The translations under genes were made by a program, and so were the position numbers. 53,686 nucleotides of DNA from Thermococcus sp. (GTDB lineage Archaea > Methanobacteriota_B > Thermococci > Thermococcales > Thermococcaceae): the NCBI RefSeq assembly GCF_015523185.1, contig NZ_WAKV01000078.1:1-53686 (forward strand), given 5' to 3'. Each line of letters opens with the position of its first letter. The first letter of the stretch is position 1. Shown here one piece after another: positions 1 through 53,686 of this stretch. Under the pieces are notes generated by a model, which was given only the letters and a program-made list of their open reading frames with translations, searched no databases and was not told the origin of the DNA.

Positions 1-1204
1 AGGTTATAACTGAGAACGGCCTCTCGGAGACGGAACGGCCCATCCTTATCTCGTAGCCCTCAACGACCATTCCCTTAGCTCTCTCCCAGAGGACTTCAGC
101 CTTCAGATGGTTCGTCCGCTTTTCCCTCGTGAAGACGGTTTTCGCTGGAAGGAGTCCGATACCCTTAACCCTTCCGCGCTTCGATTCGACCTTGTCTATA
201 ATCTCCTCCCCAAGCATCTGGAAACCGCCACATATTCCGACGACGAAAGCCCCTTCGCGGTGGGCCTGAATTATAGCCTCCTCAATGCCATTCTCGCGCA
301 TCCAGAGTAAATCTTCAACCGTGTTCTTGCTCCCGGGAATTATGATGACGTCGCCCTTTATTTCCTCGGCTCTGGTAACGTAGTCAACGCCGTTGGCCCA
401 GTGGAGCGGTTCAAAATCGGTGAAGTTGCTTATGTGAGGGAGCTTAACTATCTGGATGTGAAGCTTGCCCTTAACCTTCGGGAACTGAGTTAAGGAGTCT
501 TCCTCTGGTAGGTGGTGCTCAACGTAGGGGATAACTCCAAGGGTCGGCTTCCCGTAGCGCTTCTCAAGGTACTCAAAGCCCGGCTTTAGGAGGGACGCAT
601 CACCGCGGAACTTGTTGAAGACGAAGCCCATCACAAGTTCCCGCTCTTCTTTGCTCAGAAGCTCCATCGTGCCGACTATCGAGGCGAAACTACCCCCTCT
701 ATCAATATCAGTAACGAGGATAACCCTCGCGTTGGCGTGTTTTGCCACTCGCATGTTGGCTATGTCGTAGTCCTTCAGGTTTATCTCCACTGGACTGCCG
801 GCGCCTTCGATTAGAACGAGGTCGTGCTTCTCCTTCAGCTCGTCGAGGACCCTCATTGCCTTTCGGAAAAACTCTTCCTTCCGCGAGAGCATGTAGTCTC
901 TGGCTGAGACACTACCTATGGGTTTTCCCATGAAGACGACTTGGCTCCTCATGTTTCCTTCGGGCTTGAGAAGGATTGGGTTAAACTTCACGCTCGGCTT
1001 CTTTCTGCAGGCTATCGCCTGAAGGTACTGGGCGCGGCTTATCTCACCACCTTCGATGCTCGGCGCCGAATTGAGGCTCATGTTCTGGCTCTTGAAGGGA
1101 ACGACGTCGTAGCCGAGGTTAGAGAAAATCCTGCATAATGCAGTGACAAGGAGAGACTTACCTGCCCCAGATGATGTCCCCTGAACCATCAAGGCCTTTC
1201 CCAT
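1..1204 (-). CDS. cobQ: cobyric acid synthase (CobQ/CbiP), 3' end cut by window edge
   Basis: The reading frame runs from an ATG at 1204 off the left edge, giving about 401 codons; the family is usually near 480, so some 80 C-terminal residues are missing. The N-terminus has the dethiobiotin-synthetase-like P-loop GTSSGAGKS (residues 9-17), followed by family stretches [10 protein letters not shown] and EGAGSP. A class I glutamine amidotransferase domain follows, with nucleophile motif [10 protein letters not shown] near position 230. Known role: glutamine- and ATP-dependent amidation of the corrin side chains of adenosylcobyric acid a,c-diamide. GGTGGG four bases upstream supports the start. 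It is divergent from a CobT-like gene, which fits cobamide synthesis or salvage in Thermococcales. Confidence 0.93.
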
Positions 1205-1272
1205 TTTCCCACCAAGGAACATTGGCCGAAGGCCATATAAACCCTTGGATAAAACCTCCAGCGGTGGTCGAA
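1205..1272. promoter_or_regulatory. divergent cobQ / cobT-like promoter region
   Basis: This 68-base spacer separates two divergent cobamide genes. It holds AT-rich TATA-like tracts (ATATAAA near 1236, GGATAAAAC near 1247) and the ribosome binding site GGTGG at 1263-1267 for the rightward gene. I see no palindrome. Confidence 0.5.
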
Positions 1273-2274
1273 GTGGAGAGCCTTTTCCTTCTCGTCTTGG
1301 GAAACACCGAGATAAGCACAGTCCCGGGAATAAGCGTGGCCGGAGCAACGCCCGAACTAACGAAGCTAACACCGGTTGCCGATGCCGAATACCTCTTTCA
1401 CGAGAAGCCTCTAACGATTGATGTCATCCCTGTAACGCCTGAGGGTCATCCAACTCCTGCAATAATCGCCAAAGCATCTAAAGAGCTGGCAAACTTCCCG
1501 GTTCTTGTGGTTCGTGGGGGGACTTATTTAGCACCCCTCGTTCCTCACGTTCATATAAGCAACGCCGTCGGGCGGGACTTTAGAAAGGAGCCAGCTTTAC
1601 CTGAGTTCGGTGAGATAATAAGGCGTGCCAAGCTTTTCGGAGAGGAACTGAACAAGATGTCACTCAAGGAACTCGTTATCGGAGAATCAACACCCGGAGG
1701 AACGACAACCGCCCAAGCAGTCCTCTGGGCACTCGGTTACGAAGCCAGGACCTCCTCGGCCTCGCCGGACAACCCTCAGAGTCTAAAGGAGCGGGTAATC
1801 AGCGAAGCTTTCAAGCGAGCTGGCATTGAAAAGGGTCAGTTGAAGGGTAATCCCCTCGAGGCACTGAGACAGTTCGGCGACCCGATGATGGCAACGGTGG
1901 TAGGCCTGGCATTGGGCTTCAGGAAGAATATCGTCCTTGCCGGCGGAACCCAGATGTTAGCGGTTTCTGCCCTGCTAAAGGCCCTCGGTGAGGATTTGAG
2001 TCGCTTCATGATAGCAACCACTAAGTGGGTGGTCAATGATAGGAGTGCGACCTTCTTGGATACGGCCAAAGAGATAGGGATAGTAACGTATTCTGCTGAC
2101 CTCGACTTCTCGAAGAGCGAGTTCAAAGGTTTGAGGGACTACGAGAAGGGCTACGTCAAGGAAGGAGTTGGCGCTGGAGGAGCAACTTGGTTGGCTGTGA
2201 AGGCTGGCTTCTCGCCGAAAGAGGTTAGCGAAAAGGTCGAGGAGCTTTACAAGAGACTCATGGAGATGCGGTAA
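1273..2274 (+). CDS. cobT: CobT-like nicotinate-nucleotide phosphoribosyltransferase family protein (UPF0284)
   Basis: A 333-residue protein of the archaeal family related to nicotinate-nucleotide:dimethylbenzimidazole phosphoribosyltransferase. Recognisable family stretches are [12 protein letters not shown] at the N-terminus, [47 protein letters not shown] in the middle and [10 protein letters not shown]. The likely job is activation of the lower-ligand base for cobamide assembly. The start is GTG 1273, preceded by GGTGG with five-base spacing; a longer frame from 1171 would run into divergent cobQ and lacks a ribosome site. Function rests on family assignment and on the cobQ neighbour. Confidence 0.85.
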
Positions 2275-2392
2275 TTTCTATGGTTCTCTTCTGCCTTTTT
2301 GCAAAAGGGCATGATAACCTGTATATTAAAACCTTAGAAACTGAGAGAACATAGGAACTTAAGATTTGAGAAATAACTCGGAGGATGATACC

Positions 2393-3133
2393 ATGTTGCT
2401 CTCGGAGATAAAGAAAAGGGCCTTAAAGCTGATTGATGACCTTGAGCTGGTGGACTTCGGCTTTGCCTTACCTTACACATGGGTTTTACTCAAAGGACCG
2501 GAGGGAAAGGCCCTCGGCGTCGCGATGACCCTGCCGGAGGAGGTTCAGCGTTACAGGAACTCGATAGGCGAGCCTTCACTCAATGCCTTCATCGAAAAGG
2601 CCGACAGCCTAAACGTCATCGAGAGGACCTTAGGGCTGGCCGCCATCAACGCGGTTTCACAGTATTACATTGACCTGAGCGATGCTGAATTTGCCGACGT
2701 TCTTGAACTCCTGCCCGAAAACGCCGGTAAAATTGCCCTAATAGGCAACATGCCACCCCTAGCGAGAGAACTTCGAAATAAGGGCTATGAGATATACGTA
2801 TTCGAGCGGAACGCCAAGCTCTGGGATAGAGATACTTACAGCGACGCTTTGGAGTACCACCTTCTCCCCGAGATGGACGCGGTCATAGCGAGCGCCAGCT
2901 GTTTGGTCAACGGGACCATAGACCTTCTGTTAGATAGGGCGAAGAAGACTGAGCTCTTCGTTCTCACGGGCCCAACGGGTCAGCTCCTGCCGGAGTTTCT
3001 GAGGGGGACAGGGGTTACACACCTGGCCGCGATGAAGGTGATAAACCTTAAGAGAGCCCTCCTAGGGTTGAAGCTCGGCTCCTTCAGGGGCTTCGAGGAG
3101 GGGAACAGGAAGTACGTCGTTAAGGTGCCCTGA
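2393..3133 (+). CDS. DUF364 / DUF4213 family protein (putative metal chelation)
   Basis: A 246-residue cytosolic protein. The N-terminal part (about 1-95) resembles DUF4213 and the C-terminal part (about 110-245) resembles DUF364, a Rossmann-like domain with GKIALIGNMPPL, VIASASCLVNGTID and VLTGPTGQLLPE. Pfam labels the family 'putative heavy-metal chelation'; the biochemical role is not settled. Start ATG 2393 has GGAGG at 2380-2384. It lies just after the cobamide genes in the same direction, so a link to cobalt or corrinoid handling is possible but inferred only. A TATA-like GTATATTAAAA near 2321 suggests its own promoter. Confidence 0.75.
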   Translation: MLLSEIKKRALKLIDDLELVDFGFALPYTWVLLKGPEGKALGVAMTLPEEVQRYRNSIGEPSLNAFIEKADSLNVIERTLGLAAINAVSQYYIDLSDAEFADVLELLPENAGKIALIGNMPPLARELRNKGYEIYVFERNAKLWDRDTYSDALEYHLLPEMDAVIASASCLVNGTIDLLLDRAKKTELFVLTGPTGQLLPEFLRGTGVTHLAAMKVINLKRALLGLKLGSFRGFEEGNRKYVVKVP

Positions 3134-3149
3134 GTTTCGCAGTGGTTCC

Positions 3150-3197
3150 GCTAAATTTATATTCCCAGCTAGATGTATACATTCCGGGGGTGGTACT
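3150..3197 (+). promoter_or_regulatory. TATA box and ribosome site for the secreted protein at 3198
   Basis: TAAATTTATATT at 3152-3163 is a good archaeal TATA box placed to start transcription near 3185. GGGGGTGGT lies just before ATG 3198. Confidence 0.5.
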
Positions 3198-3608
3198 ATG
3201 AAGAGAATTGCATTCGTGCTGTTCGGAATTCTCCTCCTTGGTGCTATCGTTCCACAGGCTGGTGCAATCCCTGTGACTGGAAACAAGGGCATTTCACCAA
3301 CACTCATAATGACCCTAACGTACTTCTACTACAGGAACTACAACGCCCTCCTTCCAGAGTTCAACGCCACCTACCAGAAGGTCCTTAAGCTCGGCGTTGA
3401 CAACGAGACACTCTCCCAGGCGATGAGTCTCTACGCCAACGCCACGCTCTTTATGGAGAAGGCCACCAACTTCTCCGTCGGCGGAAACGTCCTTGCTAGC
3501 CTTGGAAGCTACCGGGTCATGATACTTGTCAGGAACGCCTACTTCTACCTCAGAGACGCCATCAGTGTCCTCACAAAAGCAATGGAGAACGAGACCACTG
3601 TAACGTGA
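3198..3608 (+). CDS. small secreted helical protein, function unknown
   Basis: A 136-residue protein with a clear Sec signal peptide: positive MKR, hydrophobic core to about residue 19, then an Ala-Gly-Ala cleavage region near 24. The mature part is predicted mostly helical and rich in Tyr, Asn and Leu, with several Asn-X-Ser/Thr sequons (NAT, NET, NFS). It contains no cysteine and no catalytic motif that I recognise. It has its own TATA box and is likely an extracytoplasmic protein restricted to Thermococcales; no function is proposed. Confidence 0.7.
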   Translation: MKRIAFVLFGILLLGAIVPQAGAIPVTGNKGISPTLIMTLTYFYYRNYNALLPEFNATYQKVLKLGVDNETLSQAMSLYANATLFMEKATNFSVGGNVLASLGSYRVMILVRNAYFYLRDAISVLTKAMENETTVT

Positions 3609-3673
3609 AGTGCCCTTCTTAGAGGGAGTAACTTTTTAACCTCCCTTTTCAATTTTAACCCCGGAGGTAAAAG

Positions 3674-4930
3674 ATGCCGAGGGGAATCTACGAATGCCTT
3701 AACTGCGGTTACCGCGAGGAGAGGGACTCCAGTGAACCCATTCTTGAAGGTTCCTGTCCTCGATGCGGCGGCGACATGATTCTTGTTGGCTATTCCTTCG
3801 ATTCAAAAGGCGGAATTAGTTTAACGTCCCCAGAGGACGTAACGTCTGCTTTGCCCCCCGAGGTTGAAGCCAAGTTGAGGACTTTCTATGACCTCGATTT
3901 CGCGGGTTTTGATGGGAAGGTTTTTATCTTCGAGGTCAGGGAAATCCTGGAACCCAACTTTGAGAAAGTCCTCCGTGAGGTAGAGAGATTTGGCTACTGG
4001 TGTGCCCTTAAGAAGCGGGATGGTAAGGTTTTACTCTTTGTATTTCCCGCAGGAGAAGTGAAGCCGGACAATAGATGGCTCCCTTGGGTTTTCCTGCTCG
4101 CCACTATAGCCACGACCCTCTTTGCCGGTTACATGCTGGCCCTGAACTACATCTCGGTTCTTGACTACTACCATCTCCCCGGGATGAGGGACCCCTACCT
4201 GATAGCCCTTTCGTTTTCGGTTAGTGTTATGGCAATTCTTGGAACCCACGAGCTCGGGCACAAGATAGCGGCCGCTTACCATGGTGTCCGCGCTACGATG
4301 CCGTACTTCATACCCTTTCCCTTTAGCCTAATTGGAACCCTTGGCGCTGTAATCCGGGTTAAGTCTCCCCTTCCCACGAGAGACGCGGCGATAGACTTAG
4401 GTGTGAGCGGACCGATTGCGGGATTTCTGGTGGCTATTCCGGTGACAGCTATAGGAATTAAGCTCTCCGTGATTGTCCCATCAAGCTCGCTTCCCAGTTC
4501 GGAGGGAGGAATATACTTTGGGACGAACCTGCTCTTTGAACTTCTAACGAAGGTTGTACTCCACGTTCCTGAGGACTACGTTGTGTTCCTCCACCCGATT
4601 GCCATGGCCGGCTGGGTTGGACTGCTTGTAACCTTCCTGAACCTAATTCCCGTTGCCCAGCTCGACGGCGGCCATATTCTGAGGGCCTTCATCAGTGAGA
4701 AAACTCACAGGATAATAACCTATGCAACGGCCTTCGTTCTATTTGGGATGAGCTACCTCTGGAGCGGCTGGTTTATATGGGGTCTCCTGGTGTTGTTGAT
4801 TGGCTCCGCAGGCAATCCTGGGGCGTTGGATGAAGTTTCACCGGTGTCAAAGAAGAGAATAGCTCTGGCCGTAATTGCGGCGGTTATCTTCATTCTCACG
4901 GCGACACCAAGACCAATGTGGACTACTTAG
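3674..4930 (+). CDS. site-2 protease family (M50) metalloprotease with N-terminal zinc ribbon
   Basis: A 418-residue membrane protein. Residues 8-31 form a CxxC...CxxC zinc ribbon (C8, C11, C28, C31). After a soluble stretch to about 135 come several membrane helices carrying the M50 active-site motif HELGH (H192, E193, H196). The third metal ligand is in NLIPVAQLDGG (D331), which corresponds to the family NPxxDG motif. Family role: intramembrane cleavage of membrane proteins, often regulatory. The added zinc ribbon could recognise substrate, DNA or a partner (inference). The start is set by GGAGG upstream of ATG 3674. The 3' end overlaps the convergent HTH gene by eight bases. Confidence 0.85.
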   Translation: MPRGIYECLNCGYREERDSSEPILEGSCPRCGGDMILVGYSFDSKGGISLTSPEDVTSALPPEVEAKLRTFYDLDFAGFDGKVFIFEVREILEPNFEKVLREVERFGYWCALKKRDGKVLLFVFPAGEVKPDNRWLPWVFLLATIATTLFAGYMLALNYISVLDYYHLPGMRDPYLIALSFSVSVMAILGTHELGHKIAAAYHGVRATMPYFIPFPFSLIGTLGAVIRVKSPLPTRDAAIDLGVSGPIAGFLVAIPVTAIGIKLSVIVPSSSLPSSEGGIYFGTNLLFELLTKVVLHVPEDYVVFLHPIAMAGWVGLLVTFLNLIPVAQLDGGHILRAFISEKTHRIITYATAFVLFGMSYLWSGWFIWGLLVLLIGSAGNPGALDEVSPVSKKRIALAVIAAVIFILTATPRPMWTT

Positions 4931-5483
4931 ATTTGCCGGCCTCCTTGAGTATCTGCTCAATGTCGTAGTATATTGAGTCCCTGGAAACGCCGAACACCCT
5001 TGCGAGCTCCGAGATGTTAAGGACCTTGGGGTTGTAGTTGAATGCCTCCAAGACCATCGCTATCAGCTTTCTCCTCTCTTTTAGAGTGTATTCTTCGATG
5101 GACTTTCGTCTCTCAAAGACGTTGTAGACCACTACACTAACGGCGTATGTCCTCCTCGTCACGGGGGTTGTGTATGTTTTTACCTCAAATTCGACTATTT
5201 TGCCATTTTCGGGAATCACTGGGTTAAGTTTTTCAAGGGTTTTGTTGATTGCGTCCTCCTTGTTTCTGCCGGAGGAAAAATCGGCTCTCACGACCTTGTG
5301 GGCTGTTAGAGACTTGTCAATGACTAGCACCACACCCAGGTTCATAAATGCTCCAAAGCTCAAATGTATCTTTGCAGAATTTACAAAACCCGGAAGATCT
5401 CGTAAGATATTTTCTGATTTTTTGTTGATTTCTCCAATGCAATCTTCAATGCTCGATGATTCACAGTGAAAACTTACTAACAT
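4923..5483 (-). CDS. HTH-domain protein, probable transcriptional regulator
   Basis: A 186-residue protein. The C-terminal 45 residues form a helix-turn-helix of HTH_11/DeoR-like type (ISELARVFGVSRDSIYYDIE). The N-terminal ~140 residues are a mixed alpha/beta domain that I do not recognise and that may sense a ligand. The start is ATG 5483 with GGGGTG upstream. The gene is divergent from a class III signal-peptide pilin gene, and the shared spacer has an inverted repeat, so it may control itself and the pilins (inference). Confidence 0.65.
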   Translation of the reverse strand: MLVSFHCESSSIEDCIGEINKKSENILRDLPGFVNSAKIHLSFGAFMNLGVVLVIDKSLTAHKVVRADFSSGRNKEDAINKTLEKLNPVIPENGKIVEFEVKTYTTPVTRRTYAVSVVVYNVFERRKSIEEYTLKERRKLIAMVLEAFNYNPKVLNISELARVFGVSRDSIYYDIEQILKEAGKSK

Positions 5484-5507
5484 AAGAGAGCACCCCTTGG
5501 AGCCTTT

Positions 5508-5556
5508 GCAATATTGCGCATGCCTATACTCAGTATTGAGTAGAAAGATATATAAG
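5508..5556. promoter_or_regulatory. operator-like repeats and TATA box between HTH gene and pilin
   Basis: Two symmetric elements lie in the divergent spacer. GCAATATTGC (5508-5517) is a perfect 10-base palindrome, well placed to overlap the leftward promoter. TACTCA-gtat-TGAGTA (5527-5542) is a 6-4-6 inverted repeat just upstream of the rightward TATA box GATATATAAG (5548-5557). Confidence 0.5.
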
Positions 5557-5605
5557 CTTTTTTAGTCGAGTTTAAGTTGAAGTAACTCTCTGGAGGTGAT
5601 TTGCC

Positions 5606-5779
5606 ATGATGAGGAAGGCCCAGGGTGCAATTGAGTACCTCTTCATGATTGCCGCGGCGCTGGTTATAATCCTGATAGTTGTCAGGCAACTGCAGAACAG
5701 GGGTAAGACGGCTTCATCAACTGCCAACACAGCCGAGACTTCAATAAACAACACCCTTAACAGCATGCTCAGTGGATGA
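5606..5779 (+). CDS. class III signal peptide pilin-like protein
   Basis: A 57-residue protein too short for common ORF cut-offs. It starts MMRKAQGAIEYLF: a short basic leader, then Q-G-x-x-E and a ~18-residue hydrophobic helix. This is the class III signal peptide (DUF361) of archaeal type IV pilin-like proteins, in which a prepilin peptidase cuts in front of the Gln. The rest is a short Thr/Asn/Ser-rich tail. Ribosome site GGAGGTGAT lies at 5592-5600. It probably forms an adhesion pilus or pseudopilus subunit. Confidence 0.8.
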   Translation: MMRKAQGAIEYLFMIAAALVIILIVVRQLQNRGKTASSTANTAETSINNTLNSMLSG

Positions 5780-5840
5780 TGTGGGTGATTTTGTAAAGTG
5801 TTAGTTCCATTTTTAAATTTCTCTCTTAATGTTAATTTGT

Positions 5841-5887
5841 AAATATTTATAAGTGCACTGTATACAATATTTGGTCAGGGGTGCAAT
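5841..5887 (+). promoter_or_regulatory. promoter of second pilin-like gene
   Basis: ATTTATAAG at 5844-5852 is a strong TATA box inside a very AT-rich spacer, and AGGGGTG just before ATG 5888 is the ribosome site. The second pilin can therefore be made separately from the first. Confidence 0.5.
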
Positions 5888-6079
5888 ATGAGGCATAGTG
5901 CTCAGGCATCACTCGAGTATATATTTATGTTTGTACTTGCACTTGTTGTTATATACTTGGCATTAAAGGAGTTTATAGATCCTCGAACTGGCACTATACG
6001 GAAGGAAGGACAATTTGTAAATGCAACAATCGACAGGGTTAAAACTTCTCTAGATTCTATACTTTCTTCTGAACCATGA
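5888..6079 (+). CDS. class III signal peptide pilin-like protein
   Basis: A 63-residue protein with the same plan as its neighbour: MRHS leader, then Q-A-S-L-E-Y and a long hydrophobic helix to about residue 26. The Q-A-x-x-E form is a slight variant of Q-G-x-x-E. The tail of ~35 residues is polar. It is likely a second minor pilin cut by the archaeal prepilin peptidase. Its last 23 bases overlap the 3' end of the convergent glycosyltransferase gene. Confidence 0.72.
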   Translation: MRHSAQASLEYIFMFVLALVVIYLALKEFIDPRTGTIRKEGQFVNATIDRVKTSLDSILSSEP

Positions 6080-8228
6080 TTTGAAAAGGACCTCTTACTA
6101 GAATTTTATTTTCTGAGACATCAATTTTTCCTGTAAAGAGGAAACATATTTTCGGGGTGCAGAGAATTACGTTATTCACAGAACCTCTATCAATTGGGAC
6201 TCCTTCATGTAATATAATACCTTTAGAGATTGTAATCGTTGATATAACATTTGCAGGAAGAGATACATTGATTGAGTTATTACTGAGAACAATTTCCCCG
6301 TGGATTGTTTTGTTGTTTGTAATGGCTAATATATTGTACAAACTAGACTCATTATTATTTCTAAAAAGCTTTAAAAGTTGGGGGGATAAATTAAAATTAA
6401 TATTAATTTTGGTCATATTGTAATAAACATAGAGAGAAACCCTGTGGAGGTTGACTCTCCATGGATAAGTAGGTTTTTTAAAGGAAAATAAAGCGATAAT
6501 TTCCCCATCTTTTAAGGACTCTCCAAATAACAGAGTACCATTTTGGAGGGTGTAATTAAACAATAACCCATATACCCGTTGGAGGGGCTTGTTTTTCATC
6601 ATATTGAACATCCAAGTATCATAAATCACATAATCGGGAGAGTACTCTCTGGCTATATTTACTAAGTTGTACTTCCTAAGGTATCCTAGTCCAAAGGTAT
6701 CGACCATATATGGAACAACTTTGAGTTTCAGATAATACGCGTCCATAGGGTTAATCGAAAGGTATGTGCCATTTAACGCTTCTTTGTGGACGTAGTTTGA
6801 TAAGTCATTTCTGAGCTCTTTGGTGTGGGGAGCACAGGCTATCCTGAGGGCTCCCTTTGGGTAGTTATAAGCAATCCCTACGTTAATCAGTGTGAGGAGG
6901 AGAATTAGGGTCATGGTGATGCCAAGAATCTTTATCTCTAGTTGTTTGATTTCAACAACCCCTGAGAGGAGATACAAATAGGAGACTAATAACAGGGGAT
7001 ATATGAATCTTGGATTGGGAATTATGGGGACTGCAATCAGGTAGAATATCACGTTCAGGAAGAAAAGGGCTTTGAGAGGCTCGGAAAACTTAATTTTGTT
7101 TCCAAAAGCTTTAATGATTAGGACTGTTGCAACCAAAACAATAAGGGGGGCATAGTAAGCAAGAAGTTCGAGGGAAGATTTTTGAATATTGGACAAAATG
7201 TTTCCTATAATCCAGAAAATTCCGACGAAGGGATACCCCCTGCTGCTTTGCGCTATGTAAGTTTGATACACATAGTCAGGAGAAACCAGAACACCAAGTG
7301 GAACCTCTATTAAAGCCTTTGATATAATCACGAGGGAAATTAATACCGCTCCATAATTAATGACTCCCTTAAGTTCCTTGAGCGCGTGTTGGAGAGGTTG
7401 AAGATATTTGATGTTGATTACATAAACAGTTAAAAACACCCAGAGGAAAAGAAAAAGGATACACGTATATACGTGGCCGACCTTTGTTATGGGGTGTATT
7501 CCTGGGACACTGGCGATTATCCTAGTTACTTCCTGGGGATAAAGCGTGATTGCTGCCATAGAGATCATCGTCCAGAGCAGATAGGTGAGAGGGATGATAT
7601 ACGATTGCCGACGGGTTAGAACTTTTGTTCCTGACAATATCAGGTTTCTCAACTCCTCGGACTCGTAGAGAACCAAGAACACGAAAACTGCAAGAAGGTA
7701 AGGTATCATAGTAAATTTAGTGGATGTTCCAATAGATGCAATGATTATTGTTAGATATGCGTATAACCTTCTTTTCTCGTTAAGATATTTTGCGAGGAAC
7801 CAGAGGGAGAGGAGTGTGAAGAACTCAATCATGCTCTCGTGAAGAACGAGGGTGTTTACCTTAATGGCCAGAGGGTCCATTGCTATAAGAAATGCGAACG
7901 CCAGCCCGAGTTTTTCACCGGTTAATTCCCTTCCCGTGAGATAAGCTAGAAAAACTGATATTAATCCAAGGAAAAGCGAGAAAGCACGGCCTACTATATA
8001 GTTATCGCCGAAAAGTCTCAGCCAGCCGGCTAAGGTGTAGTAGTAGAGGGGGGGATGGACTGCAAAAATGTCCCTGTAGGGGAGAACTCCATGGTTGATG
8101 AGGCGGGCGATAAGAAGATACGTACCTTCATCATAATCAACATATGAGTTCATAACGGGTAGAAGAGGAAATCTAATTATTAATGTCAAAAAACATATCA
8201 GTAGCAGGTAAAATGAGAACTTCCTCAT
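6057..8228 (-). CDS. GT39/PMT_2-type membrane glycosyltransferase
   Basis: A 723-residue polytopic protein. The first ~450 residues carry about 11-13 membrane helices. The first external loop has DYDEGTYLLIA and HPPLYYYTLAGW, the acidic and HPPL motifs of PMT_2 / ArnT-like GT-C enzymes, which move a sugar from a lipid-phosphate donor. The C-terminal ~270 residues are a soluble extracytoplasmic domain with many Asn-X-Ser/Thr sequons. I chose ATG 8228 because GGGGTGA stands five bases before it; GTG 8237, overlapping the upstream stop, is the alternative. It is cotranscribed with the gene at 8234-10528 and strikingly AT-rich. Substrate unknown. Confidence 0.78.
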   Translation of the reverse strand: MRKFSFYLLLICFLTLIIRFPLLPVMNSYVDYDEGTYLLIARLINHGVLPYRDIFAVHPPLYYYTLAGWLRLFGDNYIVGRAFSLFLGLISVFLAYLTGRELTGEKLGLAFAFLIAMDPLAIKVNTLVLHESMIEFFTLLSLWFLAKYLNEKRRLYAYLTIIIASIGTSTKFTMIPYLLAVFVFLVLYESEELRNLILSGTKVLTRRQSYIIPLTYLLWTMISMAAITLYPQEVTRIIASVPGIHPITKVGHVYTCILFLFLWVFLTVYVINIKYLQPLQHALKELKGVINYGAVLISLVIISKALIEVPLGVLVSPDYVYQTYIAQSSRGYPFVGIFWIIGNILSNIQKSSLELLAYYAPLIVLVATVLIIKAFGNKIKFSEPLKALFFLNVIFYLIAVPIIPNPRFIYPLLLVSYLYLLSGVVEIKQLEIKILGITMTLILLLTLINVGIAYNYPKGALRIACAPHTKELRNDLSNYVHKEALNGTYLSINPMDAYYLKLKVVPYMVDTFGLGYLRKYNLVNIAREYSPDYVIYDTWMFNMMKNKPLQRVYGLLFNYTLQNGTLLFGESLKDGEIIALFSFKKPTYPWRVNLHRVSLYVYYNMTKININFNLSPQLLKLFRNNNESSLYNILAITNNKTIHGEIVLSNNSINVSLPANVISTITISKGIILHEGVPIDRGSVNNVILCTPKICFLFTGKIDVSENKILVRGPFQIMVQKKV

Positions 8229-8233
8229 GTTTT

Positions 8234-10528
8234 TCACCCCATTTTAATTCTATACACCATGAGCACTCCTAAGGATTTAGTTATTTCTATTGTGTTTAAG
8301 GAATTTTTTTGAATAATTGCACTAATTTTGACAACGTTAAGTCCTCTATTTAACTCTTGGGTTAATACTCTCTTTCCGTTGATACTTACATTAATTTCCA
8401 TTTTTGTAGATGCAAAGAGAGTGAGGTATATTTTATCATAGTTTTTGCATGGATTAAATGCTATTATTCCCGTCTTCCCTGAAAGCCAAGCCACGTATAG
8501 TCCATTGAATGCAAAATATTCAACGTAAAAATATTTCTTGGTAAATCCCCAAACATAATATTTACCAAATTTATAAACGTCTCCGGGAAGCGTGCTGGAG
8601 CATAAACGAAGATTATCGAGGATAACTTTTTCATTTTTAGAAAGATTATGAGATGATAAATCAAAAATCCAGTCATTTCCGTTTATCCTAAGAAGAGAGT
8701 ACCTCTTAGCAAACTCTAGAGGATTTAAACTGGGTGCGTTGGTATCTATAAAAGCAAGGGTATTAGGTAATGTCTTATTTTTAGATAGAACCTCTTCTAC
8801 AAACCTTTCTATTGTTTTGCTCCCGATATGGCATTTCCTGAAATACGGTTCCGAAAGGAGAGTGTAATTTGTCCCCTCAAAAAAAGGTAACCATGGTGAT
8901 GAATCAGAATGACAAGATCCTAAGATGGACGTTGAACTGTAATGGGTTGAAATCCAGTTGAAATCCTCAATCACATCAGGGGTTACATAGAAGTTTGCTT
9001 CGGCTGAAACAATGTCTCTAGCTGTTCCATAAGCTGGAATTAAAAAAAAGGATGCAATAATCAGTGTGTAAATAAACACCGAAATACCTCTTACAAGTTT
9101 ATTTTTGAGACTACTCCTAAAATAGTTCAGAAGAAGTGATAGACTTCCCATGCCGGTACCAACTAGTACAGGAAACAATGGCACGGTCCACAGAAACTGC
9201 CTTTCCATAGCTGCAGCACTGTAAAACGGAATGGGCATGTTGAGTGTAAGTTTATCTATATTTAATAAAACAACAAATAGAATGAATATATAAATTGAAA
9301 GAATTTCAGGTTTTTTCGATGACTTTTTGAGTAAATAGTAGGTAAATCCTAAGATAATGAAAAGAACCTCAGCATAGTTGTTGTTCCTAATAGTCGCCCA
9401 CTTCCACATGAACTTAAAGAATGTCCAATTATCATGGCTTGTTGATACATTAAAAAAGTATGCTCCCTTAGCTTCAATTCCTCGAACAAGGATTTCAGTG
9501 AAATAGGGATTGAGAACAGCATAAAAAAGTAGTGGGATAATGAGATAAACAAAGATTGTCTCTCCAACACTTCTTTGAAGAAGTTTACTTGTCTTTAGAC
9601 CTGTCTTTAGCACGATGTATACTGTAATTACTAGCACATAGTTTTGAAAAGAGTAGGGATGGAAGAATATAGATGCTGTTCCAATAATAACCCCGAGTAT
9701 TTTATAAAAGATTATTCCACGTCTAAGCTCATTGTCGTTAATATAAGAGAAAGTTAGAGTTAACATGACCAAGAAAAAGTAAAAACCGATAAAATTTGGT
9801 TCAACATAAACAAGTAAATAATAGTGGACAATGTTCGTGGAAATTATAGCGATGATAGAGTACATAGCAATTTTACTATCAAACCATATTCTTGCAAAAA
9901 AATATACCCCAAACACAAACAATAACCACGCCAGAGTTCGTATGGCAAGCATAACACTTGGTATTGATGAGCTAGTAATTTTCACCAAATAACCCGCTAG
10001 AGAATGGTATCCCCCCGGGTAATAGACCACACTAAAGGAAGGAGCATCCATTGGGAACATTGAATCAGATTTAAGCATATACAGTATTTTCGTTGCATGA
10101 AAATAGTTATCAACATTATCAGTAGGATAAGTATATGCGAAATAATGGACAGTTACCAAAAGAAGTGCTGAAAGAAGAATAGTAAATGTCTCCTTAAAGT
10201 CAAGTGATAACTTTGAATGTATCTTAGCTCCCAGAAGTAGCGAGGTAAGGGCAACAAAAAGAGTATATCCCCAGTAATATGTATGAAGGGGAATATTAAA
10301 ATCACTACTAACATAAGCTCCGATAACAAGAACGGAAAGGCCCAATGCAGGAGAGAGTGTAAAAAGCATGCTAAACGGAATTCTAGATTTCGTCAAGAAT
10401 ATCAAAAGATTAAAGCCAAGGATAAAAGGAATGAAAAATCCCAAGTATGGATTGTTCAAATAATTTGCCAAAAAAATAACAACAATTGTTAAAAGACTCC
10501 ACGACATGAGCTTTAGTATTTTATCCAT
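8234..10528 (-). CDS. large polytopic membrane protein, probable GT-C glycosyltransferase
   Basis: A 764-residue protein with about 13-14 membrane helices over the first ~520 residues and an extracytoplasmic C-terminal domain of ~250. The segment TDNVDNYFHA and the following YYPGGYHSLAGYL look like the acidic and donor-side loops of GT-C enzymes, but I cannot name a family. ATG 10528 is chosen because GAGG stands five bases before it; an upstream ATG at 10543 has no such site. Its stop overlaps the next gene's leader, so the two form an operon. Codon use is as AT-rich as its partner and unlike the flanking genes, suggesting a transferred surface-glycan module. Confidence 0.6.
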   Translation of the reverse strand: MDKILKLMSWSLLTIVVIFLANYLNNPYLGFFIPFILGFNLLIFLTKSRIPFSMLFTLSPALGLSVLVIGAYVSSDFNIPLHTYYWGYTLFVALTSLLLGAKIHSKLSLDFKETFTILLSALLLVTVHYFAYTYPTDNVDNYFHATKILYMLKSDSMFPMDAPSFSVVYYPGGYHSLAGYLVKITSSSIPSVMLAIRTLAWLLFVFGVYFFARIWFDSKIAMYSIIAIISTNIVHYYLLVYVEPNFIGFYFFLVMLTLTFSYINDNELRRGIIFYKILGVIIGTASIFFHPYSFQNYVLVITVYIVLKTGLKTSKLLQRSVGETIFVYLIIPLLFYAVLNPYFTEILVRGIEAKGAYFFNVSTSHDNWTFFKFMWKWATIRNNNYAEVLFIILGFTYYLLKKSSKKPEILSIYIFILFVVLLNIDKLTLNMPIPFYSAAAMERQFLWTVPLFPVLVGTGMGSLSLLLNYFRSSLKNKLVRGISVFIYTLIIASFFLIPAYGTARDIVSAEANFYVTPDVIEDFNWISTHYSSTSILGSCHSDSSPWLPFFEGTNYTLLSEPYFRKCHIGSKTIERFVEEVLSKNKTLPNTLAFIDTNAPSLNPLEFAKRYSLLRINGNDWIFDLSSHNLSKNEKVILDNLRLCSSTLPGDVYKFGKYYVWGFTKKYFYVEYFAFNGLYVAWLSGKTGIIAFNPCKNYDKIYLTLFASTKMEINVSINGKRVLTQELNRGLNVVKISAIIQKNSLNTIEITKSLGVLMVYRIKMG

Positions 10529-10610
10529 AGTGATCCTCATCATAAAGCATTGAAAGTAGGGAAGTCTTATAAAACATGCACCTTAGAAGAATTTTAATGG
10601 GGTGACAATA

Positions 10611-11171
10611 ATGGCGTTATTCGGCTTTGGCTCCAAAAAGAAAAAGGTCAGGGGGATGCTTGAATCGGGACAGTTCGAGCTTCTAGTTCAGGAGGCAATA
10701 AAAGACAAAAAGGTCATGGGTGCGATAGTGGAGCTTCTGGACGATGAGAACCCGGGAATTGTGGGCGATGCACTTCTGGCGCTCACCCAGATTCTAGAGA
10801 CCAGCAGGGAAACACTATCGAAATATATGAGCGAAGACAACTTCAAGAAGCTGATGGCACTAATTCACCACAGGAATCCCTACATAAGGGAGAATGCCAT
10901 GGTGCTCGCCTATGATATTATACGAACCTATCCAGAACTGGCCAAGAAGTATCGCTCTTGGATAGTCGAGGAGATTAAGCAGGGCCTTCGCGAGGGTAAG
11001 AGAGATGAGAAGGGTTTCCTCCTCGTCGTGATAGGGGAACTTGGACTGAGCGAGTTAAAACCCCTCGTCGAGGAACTCACGGGCGTTGAGGACAAGGTCG
11101 TCCTCCCGTTCGAGGGCAAGAAGTGGGTTCCCCTCGGCCAGATTGCCAAGGAAACACTTGAAAAGCTCTGA
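10611..11171 (+). CDS. HEAT-repeat protein
   Basis: A 186-residue helical protein. After a basic glycine-rich start (LFGFGSKKKK) the rest is made of paired helices typical of HEAT/armadillo repeats, with DDENPGIVGDALLALTQIL and HRNPYIRENAMVLAYDII as two clear units. Such proteins act as protein-binding scaffolds; the partner is unknown. ATG 10611 follows GGGGTGA with five-base spacing; an in-frame GTG at 10602 lies inside that site and is rejected. It is divergent from the AT-rich membrane pair and about ten bases upstream of the BofA-like frame. Confidence 0.7.
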   Translation: MALFGFGSKKKKVRGMLESGQFELLVQEAIKDKKVMGAIVELLDDENPGIVGDALLALTQILETSRETLSKYMSEDNFKKLMALIHHRNPYIRENAMVLAYDIIRTYPELAKKYRSWIVEEIKQGLREGKRDEKGFLLVVIGELGLSELKPLVEELTGVEDKVVLPFEGKKWVPLGQIAKETLEKL

Positions 11172-11180
11172 GGTGGTTTC

Positions 11181-11434
11181 ATGAAGGATTTGTTGCTCTA
11201 AGTACTCTTCCTTTTTCCCTGTTTCTCTTCGGATGGGTCATCCTTGCTCTAACGATAGCAATACTCAAGTGGCTCACGGTTAACGTTATAGTTGAACTTC
11301 TTGTGATTGGCCTGCTGAACTTTCTCGGAGTTACCCGCGTTCCCATCAATCCAATGACCCTTCTCATACTCGCCGTCGGTGGAATCCTCGGGGCCTTCAT
11401 TCTTATAGTCCTCTCGGTTCTGCACCTCCTCTAA
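11181..11434 (+). pseudogene. BofA-like small membrane protein, frameshifted near its start
   Basis: A strong ribosome site GAGGTGG precedes ATG 11181, but that frame stops after MKDLLL. A different frame from about 11189 to the stop at 11432-11434 encodes about 80 residues with two or three membrane helices. It includes TRVPINPMTLLILAVGG and ends FILIVLSVLHLL, which matches the pro-sigmaK processing inhibitor BofA family found in Thermococcales. No ATG, GTG or TTG opens this frame near its start. Adding one base in CTCTAAG would join the ribosome site and ATG to it. Either the gene is broken or one base is missing from the sequence. Confidence 0.6.
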
Positions 11435-11440
11435 CGCCAA

Positions 11441-11494
11441 ACTTTTATAAGGGCCCCTTCTACCCAGAAACGGGAAGAGAAAGGGGTGATGCTC
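11441..11494 (+). promoter_or_regulatory. promoter and ribosome site of aRF1
   Basis: CTTTTATAAG at 11442-11451 is a strong TATA box. GGGGTG at 11483-11488 is the ribosome site and selects ATG 11495 rather than the GTG at 11486 that lies inside it. Confidence 0.6.
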
Positions 11495-12742
11495 ATGTCT
11501 CACAAATCAGCTGAGATGTACGAACTGAAAAAGAAGGTCGAGGAGCTCAAAAGCTATCGAGGTCGTGCCACCGAACTGGTAAGCCTATACATTCCAGCTG
11601 GCTACGACATAAACAAGGTCATGCAACAGTTGAGGGAAGAGTACGGAACGGCACAGAACATCAAGAGCAAATCAACTCGAAAGAACGTTCTTGGCGCGTT
11701 AGAAAGGGCCATGCAACACCTCAAGCTGTATCGAAAGACTCCCGAGAACGGCCTCGCTCTCTTCGTTGGCAACGTCAGCGAGCAAGAGGGTGTTAGCGAC
11801 ATAAGACTCTGGGCTATAGTTCCGCCGGAACCCCTCAAGGTCCGCCTTTATCGCTGTGACCAGACCTTTGTCACAGAACCGCTCGAAGAGATGCTCCGCG
11901 TAAAAGATGCCTATGGGCTAATAACGGTCGAGAAAAACGAGGCTACGATAGGGCTCCTTCGGGGGAAGCGCATAGAGGTTATAGACGAGCTTACCTCGAA
12001 CGTTCCCGGAAAGACTAGAGCAGGTGGTCAGTCGGCGAGGCGTTATGAGCGCATTAGGGAGCAGGAAACCCACGAGTTCATGAAGCGCATAGGAGAACAC
12101 GCCAACAAGGCCTTCCTACCGCTCCTTGAAAAGGGCGAGCTCAAGGGAATAATCATCGGCGGTCCCGGGCCGACGAAGGAGGAGTTCGTTGAGGGGGACT
12201 ACCTCCACCACGAGCTCAAAAAGAAAATCATCGGCGTCGTTGACATAAGCTACCATGGCGAATACGGTCTCAGGGAGCTCGTTGAGAAGGCCAGCGACAT
12301 ACTCAGAGACCATGAAGCAGTGAAGGAGAGAAAGCTCATCCAGGACTTCTTCAAGCACCTCGTCAAAGATACTGGCATGATAACCTACGGTGAGAAGGAG
12401 GTAAGGCAGGCCCTCGAGCTCGGAGCCGTTGATACCCTCCTCATAAGCGAGGGCTACGACAAAGTTCGGGTGAGAGTCAAGTGCAACAACTGTGGCTGGA
12501 GCGAGGAAAAGACAATGAGCGAGCAGGAGTTCCACGTCTACAAGAAGAAGCTAACGCACTGCCCCAAGTGTGGAAGCCAGAACCTGAGTTTTGAAAAGTG
12601 GGACGTTGCCGAGGAGCTCATCAAGATGGCAGAGGAGGCCGGCTCAAACGTTGAAATAATCTCCCTAGACACTGAGGAGGGCCAGCAGTTCTACAAGGCC
12701 TTTGGTGGATTGGGAGCTTTCCTCAGGTACAAGATTCATTGA
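11495..12742 (+). CDS. prf1: peptide chain release factor aRF1
   Basis: A 415-residue archaeal class 1 release factor. The N domain holds the stop-codon-reading NIKS motif (residues 55-58). The M domain holds GGQ (177-179), which triggers peptidyl-tRNA hydrolysis in the ribosomal peptidyl transferase centre. The C domain carries a CNNCG...CPKCG mini zinc ribbon, present in many archaeal and some eukaryotic eRF1-type factors, and binds Pelota-like partners and ABCE1. Length and all motifs are intact. It reads all three stop codons in archaea. It appears to be monocistronic, with its own TATA box. Confidence 0.97.
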
Positions 12743-12764
12743 GCCCCCTTTTCTTTAGCTTGTT

Positions 12765-13038
12765 ATGAGTTTAGTATATGAGGAAGTCAAAGTGAGGCCG
12801 TTTCCAAGAGAGTTATCAAAAGATTTCCTGAGGGTGGGCTTCTCGGAAGTTGGCCTGAAAGTTCCCGAGGAAGAGATAGAAACTCGATGGCATTCCCTGC
12901 TGGCTTGTGGAGTTCGGTTTCAACTACTGGAGGAGAGGTAGCTTTGAATGTGCAATGGGGGGAATGATTGCAAGGGCGCAATCGGTGATAAGGGAGGAGC
13001 CGGTTGACGTCGTTGAAAAAAATACTGAAGGAGTGAAG

Positions 13039-13040
<2 letters not shown>
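12765..13040 (+). pseudogene. decayed or frameshifted small ORF of unknown family
   Basis: Two overlapping frames look like halves of one protein. Frame one opens at ATG 12765 (MSLVYEEVKVRPFPREL...) and reads 58 residues to a TAG at 12939. Frame two, usable from about 12885, reads KLDGIPCWLVEFGFNYWRR then GSFECAMGGMIARA and on to VVEKNTEGVKS near 13040. One lost base, or two gained, near GAGATAGAAACTC (about 12880) would fuse them into a ~95-residue protein that meets the convergent argS end. I do not recognise the family. The 296 bases between prf1 and argS hold nothing else that I can see. Confidence 0.35.
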
Positions 13041-15015
<1,975 letters not shown>

Positions 15016-15039
15016 TTACTCTCTCCGGGGGTGAGAAAA

Positions 15040-15318
15040 ATGAAGCACCACGTCGGCGAGCACAAGGCCAAGAAGGGCCTCATAAGGATTGAGTTTGACG
15101 AAGAAAATGGCATAGCTGAGCACGTCAAAATTACCGGAGACTTTTTCATGCACCCTGAGGAAGCCCTTCATGAGCTTGAGCAGAAGCTTGAGGGACACAG
15201 GCTGGAGGAGCTTGAGTATCTGATTGATGAATTCTTTGCGATGAGGCTCGACGTGGAGATGCCCTACGTCAACGTCGAGGACTTCAAGATAGCCCTCAAG
15301 AAAGCCATCAAAGGGTGA
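15040..15318 (+). CDS. lipoate-protein ligase C-terminal (accessory) domain protein, LplB-like
   Basis: A 92-residue protein matching the stand-alone C-terminal domain of archaeal bipartite lipoate ligases. Signs are KKGLIRIEFDEE, the strand-turn KITGDFFMHPEEALHELE and the closing IDEFF...FKIALKKAI. In Thermoplasma-type enzymes this subunit (LplB) is needed with LplA to form lipoyl-AMP. No LplA gene lies in this window, so the catalytic partner must be elsewhere if the call is right. ATG 15040 follows GGGGGTGA; GTG 15031 lies within that site. The next gene begins five bases after its stop, so the two probably form an operon. Confidence 0.7.
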   Translation: MKHHVGEHKAKKGLIRIEFDEENGIAEHVKITGDFFMHPEEALHELEQKLEGHRLEELEYLIDEFFAMRLDVEMPYVNVEDFKIALKKAIKG

Positions 15319-15322
15319 TATC

Positions 15323-15868
15323 GTGAATGCAAAGAAAATCTTCAGTCTGCTTTTGCTGACCTTTGGTGTTGGGATAGTTTTCGGCGTTGCCTATGCCTAC
15401 GCTCAGCCTGAAAGAGCGGGTGAATACGTTCTCAAGCTGGCCAACGAGCTCGGTGGCCTCTCGCCGAATCCATTCGATAACTTCATCAAAATATTTACCC
15501 ACAATGCAAGTGTTGCGCTCCTTGTCTTGGTCTCTGGATTGTTTTTCGGCTTGGGGCCTTGGGTGATGATGTTTTTCAACGGTGCCGTTGTTGGGGTTGT
15601 CGCAGGGGTTTTTGTCGGACATGGCTTTCCCGTTGAGAAAATTGTTCTGGGCCTAGCTCCTCATGGAGTAGTTGAAATCCCTGCCTTTGTTCTGGCCGGA
15701 ACAGCTGGGGTTCTCTGGTACAAGAGCATAAGAAACTCGGAGGAACCGGCGAAAGGATTTAAGGAGGGAATGAAAACGGCGTTGAAGCTCTACGGTTTAA
15801 CGCTTATCATGCTCTTACTTGCGGCTTTCATTGAGGCTTACATAACCCCCAAGGTTGCCGGCCTCTGA
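15323..15868 (+). CDS. SpoIIM family (DUF95) membrane protein
   Basis: A 181-residue protein with about five membrane helices. The stretch from NPFDNFIKIFTHNASVAL through GLGPWVMMFFNGAVVG to LAPHGVVEIPAFVLAG is the signature of the stage II sporulation protein M family. Archaeal members are widespread and their role is not known. It starts at GTG 15323 right after the previous gene, with GGTGAT just upstream. Its last 54 bases overlap the 3' end of the convergent DUF354 gene. Confidence 0.8.
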   Translation: MNAKKIFSLLLLTFGVGIVFGVAYAYAQPERAGEYVLKLANELGGLSPNPFDNFIKIFTHNASVALLVLVSGLFFGLGPWVMMFFNGAVVGVVAGVFVGHGFPVEKIVLGLAPHGVVEIPAFVLAGTAGVLWYKSIRNSEEPAKGFKEGMKTALKLYGLTLIMLLLAAFIEAYITPKVAGL

Positions 15869-16915
15869 GACCTCAAAACTTCCGCTCTCCTCATAGGTTT
15901 CTATTTCCTTCAGTATGGCATCCATAGGATTTTCAAGGCCCGAAACAACGCTCCTTATGTAGTTTCTGTAGCTTTTACCCGACTCCATCATGTACTCCGC
16001 GACCTCGGCTATTTCCGCGGGGTCAGTGGAGTGGAACTTAACGCCGAGCTCGACAAGCCATCTGGTAACGGCCAAGAGCCTTCCCGGGTAGGTAGAGATT
16101 GTCGGTGTCCCAAGGGCTATGGCCTCCCTGTTCATAGTTCCCCCGGCCCCTATCATTAATCTGGCGTAATAAAGCAGGCTCAAGCTGTCAACGGGTTTTT
16201 TCGGCATTATAACGTTATCAAACTGCTCAAAACGCCTTCTCTGCTCCTCCGTTCTTGGGAAGAGAACTATCGGCATCTCGGGCAGGAGTGGGATTACATC
16301 CTCAAGGATGCTCTTCTCGGGGCTGTTGAAGTAGTTGGCCTTGACCGGCTCGGTGCGCATCACTATGTAGCCGTTCTTCCTGAGGCCGAGCTCCCGCAGA
16401 ACTTTTCTGCTCGGTCTGAAGCCGTAGAGGTGCGCCAGCTCCGAGAAGCCGTTGACGGGCTTCATGCCGTTGGGGTCGGCACCGCACTTGAGGAGCTCGT
16501 AGGCGTCTATTGCCTTAGGATACAGGAGAAGCTTGGTCAGCGGGAGCATCAGCTTGTTCTGGGCTATTGCCGTCTCGTTATCAACGAAACCTATGCTCGG
16601 AATTCCGAGGCCGAAGGCAACGCGAGGTGCCTCAACGGAGTGCTTGTAGATGGACAAATCCGGTTTTTCCTCGATTATCAGCCGGCTGAGCTTGTAAACT
16701 CTCTCGGCACTCGCTATGAGTTTACCCTCGAGCGTGGAACCTCCATGCTTCCCGACCACGTAGTAGTCAAAACCTAGCATGTCAAGAATCTCCGTTAAGC
16801 CATCGAACTCCCTCGTCGTGATTAGAACCTCATGACCAGTTTTTTCAAGCTCCTTGATGAGACCCTTGAAAAAGTGAACGTGAGGCGCGTTCGTTATATC
16901 AATCCACACCTTCAT
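15815..16915 (-). CDS. DUF354 family protein, GT-B-like
   Basis: A 366-residue soluble protein of the archaeal DUF354 family. The N-terminus MKVWIDITNAPHVHFF and the central and late stretches IVLFPRTEEQRRRFEQF, MIGAGGTMNREAIALGTPTIS and YPGRLLAVT resemble the two Rossmann halves of GT-B enzymes such as UDP-GlcNAc 2-epimerase. The likely role is in surface or lipid-linked glycan synthesis. ATG 16915 is preceded by GGGTGGT. It is divergent from wecC-wecB and shares repeated AACGGTT elements with them, which supports a common pathway (inference). The exact reaction is unknown. Confidence 0.72.
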   Translation of the reverse strand: MKVWIDITNAPHVHFFKGLIKELEKTGHEVLITTREFDGLTEILDMLGFDYYVVGKHGGSTLEGKLIASAERVYKLSRLIIEEKPDLSIYKHSVEAPRVAFGLGIPSIGFVDNETAIAQNKLMLPLTKLLLYPKAIDAYELLKCGADPNGMKPVNGFSELAHLYGFRPSRKVLRELGLRKNGYIVMRTEPVKANYFNSPEKSILEDVIPLLPEMPIVLFPRTEEQRRRFEQFDNVIMPKKPVDSLSLLYYARLMIGAGGTMNREAIALGTPTISTYPGRLLAVTRWLVELGVKFHSTDPAEIAEVAEYMMESGKSYRNYIRSVVSGLENPMDAILKEIETYEESGSFEVSEAGNLGGYVSLNESRK

Positions 16916-17208
16916 TCTACCACCCGCCGATGAATGAACGGTTTTGTCCAATATAAGGCTTTCCGAAAAACGGTTGTGGAAGCGTTTTTTCAATTGGTTC
17001 TGGGAAGTCCGTTTGATGAAAAACGATTTCTAACGCTTTCCTTCCATGAGGTGAGTTTTAAACGGGCCATCACAGAAAGATGGAATGAACAGGGATGTTC
17101 CTCAGAAGGAAGGGGGCAAAACCCGAGTAAGAACCGTTTCAACGGTTTCAAAATCGTTACCTAGAAAAGGCTTTTATCCACGGTTTCCAACGAGCCTCGG
17201 TGAGTGGA
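16916..17208. promoter_or_regulatory. divergent regulatory region with four AACGGTT elements
   Basis: No gene is evident in these 293 bases. AACGGTT occurs at 16937-16943 and 16969-16975, either side of the leftward TATA box (complement of ATATAAGG, 16951-16958). A 7-2-7 inverted repeat of the same heptamer, AACCGTT-TC-AACGGTT, sits at 17132-17147. It lies just upstream of the rightward TATA box GGCTTTTATCC (17169-17179). The layout suggests one regulator acting on both the DUF354 gene and wecC-wecB. Confidence 0.6.
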
Positions 17209-18480
17209 ATGAATGAAATGCAGGAGATAGCGGTCATAGGGCTTGGATACATAGGTCTCCCCACGGCCATAATGTTCGCGAATTCCGGGTTTAGGGTTAT
17301 AGGTTATGAAATCAAGGAAGAAGTCGTCAGGAAAATAAACTCTGGGGAAGCCCACATCGTCGAGCCTGAAATAAACGAACTGCTCCGAAAGGCTATAGAG
17401 AGTGGCAACCTCAGGGCGACGTCGAATCCGGACGAGATACGTGGAAAGGACGCCTACATAATCTGTGTTCAAACCCCCCTTAGGGAGGACAAAACCCCAG
17501 ACCTTAGCTACCTTGAGAGTGCCGTCAGGACGGTCGCTCAAGCCATGAAAAGGGGCTCCCTCGTGGTGATAGAGAGTACGGTTCCACCCCTAACAACGGT
17601 AAAAATGGCACGTCTAATTGAGGAGATTACGAGTTTTAAAGCGGGCAAGGACTTCTACATGGTCCACGCCCCGGAAAGGGTAATGCCCGGGAGGATTTTC
17701 AAGGAACTGGTTTACAACTCAAGGATTTTCGGCGGAATAACCCCGGAGAGTGCGGAGATGGCCGAAAAGCTCTACAGGGCTTTTGTCAGGGGCCAGACCT
17801 TCAAAACAAGCTCCACCGTCAGCGAGGTTGTTAAACTGATGGAGAACACCTTTAGGGATGTTAACATAGCCCTAGCCAACGAGTTCGCCTTCTTGGCTCA
17901 CCAGTATAAGATAGACATCTTCGAGGCAATAGAGCTCGCCAACACGCACCCAAGGGTTAGAATCCACGTGCCGGGGATAGGCGTTGGAGGCCACTGCCTT
18001 CCCAAGGACCCGCACCTCCTCCTCTGGCCGGCCAAGGAGGACTTCGGGCTCATAAAGCTCGCGAGGGAGATAAACGACTCGATGCCCCTCTTCACCAAGG
18101 ATTTACTATTCTCCGCCTTAAGGGAACTCAACGTTCTGCCGGAGGAGGCAGTTATTGCCGTTCTGGGTCTGGCTTACAAGGGTGATAGCGACGACACGAG
18201 AAATTCCCCTGCTCTGGCCTTTATAGAGGCCATAAAGGACGATGTAAAGGCCGTTAAGACCTATGACCCCTTTGTTGGAGGAACCTCTGAAAGCGTTGAG
18301 GAAGCAGTTAAAAACGCAGACGCGGTTGTTATAGCCACAGACCACACGGCCTTTAAGTCTCTCGACTGGGAAAGCCTTGGAAATCTTATGAGGACGAGAA
18401 TCCTCATAGACGGCAGGCACGTCGTTAAAGAACCGCCGAGGGGATTCCTCTTCAAGGGCATCGGGAGGGGCGAGTTTTGA
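17209..18480 (+). CDS. wecC: UDP-N-acetyl-D-mannosamine dehydrogenase
   Basis: A 423-residue nucleotide-sugar dehydrogenase. The NAD-binding Rossmann motif is GLGYIG (11-16). The central dimerisation helix region carries TSSTVSEVVKLMENTFRDVN, and the catalytic cysteine is C263 in GVGGHCLPKDP. The C-terminal UDP-binding domain includes LGLAYKGDSDDTRNSPA. It oxidises UDP-ManNAc to UDP-ManNAcA with two NAD+. ATG 17209 follows GGTGAG; ATG 17218 or GTG 17200 are less likely. Its stop overlaps the TTG start of wecB by three bases, and the pair makes UDP-ManNAcA for surface glycans. Confidence 0.92.
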   Translation: MNEMQEIAVIGLGYIGLPTAIMFANSGFRVIGYEIKEEVVRKINSGEAHIVEPEINELLRKAIESGNLRATSNPDEIRGKDAYIICVQTPLREDKTPDLSYLESAVRTVAQAMKRGSLVVIESTVPPLTTVKMARLIEEITSFKAGKDFYMVHAPERVMPGRIFKELVYNSRIFGGITPESAEMAEKLYRAFVRGQTFKTSSTVSEVVKLMENTFRDVNIALANEFAFLAHQYKIDIFEAIELANTHPRVRIHVPGIGVGGHCLPKDPHLLLWPAKEDFGLIKLAREINDSMPLFTKDLLFSALRELNVLPEEAVIAVLGLAYKGDSDDTRNSPALAFIEAIKDDVKAVKTYDPFVGGTSESVEEAVKNADAVVIATDHTAFKSLDWESLGNLMRTRILIDGRHVVKEPPRGFLFKGIGRGEF

Positions 18481-19610
18481 AGCCGGCCTTCGTCTTTGGG
18501 ACGAGACCTGAAATAATAAAGCTCTCCCCGGTGGTAATGGCCTTCATTGAGGCGGGTGTTAAACCCCTCCTAATACACACGGGCCAGCACTACGACTACG
18601 AGATGAGCAGGATTTTCCTGGAGGAGCTTGAACTGCCGGAGATAGACTACCACCTTGAGGTCGGCTCCGGAACCCAGGCGGAGCAGACAGGGAAGGCCAT
18701 GATAGAAATCGAGAGGGTCTTAGTGAACGAGAAGCCTGACGTAACGCTCGTCCAAGGCGACACGAACACAGTTTTGGCGGGGGCTCTGGCGAGTGTCAAG
18801 CTGAAAATCCCTGTTGCACATGTTGAAGCCGGACTGAGGAGCTTTGACAGGACGATGCCTGAGGAGATAAACAGGATTTTAGCCGACCACGCGAGCGAGG
18901 TTCTCTTCCCGCCAACAGAGGAAGCGAAGAGGAACTTAGAGCGCGAGGGAATAACCGAGAACGTCTACGTTACAGGGAACACGGTTGTTGATGCGGTTTT
19001 ACAGAACGCCGAGGTGGCGGAGAAGAAAAGCAACGTTCTGGAGAGGTTTGACCTCAAGCCGGGGGAATACCTCCTCATAACCGTCCATAGGGCTGAAAAC
19101 ACGGACAGTAAAGAGAACCTCAAAAAGCTAGTTGAGATACTCGAAAGCCTTCCTATGAGGGCGGTCTACCCGATGCATCCGCGTACGAGGAACCGGCTTA
19201 AGGAGTTCGGCCTCTGGGACCGGGTGGAGGCGGTAGAGAAACTGACGATAACTAAGCCACTCGGCTACCTCGACTTCCTGAAACTGGAAAAGAACGCCTT
19301 CGCGATAATGACAGACTCCGGTGGAATCCAGGAGGAGGCGATAACCCTCAACGTGCCCTGCCTGACGCTCCGCTACAACACTGAGAGACCGGAAACTGTT
19401 AAAGCCGGCGGAAACGTCCTGGTCGGCCTTGAAAAAGATAGGGCAATAGGCTACCTGAAGAGGCTGATGGAAGACAAGGAATTCTACGAAAGGATGGCCA
19501 AAGCCAAGAATCCCTTCGGCGATGGAAAAGCAGGGAAGAGAATAGCCGAAATCCTATTGGAGCTTTACAAGAGGGGAGAGCTAAAGGTGAGGAGCTCAAG
19601 GTCCATTTGA
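18477..19610 (+). CDS. wecB: UDP-N-acetylglucosamine 2-epimerase (non-hydrolysing)
   Basis: A 377-residue GT-B-fold enzyme with the family motifs GTRPEIIK (8-15), GQHYDYEMS, VQGDTNT, HVEAGLRSFDRTMPEEINR and TDSGGIQEEA. It converts UDP-GlcNAc to UDP-ManNAc, which wecC then oxidises. It begins with TTG at 18477, overlapping the wecC stop, with GGGAGGGG seven bases upstream. The 3' end overlaps the convergent secreted-protein gene by 15 bases. Confidence 0.94.
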   Translation: MKPAFVFGTRPEIIKLSPVVMAFIEAGVKPLLIHTGQHYDYEMSRIFLEELELPEIDYHLEVGSGTQAEQTGKAMIEIERVLVNEKPDVTLVQGDTNTVLAGALASVKLKIPVAHVEAGLRSFDRTMPEEINRILADHASEVLFPPTEEAKRNLEREGITENVYVTGNTVVDAVLQNAEVAEKKSNVLERFDLKPGEYLLITVHRAENTDSKENLKKLVEILESLPMRAVYPMHPRTRNRLKEFGLWDRVEAVEKLTITKPLGYLDFLKLEKNAFAIMTDSGGIQEEAITLNVPCLTLRYNTERPETVKAGGNVLVGLEKDRAIGYLKRLMEDKEFYERMAKAKNPFGDGKAGKRIAEILLELYKRGELKVRSSRSI

Positions 19611-20273
19611 CTCGTCACTCCTGAGGAACTGGTCGAGCTGAGATGCTATCTCGTTGGCAATCATCTCGTAGGGGTTTTCACTCTTTAATTTTCCGACCTT
19701 TGCCTTGAGGTTCCACCAGTAGGCAACATCGCAGGTCTGATTGGCTATCTTCAGCTTGAGTAGCCGTTCCATACTGGCCCTGCAGAACTTATCGGCTGAT
19801 TTTGATATTTCTGTTGCAGAGAAAGCCAGACCGTTGTTTATAACTTCGACCGCGGACTTTGCATCGCCTGCGTAGGAGTAGTAGAGTATCCCCGAGATGG
19901 AACGCTCCTCGGTTAGCAGGTAGTCTGCCCGGCTGATAACAGGTGCATAGAAAAGAACAACCCTGCCCTTGAGGTCATACGCTGTGATGTTCTGGATAAT
20001 CACAGGTTTAAGACCGTGCCTTTTGACAACAGCCACGAGTGCGCTCTGAATGTATCCTTCATACGGCTTGGGGGCCCAGACCGCTATGTAAACTACATTG
20101 GGGTTCTCCGGGGCGCTCTTCCAGCCGTAGTTATTGTCAACTGTCGTGGTCTTTCCGTGTTGGACTCCCCCTGAAACGTCTGAGATAACGTAGGACTCGC
20201 TAGCTATTGCTACTCCAACCACGGATGCTATCAAAATTAAGAGCATTCCTCCAACTAAAAGAAATCGTCTCAT
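19596..20273 (-). CDS. secreted protein of unknown function
   Basis: A 225-residue protein with a signal peptide: MRR, a hydrophobic core to about residue 22, then an Ala-Ser-Glu region. The mature part has a mixed alpha/beta look with two cysteines in the second half and a patch YGWKSAPENPNVVYIAVWAPKP. It suggests an extracytoplasmic binding domain, but I recognise no family. ATG 20273 follows GGTGA; the longer frame from 20306 would bury the signal peptide. Oddly it lies between wecB and the radical SAM gene with opposite orientation to wecB. Confidence 0.55.
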   Translation of the reverse strand: MRRFLLVGGMLLILIASVVGVAIASESYVISDVSGGVQHGKTTTVDNNYGWKSAPENPNVVYIAVWAPKPYEGYIQSALVAVVKRHGLKPVIIQNITAYDLKGRVVLFYAPVISRADYLLTEERSISGILYYSYAGDAKSAVEVINNGLAFSATEISKSADKFCRASMERLLKLKIANQTCDVAYWWNLKAKVGKLKSENPYEMIANEIASQLDQFLRSDESNGP

Positions 20274-20321
20274 TTCCTTCACCAATATGTAATGATAGTA
20301 AAACAATTAAAAATGTTTCTC

Positions 20322-21581
20322 TCACACTTCAGTTCCGATGTAAATCCCGTGCCTCGTCCTGACGATTCTCACCTTAATCCTGTCCCCGACCTCTGCCCTA
20401 GTTCCAACGACTTCGATGAGCCTGTTCCTCGCTTTGGCAAGCATTTCACCCTCTATCCTGCCCGGTAGAACGACTTCGGCCTTGACAACCTCCCCGGGTC
20501 TGAAGGCTAGAGGTATGAACTCTCTCTTCTCCATCCCGAAGTGGCTCGGCTTTAGGACCAGTGGTCTCATTCCCGTCTTCTCCTCCAGCTGTCTAAGCCA
20601 AGCGTAGAACTCCTTGAAGGGCTTTACCCTAGCTATCGTCGGGTTCCTCCCGAACTTGTAGGGTATGTAGTTCTGGAAGCCGAGTGCGGGCCAACGCTTT
20701 CCGGCTCCAATCTTCCGAGCGAACTCTATGAAGGCCTCAGCTTCATCGTCGTTGATTCCGAAGATTATGACGGGGGCGATTAGAACGTCGATTCCCGCGT
20801 TTACCAGAGCTTCCGCCATGTCGAGGACGTGCTCTAAGTCATAATCCTTCCTGCCCATTAGCATCTTAGCTTTATCGGGGTCGAGGGAGTGAATGGACAG
20901 GTTCACCCTGTCGAGTCCAGCCTCGGCAAGCTCCTCAACAAGCTTATCTGTTAAGAGCGTCCCGTTGCTCTGCATTGATATTACAGAAACGTTTGGATGC
21001 TCTCGCAATGCCTGAACCAGCTCAACCCTGAAGGGATAAATCAACGGTTCCCCCTGACCGTCGAGATGTGCCTCCAAACCCTTCCCCTTTATCCTCGCAA
21101 CGTCGTCGAACCACTTCATGAGGTAGTCAATGTCAACTACGTAGTCGAGCTTCCTCGTCCTTGAATAAGGCCCCTCGTCAACGGAGCAGAAGATACAGCT
21201 CAAATTACACCCGCTTACCCCCCGGATTTGAATCAGGTTTGTCCCCCTGTCTATAAGTCCGAAGGCGTTGTAGCCGAGAAGCGGGACGTCGAGTCCCCCG
21301 TGGATGTAAAGAACTTTCCTCTTTGTATAGCGATTCCTCAAAAGCGCGCCGAGGTTGTTCTGGATATAGAGTGCAATGAATCCTTCAACCTTTTCGTAGT
21401 CCGTGTCGATTACCAGCGCGCCGTCTCTGGCCGACACATCGGGGGGGACTCTGTACTTCTTCCTTATAACCCGCTCAAGCTCTCTTTTGGGAAAGTCTGC
21501 ATAGAGAGTTTCACGCCAGATTAACCTAATTGTGTCTCCAAGGTCTTCGAACGTAACGTGGGGAAGGCGGAGCTCTATCAT
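20322..21581 (-). CDS. radical SAM protein with C-terminal TRAM-like domain
   Basis: A 419-residue protein. Residues 1-110 are an extra N-terminal domain. The radical SAM core holds the [4Fe-4S] motif C125-x3-C129-x2-C132 in GCNLSCIFCS, then HLDGQGEPLIYP and SMQSNGTLLT, typical of the SAM and substrate side of the barrel. The last ~60 residues (AKARNRLIEVVGTRAEVGDRIKVRI...) look like a TRAM-type beta barrel that binds RNA. A role in RNA modification is plausible, but the substrate is unknown. It starts at ATG 21581 and is monocistronic. Confidence 0.82.
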   Translation of the reverse strand: MIELRLPHVTFEDLGDTIRLIWRETLYADFPKRELERVIRKKYRVPPDVSARDGALVIDTDYEKVEGFIALYIQNNLGALLRNRYTKRKVLYIHGGLDVPLLGYNAFGLIDRGTNLIQIRGVSGCNLSCIFCSVDEGPYSRTRKLDYVVDIDYLMKWFDDVARIKGKGLEAHLDGQGEPLIYPFRVELVQALREHPNVSVISMQSNGTLLTDKLVEELAEAGLDRVNLSIHSLDPDKAKMLMGRKDYDLEHVLDMAEALVNAGIDVLIAPVIIFGINDDEAEAFIEFARKIGAGKRWPALGFQNYIPYKFGRNPTIARVKPFKEFYAWLRQLEEKTGMRPLVLKPSHFGMEKREFIPLAFRPGEVVKAEVVLPGRIEGEMLAKARNRLIEVVGTRAEVGDRIKVRIVRTRHGIYIGTEV

Positions 21582-21601
21582 GGTCGTGTGTCGTCACGTT
21601 T

Positions 21602-21749
21602 TGGTTTAAAAAGCCGGCGGTGGATAAAACATCCGTAGGGAACTCTGGAAAAATTTTTAAATTCCACCGGTGAAGGCATGCGGGCATGGAAACATTTTAA
21701 TATTATTGGATTAAAAAGTCTATTGGTGAACTTAACTGGGTGATAGTCC
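21602..21749. promoter_or_regulatory. divergent promoter region with inverted repeat
   Basis: TTTAAA at 21605-21610 probably serves the leftward radical SAM gene. AAATTTTTAAATT (21650-21662) and ATTTTAATATTATT (near 21691) are TATA candidates for the rightward ACT gene. CGGTGGA (21618-21624) and TCCACCG (21663-21669) form an inverted repeat flanking the former. Confidence 0.35.
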
Positions 21750-22250
21750 ATGTGGGGAAAGATTGAACACTATTTTGATGAGTATCCTGTCAGGAAACAG
21801 ATTGCCAAAACCCTCCTGAAGTATGGCCTGAAAGTCTCGGATGACATGAAGATTAAGGCAGGGGACATAGAGGTGCCATACACGAAGATAGCCAAGGCCC
21901 TCGACGTTGACAGGCGCGTTGTAAAGGAGACCGTTGCTATGATACTCAAGGTTCCCGAGCTCAGGGAGATTTACACCAACCTCGAACCGACTGTCCATAT
22001 GAAGTACGTTGGAAGACACGTCGGCTATGGCGTCATCGAGATTGAGCCCGAACCAAGGGCCATAGGAATCCTCGCCAAGATTGCTCAGAAGATAGCGGAG
22101 CGCGACATCAACATCGTTCAGGTCGTTGCTGAAGACCCCGAGCTCTATCCCGAGGCAACGCTGACGATAATAACGGAAAAGCCCATACCCGGCGACCTTA
22201 TCAACGAGCTCTCAAAGCTCGAAGGTGTCAAGAGGATATCCATCTACTAA
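21750..22250 (+). CDS. HTH plus ACT-domain regulatory protein
   Basis: A 166-residue protein. Residues about 1-80 form a winged-helix-like segment (VPYTKIAKALDVDRRVVKETV is a clear helix-turn-helix). Residues about 95-165 are an ACT domain (VIEIEPEPRAIGILAKIAQKIAERDINIVQV). ACT domains bind amino acids, so the protein probably senses an amino acid and controls transcription. It is conserved in Euryarchaeota as an amino-acid-binding regulator. Ribosome site GGGTGAT precedes ATG 21750. The target is unknown. Confidence 0.78.
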   Translation: MWGKIEHYFDEYPVRKQIAKTLLKYGLKVSDDMKIKAGDIEVPYTKIAKALDVDRRVVKETVAMILKVPELREIYTNLEPTVHMKYVGRHVGYGVIEIEPEPRAIGILAKIAQKIAERDINIVQVVAEDPELYPEATLTIITEKPIPGDLINELSKLEGVKRISIY

Positions 22251-22376
22251 CCGAATTTTTTTGGCCTTCTTCGCCTTTTTCTCCAAAAGATTTTGTTACC
22301 TCATATCGAAGAACGAACGGCCATGAACGCTTTTCTGAACTATGGGACAAATTAGAGGCGCCTATTTTAACCAAAA

Positions 22377-22436
22377 GTTCTAAACCTCTCTTCTTCCCAG
22401 GTAAGGTTTATAAGTTATGGTTGGTAACTCCCCAGT
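22377..22436 (+). promoter_or_regulatory. mbx operon promoter with two SurR-type GTTnnnAAC sites
   Basis: GTTCTAAAC (22377-22385) lies upstream of the TATA box TTTATAAG (22407-22414), and GTTGGTAAC (22420-22428) lies between the TATA box and the expected start near 22436. GTTn3AAC is the published core of the redox-sensitive sulfur regulator SurR in Thermococcales, which controls this operon in Pyrococcus furiosus. The downstream site would block polymerase when SurR is bound. Confidence 0.7.
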
Positions 22437-22474
22437 AGTCACTCCCAATGAGTGTCATTGCTGGAGGGTTGAGT

Positions 22475-23008
22475 ATGGAGGAAGCAAGTCGCGCCAGCAA
22501 GTTCGCGTACACTTTTATCGTGCTCTTTATTCTGTGGCTGGTGGTTACCTCAAGCCTTGACGTTCAGGAAGTGATAACCGGGGCAATTATAGCGCTAATA
22601 GTTGCGGCACTGACGTACGACGTTTTCACAAAAGCAGGGCTGGCGAACCTCCACCCAAAGAGGGTCGCCTACGCTATAGCTTACCTACCCTACTTCCTGT
22701 GGGCCATGATAATGGCCAACCTCGACGTCGCCTACAGGGTTCTCCATCCGGCGAGGCCTATAAGGCCTGGAATCGTCAAGTGCAGAACAATCCTCGACAG
22801 CGACACCGGAAAGCTCTCGCTGGCCAATTCCATAACCCTCACTCCCGGAACGATAACCCTTGATGTTGACGGAAAAGACTACTTCATTCACTGGATATGG
22901 GTTCCGGATGAAGTTCTCAACGCCAAGGACGATTCTGAGCACGTTGAAAAGGCCTCCGAGGCCATAACCAGACCCTTTGAAAAATTCCTGAGGGTGATAT
23001 TCGGATGA
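22475..23008 (+). CDS. mbxA: membrane-bound sulfur-reduction complex subunit A (MnhE-like)
   Basis: A 177-residue protein with two or three N-terminal membrane helices and a soluble tail containing LANSITLTPGTITLDV, the MnhE/MrpE signature. It begins the 13-gene Mbx (now Mbs) operon and belongs to the Mrp-type sodium-translocating half of the complex. ATG 22475 follows GGAGGG with six-base spacing; a longer frame from 22448 lacks a ribosome site. Its stop overlaps the next start (ATGA). Confidence 0.9.
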   Translation: MEEASRASKFAYTFIVLFILWLVVTSSLDVQEVITGAIIALIVAALTYDVFTKAGLANLHPKRVAYAIAYLPYFLWAMIMANLDVAYRVLHPARPIRPGIVKCRTILDSDTGKLSLANSITLTPGTITLDVDGKDYFIHWIWVPDEVLNAKDDSEHVEKASEAITRPFEKFLRVIFG

Positions 23009-23259
23009 TAGGGATTAACATTTATCTCGCCCTGATTGCGATAGCAACGCTCTTCAGCACCTACAGGGTCTTCAGGGGGCCAACAACTGTTGACAGGCTG
23101 GTCGCGGTTGATATCATGACCACGATAACCACCGGGTTAATGGTCCTCTTTGCACTCTACTACGGCAGGATGATATACATCAGTGTCGCTTTGGTTTACG
23201 CGCTATTAGCTTTCGGTGGAGTCATAGCCTTCGCCCGCTACCTGGAGGGAGGCCTATGA
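23005..23259 (+). CDS. mbxB: Mbx subunit B (MnhF-like)
   Basis: An 84-residue protein with three membrane helices and the MnhF/MrpF stretch RVFRGPTTVDRLVAVD. It is a small subunit of the sodium/proton antiporter module. ATGA overlaps at both ends tie it to mbxA and mbxC. Confidence 0.92.
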   Translation: MIGINIYLALIAIATLFSTYRVFRGPTTVDRLVAVDIMTTITTGLMVLFALYYGRMIYISVALVYALLAFGGVIAFARYLEGGL

Positions 23260-23654
23260 ATGCCCTGGCTATAACCGGTGAAATCCTAGTCCTCATAGGA
23301 ACGTTCTTCTACTTCCTGTCCGCTCTCGGCCTAATCAGGATGCCAGACGTTTACAACAGGATGCAGACCTCGACGAAGAGCGCCACTCTTGGAAGCCTGG
23401 GTGTCATAGTAGGAACTGGAATCTGGGCCGTTGGCAAGGGTTACTCTCCGGCGTGGATAGTCCAGACGATAGCGGTTGCTGGGTTCCTCCTTCTCACGAA
23501 CCCAATAAGCGCTCATGCCCTTATAAGAGCCGCCTACAAGCGCGGAATTCCGCTATGGCACGGTAGCGTCGTTGATAAGTACGCCGAGCACCTCGCGAGC
23601 AAGGCACAGGCCGAAAATATTGAAGGTGAGGCCTCTGGGGAGGTGAGCGAATGA
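23256..23654 (+). CDS. mbxC: Mbx subunit C (MnhG-like)
   Basis: A 132-residue protein with three membrane helices and the MnhG/MrpG signature LGLIRMPDVYNRMQTSTKSA followed by LTNPISAHALIRAAYKRG. It has a polar C-terminal tail. It is part of the antiporter module and overlaps both neighbours by four bases. Confidence 0.92.
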   Translation: MNALAITGEILVLIGTFFYFLSALGLIRMPDVYNRMQTSTKSATLGSLGVIVGTGIWAVGKGYSPAWIVQTIAVAGFLLLTNPISAHALIRAAYKRGIPLWHGSVVDKYAEHLASKAQAENIEGEASGEVSE

Positions 23655-23935
23655 ACTGCATAACCTGTATTGACTACATCATAGTCGCCGTCATGATAGT
23701 CTCGGCCATACTGGCGGTTGAATGGAGGGACTTACTCGCTGCGGCCGTTGGCATGGCGGCGGTAAGCTTATTCGCCTCGATACTGTTCCTTATCCTACAG
23801 GCTCCGGACGTTGCAATGACTGAAGCGGCCATAGGTGCCGCGCTGAGCGGTGCGATATTCATCTTCGCCATTAAGAGGACCAAGCGCTTTGAGACCGAAG
23901 AGGAAGAGAGGCCCGGGTGGTGGGTAAGATGGTGA
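23651..23935 (+). CDS. mbxD: Mbx subunit D (DUF4040, MrpA C-terminal-like)
   Basis: A 94-residue protein with three membrane helices and LQAPDVAMTEAAIGAALSG, the DUF4040 motif found in MbhD and in the C-terminal part of MrpA. The Glu in this motif lies on the ion path in related antiporters. The C-terminus ends WWVRW and its stop overlaps the mbxF start. Confidence 0.9.
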   Translation: MNCITCIDYIIVAVMIVSAILAVEWRDLLAAAVGMAAVSLFASILFLILQAPDVAMTEAAIGAALSGAIFIFAIKRTKRFETEEEERPGWWVRW

Positions 23936-24645
23936 GCATTCTGAAGCGCGGTCTCGCGATAATTACAATTCTAATCATCGGTTACTGGCTCGCTCAGGGA
24001 TTGGCGGGAGTTCCCTTTGGGCAGGATAAGATGCTCGTCGGCCAGTACTACCTGAACCACGTTAAACAGCAGACGGGGGCAATAAACGCTGTAACAGCGG
24101 TTGTCGTCAACTACCGTGGTTTCGATACCCTCGGTGAAGTCACTGTGCTGTTCATAGCATCAACCGGTGTCGGAGCCCTCCTATGGGAGAGGAAGAAGAG
24201 GAGAACCGCCAAGACCGAGGGTTCAATCGTTCTCACAACCGGAACGAGACTCCTTGCCCCCTTCGTGATACTCTTTGGAGCGTACATCTTTATCCACGGA
24301 CACCTCACCCCGGGTGGAGGTTTCCCAGGAGGAGCCACTATAGCGACCGCCTTCCTGTTGCTCTACATGGCCTTCACCATGTACGAAATCCCGCACAAGG
24401 CCTTCGAGAAGACTGAAGGAATTGCAGGAATGGGTTACGTCATAGTAGGTCTCATAGGCCTCGCGATAGGTGGCTACTTCCTCTTTGACTGGATATGGCA
24501 GACCTGGGGCTGGGGACACGAGAACATAGGCCGGCTCTTCAGCGGTGGATTCATTCCGATAATTTACATCATCATAGGCCTCAAGGTCGGCACCGAGCTC
24601 AGCGGAATCATTGACAACATGCTCAAGGAGGGGGTGAGCGAATGA
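23929..24645 (+). CDS. mbxF: Mbx subunit F (MrpA-tail plus MnhB fusion)
   Basis: A 238-residue protein. The first ~95 residues (GFDTLGEVTVLFIASTGVGALL) match the MbhE / end-of-MrpA segment. The remainder (VILFGAYIFIHGHLTPGGGFPGGATIATAF) is a full MnhB/MrpB domain. In Mbh these are the separate subunits E and F, so a single fused gene is one mark of the Mbx/Mbs type. ATG 23929 is preceded by GGTGGG and overlaps the mbxD stop; GTG 23917 is rejected. Confidence 0.88.
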   Translation: MVSILKRGLAIITILIIGYWLAQGLAGVPFGQDKMLVGQYYLNHVKQQTGAINAVTAVVVNYRGFDTLGEVTVLFIASTGVGALLWERKKRRTAKTEGSIVLTTGTRLLAPFVILFGAYIFIHGHLTPGGGFPGGATIATAFLLLYMAFTMYEIPHKAFEKTEGIAGMGYVIVGLIGLAIGGYFLFDWIWQTWGWGHENIGRLFSGGFIPIIYIIIGLKVGTELSGIIDNMLKEGVSE

Positions 24646-24998
24646 GCCTTCCTCATATAAGCGTCTTCTACTTCGGGGCCATTTCCCTTGTCCTCATAGG
24701 CCTTTACGCGATACTGGTCAAGAAGAATATCCTCAAGATGCTTATTGGCTTAAGCATAATGGAAACCGGCGTTAACCTGCTCCTCGTCAGTATAGGTTAC
24801 ATCTACGGAAGGAGTGCTCCGATTTTAAGCGAGGGAATAGGTCCAAACCAGGCAGTTGACCCGATTCCGCAGGCTCTCGTTCTGACTGCGATAGTCATAG
24901 GCGTTGCCACAACTGCCATGGCCCTTAGTGCCGTTATTGTCCTCTACAGGCATTACGGAACCCTCAACATTGAGGAGATAAGGAGGTTGAGAGGATGA
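24642..24998 (+). CDS. mbxG: Mbx subunit G (MnhC / NuoK-like)
   Basis: A 118-residue protein with three membrane helices and the NuoK/MnhC signature IGLSIMETGVNLLLVSIGY, followed by PQALVLTAIVIGVATTAMALS. It links the antiporter and the respiratory-type membrane parts. Four-base overlaps join it to mbxF and mbxH. Confidence 0.92.
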   Translation: MSLPHISVFYFGAISLVLIGLYAILVKKNILKMLIGLSIMETGVNLLLVSIGYIYGRSAPILSEGIGPNQAVDPIPQALVLTAIVIGVATTAMALSAVIVLYRHYGTLNIEEIRRLRG

Positions 24999-26482
24999 AC
25001 GGGCAGTATGCTTCACTCCTCATAGCGTTACCTCTCCTCGGTGCCTTCTTCGTTCCCCTTATCAAGGGACTCGGGAAGAAGGCCATTAAGACCTACGTGC
25101 TCATAATCACCGCGCTCCAGGTTGGAATAGCGGCGTGGGTCTTCCAGCAGGTCTACTCCACGGGAAAGCCGATTATAGTAATGGCAGGTGGCTGGAAGCC
25201 GCCCGTTGGAATAAACCTTTACATCGGTTACTTCGCGGCACTCTTCATACTCATAGTCGCCATGGCGAGCTTCCTCATGGCGGTCTTCAACTTCAAAGCT
25301 GTGAACGTTGAGCCGATTGACAAATACGCCATGCTGTTCCTGCTCCTCATGCTTGGAGCCACTGGAATGATAGCAACCGGTGACATCTTCAACCTCTTCG
25401 TCTTCATGGAAATAACGGCAATAACCGCCTATGCCTTGACGGCCTACAACAAAACAGGTGAAGCCGCCGAAGCATCCCTCAAGTACATGATTCTCGGTGG
25501 CATAGGGTCAAGCTTCTTCCTAATCGGCGTTGCCCTGATTTACGGCGCCACCGGGACTCTCAACATGGCCCAGATTGCCCAGCTCGCAGGCAACATCAAC
25601 CCGACGGTTGCCCAGGTCGGATTGGCCCTTATAGTGTTCGGTCTTGCCGTTGAGGCCGAGCTCTTCCCCCTCAACGCCTGGGCCCCCGATGCATATCAAG
25701 CAGCACCGCACCCGATAACGGCAATGTTTTCCGCCTTTGTCGTCAAGGCCGGCCTCTACGCTCTGGCGAGGGTTCTCTACCTCCTCAGCGCCGTTGGAAC
25801 CTGGCATAACGTCCTCAAGCTCCTCGTTGTGATGGCCACCCTGACGGTGGTCGTTGCGGAGTTCTCAGCTTTGAGGCAGAGGAACGTTAAGAGGATGATA
25901 GCCTACTCGTCAATAAGCCAAGTTGGACTCATAGCCCTTGCCTTTGCCCTCGGAACCCAGGCTGGAGTTGACGCCGGAGTCTTCCAGATGATAAACCATG
26001 CAGTAATCAAGCTCCTTCTGTTCCTTGGCGTTGGTTACGTCGCCCTACAGCTTGGAGGGGCGGAGATTGAGAACTTCAGGGGTCTTGGTAGGAAAATGCC
26101 CTTCACAGCCCTTGGAATAACAGTCGGCTCTATGGCGGCCGTGGGAATACCACTGTTCAACATATTCTGGAGCAAGCTCAGGATAATCTTGGCAACAATT
26201 GAAGCCGGCTATACTTGGGCCGCTTTCCTCGTCTTGGGTGCCAGCGTCGTCGAGGCCGTCTATTACTTCAGGCTAATCCACGCCATCTGGTTCGAGGGTA
26301 ACGGTGAGAGGATTTCGGAGAGTGTTCCCCTCGTTGCCATAGTTGTTGCCCTGGTGATACTCGTGGTTGCAATAGGAATCTACCCGAACTACCTCTGGAG
26401 CGTTTCCCAGAAGGCCGGAAGCGACATATTCAACGTGGCCAACTACATCAAGAACGTTCCCTTGATGGGGGTGGGAGCATGA
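24995..26482 (+). CDS. mbxH: Mbx subunit H (MnhD / NuoN-like antiporter subunit)
   Basis: A 495-residue protein with about 14 membrane helices. It has the proton/sodium antiporter family core: FMEITAITAYALTAYNKT with the conserved Glu, LFPLNAWAPDAYQAAPHP, and RNVKRMIAYSSISQVG. It forms one ion-translocating channel of the complex. Overlaps of four bases join it to mbxG and to the second antiporter-like gene that follows. Confidence 0.92.
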   Translation: MNGQYASLLIALPLLGAFFVPLIKGLGKKAIKTYVLIITALQVGIAAWVFQQVYSTGKPIIVMAGGWKPPVGINLYIGYFAALFILIVAMASFLMAVFNFKAVNVEPIDKYAMLFLLLMLGATGMIATGDIFNLFVFMEITAITAYALTAYNKTGEAAEASLKYMILGGIGSSFFLIGVALIYGATGTLNMAQIAQLAGNINPTVAQVGLALIVFGLAVEAELFPLNAWAPDAYQAAPHPITAMFSAFVVKAGLYALARVLYLLSAVGTWHNVLKLLVVMATLTVVVAEFSALRQRNVKRMIAYSSISQVGLIALAFALGTQAGVDAGVFQMINHAVIKLLLFLGVGYVALQLGGAEIENFRGLGRKMPFTALGITVGSMAAVGIPLFNIFWSKLRIILATIEAGYTWAAFLVLGASVVEAVYYFRLIHAIWFEGNGERISESVPLVAIVVALVILVVAIGIYPNYLWSVSQKAGSDIFNVANYIKNVPLMGVGA

Positions 26483-28326
26483 ACGAGCTAATAATAATGC
26501 TCTTCGCTCCTCTCATAGCTGGCTTTATAGCCTGGGCCCTTGACATCAGGGGCGTTCGCGAGACCGTTGGAATACTAGGGGCACTAGTTCCCATCGGAAT
26601 ACTAGCCAAGTATTATCCGACCATAGCGGGTAGCAACCCCGAGACCGTGACCCACACCCTAACCGTCGGCGGGTTCAAGCTCATCTTTAACCTCAACCAG
26701 ATAAACTGGTACTTTGCCGTTATCGCTTCCCTCGTTGGAGTTGCGATGGCCTTCGGAATGGCCAGCACTTCCAGGAACTCCTACGAGTGGCTCTTCGCCC
26801 TAATGAGCTACACCGGTGTCCTCGGCGTCTTCCTCAGCGGAGACTTCGTGAGCTTCTTCCTGTTCTGGGAGCTCATGACCTTCGCGAGTTTCATGATGGT
26901 ACTCAAGAGGAACAAACACGAGTCCCTGAAGTACTTCGTGCTCAGCGTTATAGGCGCCTATGCAATGCTCATAGCCATCGGTATACTCTACGCCAAGACC
27001 GGCGCCCTCGACTTCGCGACCATCAAGCAGGCTATGTACATGGACGCTATGCTGGGAAGCATGAGCAAGAGCCTAACCGCTCTCGTGTTCCTGCTCTTCA
27101 TCACTGCCTTCGGTGTCAAGGCCGGTTCAGTTCCGCTCCACGTCTGGGCGCCGGGGGCTTACAGCGAGGTTGACCAGAGCTATACAACCTTCTTCAGCGG
27201 TGCCCTCAGCAAGGCTGGGGCCTATGGATTCCTGCTCCTCTACATCCTGATGGGGGCCAAGCTCTACACTGCCCTCGGCGTCTGGCACAACCACTTGGTC
27301 TTTTCATACATAATAGCCTGGCTTGGAGCGATAACCGTCGTCGTTGCCGGTTTCCTCGCAGTCCTCCAAGAGGACATAAGGAAGCTCTTCGCTTACTCAT
27401 CCGTCAGTCAGGTCGGCTACATACTGCTGGGTCTTGGAGTAGGTACCTCACTTGGTTTCATGGGAGCGCTCTTCCATGTGCTGAGCCACGCGGTCTTCAA
27501 GGGCCTTTTCTGGCTTGTGGTCGCGGCCCTAATACTGAGAACGGGCAAGACGCGCTTTGAAGACTTTGGAGGTCTGGCAGAGAAGATGCCCATAACCTTT
27601 GCCATGTCCCTCATAGCCGTCCTCAGCTTAGCGGGAATCCCGCCGATGGCGGGCTTCGCCAGCAAGTGGCTCCTCTATGAAGCGGCAATACAGGCCCACA
27701 TGCCACTCGTTGCCGGAGCGATATTCCTTGGCAGTGGACTGGCCTTTGCCTACGTAGTCAGGTTCCTCTACGCTGTCTGGTTCGGCCAGAGGCCGAGTGA
27801 CCTTGAAGACGTTAAGGAGGCACAGCTCCCGCTCCTCATTGGCATGGCAATACTCGCTATTCCAAACCTCGTCTTCGGTATAGCCCCCGGTCTGGTCACA
27901 GAGTACCTCGGAAAGTTCCTTGGAAATTCGGTAGGGGGCGACTACTTCAAGCTGGTGACCCCTGTCGGAACCTACAACGCGCTCCTTGTTACGGTAATCC
28001 TTATCCTGGGCCTCGCGATAGCTGGACTAATCTTCCTTTATGGTGCTAAGGCCAGAAAGGTTCCCGTCACGGACACCTACCAGTCTGGTAACCCGGTTAC
28101 AGAGGACTACAACCTCAGCATAAGGAGGAACTTCTACAGACCACTTGCAGAAGCCCTCGACTTTTGGCTCAAGTACAGCTGGGACAGGTTCTACGAGAGA
28201 CTAGCAGGAATAGCCGAGGACTTCGCTGACTGGCTTAGGGAGGGCTTCTACAACGGAAACGTTCAGAGCTATGCCTGGTACTTAGCTGTTGTGCTCATTA
28301 TACTGGCGCTGTGGGGGGTGTTGTGA
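26479..28326 (+). CDS. mbxH': Mbx subunit H' (second NuoL/MnhD-like antiporter subunit)
   Basis: A 615-residue antiporter-like subunit with about 16 membrane helices. The core motifs are FLFWELMTFASFMMVL, VPLHVWAPGAYSEVDQS and EDIRKLFAYSSVSQVG. A C-terminal extension of ~100 residues (YNLSIRRNFYRPLAEALDFW...) runs alongside the membrane, like the lateral element of complex I NuoL. A second antiporter-like subunit in tandem is diagnostic for Mbx/Mbs against Mbh. Confidence 0.9.
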   Translation: MNELIIMLFAPLIAGFIAWALDIRGVRETVGILGALVPIGILAKYYPTIAGSNPETVTHTLTVGGFKLIFNLNQINWYFAVIASLVGVAMAFGMASTSRNSYEWLFALMSYTGVLGVFLSGDFVSFFLFWELMTFASFMMVLKRNKHESLKYFVLSVIGAYAMLIAIGILYAKTGALDFATIKQAMYMDAMLGSMSKSLTALVFLLFITAFGVKAGSVPLHVWAPGAYSEVDQSYTTFFSGALSKAGAYGFLLLYILMGAKLYTALGVWHNHLVFSYIIAWLGAITVVVAGFLAVLQEDIRKLFAYSSVSQVGYILLGLGVGTSLGFMGALFHVLSHAVFKGLFWLVVAALILRTGKTRFEDFGGLAEKMPITFAMSLIAVLSLAGIPPMAGFASKWLLYEAAIQAHMPLVAGAIFLGSGLAFAYVVRFLYAVWFGQRPSDLEDVKEAQLPLLIGMAILAIPNLVFGIAPGLVTEYLGKFLGNSVGGDYFKLVTPVGTYNALLVTVILILGLAIAGLIFLYGAKARKVPVTDTYQSGNPVTEDYNLSIRRNFYRPLAEALDFWLKYSWDRFYERLAGIAEDFADWLREGFYNGNVQSYAWYLAVVLIILALWGVL

Positions 28327-29226
28327 ATGTTCGACTGGAAGCTTGCCCTCGAGACGATAGGCATGATAATCTACGCCACCTTCATGGGTTTCATCTTCAT
28401 GGGTATCGAGAGAAAGGCCATGGCGAGAATACAGAGGCGCGTTGGGCCTCCCATCTACCAGCCCCTGATTGACACCCTGAAGCTCTTAGGTAAAAAGGAA
28501 AGCATAAGCCACGGCTTTGTCTATGACTTCGGCCCAGTGTTCGCGCTTGGAGCGAGCATAGCGGCGCTCCTCTTCATCCCAATAGCCAACTTCCAGCTCT
28601 TCAGCAGTAACGCCGATTTAATCGTCGTCGCTTACCTTCTCGAGGTTCCGATGCTCGGAATAATGCTGGGTGCCATGAGCTCAGGAAACCCGTATTCCGC
28701 GGTCGGTGTCCAGCGTGGTCTGCTCACCATGGTGGCCATGCAGTTGCCCTACGGTCTGGCCATAATAGCCCTCGTTCAGCACTGGGGAACCTTCAAGCTC
28801 AGCAACATCGTTGCCCTCCAGCAGGTTCACGGGTGGAGCATAACGGTTCCTGCCCTGTTCTTGGCCTTCATAGTCTTTGACATAGTCTTCCAGGCAATGC
28901 TCGGTCTGGAACCGTTCGACATCATAACGGCCCCAGCGGAAATCTCTATGGGTCCGATGCTCGAGTACGGTGGCAAGCACGCGGCACTGCTCTTCACCCA
29001 GCACGCGGTTCAGATATTTGCCGAGACGGCCTTCTTCGCGGTGCTCTTCCTTGGCGGAGCGAGTAACCTCCTAGAGTTGCTCATCAAGCAGTTAGTCGTG
29101 CTTTTCATAGCAATATTCGTTGCCAGCATCTACCCGCGCTTTACAATAGACCAGGCCGCTAAGTTCTTCTGGAAGTGGCCGACCATACTGGGAATAATAG
29201 CAGTTATCCTTACGATGGGGTGGTGA
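28327..29226 (+). CDS. mbxM: Mbx subunit M (NuoH-like)
   Basis: A 299-residue protein with eight membrane helices and the NuoH/HyfC motifs GIERKAMARIQRRVGPP, QPLIDTLKLLGKKE and GLEPFDIITAPAEISMGP. It anchors the peripheral arm and holds the first part of the coupling path. Its place before J, K and L, not after L as in Mbh, supports the Mbx/Mbs assignment. Confidence 0.92.
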   Translation: MFDWKLALETIGMIIYATFMGFIFMGIERKAMARIQRRVGPPIYQPLIDTLKLLGKKESISHGFVYDFGPVFALGASIAALLFIPIANFQLFSSNADLIVVAYLLEVPMLGIMLGAMSSGNPYSAVGVQRGLLTMVAMQLPYGLAIIALVQHWGTFKLSNIVALQQVHGWSITVPALFLAFIVFDIVFQAMLGLEPFDIITAPAEISMGPMLEYGGKHAALLFTQHAVQIFAETAFFAVLFLGGASNLLELLIKQLVVLFIAIFVASIYPRFTIDQAAKFFWKWPTILGIIAVILTMGW

Positions 29227-29229
29227 AAG

Positions 29230-29808
29230 ATGGGTGAGGACTTCATAAGCTACGAACTCAAAGAGTTCAAGCTCTTCGAGCCTCTATTCAAATGGGCGAG
29301 AAAGAAGAGTCTCTGGATAGTAGCGTTCTGTACAGGGTGCGGTGGTATAGAGATGCCACCCCTATTTAATGCCAGATATGACCTTGAACGCTTTGGTATG
29401 ATGCCTAACCCGTCCCCCAGGATGGGGGACCTCTTCCTCATTACCGGCTACGTCACGCCGAAGACCCTCAAGAGAATTATCATAACCTACGAGATGATGC
29501 CGGACCCCAAATACATACTCGCCCACGGTTCCTGTCCTATTAACGGGGGTGTTTACTGGGACTCCTACAACGTCGTCAAGCAACTCGACAAGTACATCCC
29601 GATTGACGTTGCAATAGCTGGCTGTATGCCGAGGCCTGAAGCCGTTATGGATGGTATAATGGAAATCATGAGGAAGATTGAAGACGGTACCGCCGACGGC
29701 TGGAAGCGCTATAAGGAGAACTACGAGTACTACAAAAAGAACCAGGACAAGCTCTTTGGCGAAGGCTGGCGTGAGAGGGAAGCCAAGAGGTGGTTGGCAT
29801 GGCTGTGA
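29230..29808 (+). CDS. mbxJ: Mbx subunit J (NuoB-like iron-sulfur subunit)
   Basis: A 192-residue cytosolic-side subunit of the NuoB / small-hydrogenase family. Cysteines C34 and C37 (FCTGCGGIE), C102 (GSCPINGG) and C132 (AGCMPRPE) are the candidates for the proximal [4Fe-4S] cluster that passes electrons to the active-site subunit. Ribosome site GGGTGGTGA precedes ATG 29230. The 3' end overlaps mbxK by ten bases. Confidence 0.92.
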   Translation: MGEDFISYELKEFKLFEPLFKWARKKSLWIVAFCTGCGGIEMPPLFNARYDLERFGMMPNPSPRMGDLFLITGYVTPKTLKRIIITYEMMPDPKYILAHGSCPINGGVYWDSYNVVKQLDKYIPIDVAIAGCMPRPEAVMDGIMEIMRKIEDGTADGWKRYKENYEYYKKNQDKLFGEGWREREAKRWLAWL

Positions 29809-30374
29809 ATGAAAACGTTAAGAAAGTTGAGGCCCAACCCGTTGAGGAAAAACCGACCCTTCCAGACACCAAGGAGGGAAGACTCGTAAAGCTCATCCTT
29901 GAGAAGGCTCCCTACGCCGAGGGGAACGTAAGAAGGGAGAGGCGCGTTGAGTTCAAGGTTCCAGTGGAGAGAATACACGAGTTCCTCGAACTAGCGAGCG
30001 AAACCTTCGAGATGCTCATACAGATAAGCGTCGTTGACTGGCTTAAAGAGAATGAGTTCGAGCTTGTCTACCAGCTCTGGAGCGTTAGCGAGAGCGTGCA
30101 TGCCTTCGTCAGGACGAGGGTTCCGAGGGAAAATGCAAAGCTCCCGACCATGATGGACATATGGCCGGTCGCTGAAACCTACGAGAGGGAGGCACACGAG
30201 TTCTTCGGGATAGTCTTTGAAGGCAATCCAAGGCTCGGGCCCTTCATCCTTGAGCCGAGGGAGTACGAGAAGCATCCCTTCAGAAAGGACTTCAACACGC
30301 TGAGCTATGTCAAGATCATCTATGGAGAGGACTTCGACAGGTATGATGAGAGCAAGACGAATTATGTAATCTGA
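29799..30374 (+). CDS. mbxK: Mbx subunit K (NuoC-like)
   Basis: A 191-residue protein. After a variable charged N-terminus it has the 30-kDa NuoC domain: VSVVDWLKENEFELVYQLW-like core, WPVAETYEREAHEFFGIVFEGNPRL and FRKDF. It binds the catalytic L subunit. ATG 29799 follows GAGGTGGT with four-base spacing; a GTG at 29790 lies within that site. Confidence 0.9.
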   Translation: MAVNENVKKVEAQPVEEKPTLPDTKEGRLVKLILEKAPYAEGNVRRERRVEFKVPVERIHEFLELASETFEMLIQISVVDWLKENEFELVYQLWSVSESVHAFVRTRVPRENAKLPTMMDIWPVAETYEREAHEFFGIVFEGNPRLGPFILEPREYEKHPFRKDFNTLSYVKIIYGEDFDRYDESKTNYVI

Positions 30375-30384
30375 GGTGATGCTC

Positions 30385-31569
30385 ATGGCGAATTTAGAGG
30401 TTCCGAAGGAGCTTAGGGAGGAAGCAAAGGCCCACGACATGTACCTTCATCCGATAGCAAAAGACACCTACGAGCTGTTCTTCGGTCCACAGCACATGGC
30501 AACCGAGAACTTCAGCATAATCCTCAAAATGGACGGCAACAGGATAGAGAAGGCCATAGTCAATCCTGGCTTTCTGCACAGAGGTTTTGAGAAATTAGCG
30601 GAGCAGAGGCCCTACTTTACCAACATCGCTTTACTCCTCCGTATCTGTGTCCCCGAGAGCGACGTTCCCGAGAACATCTACTCGATGGCCGTTGACGAGA
30701 TAGTCGGCTGGGAGGTTCCCGAGAGGGCTATATGGATTAGGAACGTTGTTCTTGAGATGGCAAGGGTTTCAGCTTGGATGTTCTGGATAATGGGTTTTGG
30801 AAACGAGATAGGTCTCTACACCCCCGGTCAGTGGGCTGCTGCCTACCGTGAGAGGCTAATGCGCCTCTTTGAGGAACTCACTGGAGGGAGAGTCTACCAT
30901 ATCTACACCGTTCCAGGGGGAGTGAGAAGGGACATACCAGGCGACCGCTGGTTGAGACAGCTCCGCGATACCGTGGAGTACATCAAGTCCAAGCTCAAGG
31001 ACTTTGACGAGATACTCTTTGACAACTACATAACCTTTGAGAGGACCGAAGGCGTTGGTGTGATGGACAAGAAGTTTGCCCTCAAGCATGCTGTAACCGG
31101 TCCGAACCTCAGGGCCGTCGGCGTTCCCTACGACGTCAGGAAGGACGACCCCTACTACCTCTACGACCAGCTCGACTTCGAGGTTCCTATCTTGAAGGAA
31201 GGAGACAGTCTTGCACGTGTTCTGGTAAGGAGGTACGAGCTAGAGCAGGACCTCTACATACTGGAGCAACTCCTCGACATGGGGCCGCCCAGCGGGCCTT
31301 ACATGGTTCAGGACGCCCGTCTAAAGGCCCTGCCGAGGTTCAAGCCACCTAAGGGAGATGCCTACGCCCACGTCGAGTCAACGAAGGGCGACTTTGGAGC
31401 GTACGTCGTCAGCGACGGAAGCCACAAACCCTACCGCGTCCACATACGCGGACCGAGCCAGAGCCACGGCGTTACAGTGCTTGAAGAACTGCTTAAAGGT
31501 GCCCGCCTTGCAGATGTTCCGGTCATATTGAAGACCCTTGACAACTGTCCGCCCGACATAGACAGGTGA
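30385..31569 (+). CDS. mbxL: Mbx subunit L (NuoD / large-hydrogenase-like catalytic subunit)
   Basis: A 394-residue subunit homologous to the [NiFe] hydrogenase large subunit. The two metal-binding CxxC motifs are each reduced to one cysteine: RICVPE (C88, second Cys replaced by E91) near the N-terminus and DNCPPD (C388, second Cys replaced by D391) near the C-terminus. A normal NiFe site therefore cannot form. This agrees with the Mbx/Mbs complex, known to reduce polysulfides with electrons from ferredoxin while pumping ions. ATG 30385 follows GAGGTGAT. Confidence 0.92.
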   Translation: MANLEVPKELREEAKAHDMYLHPIAKDTYELFFGPQHMATENFSIILKMDGNRIEKAIVNPGFLHRGFEKLAEQRPYFTNIALLLRICVPESDVPENIYSMAVDEIVGWEVPERAIWIRNVVLEMARVSAWMFWIMGFGNEIGLYTPGQWAAAYRERLMRLFEELTGGRVYHIYTVPGGVRRDIPGDRWLRQLRDTVEYIKSKLKDFDEILFDNYITFERTEGVGVMDKKFALKHAVTGPNLRAVGVPYDVRKDDPYYLYDQLDFEVPILKEGDSLARVLVRRYELEQDLYILEQLLDMGPPSGPYMVQDARLKALPRFKPPKGDAYAHVESTKGDFGAYVVSDGSHKPYRVHIRGPSQSHGVTVLEELLKGARLADVPVILKTLDNCPPDIDR

Positions 31570-31574
31570 TGAAG

Positions 31575-32243
31575 ATGGCGAGAGTTGTTGGCGAGGAGAA
31601 AGTTAAGCTCAAGAAATCATTCGTCAAGCCCTGGATGGGCCTCAAGTACCTGTTCAAGAAGCCGGTGACGATAAAGATACCCTTCGAGAAGATAGAGCCC
31701 GCTCCGAAGTACAGGGGATTCCACACCCTCGACTGGAAGAAATGCGTCGGCTGTAACTTCTGTGGACAGATATGTCCAGCTAGAGCGATAGAGATGACGT
31801 GGCTCGAAGTGGACGGCAAGATGGAGAAGAGGCCTCACCCTAAGGTGGACTACGGAAGGTGTACCTTCTGCCAGTTCTGTGTGGATGTCTGCCCGACAGG
31901 AGCGCTCGGTTTCAGCGAGAGTTACATACTGACTACAGACGGAACGGGAGATGCCCTTGAGCTCTTCAACTGGGTGCCCATTCACCCCGACAAGGTTAAA
32001 GAGCTCAACGAGCGCTTTGGGGACTACCGCTTCCCCGTGGTCAAGATAGAGAAGAAAGCCGACGGAACCTACGTCTACTACCTCCGCGACGGTTCGAAGA
32101 TAGAGTTCAAGGTACTCGGCTACGGCATAAGGCCACCGAAGAAGTCGACACCTGCGAAGCCTGCGACAAAATCCGCACCGGCAAAGACTACCGGCACCAC
32201 GGAGAAGAATGAGAAGTCCTCAGGAAAGGACTCCAAGGAGTGA
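31575..32243 (+). CDS. mbxN: Mbx subunit N (NuoI-like 2[4Fe-4S] ferredoxin subunit)
   Basis: A 222-residue protein with two [4Fe-4S] motifs: C57, C60, C63, C67 and C96, C99, C102, C106. These pass electrons from soluble ferredoxin towards MbxJ. The last ~35 residues are low-complexity Lys/Ala/Thr/Ser (KSTPAKPATK..., ending KDSKE), a flexible basic tail. ATG 31575 follows GGTGATGAAG. It is the last gene of the operon; the convergent aminotransferase-fold gene ends nine bases later. Confidence 0.92.
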   Translation: MARVVGEEKVKLKKSFVKPWMGLKYLFKKPVTIKIPFEKIEPAPKYRGFHTLDWKKCVGCNFCGQICPARAIEMTWLEVDGKMEKRPHPKVDYGRCTFCQFCVDVCPTGALGFSESYILTTDGTGDALELFNWVPIHPDKVKELNERFGDYRFPVVKIEKKADGTYVYYLRDGSKIEFKVLGYGIRPPKKSTPAKPATKSAPAKTTGTTEKNEKSSGKDSKE

Positions 32244-32251
32244 GTTTTCTT

Positions 32252-33589
32252 TCACCATCCCTGCACCTTTTTTACAACGTCTTCCGGGACATCTCCGTTT
32301 TCAACGTCTTCTATCGCTTCTTCAAGCCTGTCAAGACCTTCTTCGAGGAGCTCCTCTTCTATTGTAAGGGGCGGTTGAATCCTCAGGACGTTGCCCTGGA
32401 GGAACGCTACTATAAGGCCCAGCTCGTAGGCCCTCCAGACGACCTTTTTGGCTTCGTCGTAGGCCCTCTCCTTCGTTTCCCTGTCCTTTACGAGCTCAAC
32501 ACCGAGCATGAGGCCGAGACCGCGGACGTCACCTATGAGCTCATGCCTTTTCTTCATCCTCTCGAGCCTGTTCTTGGCTTTCTTTCCAAGTCTTTCCGCT
32601 CTAGCCAAAAGGTTCCGCTCCTTGATTTCCTCGATAACGGCCAAAGCCGCGGCGCTCGCCACGGGATTCCCGCTCAGGGTGAATGCATGGCCGAGCGGTG
32701 GAAGAGAGTCCATTATCTCAGCTCTCCCGATTACAGCACTTATCGGGAGTCCACCGCCGAGTGGCTTCGCGAGGGTTATTATGTCGGGCTCAACACTGAA
32801 GTGCTCGATGGCGAACCACCTGCCAGTCCTCCCAAGCCCGCTCTGGACTTCATCAACGCCGAGGAGGATTCCATGCTCGTCGAGGAGCCTTTTCAGTTTT
32901 TGGAAGTAACCCTCAGGTGGAACCACCATTCCTGCATCGCCCTGTATCGGTTCCGCCAGGAGGAGCGCGACGCCCTCCGCGTGAACCTCCCCCTCGAACT
33001 TCTCCTTCAGGTATTCCAGGCATTCCATACGGCACTTTCCGGGTTCTTTTCCAAAGGGACAGCGGTAGCAGTTTGGATAGGGAATAAAGTGGATGTCGCT
33101 AAGCTGGCCGACCTTGGAGCGGACTTCAAAGTCTAGTCCAGTGACGCTCATAGCTCCGTAAGTCGAGCCGTAGTAGCTCCGCAAATAGCCTATGATGGCC
33201 CTTCTGCCTGTGTAGGCCCTCGCGAACTTTATTGCCCCGTCGTTGGCGTCGCTCCCGCTCAGACCGAAGGCCACCTTCGGGCTTTCTATGGGTGCTATCT
33301 CGGCCAGCTTCTTCGCCAGCAGGTAGGGCTCGACCGGGAAGCCGTAGATGAAGGTGAAGTGGAGCAACCTATCCGTGGTCCTCTTAACGGCCTCGACCAC
33401 GCGGGGGTTGTTGTGGCCGACGTTCTGAACGGCAGCATCGCTTAGGAAGTCTATGTACTCCCTTCCATCAACGTCCCACACCAGGGCATTCCGGGCTTTG
33501 TAGGGAACAATGGGGGTATATGTAACGTGGGAAGCCCTCGAGATGTAACGGGAGTAGCCATCTATGACCTCTTCCTTCCCGGGTAGCAT
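32252..33589 (-). CDS. class III aminotransferase-fold PLP enzyme (amino acid racemase / ornithine aminotransferase group)
   Basis: A 445-residue PLP enzyme. Motifs in order: [35 protein letters not shown] (phosphate binding), [41 protein letters not shown], and [17 protein letters not shown] with the Schiff-base lysine. A loop with four cysteines ([17 protein letters not shown]) is typical of the Thermococcales subgroup that includes the broad-substrate amino acid racemase and related omega-aminotransferases. Which reaction it does cannot be told from sequence alone. ATG 33589 follows GGTGGT. It is divergent from an Lrp regulator. Confidence 0.82.
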
Positions 33590-33704
33590 GGGACCACCGT
33601 TTCCTTTTTGCTTTTGAAATTAATAGTAATTTCGGTCAATTTTTGCTAATTTTTTAGAAAAATTTAAAAATATGATACTAAAAACTTAAAATTGGTGATA
33701 TAAA
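33590..33704. promoter_or_regulatory. AT-rich divergent promoter between PLP enzyme and Lrp gene
   Basis: The 115-base spacer is very AT-rich, with AAATTTAAAAATATG near 33660 as TATA candidate for the Lrp gene and GGTGATATAAA as its ribosome site. A leftward TATA candidate lies near 33620. Lrp-type proteins often bind such spacers, so autoregulation and control of the enzyme are likely (inference). Confidence 0.4.
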
Positions 33705-34166
33705 ATGGCTGAGGTAGAAAAGCTGGACGAGCTGGACAGGGCGATACTCCACATACTCCAGGAGGATGGGAGGGCCAGCTACTCTGAGATAGCGAGAAGG
33801 TTGAAGGTGCCCGAGTCAACGGTCAGGTTAAGGGTGAAGAAACTTGTTGAGAGGGGCATAATCAGAAAGTTTGTCGCACTCATAAACCCCTTCAAAGCCG
33901 GCTACTCTGTTGTGGCATTTATAGCGGTTGACGTAGAGCCGAGCAAGATAAAGGAGGCCGTCGAAAAGTTGAAGGAGTTGCCGGAGGTTGATGTTTTAGG
34001 TATAGCCACAGGGGCACACGACATACTCATGCAGGTAACGGTAAAGGACCTGCAGGAGCTTGAGAACTTCCTCGTTGAGAAGCTTGGAAGGATAGAGGGG
34101 ATAAAGAGCACCGAGACATCAATCCTGACGAGCGTTAAGAAGTGGGGCTACGCTAGGGTGTTCTAA
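33705..34166 (+). CDS. Lrp/AsnC family transcriptional regulator
   Basis: A 153-residue regulator. The N-terminal winged helix (LDELDRAILHILQEDGRASYSEIARRLKVPESTVRLRVKKL) is classic Lrp/AsnC. The C-terminal RAM domain follows, with LPEVDVLGIATGAHDILMQVTVKDLQEL. These proteins form octamers that respond to amino acids. It is divergent from the PLP enzyme and likely controls it. Confidence 0.9.
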   Translation: MAEVEKLDELDRAILHILQEDGRASYSEIARRLKVPESTVRLRVKKLVERGIIRKFVALINPFKAGYSVVAFIAVDVEPSKIKEAVEKLKELPEVDVLGIATGAHDILMQVTVKDLQELENFLVEKLGRIEGIKSTETSILTSVKKWGYARVF

Positions 34167-34190
34167 GGCAGTAAGAGAAAGAGAGGGGAA

Positions 34191-35564
34191 TCAGTCAAGA
34201 AGCGGGGAATCCTCGCTGACCGCGGTGGTCGAGTTGAGCATCCTCTTGAGGTCCTCCTCGGGCTCGCTTATGAGCCTGAGGTCAAACTTCTTTCTGATTG
34301 TTTCGAAGACATTTGGTGTGAAGAACTCGGGAGCCTTAGGCCCGATGTAGATTCCCTTGATTCCGAGGTAGAGGAGGCTGTAGAGTATCCCTATGGCCTT
34401 CTGCTCCATCCAGCTGAGGACTATGCTGACGGGCAAGTCGTTGAGGCCAACGTCGAGCTCCTTGGCGAGCGCACCAGCAATCTGGATTATCGAGTAGACG
34501 TTGTTACACTGGCCGAAGTCCATGAAGCGCGGGATTCCCTCGATTTCACCGTAGTCGCGCCTGTTGTAGCGGAACTTACCGCACGCGGCCGAGAGGATTA
34601 TCGCATCCTCAGGAACTATTGCGGTGAGCTTCTCGTAGTAGCTCATCTTCGGGTTGGGAACGTCACAGCCACCTATGACGAAGACGTGCCTTATCTTGCC
34701 CTCGTTGATTAGTTCGATGAGCTTGTCCATGAGGGGAAGAACGTTGGTGTGGTGGAAGCCGGTGACTATATAGCCATTCTCCTTCCTTTCCATCCTCGGC
34801 GTCTCCAGGGCGCGCTTGATTAAGGGTTCGTAGTCGTTCTCGAGGTGGAGAACACCTTCGAGGCCAGCTATATCCGTCGTGAACATCCTGTCGGCGTAGC
34901 TCTTCGGCGGCTGCTGGACACAGTTGCTCGTTCCGAGGATTGCTCCCGGGAACTCGCTGAACTCCTTCCTCTGGTAGACCCACGAACCTCCCCAGTTGCC
35001 GTAGAGGGACTCGAACTTCCTGAACTCGGGATATGAATGGGCCGGGAGCATCTCGGAGTGGGTGTAGACCCTTATTTCATCCTCGAGGCCCATCTCCCGT
35101 ATCTGCTTGAGGAGTTCGTAGAGGGCCCTGTAGGTGTGGCCGGTGATGAGTATTCCGTGGCCCTCGTCGGTTCCGGTCGGAACCTTGACCGGCTCCGGGT
35201 TTCCGTAGGTCTCGGTGTAGGCCCTGTCGAGAAGCTCCATCGCCTTGAGGTGTATCCTTCCGTTTTCAAGGATGAGCTCAAGGAAGCGGTTCTTGTCGAA
35301 GTTCACGTTGGTGAGGGTCGAGTAGAGGGCCTTGCTCAGGAAGAAGCCGATTTCATCGTCCTTGTAGCCGAGCTCGTAGGCGTGGTAGTAGTAGGCGGCC
35401 GTTCCCTTTATTCCGTAAATGAGGGCCTCTTGGAGGGAGTTCAGGTCGGGGTCCTTTCCACAGATTCCCCTGAAGGTACATCCTCCCGGAAGGCTCATCG
35501 AACACTGGTCGCACCTCATGAGGATTCCAGCTTCCTTTCCGTTGTTGGGAACTTTCACGGCCAT
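34191..35564 (-). CDS. hcp: hybrid cluster protein (hydroxylamine reductase)
   Basis: A 457-residue hybrid cluster (prismane) protein of the shorter archaeal class. The N-terminal cluster cysteines are C18, C21, C29 and C35 (CDQC...GGC...GIC). Hybrid-cluster ligand regions follow: ITGHTYRAL, GTSNCVQQPP, GGCDVPNPKMSYYEK, SAACGKFRYNRRDYG and SWMEQKA. Proposed roles in the family are hydroxylamine or nitric oxide reduction under nitrosative and redox stress. ATG 35564 follows GGGGTGAG. A palindrome sits in its promoter, and an HTH/Cys regulator is divergently encoded next to it. Confidence 0.92.
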   Translation of the reverse strand: MAVKVPNNGKEAGILMRCDQCSMSLPGGCTFRGICGKDPDLNSLQEALIYGIKGTAAYYYHAYELGYKDDEIGFFLSKALYSTLTNVNFDKNRFLELILENGRIHLKAMELLDRAYTETYGNPEPVKVPTGTDEGHGILITGHTYRALYELLKQIREMGLEDEIRVYTHSEMLPAHSYPEFRKFESLYGNWGGSWVYQRKEFSEFPGAILGTSNCVQQPPKSYADRMFTTDIAGLEGVLHLENDYEPLIKRALETPRMERKENGYIVTGFHHTNVLPLMDKLIELINEGKIRHVFVIGGCDVPNPKMSYYEKLTAIVPEDAIILSAACGKFRYNRRDYGEIEGIPRFMDFGQCNNVYSIIQIAGALAKELDVGLNDLPVSIVLSWMEQKAIGILYSLLYLGIKGIYIGPKAPEFFTPNVFETIRKKFDLRLISEPEEDLKRMLNSTTAVSEDSPLLD

Positions 35565-35579
35565 GGTCTCACCCCAGAT

Positions 35580-35625
35580 TATGACATTTGTCATATGAAT
35601 ATTGGAGCAAGTGGTTTAAATTTTT
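35580..35625 (-). promoter_or_regulatory. hcp promoter with 7-2-7 palindrome
   Basis: TATGACA-TT-TGTCATA (35580-35595) is a perfect inverted repeat with seven-base arms. On the minus strand the TATA-like TTTAAA (35613-35618) sits upstream, so the palindrome falls at the expected transcription start of hcp. Binding there would repress. The neighbouring HTH/Cys protein is the obvious candidate binder. Confidence 0.6.
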
Positions 35626-35732
35626 TATTGGAAAGAACATCAAGAGCAGAATTTATGAACTCCAACCTAATGGTTCTTACCAGTTTGCATATACATCAAA
35701 ACCCTTAAGTATTCCGCGGGATAGGTTGAACC

Positions 35733-36119
35733 ATGAAGGTTACAGCCTTTGAGGTTGCATCGCGCTATGTCTACCCCTCGCTCAGAAGGCGCCTTGTTGA
35801 GCACCTTCGGAATAAGGGGCTGAAACAGGTTGAGATAGCGGAGCTTCTGCACGTTACCCAGTCGGCTGTTTCGCGGTACCTCAACATGGACAGGGGCTCA
35901 ATGATAGATGTCTCGAAGTTCAGCGATATCGACAGAGAACTGGAGGAACTGGCAGACGAAATTCTTGAATCCCATCCGGGCGAGTATGTGATTCACCGAA
36001 GGCTCATTGAAATAGCCCTTAAAATGCTCGGAAGAGGTTACGTTTGCACCTTTCACTCTAGGATAGACCCCGAAGTTAACCCCGCGGAATGCAGGATTTG
36101 TATTGAGCTGTTCGGATGA
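35733..36119 (+). CDS. HTH regulator with C-terminal cysteine motif (COG2522-like)
   Basis: A 128-residue protein. Residues about 15-55 form a Cro/XRE-type helix-turn-helix (KQVEIAELLHVTQSAVSRYL). The C-terminal part has GYVCTFHSRIDPEVNPAECRICIEL, three cysteines that could bind a metal or iron-sulfur cluster. This matches a euryarchaeal regulator family sometimes seen next to redox genes. It is divergent from hcp and probably its regulator (inference). Confidence 0.7.
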   Translation: MKVTAFEVASRYVYPSLRRRLVEHLRNKGLKQVEIAELLHVTQSAVSRYLNMDRGSMIDVSKFSDIDRELEELADEILESHPGEYVIHRRLIEIALKMLGRGYVCTFHSRIDPEVNPAECRICIELFG

Positions 36120-36149
36120 AATAACCCCATCTGCTTTGGAGGGATAGAC

Positions 36150-36725
36150 ATGAAAAACAAGCTGACCGTTGCGTTTGTGATACTCCTCCTGCTGGTTCCT
36201 CTGGTCCTCGCCGATGAATACGAGAACGAAGAGAACGAATACGAAGCCGGTTACACCGCATTTGCAGTCGCAGGAGTTAGCCTCATAGGTCTAGGGGTCG
36301 TCTACTATGCAATGACCAAGAGGAAGCTCATCATACGCCATAAAAAGGGCGAAAAGTGGGGTTTTGAAATCCAGCCCGAGCATCCGTACATAACTTTCAT
36401 AGGACCAATATCACCGATGACGGTTCACCATGCCCTGACGATAATAGGAACACTACTCGTCTTCGTCCACTTTTTCTCGTGCGGAAACTACTCTGGAGTC
36501 GGAGGAATAGCGGGGCTGGGAATGGGAATAACACTGGTTATAATCAACGCCCTTGGGTTTATCGGAAGGGCAATAAACCGGAAAATACTTGCACTCGCCA
36601 AGGAGGGCAAACGTGACAGTGCCAGAAAGTACATAAGGATTTATCAGACATGGAAAAAGATTCACATAACCTTTGCCATTCTCTTTGCAGTACTGCTGGT
36701 GATTCACCTGAACGCCGTTGATTGA
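36150..36725 (+). CDS. membrane protein with paired transmembrane histidines, heme-b-like
   Basis: A 191-residue protein with a signal peptide (cut near residue 21), an acidic patch, and about four membrane helices. One helix has H94 and H107 (13 apart, H93 next to it) and the last has H172 and H186 (14 apart). Two helices each with two histidines at this spacing are how cytochrome b561 and ferric-reductase-like proteins hold two b hemes. I cannot assign a family. It stands between a redox regulator and a glutaredoxin-like gene, which fits an electron-transfer role. Confidence 0.6.
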   Translation: MKNKLTVAFVILLLLVPLVLADEYENEENEYEAGYTAFAVAGVSLIGLGVVYYAMTKRKLIIRHKKGEKWGFEIQPEHPYITFIGPISPMTVHHALTIIGTLLVFVHFFSCGNYSGVGGIAGLGMGITLVIINALGFIGRAINRKILALAKEGKRDSARKYIRIYQTWKKIHITFAILFAVLLVIHLNAVD

Positions 36726-36795
36726 GAATTCTCACATCTTTTCTGACGTTAGTGTTTTTAATTTTCTAAAATTCCCTTTTTTTTTTGGTGGTATC

Positions 36796-37149
36796 ATGGA
36801 CGAGTTGGAGATAATAAGGCGAAAGAAAATGCTCGAACTCATGAAACGAGCTGGTATGATTGAAGTAAAGCCGAAGCGAAAAGTGATTATAGAAGTCATA
36901 ACCGCACCAGGATGTCCCTACTGCCCGATAGCTATACAGATGGCGAGAGAACTTGAGAAAAAGTATGAAGGTGTTGTGGTAAGGGAACTGAGCGTTGCCA
37001 CCCCCGAAGGCCAAAGGAAGGCCATGGAACACAACATCCTTGGAACGCCGACGATACTCATAGACAACAAAATTGAATTTATCGGAGTCCCAAATTTCGT
37101 GGAGTTCGAGAGGAGAGTTAGAAAAAGGCTGGGTCTAGCTCCCCAGTAA
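36796..37149 (+). CDS. glutaredoxin/thioredoxin-like protein with CPYC motif
   Basis: A 117-residue cytosolic protein. After a ~28-residue charged helix it has a thioredoxin fold with the active site C40-P-Y-C43, the glutaredoxin-type dipeptide, and a cis-proline loop NILGTPTILI. It probably reduces disulfides. ATG 36796 follows GGTGGT with three-base spacing; a longer frame from 36718 is rejected. Its end overlaps the convergent CcdA-like gene by 15 bases, which supports a shared redox theme. Confidence 0.8.
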   Translation: MDELEIIRRKKMLELMKRAGMIEVKPKRKVIIEVITAPGCPYCPIAIQMARELEKKYEGVVVRELSVATPEGQRKAMEHNILGTPTILIDNKIEFIGVPNFVEFERRVRKRLGLAPQ

Positions 37150-37857
37150 GACCCATACCCCAATTCCGATGAGCAACAGACCTGCTACAATCGAGAGCTC
37201 CATGCTGTGCCTCACCATCGCCTGAGAAAAGCGTTTGCTCCCGCTAACGCTTCCCATCGCTAGGAGTATCACAACGAGGGGCAGGACGAATATCAGGTTG
37301 TAGAGCGCCAGCAGGAAGAATGCCAGTGCCCTGCTTCCATGGGCAATAATTGTGGCATAAACAAGGTAACTCCCAGCGGAGCACGGTAGGAGGGTTGTAG
37401 ATACGATTACGCCCAGCAGAAAAGAGCCGATAAACGTCGCATCGGCGCTGAAGATTTTTCTTCTTATTTTGGCCTTATCTCCAACCCTCGAACGCTTAAG
37501 GATTCCCGTGACCATTGTGTATATTCCAAAGCCTACGGCAAAAACCCCCGCGAGCCAGAGCGGGATGTACTGACCGAGGTAAAGGAGGCCGACTCCGAGG
37601 AGAAAATACGAGAGGTAAACGGCAAGTATGAAGGCTGACCCTATTACGTAGAGCCTCCTCCGTGATACCTCCCTCACGGATATCGCGATGAGAAGCATCG
37701 TGTAAATCACGAATGTGCAGGGGTTGATTGAGTCGCTCATGGCCAAGGCGTAGAACTTTGGAATGAACCCCGATATGCCGAGGAGGTACAGGGCTAAAGC
37801 ACTGATTCCAAAGGAGGAAACTAGGATTGCCACCAAAGCTTTGATTTCGCCTTTCAT
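37135..37857 (-). CDS. ccdA: CcdA/DsbD-type transmembrane thiol transporter
   Basis: A 240-residue protein with six to seven membrane helices. The two redox cysteines are C47 in the SINPCTF motif and C159 in LLPCSAGSYL, the standard CcdA pair that moves reducing equivalents across the membrane. It probably takes electrons from a cytosolic thioredoxin or glutaredoxin and passes them to an extracytoplasmic partner, possibly the thioredoxin-fold lipoprotein just upstream. Confidence 0.85.
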   Translation of the reverse strand: MKGEIKALVAILVSSFGISALALYLLGISGFIPKFYALAMSDSINPCTFVIYTMLLIAISVREVSRRRLYVIGSAFILAVYLSYFLLGVGLLYLGQYIPLWLAGVFAVGFGIYTMVTGILKRSRVGDKAKIRRKIFSADATFIGSFLLGVIVSTTLLPCSAGSYLVYATIIAHGSRALAFFLLALYNLIFVLPLVVILLAMGSVSGSKRFSQAMVRHSMELSIVAGLLLIGIGVWVLLGS

Positions 37858-37927
37858 GAAGGCTAATATTCAGAAGGGCTTTTCACAGTTTCCGGAACAA
37901 AAGGTTGAAAACAAAAGGTCATCTAGT

Positions 37928-38539
37928 TTAGTTGCCAGTTGAATTACCTGTCGAGTTACCCTTCAGCTCGTTGAGTATCTCCTGAACGTTAACCGGCTCA
38001 TGCCTGACGAATATTGTGTAGAGCGCTCTTATGACAAGCTTAGCCTTAGGGTCCTTGTAGGAGAGCAGGTACGTCTTCCCCGTGAAGAGTAGCACACCGT
38101 CGTTCTTAATTGCCGTAGCGAGGATTTCCGGCGTTGCGGTAACGTTGAACTCCCCCTCAATGACCGCGTAAAGTGTTCCGTTGTAGGTAATTGCTATGGC
38201 TGGAACACCAGTTATACCAGTCAGCTGGGCAAGTTGGTTGAAAAGGTTCATGTTGGTCTTGTTGTCGAGGAGCTCGTAGTATGTCAGGGCCCTTTCGCCG
38301 TATTCCTGGGGAATCCATTCATGCATGTGCCTGCAGTGGGGGCAGGTTTTAAGCCCGTACATGTAGAAGTGAATCTCGTTCAGATAAATCCTTGTCCCAT
38401 TGACGTCAACGTATGATGGCTTCTGGGGTTCCTTGGAGGTTGAGATAGTGGATGCGGTGGAGTTGCTGGAGCTCCCTATACAACCGGCCGAGAACCCAAC
38501 AAGAACCAGCAGTAGGAGAACCATTCCAGCCTTTTTCAT
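37928..38539 (-). CDS. thioredoxin-fold lipoprotein with CPHC motif
   Basis: A 203-residue lipoprotein. The signal ends in the lipobox FSAGC (C20), followed by a Ser/Thr-rich linker. A thioredoxin fold carries C66-P-H-C69, a DsbA-like dipeptide, and a GVPAI cis-proline loop. The C-terminus ends in a short repeat GNSTGNSTGN made of glycosylation sequons. It probably reduces or forms disulfides outside the cell and is fed by the CcdA-like protein downstream. ATG 38539 follows GGTGGT. Confidence 0.82.
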   Translation of the reverse strand: MKKAGMVLLLLVLVGFSAGCIGSSSNSTASTISTSKEPQKPSYVDVNGTRIYLNEIHFYMYGLKTCPHCRHMHEWIPQEYGERALTYYELLDNKTNMNLFNQLAQLTGITGVPAIAITYNGTLYAVIEGEFNVTATPEILATAIKNDGVLLFTGKTYLLSYKDPKAKLVIRALYTIFVRHEPVNVQEILNELKGNSTGNSTGN

Positions 38540-38650
38540 CCAACCACCGTCTCCCCATAGTAGGGGAGGGGTTATAAACGTTGAGACGCTTTTGGTGACA
38601 TCGAACGGAACCCTTAAATCGTGCCAGTCCCTAATGGTAGGGGGGTATTC

Positions 38651-39106
38651 ATGCAGGCATGGTACCGCTCGCGGGCCCTTTACGATGCCGTTATGAAGCT
38701 TGTAAAGGCGGGAAGGTTTGAGGAGGCACTAAAGCTCGCCTCTGGAATACCAGATGGAAACGTCCGCTCCAAGGCTATGACCGGAATAGCGGTCGAGATG
38801 GCCCGTTCTGGAGTTGACTACAGAGAAGCCCTAGAGCGGGCAATTGAGACGGCCCTTGAGACAAAAAGTTCAATCAAAAACCTCATGGGACTCGCCTTTG
38901 AGTTCATGGAGCTCGAAAAGTTCGAGGATGCTCTTTACATAGCGGAGCATATAACCGACCTCCCAAACCGCTCAAAGGTTCAGGCGGAGGTCGCTCTGAG
39001 GCTCGCGAGGAGAGGGGAACTTGAGAGGGCCATGAAGCTCATAGAGGATATCCTCGATGAGGACGTCAAGACGTGGGCGACGTCAATGCTAGCCAGCGAA
39101 CTTTAG
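38651..39106 (+). CDS. helical repeat protein (TPR-like)
   Basis: A 151-residue protein made of about four helix pairs, such as VKAGRFEEALKLASGI, ELEKFEDALYIAEHI and RRGELERAMKLIEDI. These look like TPR-like repeats, so it is likely a protein-binding scaffold. ATG 38651 is preceded by GGGGGG; the longer frame from 38621 is not supported. No partner is evident. Confidence 0.65.
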   Translation: MQAWYRSRALYDAVMKLVKAGRFEEALKLASGIPDGNVRSKAMTGIAVEMARSGVDYREALERAIETALETKSSIKNLMGLAFEFMELEKFEDALYIAEHITDLPNRSKVQAEVALRLARRGELERAMKLIEDILDEDVKTWATSMLASEL

Positions 39107-39206
39107 CTTGCATGAGTTAAAACGGAAATTTTTAAAGGGAGTATTTTGACAGAAACCCCGCCACAATCCTTTTTTAAGGGAGCCCGTTTTTATCCCGGGT
39201 GAGACC

Positions 39207-39461
39207 ATGAACGGTGGAGAGATAATCGGACTCCTCGGAATGTTGCTCCTTGTAAGCGCATGGGTTCCCCAGACCTTGGAAACGATAAAAACGAGAAAAT
39301 GCCCCCTGAACATGCAGTTCATAATAATCTACGTGACGGCATCAACGTTATTGACTATATACTCCTACATAATCGGAGACTGGATATTCTTCGCTCTGAA
39401 CTTCCTTGCGGCGCTCCAGAGTGCCATAAACCTTGTGATAAAACTGACGGAAAAGAAGTAA
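39207..39461 (+). CDS. SemiSWEET-type PQ-loop membrane protein
   Basis: An 84-residue protein with three membrane helices and one PQ-loop motif (P21-Q22 in WVPQTLETIKTR). This is the size and fold of prokaryotic SemiSWEET transporters, which dimerise to move small sugars by facilitated diffusion. Ribosome site GGTGAGACC precedes ATG 39207. The substrate is unknown. Confidence 0.8.
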   Translation: MNGGEIIGLLGMLLLVSAWVPQTLETIKTRKCPLNMQFIIIYVTASTLLTIYSYIIGDWIFFALNFLAALQSAINLVIKLTEKK

Positions 39462-39463
39462 AG

Positions 39464-40012
39464 TCATTTCCTCTCATAGAGGCCAACGAGCTCTCCCCAC
39501 TGGATTACGTGTCCTTCCATTGCCTTTTCAAGTTCTTTTCTCGTTGCTCCTGGCGGGAGGTTCAGGGTGGTATCGAGGGCGTAAACTTTGAAGTGGTAGT
39601 GGTGGGGTTTTCCTCTCGGGGGACACGGACCGCCGTAGCCTATTTTCCCGAAGTCGTTCCTTCCCTGAACCATCGGAATCGGCTTCTCCACCCTTCCAAC
39701 CTTTGGAACTGCTTCGGGAATCTCGCCTCGAGGTGGAATGTTCCATGCTATCCAGTGGGTGAACGTTCCCATAGGGGCGTCAGGGTCGTCAACTATAATG
39801 ACGAGGCTTTTTGTCCTTTCGCTTATGTTGCCTATGAAAATCGGCGGGTTTATGTCCTCCCCGTCGCAGGTGAACTTGGCCGGGATGTAGCCCCCATTGT
39901 GGAAGACGGAACCGACCTCAAGGGTCTTCGGGGCGCTCATTTTCTCACCCCCACCTATACAGCCGGCCCCGATTAGGAGTAGCGCTATTATCAGCGGAAC
40001 CATCTCCCTCAT
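39464..40012 (-). CDS. PEBP / YbhB-YbcL family lipoprotein
   Basis: A 182-residue protein with a lipoprotein signal (lipobox IGAGC, C18). The phosphatidylethanolamine-binding fold follows: FTCDGEDINPPIFI, VDDPDAPMGTFTHWIAWNIPP, YGGPCPPRGKPHHYHFKVYAL. It is the archaeal/bacterial YbhB group, whose function is not well defined. ATG 40012 puts the signal at the N-terminus; the frame from 40069 is too long. It converges on the SemiSWEET gene with two bases between the stops. Confidence 0.82.
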   Translation of the reverse strand: MREMVPLIIALLLIGAGCIGGGEKMSAPKTLEVGSVFHNGGYIPAKFTCDGEDINPPIFIGNISERTKSLVIIVDDPDAPMGTFTHWIAWNIPPRGEIPEAVPKVGRVEKPIPMVQGRNDFGKIGYGGPCPPRGKPHHYHFKVYALDTTLNLPPGATRKELEKAMEGHVIQWGELVGLYERK

Positions 40013-40085
40013 AGTTGAACCTGCGCTTTCCTCCGTAAAAGGGTTTTGCCAAATGTTAAAATACTCCAAAAGCGTTCAACGAACT

Positions 40086-40547
40086 ATGAAGGTGCTCTGG
40101 GAGAAAGAAGTGCCGGCGGAGAAAATAGTGGTCTCTCCTCGACCGGTGTGGAAGTGCCGGGCCTGTCCCATGTACGGCAAGAGGCCAAGCTGTCCCCCGT
40201 ACGCCCCGGAGTGGAGGGAGGCAAGGGACTGGGTCGGTCACTACAGGAAGGCCCTTCTGATAAAGTTTCAGGTGGACATGGCACGATTTGAGGAGGAAAA
40301 GAGAAAGGCCATCCTCTACCTCCTAAAACGCGAGGAGGAGCTCTTCAAAGAAGGAAAGCTCTACGCAATGGCACTCTTTCCCGGGAGTTGTAACCTCTGC
40401 GACGACTGTCCCTTCGAGAAAGGGAAGGCCTGCAGAATTCCAACCAAGGTTCGCCCGAGTGTTGATGCCATCGGGATAGAGATAAGCTCGCTCGTTCAAA
40501 TCAACTTCTCGGAGAGCGTCCTCTACGGGATAATCATGGTGGAGTGA
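40086..40547 (+). CDS. DUF2284 cysteine-rich metal-binding protein
   Basis: A 153-residue protein. The N-terminal cysteine cluster CRACPMYGKRPSCPPYAP and a second cluster CNLCDDCPFEKGKAC are the DUF2284 pattern, likely holding an iron-sulfur cluster. The TATA-like TTAAAATACT (40056-40065) lies about 25 bases before ATG 40086 with no ribosome site, so the transcript is probably leaderless. It is followed six bases later by the CARF-like gene and may share an operon with it and the PIN nuclease. Confidence 0.75.
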   Translation: MKVLWEKEVPAEKIVVSPRPVWKCRACPMYGKRPSCPPYAPEWREARDWVGHYRKALLIKFQVDMARFEEEKRKAILYLLKREEELFKEGKLYAMALFPGSCNLCDDCPFEKGKACRIPTKVRPSVDAIGIEISSLVQINFSESVLYGIIMVE

Positions 40548-40552
40548 TTGAT

Positions 40553-41041
40553 ATGGCGATAGCCTACGTTACACTGCTCGGTCGCTCGCCCTGGGCCGTG
40601 GTGAACACATATTACAAAATCCTGCGCGAGGGGAAAGGTAGAAAGGAAATCAAAAGAATCTACATCTTCACGGAGCAGAGGTACAGAAACCTTCTCCCCA
40701 GGGTCGTTAGCGCCCTCAGGGAGATATCGAGAGCCTATAACATAGACCCCGTCATCGAAACCGTCGTTATCAGGGACTACGGCTTTTTTGAGGCGGATAA
40801 AAAGTTCAAGGAGCTGTTTTCAAAGCTTGAGAGCGAGGGATTCAGAATAGGCCTCGACATAACCTCGGGCAGGAAAGCACTAGTTGCAGCTGCCATAGTC
40901 CAAATCAAGGACTTCCCGGTGGAGTTCATAGTCTACATGGGACTCCTCGATATGGACTTCCCGGACAGGCCCTACATGATGATTCCAACGCACATGCAAC
41001 CGATAAAGAACTTTCTCGGTGATGGGAATGAAACCCGCTGA
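40553..41041 (+). CDS. stand-alone CARF-like domain protein
   Basis: A 162-residue alpha/beta protein. The first strand-helix, YVTLLGRSPWAVVNTYY, and the later DITSGRK (102-108) match the two signature regions of CARF domains, which bind cyclic oligoadenylates: a G-x-S-P first loop and the D/N-x-T-G-G-x-K loop, here with Ser for the first Gly. There is no effector domain in the chain. The next gene, overlapping by 14 bases, encodes a PIN-type nuclease, so the pair may be sensor and effector on separate chains (inference). ATG 40553 follows GGAGTGAT. Confidence 0.65.
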   Translation: MAIAYVTLLGRSPWAVVNTYYKILREGKGRKEIKRIYIFTEQRYRNLLPRVVSALREISRAYNIDPVIETVVIRDYGFFEADKKFKELFSKLESEGFRIGLDITSGRKALVAAAIVQIKDFPVEFIVYMGLLDMDFPDRPYMMIPTHMQPIKNFLGDGNETR

Positions 41042-42029
41042 GGTCATAACAAAGCCCGAACTTCAGGTTCTCCTAAACGTCTTAGCCGAGAGAGAAGAGC
41101 TCCTCGTGAGCTATCCCCTCTACGGCATTCCACTCCTCAAAGCCCGGCCGAGCGAGAAAGGCTACACCGTTGAAGTTATCGCAGATAGGAAGACCTTTAA
41201 CTCCCGCGTTCCGCCGAGGCTATCCTCCGAACTCCCGACGTGGAGCGACTTCTACGAGTGTTTTATCTCATCGGGAATACTCAGGTACGACAACGTTGGC
41301 GAGTTCCTCCAGAACCTTGAGCTTTATCAGCGGCTTAAGAAGGGTGTTGTCTTTGCCCCAGACACAAACCTCTTCTACCACCGCTTTATCTCCTCATTCA
41401 AACCCCTTGACGGCTACCAAATCGTCGTTGCAGAGGCAGTTAAGAAGGAAATCGAGGACGCGATGAACTACAAGTACAGGCACAGGCAACTGGAAGAAAT
41501 TGCGAGGGATGTTCTCAACGCCCACCTCCTGAAAGAGTTCAGCAACAGGAGGACGAAGAGGAGCAGAAAAGCGGCCTATATAGCGCTCAAAGAGTTTGAG
41601 AGGCTCAAGCCAAGGATAATCATAGCTGAGAGTGTTAGCGAAGTTGCCCACAACAACGACGAAATCATCGTGAAGTCGCTCAAAAGGTACGACAACATGA
41701 CCCCGACTCTACTCGTCTTCCTGACGGCCGACATAGCGATAACCGACGTTGCCGAAATGGAGGGTCTTGAGTACTTTCTCTTCAAGTATCCTCGGGAGGA
41801 ATTGGGACGGCATGAAGTTTCTGCATACCAGCTCAGAACGTTGCTCTTCAACCTCTCAGCCGTTTTTGGGGTTATTGAGCTCAACGGGATTCTGATTTTC
41901 GGAGAGTTCGGTGGTAAGGCGAACCTCGATGAGCTGAAGGTTGTCTTTGAAGGAGAAAACGGAGTCTACCATGAGTTCTTCTTCCATCTCAAGCTGAGCA
42001 GGAAGCTGATGGAAATAATGAGGGATTAA
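41028..42029 (+). CDS. PIN-domain nuclease, predicted partner of the CARF-like protein
   Basis: A 333-residue protein. Residues about 106-255 form a PIN domain with the acidic set D112 (APDTNLF), E141/E143 (VKKEIED), D211 (NNDEIIV) and D235 (LTADIAITD), which binds Mg2+ or Mn2+ for single-stranded RNA cleavage. The ~105 N-terminal and ~80 C-terminal residues are extra domains that I do not recognise. ATG 41028 follows GGTGAT and lies inside the end of the CARF-like gene. The 3' end overlaps a convergent membrane-protein gene by four bases. Confidence 0.75.
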   Translation: MKPAEVITKPELQVLLNVLAEREELLVSYPLYGIPLLKARPSEKGYTVEVIADRKTFNSRVPPRLSSELPTWSDFYECFISSGILRYDNVGEFLQNLELYQRLKKGVVFAPDTNLFYHRFISSFKPLDGYQIVVAEAVKKEIEDAMNYKYRHRQLEEIARDVLNAHLLKEFSNRRTKRSRKAAYIALKEFERLKPRIIIAESVSEVAHNNDEIIVKSLKRYDNMTPTLLVFLTADIAITDVAEMEGLEYFLFKYPREELGRHEVSAYQLRTLLFNLSAVFGVIELNGILIFGEFGGKANLDELKVVFEGENGVYHEFFFHLKLSRKLMEIMRD

Positions 42030-42319
42030 AGTCCTTTAGCTTTCACCAGGACTGCAAAGAACTCGAAGGCGAACATAAAAGCCGTGAAAACCTCCGCAAA
42101 CAGGGTTAAATACCCTCCCAACGGCAGGAGAACGATGGCCATTGAAATGCCAAAGGCCACCAGTTCTTCGCCTTCCTTCGATTCGCCCCCGTAGCGATAC
42201 TCAAGCAAGAATGTGAGCCAGTTGAGAAGGACAAAGAAAGCAAGAACTGGGCGGAACATCCAGAACAGATAGGCCAGAGAATAAACCAGAAAGGGCACCG
42301 CTATGTAAAGCCTTCTCAT
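42026..42319 (-). CDS. small membrane protein, unknown
   Basis: A 97-residue protein with about four predicted membrane helices and a short charged loop YRYGGESKEGEE. It starts by overlapping the stop of the lipoprotein gene upstream (ATGA), so the two are cotranscribed. No family recognised. Confidence 0.6.
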   Translation of the reverse strand: MRRLYIAVPFLVYSLAYLFWMFRPVLAFFVLLNWLTFLLEYRYGGESKEGEELVAFGISMAIVLLPLGGYLTLFAEVFTAFMFAFEFFAVLVKAKGL

Positions 42320-42993
42320 CGTTCCACCTCCATACCACCAGCGGAAATCTTCGTGTCGTTGTAGAAAACTGCAAAGATGTAGCTTCCGGGTTTGGAAACG
42401 AGGACAACAAAGCGAAGTCCGTTGATGGTTAGAATCGTCGAGCCGTTGAGACTGTCGAGCTCCGATTCCATCAGGTTTCCCGTTCCCTTAATAACGTTCC
42501 CTGGGCTGACCTCTAGGTATGAGGTTGTAGTAACATTGCCGAACTCAACCGAAACCGGAATCGTCCATGCATAGGGGACAAAGGTCGTCCCGTTGACAGG
42601 ATGGGCGTTTATTGTTACCCTAAAGTCCTTCGGGATGAAAGGCGGAACTAGCTTTAGAACGTAAACGGTAATACTTGAGTTGGACTCGTTCCCAATTATT
42701 CTGGCCTCAAAGGAGTAAAGGGTTGCGTTCATTTTTTCAAGAAACTTCTCGACCTTCCCAAAGATTTCCTCAGGAGCAGTTAGATTGCCCGAGAACGTGC
42801 CGTTTATTGGTGAGGTCACTATTGAAACGTGGAGGGAAGATGTTTCCTTTTTCGTTTGCCCGAAATGGGGGGAAGTTGCGGTGGGGCTGTTCGAGACCGG
42901 GGAGGAGCTTGGCGTCTGAGCGTTTGAAGATAGGCATCCGGCACCTAACGCCAGTAAGAGAATTACAAGGAACACAATGTGGGCCTTACGCAT
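42316..42993 (-). CDS. lipoprotein of unknown function
   Basis: A 225-residue lipoprotein. The signal ends in a lipobox LGAGC (C20), followed by a Ser/Thr/Pro linker that keeps the domain away from the membrane. The globular part is beta-rich with many glycosylation sequons (NGT, NLT, NAT, NES, NSS, NVT, NGS, NDT). No cysteines beyond the lipid anchor. It is the first gene of a two-gene unit with a small membrane protein. No family recognised. Confidence 0.6.
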   Translation of the reverse strand: MRKAHIVFLVILLLALGAGCLSSNAQTPSSSPVSNSPTATSPHFGQTKKETSSLHVSIVTSPINGTFSGNLTAPEEIFGKVEKFLEKMNATLYSFEARIIGNESNSSITVYVLKLVPPFIPKDFRVTINAHPVNGTTFVPYAWTIPVSVEFGNVTTTSYLEVSPGNVIKGTGNLMESELDSLNGSTILTINGLRFVVLVSKPGSYIFAVFYNDTKISAGGMEVER

Positions 42994-43049
42994 ACTCCCA
43001 CCGAGGGTATTAAAGGAAATAATCCTTAAAAGTGTTGTGGAAAAGGGAA

Positions 43050-44375
43050 TTAGCTAAGCATGCCCTCAAGCTTTTCAACGAACTCGATGCTCCTCTTGAG
43101 GTCAGCGAAGTATTCCTTGGCCCTCTCAACGTGCTCCTTCTCGACTCTGCCTCCCTTCGCCAGCACGCTTGCCGGGGCTAGAAGCTGAACGGCGTAGCGC
43201 AGGCTCGTCTTCTCACCGAGTTCGGCCAGATACTCTATTGCCTCCTCGCTGACGTCTATTTTCTCCTCCTTGGCGCGAATCTTGATGATTTCCCTGATTT
43301 CCTCCTTCTTGTAGGGTTCCGTGTTTATTATGAGCAACCTGTCGAGCATGTCAATCGGTATGCCGTGGGGTGCCTCTATGTCGGTGCCCCTAATCTTCGT
43401 CCTTCCGCGGTTGGTTGCTAGGATAAGAATCGGCGCAAGCTCGCTCTCCATAGCCCTCGCAAGGAACGAGAAGGCCTCTATGTCAAGCATGTGAACCTCG
43501 TCAATGAAGAGCACTCCGGGGACGAGCGTGGCCCTGCCCTCCTCAATCCAGCTTTTGACGGTCTCATCCACGCGCCTCCTTACCTCATCGCTTATCTCCG
43601 CGCCGGTGCTGAAGAGCAGGCCGAAGATGTTTCCACGGGCGTTGGCGACATCCAAATCGTGGAGTGTAACCGTGTAGGTGAACTCCTTTATCTTGAGCAC
43701 AGGACCGCTCGGGAGGCTGACCTTCCTCTTGAAGAAGAGACCCTCTTCTTCCTTCGTCGTTCCGACCTTCGAGACTTTGCCGGTTTCCGCGTCAATCTGT
43801 ATGACGTCGCCCTCCTCAACGCCGAGTTCCATGAGCTGGTAGGCTATCTCCCTGCCGGCCCTTATCGTTTTCTCATCGTCCTTGGTGCGGAGTGTTATTA
43901 TCACGCTCTCGGGGATTTCGACGTAAGGATTGAAGGGATGCCTTGTCCTCTTGATTTCGATTTTCTTGACCTCGCCCTCGTAGACCTTTCTCTCTTCGCT
44001 TATTCTAACGCCTATGGCCCTTCTCATCGCCTGTTTCAGGAACTCGGTCTTGTTGACTTCAGCTGAATAAATCTCGCTTCCAGCTATTTGAACGAATGGA
44101 ACGTCCTCGCCGAGTTCCCTCGCTATGCCCATCGCTATCGCGGTCTTTCCGCTACCCGTGGGTCCAACGAGGAGAATTCCCTTGCCCGCAAGCTTCCCAC
44201 GCTTTATGAGCTCGACCGCTATGCCAGCTGCCTCCCTGGCCTTTATCTGTCCCACCATTCCGTCTGCCTTAAACTTGGCCTTTCCGTTTTCATCGAGTCC
44301 GAGTCCCTTTATGTGGGAGTGCATTCCAACCCTCTCAAAGGAAACCTTGGCAACCTCCTCTATTACAGCGGGCAA
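43050..44375 (-). CDS. TIP49 / RuvB-like (RuvBL) AAA+ ATPase
   Basis: A 441-residue TIP49 family ATPase. Walker A is GPTGSGKT (71-78) and Walker B is LFIDEVH (289-295). Between them lies the ~170-residue OB-fold insertion typical of TIP49 (EGEVKKIEIKRTRHPFNP...). Eukaryotic homologues are RuvBL1 and RuvBL2; archaeal members interact with TATA-binding protein. It starts at TTG 44375 with GGGGGTGGGACC directly upstream. It is likely a hexameric remodelling ATPase. Confidence 0.93.
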   Translation of the reverse strand: MPAVIEEVAKVSFERVGMHSHIKGLGLDENGKAKFKADGMVGQIKAREAAGIAVELIKRGKLAGKGILLVGPTGSGKTAIAMGIARELGEDVPFVQIAGSEIYSAEVNKTEFLKQAMRRAIGVRISEERKVYEGEVKKIEIKRTRHPFNPYVEIPESVIITLRTKDDEKTIRAGREIAYQLMELGVEEGDVIQIDAETGKVSKVGTTKEEEGLFFKRKVSLPSGPVLKIKEFTYTVTLHDLDVANARGNIFGLLFSTGAEISDEVRRRVDETVKSWIEEGRATLVPGVLFIDEVHMLDIEAFSFLARAMESELAPILILATNRGRTKIRGTDIEAPHGIPIDMLDRLLIINTEPYKKEEIREIIKIRAKEEKIDVSEEAIEYLAELGEKTSLRYAVQLLAPASVLAKGGRVEKEHVERAKEYFADLKRSIEFVEKLEGMLS

Positions 44376-44439
44376 GGTCCCACCCCCTTTAATTTTCCCG
44401 AAGGTAACTAAAAGGGGGGGTTTAAAAATTTGACGGAGG

Positions 44440-45381
44440 TCATCTGAAAATTCGCCTTATGTGTTTGAATGCCTCCTCTTCAGGCGCGTGCTCCTCTTTG
44501 ACCTTGGAGAGGAACCTGTGTTCGCTGGCCCTTCCCCTGATTGCAAAAGCCCTCTTTAATGAGGGATAGGATGCCACAATAGATGCGGGAATTGAGCCCA
44601 AGGGCGCTATTGCGCTTTTAAATGGAAGGTTCTTTGCGACCCAGACCCCGGATGCGAGGAGGAGAAGACCGAGGGTTAAGTTTACGACCCTTTTGAAAAC
44701 CGATATTGGGAACTCGGCGTAGGGAATCCTTCCGTCGGTTCCATCAACGTAGGCGCGGTATCTGAATGGGCCGTATTTGTACTCGATGTGCCAGATGGGG
44801 TAGTAGACTAGGCCGTCCAGTTCGGGCTCAAAACCAGGCATCCCGACCTCAACGTTCTTCCAGTGAAAGTACCGCTCGGCCTCGTGTTTCAGAAGCTCCC
44901 TAATGCTGTTTTTGAGGAGTTTTCTGGCATCTTCTTCGCTCAGGTCACCTTTCAAAAGCCTGCCCTTCACGTGGCCGTCGAAATACCTCCTGCCTCTGAC
45001 GGGCAGGGGATAGCCAACGAGCTCTTCAAACCCCTTGACAGCCGGAACCGTCATGTAGTTAAAGAACTCAACGTAGCCGGCCCCGTCCTTCGAGATTAAT
45101 CCTCTTCTTGCAACCCCCCGGGCCCTCACAAAGAAGAGGTAAAATGGAACGTAGAGAAGCTCCCTTTTGACTATGCGAGCCTTCCATTCAACGTCGTTGG
45201 GGGATAGGCGCTGTATCCTTATGAACGCCATCAGAGCTTTCCAGGGGTTCTCAACGCGCAGTGGATATGTAAACGTTCTGGCCTCGCCGAGCTTTATCTG
45301 AAAACCACAGTAGGGACAGGTAACCACACCGGTTTCTTCAGTCTCAAACTCGGCGCCGCAGTGAGGGCATCTCACTTTCAT
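44440..45381 (-). CDS. zinc-ribbon membrane protein
   Basis: A 313-residue protein. An N-terminal zinc ribbon (C5, C8, C22, C25 in CPHCG...CPYCG) is followed by a soluble domain rich in aromatic residues, then two membrane helices around 235-275. It resembles the product of the gene just upstream in ribbon, domain order and the FYLFFVRARG/YPIWHIEYKYG-type stretches, so the two are probably paralogues acting together. ATG 45381 overlaps the upstream stop. Function unknown. Confidence 0.65.
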   Translation of the reverse strand: MKVRCPHCGAEFETEETGVVTCPYCGFQIKLGEARTFTYPLRVENPWKALMAFIRIQRLSPNDVEWKARIVKRELLYVPFYLFFVRARGVARRGLISKDGAGYVEFFNYMTVPAVKGFEELVGYPLPVRGRRYFDGHVKGRLLKGDLSEEDARKLLKNSIRELLKHEAERYFHWKNVEVGMPGFEPELDGLVYYPIWHIEYKYGPFRYRAYVDGTDGRIPYAEFPISVFKRVVNLTLGLLLLASGVWVAKNLPFKSAIAPLGSIPASIVASYPSLKRAFAIRGRASEHRFLSKVKEEHAPEEEAFKHIRRIFR

Positions 45382-46408
45382 CTCTCCACCCTCACATCCC
45401 TTGCAACTTTCTTTCCGTAGCCCCTGGCCAGCTCAAAGCCGAAGTAAGTCCCGATAGCCGGCAGGATGAACAAGACACTTCCACCCTTTCCGGCGTGAAC
45501 CAAAGCTTCCCAGTAGGTAAAGTTCCCGTAAATGGCTAGAGAGAAGCCGGCAATTGCTATCCCAATTAATGAGACAAGGGCGTAGTGGATTTTCCTCCAC
45601 AGCCTAACGGGTTCAACCGCCAGAACTTCTTTACCATAGTGACCATCGTAGGCGACGAAGTACGTCCCGCCTTCAACGTCGTAGTAGACCTTCCAGAGGG
45701 GGTAGAAAACGAGGGCAATCTCTTTTACATCCCCCTCAAATTTAAAAAACTTCAGCTCAACATCTTCAGGGACGCGCCGTTCTTTTGCTACGTCGGAGGC
45801 CCTGTCGGAAAGTGCCATCTTCGCGTATTGCTTTCCAAAGTCAGCGTTTAAGAACGCTAGCTCAAGGCTCTCCCACTTCTCCGGCGTCAGCGAGCCAATC
45901 GGCCTGACGTCCATCATATATTTTAGCGTGTCCTCTATCCTCTTGAAGGAGAGGTAACCATAGCGCTCGAACTTAAGGGCCAGCTCTTCAACGGCCGGGT
46001 CATAAACGTTTCTTCTGGCAGGGACGCATACGAGGGACTCCATCTCAAACTTTTTGAACTTCACAACAGCTTTGGTACTGTTCCCCTTCTTTTCGTAGAT
46101 GATATATCGCATGTTTCCCCCACCCTCGACAATCCCCAGCCACAGCGGGACGTAATAGCCCTCAACCTTGACAACTTTTATCTTGCCCCTTATCCCTCTG
46201 TAGTCCGGGTCTTTTCGGACCCTCTCCTGAAAACGGCGTAGGATTTCCTTTTTGGGCAGGCTCTCCACAAAGAAGACGTTTTTCTCCGTGAAAACCCTGT
46301 CATATGCATTCGGGTAACCGCAGTAGGGGCAGACGATGATTATATCCTCCGGAGTTACGTCGAGGGTGCCCCGCAGTGCTCGCACTTGAAAACTTCGATG
46401 ATTACCAC
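45378..46408 (-). pseudogene. zinc-ribbon membrane protein, frameshifted in the first zinc knuckle
   Basis: The long frame covers most of the protein: second zinc knuckle VCPYCGYPNAY, a soluble domain with EGYYVPLWLG and VFYPLWKVYYDVEGG, and two C-terminal membrane helices. Upstream a different frame, opening at GTG 46408, reads IEVFKCEHCGAP and then stops. Together they make a normal ribbon CEHCGAP-LDVTPEDIIIVCPYCG. One C missing from the CCC run at 46364-46366 explains the break. The start codon is uncertain, since GGTGGT at 46404-46409 would fit a start a few bases later. It may be functional if the base is a sequencing error. Confidence 0.6.
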
Positions 46409-46444
46409 CGAAGATTAGGACATAGTTAAGGATTAAAAGTTTTT

Positions 46445-46504
46445 GGCTCAGGCGGGTTTTCCGGGCATCGGTCACCCCAAAGGCCAATGTCATCATCGCC
46501 TGAG
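46445..46504 (-). ncRNA. candidate C/D-box-like small RNA
   Basis: On the minus strand a C box ATGATGA (46496-46490) and a D box CTGA (46451-46448) are 49 bases apart end to end, the usual size of archaeal C/D RNAs. TTTTTAAAA at 46520-46528 is placed as a TATA box. However, I find no clear D'/C' pair, and the D box is part of an 8-base inverted repeat (CTCAGGCG / CGCCTGAG). Confidence 0.2.
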
Positions 46505-46562
46505 GGATTTCTCAAAAGCTTTTTAAAACGTTCTCCTCAGAACAACTATGGTGAGTAACAGG

Positions 46563-48287
46563 ATGAAGATGAGGGGTTTAGTCATTGCCTTTGTCCTCCT
46601 GTTCTCCACGATGTCCTTTTCCTCCTCGGTTTTGGGGAAGACGGCATGTCCCCCTGGAATAGACTACCCGAACCCGGTTCTGTTTGAGGTAACCCCCTAC
46701 TCCTCGGGCGACGGCCTAGTTCTCGGGGTTGATGTTTACTCCTTCTACCAGCCCTACGAGGGGATGTGCCCAATCTCCTCTGTAACGGACGAGCTAGACT
46801 GCCTCAGCGCCGATGCCCTCGATTTCTCAGTCCACTATAACGTGACGGGGAACAACGTCACGGGGGAACTAGGCAGGCCCAGTGGAGTCCAGCTTGAAAC
46901 ATACCTCCTTAACGTGACGAACGACACGGTCGTGATTGACGTCAACGGTTCAAGGATTTCCCTCCCCTTCGGGCTTCTCAGGGAATACCTGTCGTCCCTG
47001 AACATTTCGGGTATGCTGGCCGACCACATCTACTCCGACTCCGACAACTGGTTCTTCATTAAGGACTTCAACTTGACCGGTGTGGTCAGGAGAATGAGAG
47101 CCTTCTCCTATGAAGGCAGGTTGTACCTGTACTTCCCTCAGGTCCAGCTCGTTGACTGCAGGTACTTCATACCCGAGAGGTTCTACAGCGGCGGACGTTA
47201 CGTTTCCCCGATTATACCGATGGAGTTCAACGGTTCCGTCCCAATCATCCCGCCTTTAGTCCTCGAATACTCCAACGGAAGCCTGAGGCCGGTCCTGAGG
47301 GTCGAACCTGTAAAGAAGAAAGGCGAGTGGGGTTACTACTACGAATGCGGACTTCCAAACCTTCGGCTCCCCGGGACGGTGAAACCACCCCTTCAACTTT
47401 GGGATGGCCGGAACTACTCCTACGTGTACATCGCCCCCGAGAAGGTCGAGGTTTCGATTAATGGCTTCACGAACGGGACCTTCGCCCTTCTCCTGATGAA
47501 CCTAACCGTCGAGGGAATTCTAATCCCCGGTGCGCCCCAGGAACACGCCAGCATGAGATACACCCTCCTCTTCGGCTACAACGGGAGACCCTTCCAGATA
47601 GACCTGAAACCGATACTCAAGCAATTCAATCCCCCTGAGGAGGACGAATACGGGAACCCTGCCTTCCACTTCAGTGGGGTTGACGACGGTGTCTTCAGCC
47701 TCGGCGTTGCGTTCATCAACGGGAAACCCTACATTGGGGTCGAGGAAAGGGGTTCCGAGAACGTCACCATGATACGCCTCTACCCTGAAAAGAACGAGTG
47801 GATGGCTAATGGCACGGTATCCCTAAAACGATGGGACGAACTTGTGGCGGGTTCCCCAAGGGGAAAATCCCTGGAAAACGTATCCGCCTATGCGAAATAC
47901 TTTCTATCTGTCCCACGCCTTGATTACGTCCCCGCTAATGGTGGAACCTTCGTTTATCCGGAGAGGTATGCCGTAAGCTCCTCCGGACTTCCCAGCGGAT
48001 ACGCGAGGGTCGGTAACAGGATAATCCCACTCTGCTCCATCTGGCCGGTCTACGCGTTCTCGGCCAACGGCACTGCATACGGCCTCTTTCTAGCCGGCGA
48101 CAACTTCACGATTTACCCACCGCTCGTTGAATACCACAAAGCCCGACCAGAAACCACGCCTAAGCCCGAAACCACTCCAACTTCATCGCCCACTGAACAA
48201 ACAGCCCCGGAAAAAGGGGAGTCAATCTGCGGGCCCGGGATTGTGGCTTTAATGGCCCTCCTGGCCCTTGGGTTCAGAGAACGTTGA
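46563..48287 (+). CDS. CGP-CTERM surface protein
   Basis: A 574-residue exported protein. It has an N-terminal signal peptide (MKMRGLVIAF..., cut near residue 26) and at the C-terminus a Thr/Pro-rich stalk followed by ICGPGIVALMALLALGFRER. This Cys-Gly-Pro, hydrophobic helix and basic tail is the CGP-CTERM sorting signal of Thermococcales, probably processed at the Cys for lipid anchoring. The body is beta-rich with many sequons. ATG 46563 follows GGTGAG; the ATG at 46548 is less likely. The ligand or substrate is unknown. Confidence 0.85.
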   Translation: MKMRGLVIAFVLLFSTMSFSSSVLGKTACPPGIDYPNPVLFEVTPYSSGDGLVLGVDVYSFYQPYEGMCPISSVTDELDCLSADALDFSVHYNVTGNNVTGELGRPSGVQLETYLLNVTNDTVVIDVNGSRISLPFGLLREYLSSLNISGMLADHIYSDSDNWFFIKDFNLTGVVRRMRAFSYEGRLYLYFPQVQLVDCRYFIPERFYSGGRYVSPIIPMEFNGSVPIIPPLVLEYSNGSLRPVLRVEPVKKKGEWGYYYECGLPNLRLPGTVKPPLQLWDGRNYSYVYIAPEKVEVSINGFTNGTFALLLMNLTVEGILIPGAPQEHASMRYTLLFGYNGRPFQIDLKPILKQFNPPEEDEYGNPAFHFSGVDDGVFSLGVAFINGKPYIGVEERGSENVTMIRLYPEKNEWMANGTVSLKRWDELVAGSPRGKSLENVSAYAKYFLSVPRLDYVPANGGTFVYPERYAVSSSGLPSGYARVGNRIIPLCSIWPVYAFSANGTAYGLFLAGDNFTIYPPLVEYHKARPETTPKPETTPTSSPTEQTAPEKGESICGPGIVALMALLALGFRER

Positions 48288-49035
48288 GGTACTTATGCAC
48301 CTGGAAGCTTAGCCCGACGTTCTTTTTTCCCATTGTCAGCGCGGCCTCGCGGTAGAACTCCATGAGCCTCTCCTGTGAGATGTCAATCGGTTCCTTGGGC
48401 TGTATCACGAGGGGAGCTAAGTTTTTCAAAAGCCCCGCGTACCAGCGGACGTTTTCGAGCTTGGTCTCCCTCGTGACGACGAGCTTAGCGTAGACCTTTG
48501 CACCCGCATTCCTTAGGATTTTGATGCTTTCCACTTCCCTGAGAACGAGACCTTTCCAGTCTTCCGTGGCCTTGGCCGTCTCGTCCTTTATGTCCACGCT
48601 CGCGTAGTCCACCAGGGGAGCTACCTCCCTGATAAGCTCCGGAAGGCCGCCGTGGGTCTCAAGGAAGTTGTCAAAGCCAAGACTTTTCATGCGCTCCATA
48701 AGGGCCTTCAGCGGCTTCACCTGGAGAGTCGGTTCGCCACCGGTGTAGCTTATCGAGTGAATATCACCGGTATCGAGCCGCAGAACGGCGTTAACGACTT
48801 CATCAACGCTCGCTGGATTTGGCCGGTACTCGAACTTCCCGGTGAAGGGCTCGACCTCGTAGCGCCAGCGGGAAACTCGGGAGGCGTTGATGTACTGCTT
48901 TGAGTCACACCATCGGCAATAGAGGTTACAGCCCGCGAAGCGGACGAAAACCTGCCTCCTCCCGAAGGCGCTCCCGGGGACGCTTCCCCCTTCGCCCTGC
49001 CAGCTGTTGAAGACCTCGGCCATTATGAGTCTCAT
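48274..49035 (-). CDS. queE: 7-carboxy-7-deazaguanine synthase
   Basis: A 253-residue radical SAM enzyme. It has C36-x3-C40-x2-C43 (GCNLYCRWC), the N-terminal MAEVFNSWQGEGGSV stretch that defines QueE, and YTGGEPTLQ. It converts 6-carboxytetrahydropterin to 7-carboxy-7-deazaguanine on the way to archaeosine in tRNA. Its start overlaps the stop of a small upstream gene. Its end overlaps the convergent CGP-CTERM gene by 14 bases. Confidence 0.93.
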   Translation of the reverse strand: MRLIMAEVFNSWQGEGGSVPGSAFGRRQVFVRFAGCNLYCRWCDSKQYINASRVSRWRYEVEPFTGKFEYRPNPASVDEVVNAVLRLDTGDIHSISYTGGEPTLQVKPLKALMERMKSLGFDNFLETHGGLPELIREVAPLVDYASVDIKDETAKATEDWKGLVLREVESIKILRNAGAKVYAKLVVTRETKLENVRWYAGLLKNLAPLVIQPKEPIDISQERLMEFYREAALTMGKKNVGLSFQVHKYLNVL

Positions 49036-49298
49036 GTTCTCAGCTCCTCCACGTTCAACCCCTTCACCTTTTCGCTCACGAAACTCTCGAGTATCTCGAC
49101 TTTAACTCTTCTCTCCTCCCCGGTCATATCCGCCATGAGCTGAACGGCCCTCGCGTAGTCCCAGAGCCGTCTCTTTGCCTCGGGGGTAACGCTCTCGGCC
49201 ATAACTATTAGCTCCCGCTCCTCAGGATGGGCACTCATCCATTCCGCAACCTTCCTCGCATCTCCCTCATCGAATACGCCTCTCTTTTTGAAGAGCAC
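49032..49298 (-). CDS. small protein upstream of queE, unknown
   Basis: An 88-residue, mostly helical, charged protein (EGDARKVAEWMSAHPEERELIVMAES...). I recognise no family. GTG 49298 is chosen because GGGAGGTG lies just upstream; a GTG at 49307 would sit inside that site. It overlaps the queE start by four bases and so is probably cotranscribed with it. A role in the same pathway is only inferred. Confidence 0.55.
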   Translation of the reverse strand: MLFKKRGVFDEGDARKVAEWMSAHPEERELIVMAESVTPEAKRRLWDYARAVQLMADMTGEERRVKVEILESFVSEKVKGLNVEELRT

Positions 49299-49319
49299 AC
49301 AAGTCACCTCCCATTATTG

Positions 49320-49366
49320 TTCAATTCTGCAATTATGTAATTATGCAATTTGGCAATTCGGGAATG
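49320..49366. repeat. degenerate 8-base tandem repeat
   Basis: Five to six units of period eight: TTCAATTC, TGCAATTA, TGTAATTA, TGCAATTT, GGCAATTC, then GGGAATG. It fills the spacer between two leftward genes, upstream of the small gene before queE. Confidence 0.55.
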
Positions 49367-49368
49367 TT

Positions 49369-49869
49369 TTAGAGGTATTTCAGCAGGACCTCAACGGCCT
49401 CCTCGAAGATTTCCCGGTCTTTGCCGTCCAGAACCCCCTCAAGGTAGTTCAGCGCAACGAGGTTGATTATGATGTAGGCAGTGTTTCTGTCGAGGCCGAG
49501 GGAATAGGCATCGTAGTAAACCCTCTCTTCGCCTAAGGCCTCGTTGAGCATCTCGACGAAGTAGTTAATCTCCTCAACGCTCAGCTCGTCCCATCTGCTC
49601 TCGAGCTCGTCGAGGTAGCGCTCCATTACCCTGAGCGTTTCGAGGTCGAGTTTCAGCGTTCCCCGAAAGTACGGGAACTCGCCGACGCGGAAGAGCTTTA
49701 TTCCCTCCTCGTCTCTCACCGCTATGCTGTCCCAGAGGACGATGCCCTCAACGGGGTTATGACCGTACTTGCTAGCCAAGTAGGAGAAGCGCTCAAGGGC
49801 AAAGTCTATGTCGTCTATAAACTCCTCCCCATCATGGAAGTGGATTATCTTGCTCACTGTTCCAGCCAT
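49369..49869 (-). CDS. conserved hypothetical protein
   Basis: A 166-residue acidic protein, mostly helical in its second half (LETLRVMERYLDELESRWDELSVEEINYFVEML). The first part has IIHFHDGEEFIDDIDFAL and IVLWDSIAVRDEEGIKLFRVG, a beta-rich segment. It carries no cysteine and no membrane helix. ATG 49869 follows GGTG with a six-base spacing. I recognise no family; it looks like a protein confined to Thermococcales. Confidence 0.55.
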   Translation of the reverse strand: MAGTVSKIIHFHDGEEFIDDIDFALERFSYLASKYGHNPVEGIVLWDSIAVRDEEGIKLFRVGEFPYFRGTLKLDLETLRVMERYLDELESRWDELSVEEINYFVEMLNEALGEERVYYDAYSLGLDRNTAYIIINLVALNYLEGVLDGKDREIFEEAVEVLLKYL

Positions 49870-49919
49870 TTTTTGCACCGGTTCACGGTAGGTGGGGCAG
49901 TATAAAAATGCTTTGAGTG

Positions 49920-50621
49920 TTATTCCTCAGTTCTGTTCCCCCATTTGGAAAGCCACGCAAGGTCGCACCGACGATTTAGCTCAAAGTATTCATCGGAAAC
50001 CTCTCGAAACGAGACGACATTCCAGCCGGAGTCAAAGGTTACCTCATAAAACGTTCCGTTTTCGTTTTCACAGTTATATCCCCTGCAAACAGTGGTGTAG
50101 TTGGCGTGAAAGAGGAAGGTTATGGTCCTGTTCGGCCAGAGGCAGTACGTCAAAACCCGGCACTTATGGGCAAGATTATAACGACAGTAATCCAGGCCCT
50201 TCTTTTCTACCCTGTCCCACACCTCTTCACATCTGTTTGCCAGTTCGTTATAGGTGTTTGAGTGTACTTTTCTGAGCGAAATCAGGCCCAGATTTGTCAG
50301 GTTGATGTTTACCGCGTAAATAGTGCCGTTAATGTTCGAGCAGGTGTATCCTTTGCAATTTATCGTGTAGTTGCTGTAAACTAAAACAGTAGCGGTTTCG
50401 TTTGGCCAGATGCAGAAGGTCGCTACGCTCCACTGCCAGTTGGGATGAAGGCTCTGGGCGTAGTCAAGGGCCTTTGTTGTTATGTTGTCCTGAAACCTGA
50501 GTTCAGAGAGCGTGTAGACATTCCAGTCCTGTTTTTCCCCATCTTTCTCGTTAGCATGAATGAAAATCAGCAAAGACAGAAAGAGTAAAAGGAAGAAGGC
50601 AGATACAGCTTTTCTGTTCAT
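49920..50621 (-). CDS. secreted protein with internal tandem duplication
   Basis: A 233-residue protein with an N-terminal signal peptide or anchor (to about residue 23). The rest is two copies of a ~90-residue module, about 45-135 and 140-223. Both have the pattern C-x-W-P-N, N-Y-T, C-[KR]-G-Y-x-C, N-G-T and a final R-C. The cysteines align as C70/C160, C89/C179, C94/C184 and C131/C219, so each module likely has two disulfides; copy two has an extra pair, C146 and C154. It starts within the stop of the upstream secreted-protein gene. Function unknown. Confidence 0.65.
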   Translation of the reverse strand: MNRKAVSAFFLLLFLSLLIFIHANEKDGEKQDWNVYTLSELRFQDNITTKALDYAQSLHPNWQWSVATFCIWPNETATVLVYSNYTINCKGYTCSNINGTIYAVNINLTNLGLISLRKVHSNTYNELANRCEEVWDRVEKKGLDYCRYNLAHKCRVLTYCLWPNRTITFLFHANYTTVCRGYNCENENGTFYEVTFDSGWNVVSFREVSDEYFELNRRCDLAWLSKWGNRTEE

Positions 50622-51676
50622 CCTTCTACCCTCACATGAACGTTGTCTGGGTTTTTAATTAAGTAAAACGGCCTATTCAGTTTCACAAAGTGGTTTATAA
50701 TATCCTCCGGAATCCCAAGCTCTTTTCCAAATTCTATGAGCCCCTTAGGAAGGATAACATAGTATTCTATAGTTCGTCCTTTATAAGGTATCTTCTCAAT
50801 GATAACGTTGCCCCTGTATTTATAGGGTATTACTATAACCCCATTTTTCAATGTAATGGTTGTATCCTTGATGTATCCGCCTTTGGAGCTCAGGATAACC
50901 TTTGCTGGAGGTATTGATGTTATTGAGATTGGTCTGGGATAATCTGGATAATCCCCCATTATATACCATGTTATCGTGGTGTCGGGATTGTCATCGATTT
51001 TGCTTATAAGTTTTATTTCAAACAGTGGATTGTTCTCGTCAACTTCTACGTTAAACCTGAAGTATGTATGAATTTCAGTAGGATCTGTCCCCTGCCATCC
51101 ACCAAGAAATGAACAAAAGTTCCATTTGACGTCCCAATAGTTCTGTGTATGGCTCTTGGAGCTTATGCCCTCAGCCAAGTCATACATTAACTGCCCGATA
51201 TCTTTTGCGGTTGCAACATAAGAGTTAAGAAGATCTAAAGCAACGCTCATGGAGTCATATGCAACTTTTCTAGCAATATTCTCATCGTGTCTGCCGGACC
51301 AAGGATCTGCCCCAGCATAGGAAAGGCTATTGGGATCTGTGAGAATTGCCATGTATCTACTACCTCCAAGCTTTTGGATGATGTACTCATTCTTACATAT
51401 TGGGAATGGATGTCCATAACTGGCCGTTGACTTTCCAATGGTAGATACAACAAAGATATATGTGGGTCGTATTCCTGGTTGGGGTGGAATATAATACTGA
51501 AGTTCCAAGTCTGCGGAGTTGTAAGTTGTGTATCTAACTGTAGTTTGAGGGTCGACGGTGGTTGCGTATTTTATTTTGGACCAATGATATCCCAAGTACT
51601 CTGCACTTACACTTCCAGTCATTGTTCCAATCATTAGCAGTCCCAAAAAGACTGCGAACAGAGACCTCCACTTCAC
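50618..51676 (-). CDS. large secreted protein of unknown function
   Basis: A 352-residue protein with a signal peptide (VKWRSLFAVFLGLLMIG..., cut near a Val-Ser-Ala at about residue 25). The mature part looks beta-rich, with a cysteine in each of two regions and ASYGHPFPICKNEY, WYIMGDYPDYPRPIS and IPYKYRGNVIIEKIPYKG. No family recognised. GTG 51676 is chosen because GGAGGTGA lies just upstream; a TTG at 51703 is not supported. It overlaps the repeat-containing secreted protein downstream (ATGA), so the two probably work together. Both are more AT-rich than the core genes. Confidence 0.6.
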   Translation of the reverse strand: MKWRSLFAVFLGLLMIGTMTGSVSAEYLGYHWSKIKYATTVDPQTTVRYTTYNSADLELQYYIPPQPGIRPTYIFVVSTIGKSTASYGHPFPICKNEYIIQKLGGSRYMAILTDPNSLSYAGADPWSGRHDENIARKVAYDSMSVALDLLNSYVATAKDIGQLMYDLAEGISSKSHTQNYWDVKWNFCSFLGGWQGTDPTEIHTYFRFNVEVDENNPLFEIKLISKIDDNPDTTITWYIMGDYPDYPRPISITSIPPAKVILSSKGGYIKDTTITLKNGVIVIPYKYRGNVIIEKIPYKGRTIEYYVILPKGLIEFGKELGIPEDIINHFVKLNRPFYLIKNPDNVHVRVEG

Positions 51677-51891
51677 CGAGTTCACCTCCACACTGTTCTG
51701 CAATAGATTATATTACACTAATGCTTATAATGTTTTTCTTTTACTTAGAGTAAAAATTCTTTCTTTTTTTTTTCGAGTATAAATTTATTCTAATGATAAT
51801 TTTTCGATTAGAATTATCAAAAAGAAGCCAGAGTAAAAGACTGCACTCTTCTGCTCAGCAAACCTTTTATCACAGTTACTCAACACTCAAT
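51677..51891. other. AT-rich spacer upstream of the candidate RNA
   Basis: No gene is visible. The left part serves the leftward secreted-protein operon (TATA-like CTTATAATG near 51726). Two interleaved inverted repeats occur: TTCTAAT/ATTAGAA (51788-51794, 51807-51813) and GATAATT/AATTATC (51795-51801, 51812-51818). CCTTTTATCAC near 51864 is a TATA box for the candidate RNA. Confidence 0.4.
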
Positions 51892-52142
51892 CGCCCGACG
51901 AGTAGGGGGTTGCGATGACGTCGGGACCCCCAGGGGGGCGACAGCCCAAATGCCCCCCTTCAAACTTCGCGCGGGCGAAGTTTGGCCAAGGTTTGTAGCT
52001 CCTTTTCAGAGCCAAGTTCTTGGGTGGTTTCTTGCTAAATGAGTGTTTTGATATTGAGAATCTGCTAGATTGCGTTTTTTGAGTGGGTTTAACTTTAGAA
52101 TAGACGCCCTTCGGGCGTCGGGAGGGAGTAAACCCTTTTTTA
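51892..52142 (+). ncRNA. candidate structured non-coding RNA
   Basis: About 250 bases with dense perfect stems and no convincing ORF. Stems: CCCGACG (51894-51900) with CGTCGGG (51919-51925); GGGGGT (51905-51910) with ACCCCC (51926-51931), interlaced with the first, so a pseudoknot or a switch; GGGGGGC (51933-51939) with GCCCCCC (51952-51958); a 10-base hairpin CAAACTTCGC/GCGAAGTTTG (51961-51984). It ends in a terminator-like fold. A TATA-like CCTTTTATC lies about 25 bases before the first stem. It does not look like SRP RNA or RNase P RNA. A minus-strand ORF over it is composition-driven. Confidence 0.45.
52085..52141 (+). terminator. two-tier hairpin followed by T-run
   Basis: GGGTTTA (52085-52091) pairs with TAAACCC (52129-52135). 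Inside is a perfect 7-base hairpin GACGCCC-TTC-GGGCGTC (52103-52119). Six or more T residues follow directly. The layout fits the end of the candidate RNA. Confidence 0.5.
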
Positions 52143-52205
52143 AAGAGCTCTTTCAAAGTGTTTTCAGTTTGAAAAATGAAAATTTGGAGTGTGAAACCTA
52201 ACTCA

Positions 52206-52357
52206 ATGGATTCCCTTAAGGAGGAGCTCCGTGCTTTTGGTGAAGCTTTTTCTAGAGCTTCCTTCCCAAGCGCTGGCGGAAAAGTAAGTGCTTTTTGAAA
52301 TTTGCCTTTTTGAAATTTGCAGTCTTCAAAGTGGGTCTTTGTTTATTCGCTCCTTAA
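52206..52357 (+). pseudogene. small ORF with a frame break at a T-run
   Basis: ATG 52206 opens a 30-codon frame (MDSLKEELRAFGEAFSRASF...) that stops at TGA 52296. One extra T in the TTTTT run at 52292-52296 would continue it as FLKFA-FLKFA-VFKVG to TAA 52355, giving ~50 residues. No good ribosome site. It may be a remnant; no family recognised. Confidence 0.25.
52291..52320 (+). repeat. perfect 15-base tandem duplication
   Basis: CTTTTTGAAATTTGC occurs twice in direct succession (52291-52305 and 52306-52320). It lies inside the broken small ORF and would encode FLKFA twice. Confidence 0.85.
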
Positions 52358-52451
52358 TTAGTGTTTCGTTAATCAAGAGGCACATATTGAGCACCGATAA
52401 AAAAGTAAGTTTTGGAGTGGTTTCCCTTGGGTGGGCGTTTGGATTGCCTTT

Positions 52452-53686
52452 TTACTCATCATCCTCGACGTATGGAGCCGTAATAACCTTCCTTATCTCC
52501 CTTGCCTTCTTCTCGCCGATACCCTCGACCTCCTTGAGCTCCTCTTCAGTGGCTGTGAAAACCCTCTCGACGTTGCCAAAGTGCTTCAAGAGTCTCTTCG
52601 CCAGCGTTGCAGAAACGTTGGGCAGGCCTTCAACTATTAGCCTCTGCCTTTCCGCTAACGTTAATGCCTTCTTCTCACTCCTCAGGCGGACTTCCTTCTT
52701 CCTCTCCTCCTGCTCGCGCTTCGCCAGAAGGTAGATATAGCTCGCGGTTTCCTCCTTTCCTGAGGAGAAAAGCACAGGAACGCCCCAGTCAAGCGTTACG
52801 GCCGTTATGGCCCCCCTTATCGCGTTGGGATGGACGTTTCTAATACCGTAGAGCTCACCCTCGATGATTATTACAGGCTTTTCATAGGCCCTCTTAAGCC
52901 TCTCTACCTGGTCGAAGAGCCTGCCGTCTATGATGGACTGAATGAAGTCGTTGGCGCTCTTCCTCTCTATTCCAACATCTTCGCTGACCACATAATCGGC
53001 AACGTCCAAAGTTTTGACTTCCACTTCGGCGCCAAGTTCTTTCAACAGCTTTGGCACGCCACTCCTCAGCTCGCGGGAATCAACGTAGACAACTATACCC
53101 TTTGGCTTTCTCACAAAAATCGGCTTTATTGGGAGTTCTCCAGCATGCTTTCCGGCTTTGACTTCCTCTTTTCCGACTTTCCGACCTTCTTCCTTACCCG
53201 TATCTGCCCCAATGGATTCAATTTTCTCCCTTTTTGGCTTCAGAAACGCATCTAGGGGAGTTATTTTGCCCTTTCCCATCGGCGCACTCTCCGGAACTTT
53301 TTCCCTTATTTTATCCCCACTACTTTGCTTTTCGAGTTCTCTAGCTATTCTTTTGATTGCGTCGAACATTCCCTTCTCCTTTCTTCGGGAGCTCCAATAG
53401 TAGGCTTCATCGCGGGTCCCCTTGGCCATTAGGACGACTACCCTGCCGGGCCTGTGCCTGCCGGTTCTACCACGCCTCTGAATGCTCCTTATCGCTGAAG
53501 GCACCGGCTCATAGAAGACGACCAAATCAACTTCCGGGACGTCAAGACCCTCCTCGCCGACACTTGTTGCGACGAGAACATTGAAATCCCCCCTGGAGAA
53601 AGCGTCTAGGACTTCCTTCTGCTCCTTTTGACTCATTCCCCTGTCACTTCCCCTGCTGGCCTGACCTATGAACCGTCTGGCAGAAA
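52452..53686 (-). CDS. hef: Hef helicase/nuclease, 5' part cut by window edge
   Basis: About 411 C-terminal residues of Hef; the full protein is usually near 750-800, so the first helicase domain lies beyond the right edge. Visible: helicase motif V/VI region (VLVATSVGEEGLDVPEVDLVVFYEP, QRRGRTGRHRPG), a charged linker, an XPF-type nuclease domain with the ERK motif (GIERKSANDF), and tandem helix-hairpin-helix motifs (LPNVSATLAKRLLKHFGN, VEGIGEKKAREI) at the end. It acts on stalled forks and branched DNA. It ends at TAA 52452 after an acidic VEDDE tail. Confidence 0.93.
   Translation of the reverse strand, partial: SARRFIGQASRGSDRGMSQKEQKEVLDAFSRGDFNVLVATSVGEEGLDVPEVDLVVFYEPVPSAIRSIQRRGRTGRHRPGRVVVLMAKGTRDEAYYWSSRRKEKGMFDAIKRIARELEKQSSGDKIREKVPESAPMGKGKITPLDAFLKPKREKIESIGADTGKEEGRKVGKEEVKAGKHAGELPIKPIFVRKPKGIVVYVDSRELRSGVPKLLKELGAEVEVKTLDVADYVVSEDVGIERKSANDFIQSIIDGRLFDQVERLKRAYEKPVIIIEGELYGIRNVHPNAIRGAITAVTLDWGVPVLFSSGKEETASYIYLLAKREQEERKKEVRLRSEKKALTLAERQRLIVEGLPNVSATLAKRLLKHFGNVERVFTATEEELKEVEGIGEKKAREIRKVITAPYVEDDE

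What the first reader, a model, noticed from the sequence alone, without database searches (positions are those of the whole stretch)
51892..52142. Strongly folded candidate RNA with interlaced stems and its own terminator
Within 250 bases there are four perfect GC-rich stems of 6-10 bases, two of them interlaced, then a two-tier hairpin and a T-run. The flanks are AT-rich, and a TATA-like box stands at the right distance upstream. It matches no RNA class that I know (not SRP, RNase P, tRNA, H/ACA or C/D). The interlaced pair (51894-51925 and 51905-51931) could be a pseudoknot or a two-state switch.
Basis: seen in the sequence. Interest (0 to 1): 0.7.

Follow-up and report, generated by a model that had tools for sequence, protein, structure and literature searches.

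The report
Known archaeal small RNA, sRk28
The left third of the flagged stretch is the gene for sRk28, a roughly 70-letter folded RNA described in 2011 from a related heat-loving archaeon and still without a known job; the rest, including the supposed terminator, is a separate scattered DNA repeat that normally sits right behind tRNA genes.

Summary
The stems are real, but the stretch holds two unrelated units.

(1) 51893-51958 is a stand-alone gene for the Thermococcales orthologue of sRk28 (Phok et al. 2011). Identity rests on coordinates: the P. abyssi-sized genome matches at 527797-527730, minus strand, and the published 5' end is 527798. One copy occurs in 75 of 94 Thermococcales genomes and none was found outside. 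Rfam 15 lacks it. It has a BRE/TATA promoter fixed at -33 to -23, a 7-bp P1 stem interlaced with GGGU/ACCC (H-type pseudoknot), and a 3' hairpin P3. P1 and P3 show compensatory changes (at least 5 and 10 on a host-gene tree). The rival hairpin has none.

(2) About 51962-52300, with the two-tier hairpin and T-run, is a dispersed repeat. In sampled copies 42 of 57 start 2-11 nt behind a tRNA gene; sRk28 carries it in 21 of 74 loci. So the RNA does not own that terminator.

The published preQ1-riboswitch label is weak. Downstream genes differ and almost all have a TATA-like box of their own; the QueE-like operon beside the RNA is divergent and is not linked in Pyrococcus. An independent, trans-acting structured RNA fits best. 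Its partner is unknown.

The parts
51860..51870 (+). BRE/TATA promoter of the sRk28 gene (AAACCTTTTAT; BRE A's at -33/-32, TATA -28 to -23)
   Evidence: Information content peaks at these positions in 74 homologous loci: A at -33/-32, T/A at -28..-24, A at -10, pyrimidine at -1; sequence
51893..51958 (+). sRk28 RNA core (about 66-70 nt), predicted +1 = G 51893
   Evidence: One copy in 75 of 94 Thermococcales genomes; conservation falls right after P3; P. abyssi published 5' end 527798 lies next to the homologous +1 at 527797
51894..51925 (+). P1 stem CCCGACG/CGTCGGG (51894-51900 with 51919-51925)
   Evidence: 99.4% of cells paired; pair col 9/32 is C-G 49, G-C 20, U-A 1; at least 5 changes on a host-protein tree
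51905..51931 (+). Interlaced helix, conserved core GGGU 51907-51910 with ACCC 51926-51929 (6 bp possible in this genome); forms an H-type pseudoknot with P1
   Evidence: 100% of cells paired in 70 sequences, but only 3 one-sided consistent changes and no two-sided change: compatible, not proven
51933..51958 (+). P3 hairpin GGGGGGC/GCCCCCC with a 12-nt loop beginning GACA; 3' end of the conserved RNA
   Evidence: 95.9% of cells paired; pair col 50/68 is G-C 33, C-G 27; at least 10 changes on the tree
51962..52300 (+). Dispersed Thermococcus repeat, normally directly behind tRNA genes; not part of the RNA (homology may run to about 52415)
   Evidence: 15 matches to the 51800-52300 query in the own genome and many per relative; 39 of 57 copies 2-11 nt behind a tRNA by ARAGORN, plus 3 visible
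51962..51983 (+). 5' palindrome of the repeat AAACTTCGC/GCGAAGTTT
   Evidence: 90% of cells paired over 33 copies; pair 7/16 U-A 17, C-G 16
52085..52141 (+).
   Evidence: Inner stem 97.8% and outer stem 90% of cells paired in 33 copies; the T-run is not kept in other copies
49369..49878 (-). 169-aa protein of unknown function, divergent neighbour of sRk28 in five of six genera
   Evidence: Within 3 kb of sRk28 in 65 of 74 genomes, 0 of 8 Pyrococcus; no Pfam/NCBIfam family; no PDB fold match at E<=0.001
48274..49035 (-). Radical-SAM protein nearest to QueE (7-carboxy-7-deazaguanine synthase)
   Evidence: Best NCBIfam match TIGR03365 QueE 55 bits, below its 206-bit cut-off; within 5 kb of sRk28 in 62 of 75 genomes

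Best explanation
Shown: 51893-51958 is a stand-alone gene for the orthologue of sRk28. It has its own BRE/TATA promoter; the transcript is predicted to start at about G51893 and the conserved RNA ends at P3. It folds into P1 and P3, with a loop-to-tail helix that makes P1 a compact H-type pseudoknot. A tRNA-trailing repeat begins 3 nt behind it and supplies the downstream hairpins. Inferred: the RNA acts in trans, as a free small RNA whose invariant loops (GAGUA, UUGCGAUGA, GACA) are read by a protein or a small molecule during growth. It is not a cis riboswitch of a neighbouring gene, nor an antisense guide using that loop. The partner is unknown. The stated confidence covers identity, anatomy and independent-gene status; I hold the trans-acting step at about 0.5.
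For: Identity: in genome G064 (1,765,118 bp, the size of P. abyssi GE5) the match is 527797-527730 minus, while the paper gives sRk28 at 527697-527833 with 5' end 527798 and 70/100-nt RNAs. The paper's 'All except Tsi' fits the lack in G078, which has the size of T. sibiricus. Promoter fixed relative to the RNA in 74 loci. Compensatory changes in P1 and P3. Conservation stops after P3. Independence: 27 of 28 close same-strand downstream genes have a TATA-like box right behind the RNA (permissive pattern), those genes differ, repeats sit right behind it in 21-30 of 74 loci, and T. kodakarensis dRNA-seq shows an orphan transcript. No perfect complement of the 12-nt loop in 12 Thermococcus genomes other than sRk28 itself and three stray sites.
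Against: No function, ligand or protein partner is known, here or in the papers read. The pseudoknot helix has no two-sided covariation. sRk28 has decayed or gone in several lineages (T. sibiricus group, G040, G042, G047), so it is dispensable. P. abyssi authors saw no promoter and suggested processing from an operon, although Pyrococcus loci carry an aligned GAAATAAG box. Weak or imperfect antisense pairing was not excluded.
Confidence: 0.85

Rival explanations
1. A preQ1/preQ0 riboswitch (the published suggestion): the pseudoknot binds a 7-deazaguanine and controls a queuosine/archaeosine gene in cis.
For: Pseudoknot shape; suggestion by Phok et al. from a QueC-like neighbour PAB1992; here a QueE-like gene lies within 5 kb in 62 of 75 genomes.
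Against: No Rfam preQ1 family matches. The QueE-like operon is divergent, so sRk28 is not in its leader, and in g2, g3 and g6 it is not within 5 kb. The Pyrococcus PP-loop protein matches ThiI better than QueC, and QueC only over its first 61 of 210 positions. Downstream genes vary and mostly carry their own TATA-like box.
Confidence: 0.1
2. A two-state switch between P1 and the long hairpin 51905-51931.
For: In this genome the long hairpin is the minimum-energy fold.
Against: The long hairpin has no covariation and loses pair 28/32 in 20 of 70 sequences; folds of the P. abyssi and g4 copies prefer P1.
Confidence: 0.07
3. One RNA of about 250 nt with its own intrinsic terminator at 52085-52141.
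For: Hairpin plus six T in this genome.
Against: That hairpin is part of a repeat found elsewhere behind tRNA genes; the repeat is absent behind sRk28 in 44 of 74 loci; the T-run is not kept in other copies; the Northern size is 70/100 nt.
Confidence: 0.08
4. A leftover or decaying element without present function in this genome.
For: Decayed remnants in relatives.
Against: This copy keeps the promoter and all conserved positions and scores 95.9 bits, like expressed orthologues.
Confidence: 0.05

Closest known systems
sRk28 of Pyrococcus abyssi / Thermococcus kodakarensis (PMC3124441, PMC4247193)
   Same: Same sequence family, same 5' end to within one base, single copy, pseudoknot proposed, absence in T. 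sibiricus
   Different: Here followed at once by a tRNA-trailing repeat; five-G strand makes the interlaced helix longer than in relatives; two extra genes lie between it and the usual divergent neighbour
preQ1 riboswitches (Rfam preQ1-I, -II, -III)
   Same: Compact H-type pseudoknot of similar size
   Different: No covariance-model match; not in the leader of a queuosine/archaeosine gene; almost no linker (0-1 nt) between the two 3' strands
chrB-a RNA (RF03078)
   Same: Weak 20.9-bit chance-level match including GGCGACAGCC in this genome
   Different: Not found in 12 homologous loci; gathering score 43.9
SscA / sRk33 and Hgc RNAs of hyperthermophiles
   Same: GC-rich small RNAs of AT-rich archaeal genomes
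   Different: No sequence match in Rfam; sRk33 (SscA) lies in the leader of the EF-1 alpha mRNA

Membership tests
sRk28 | Sequence homology and coordinates of the P. abyssi gene | tested here: met
   G064 match 527797-527730 minus against published 5' end 527798; covariance-model match 95.9 bits
sRk28 | Conserved stems with potential pseudoknot | tested here: met
   pseudoknot helix 100% compatible but without two-sided change
sRk28 | Expressed as a 70/100-nt growth-phase-regulated RNA | not testable with these tools
   Known only for P. abyssi and T. kodakarensis
preQ1 riboswitch | Match to a preQ1 covariance model | tested here: not met
preQ1 riboswitch | Lies in the leader of a queuosine/archaeosine gene | tested here: not met
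preQ1 riboswitch | Binds preQ1/preQ0 | not testable with these tools
   needs a binding assay
Box H/ACA or C/D guide RNA, SRP, RNase P, tRNA | Match to Rfam or ARAGORN models | tested here: not met
Antisense guide by the P1 loop | Conserved perfect 12-nt complement elsewhere in the genome | tested here: not met
   hits are sRk28 itself in 12 Thermococcus genomes, plus three stray sites
Intrinsic terminator of the RNA | Hairpin plus T-run kept behind the RNA in homologues | tested here: not met

The most novel reading that the evidence does not exclude
sRk28 founds a class of stand-alone pseudoknotted archaeal RNAs that work in trans with a dedicated protein or metabolite, and a dispersed repeat family that attaches itself behind tRNA genes recognises the sRk28 gene in the same way, perhaps by a shared feature of how stable RNA genes are transcribed or processed.
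Probability: 0.3. Interest if true: 0.65.

Novelty: already known. Interest (0 to 1): 0.35.

Why it matters
It settles what the flagged structure is and takes away the two features that made it look strange (length and own terminator). Data from 94 genomes also weaken the only published idea of its function that I found, the preQ1 riboswitch, and turn sRk28 into a well-defined orphan RNA of 66-70 nt with a deletable gene in a genetically tractable archaeon (T. kodakarensis). The repeat behind tRNA genes, for which I found no description, is a by-product worth its own study.

Tried and rejected
Rfam at gathering and at E<=10: only chance hits; the chrB-a hit did not recur in homologues. Homologues outside Thermococcales: none in 21 further genomes of the phylum, none in the GTDB contig scan, none in viral contigs, plasmids or phages. 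Antisense targets of the loop: none conserved. A small ORF starting at ATG 51915 was considered from the alignment and set aside: no stop inside the RNA, indels in the loop, and paired changes in P1 and P3. An IS200/IS605-type reading of the repeat (TTAC target) was considered and dropped, since the bases before it vary. The 169-aa neighbour as an obligate protein partner: no family, no PDB match, and it persists where sRk28 is lost.

Full report
What was checked. The opposite strand folds as well, so the strand had to be settled by comparison.

Two units. A search of the stretch in the own genome and 60 genomes of the same genus split it. Bases 51889-51961 match one place per genome, mostly at 85-99% identity. 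Bases 51961-52300 match many places per genome at about 70%. A search with the core alone found it in 76 of 94 Thermococcales genomes, one of which (G040) is only a 26-base piece. A covariance model built on 70 copies found one full copy in each of 75 genomes and a weak remnant in a few others. There is none in 21 further genomes of the phylum, and a pattern scan of GTDB contigs returned only Thermococcales.

Identity. In G064, whose contig has 1,765,118 bases (the size of P. abyssi GE5 as I recall it), the copy lies at 527797-527730 on the minus strand. Phok et al. give sRk28 at 527697-527833 with its 5' end at 527798, Northern sizes of 70 and 100 nt, little or no RNA in stationary phase, a putative pseudoknot, and presence in 'All except Tsi' (PMC3124441). 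G078, with the size of T. sibiricus as I recall it, lacks it.

Anatomy. Aligned on the RNA, 74 loci share A's at -33/-32, a TATA box at -28 to -23, A at -10, and a pyrimidine at -1 before G+1; in the window +1 is 51893. Conservation falls right after P3, and T-runs are found within 12 nt of P3 in only 23 of 74 loci, so P3 rather than a terminator marks the 3' end. P1 pair 9/32 is C-G, G-C or U-A, and P3 pair 50/68 is G-C or C-G. On a tree of the neighbouring 169-aa protein these pairs changed at least 5 and 10 times. The GGGU/ACCC helix is kept in all 70 sequences with three one-sided changes, so it is compatible but not proven. The alternative long hairpin has no covariation and a broken pair in 20 of 70, although this genome's five Gs make it the minimum-energy fold.

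The terminator. The palindrome at 51962-51983 and the two-tier hairpin at 52085-52135 belong to a repeat whose copies share both. Of 57 copies examined in relatives and the own genome, 39 start directly behind a tRNA gene by ARAGORN and 3 more do so by eye. In one complete relative 16 of 30 tRNA genes carry it within 420 nt, plus 3 by eye. It stands behind sRk28 in 21 of 74 loci, with 9 more showing only its 3' module, all in the window's genus. The six T at 52136-52141 are not conserved.

Function. Three observations argue against a cis riboswitch. Downstream genes differ between lineages: topoisomerase-like, HTH-CBS, DUF357, DUF2284, helicase, PP-loop (the topoisomerase, HTH-CBS and helicase names are read from the translations and were not tested against a family library). 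In 27 of 28 close cases a TATA-like box stands between the RNA and the gene (a permissive pattern in AT-rich DNA, so supportive only). Repeats sit between RNA and gene in many genomes. The RNA is divergent from a 169-aa gene in all genera but Pyrococcus (65 of 74 genomes within 3 kb) and within 5 kb of a QueE-like gene in 62 of 75. That gives the published preQ1 idea a new circumstantial hint, but the operon reads the other way and the link is missing in three genera. PAB1992-like proteins match ThiI better than QueC. The invariant 12-nt loop has no conserved perfect complement. I therefore favour a free RNA acting through a protein or small molecule, at about even odds, and leave the partner open.

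Dispensability. Remnants or losses, several at the same place next to the 169-aa gene, occur in several lineages, so the RNA is conserved but not essential.

Noticed in passing
window 51962-52300; L009-L028, L139-L178, L179-L208: Dispersed, structured repeat family of Thermococcus that starts a few bases behind the CCA end of many different tRNA genes; 19 of 30 tRNA genes sampled in one complete genome carry it or a subfamily. Three literature searches gave no description.
   Followed up: partly
L120, L121, L122, L123, L210, L211: Decayed or deleted sRk28 copies, several still next to the 169-aa gene, including the T. sibiricus lineage and a 15-base deletion in L122: repeated loss of the RNA.
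   Followed up: partly
window 49369-49878 minus: 169-aa protein conserved across Thermococcales, no Pfam/NCBIfam family; AlphaFold model pLDDT 91.7 without a PDB fold match (best E 0.17).
   Followed up: partly
window 48274-49307 minus: QueE-like radical-SAM gene with a 91-aa gene of unknown function in the same direction as the 169-aa gene.
   Followed up: partly
window 49920-51703 minus: Two genes (233 and 361 aa, no family) lie between the 169-aa gene and sRk28 in this genome, whereas most relatives have about 50-90 bases there.
   Followed up: no
L160 and L161, just before the repeat copies: GC-rich hairpin CGGGGGGCTAACGCCCCC between a tRNA gene and the repeat, unexplained.
   Followed up: no
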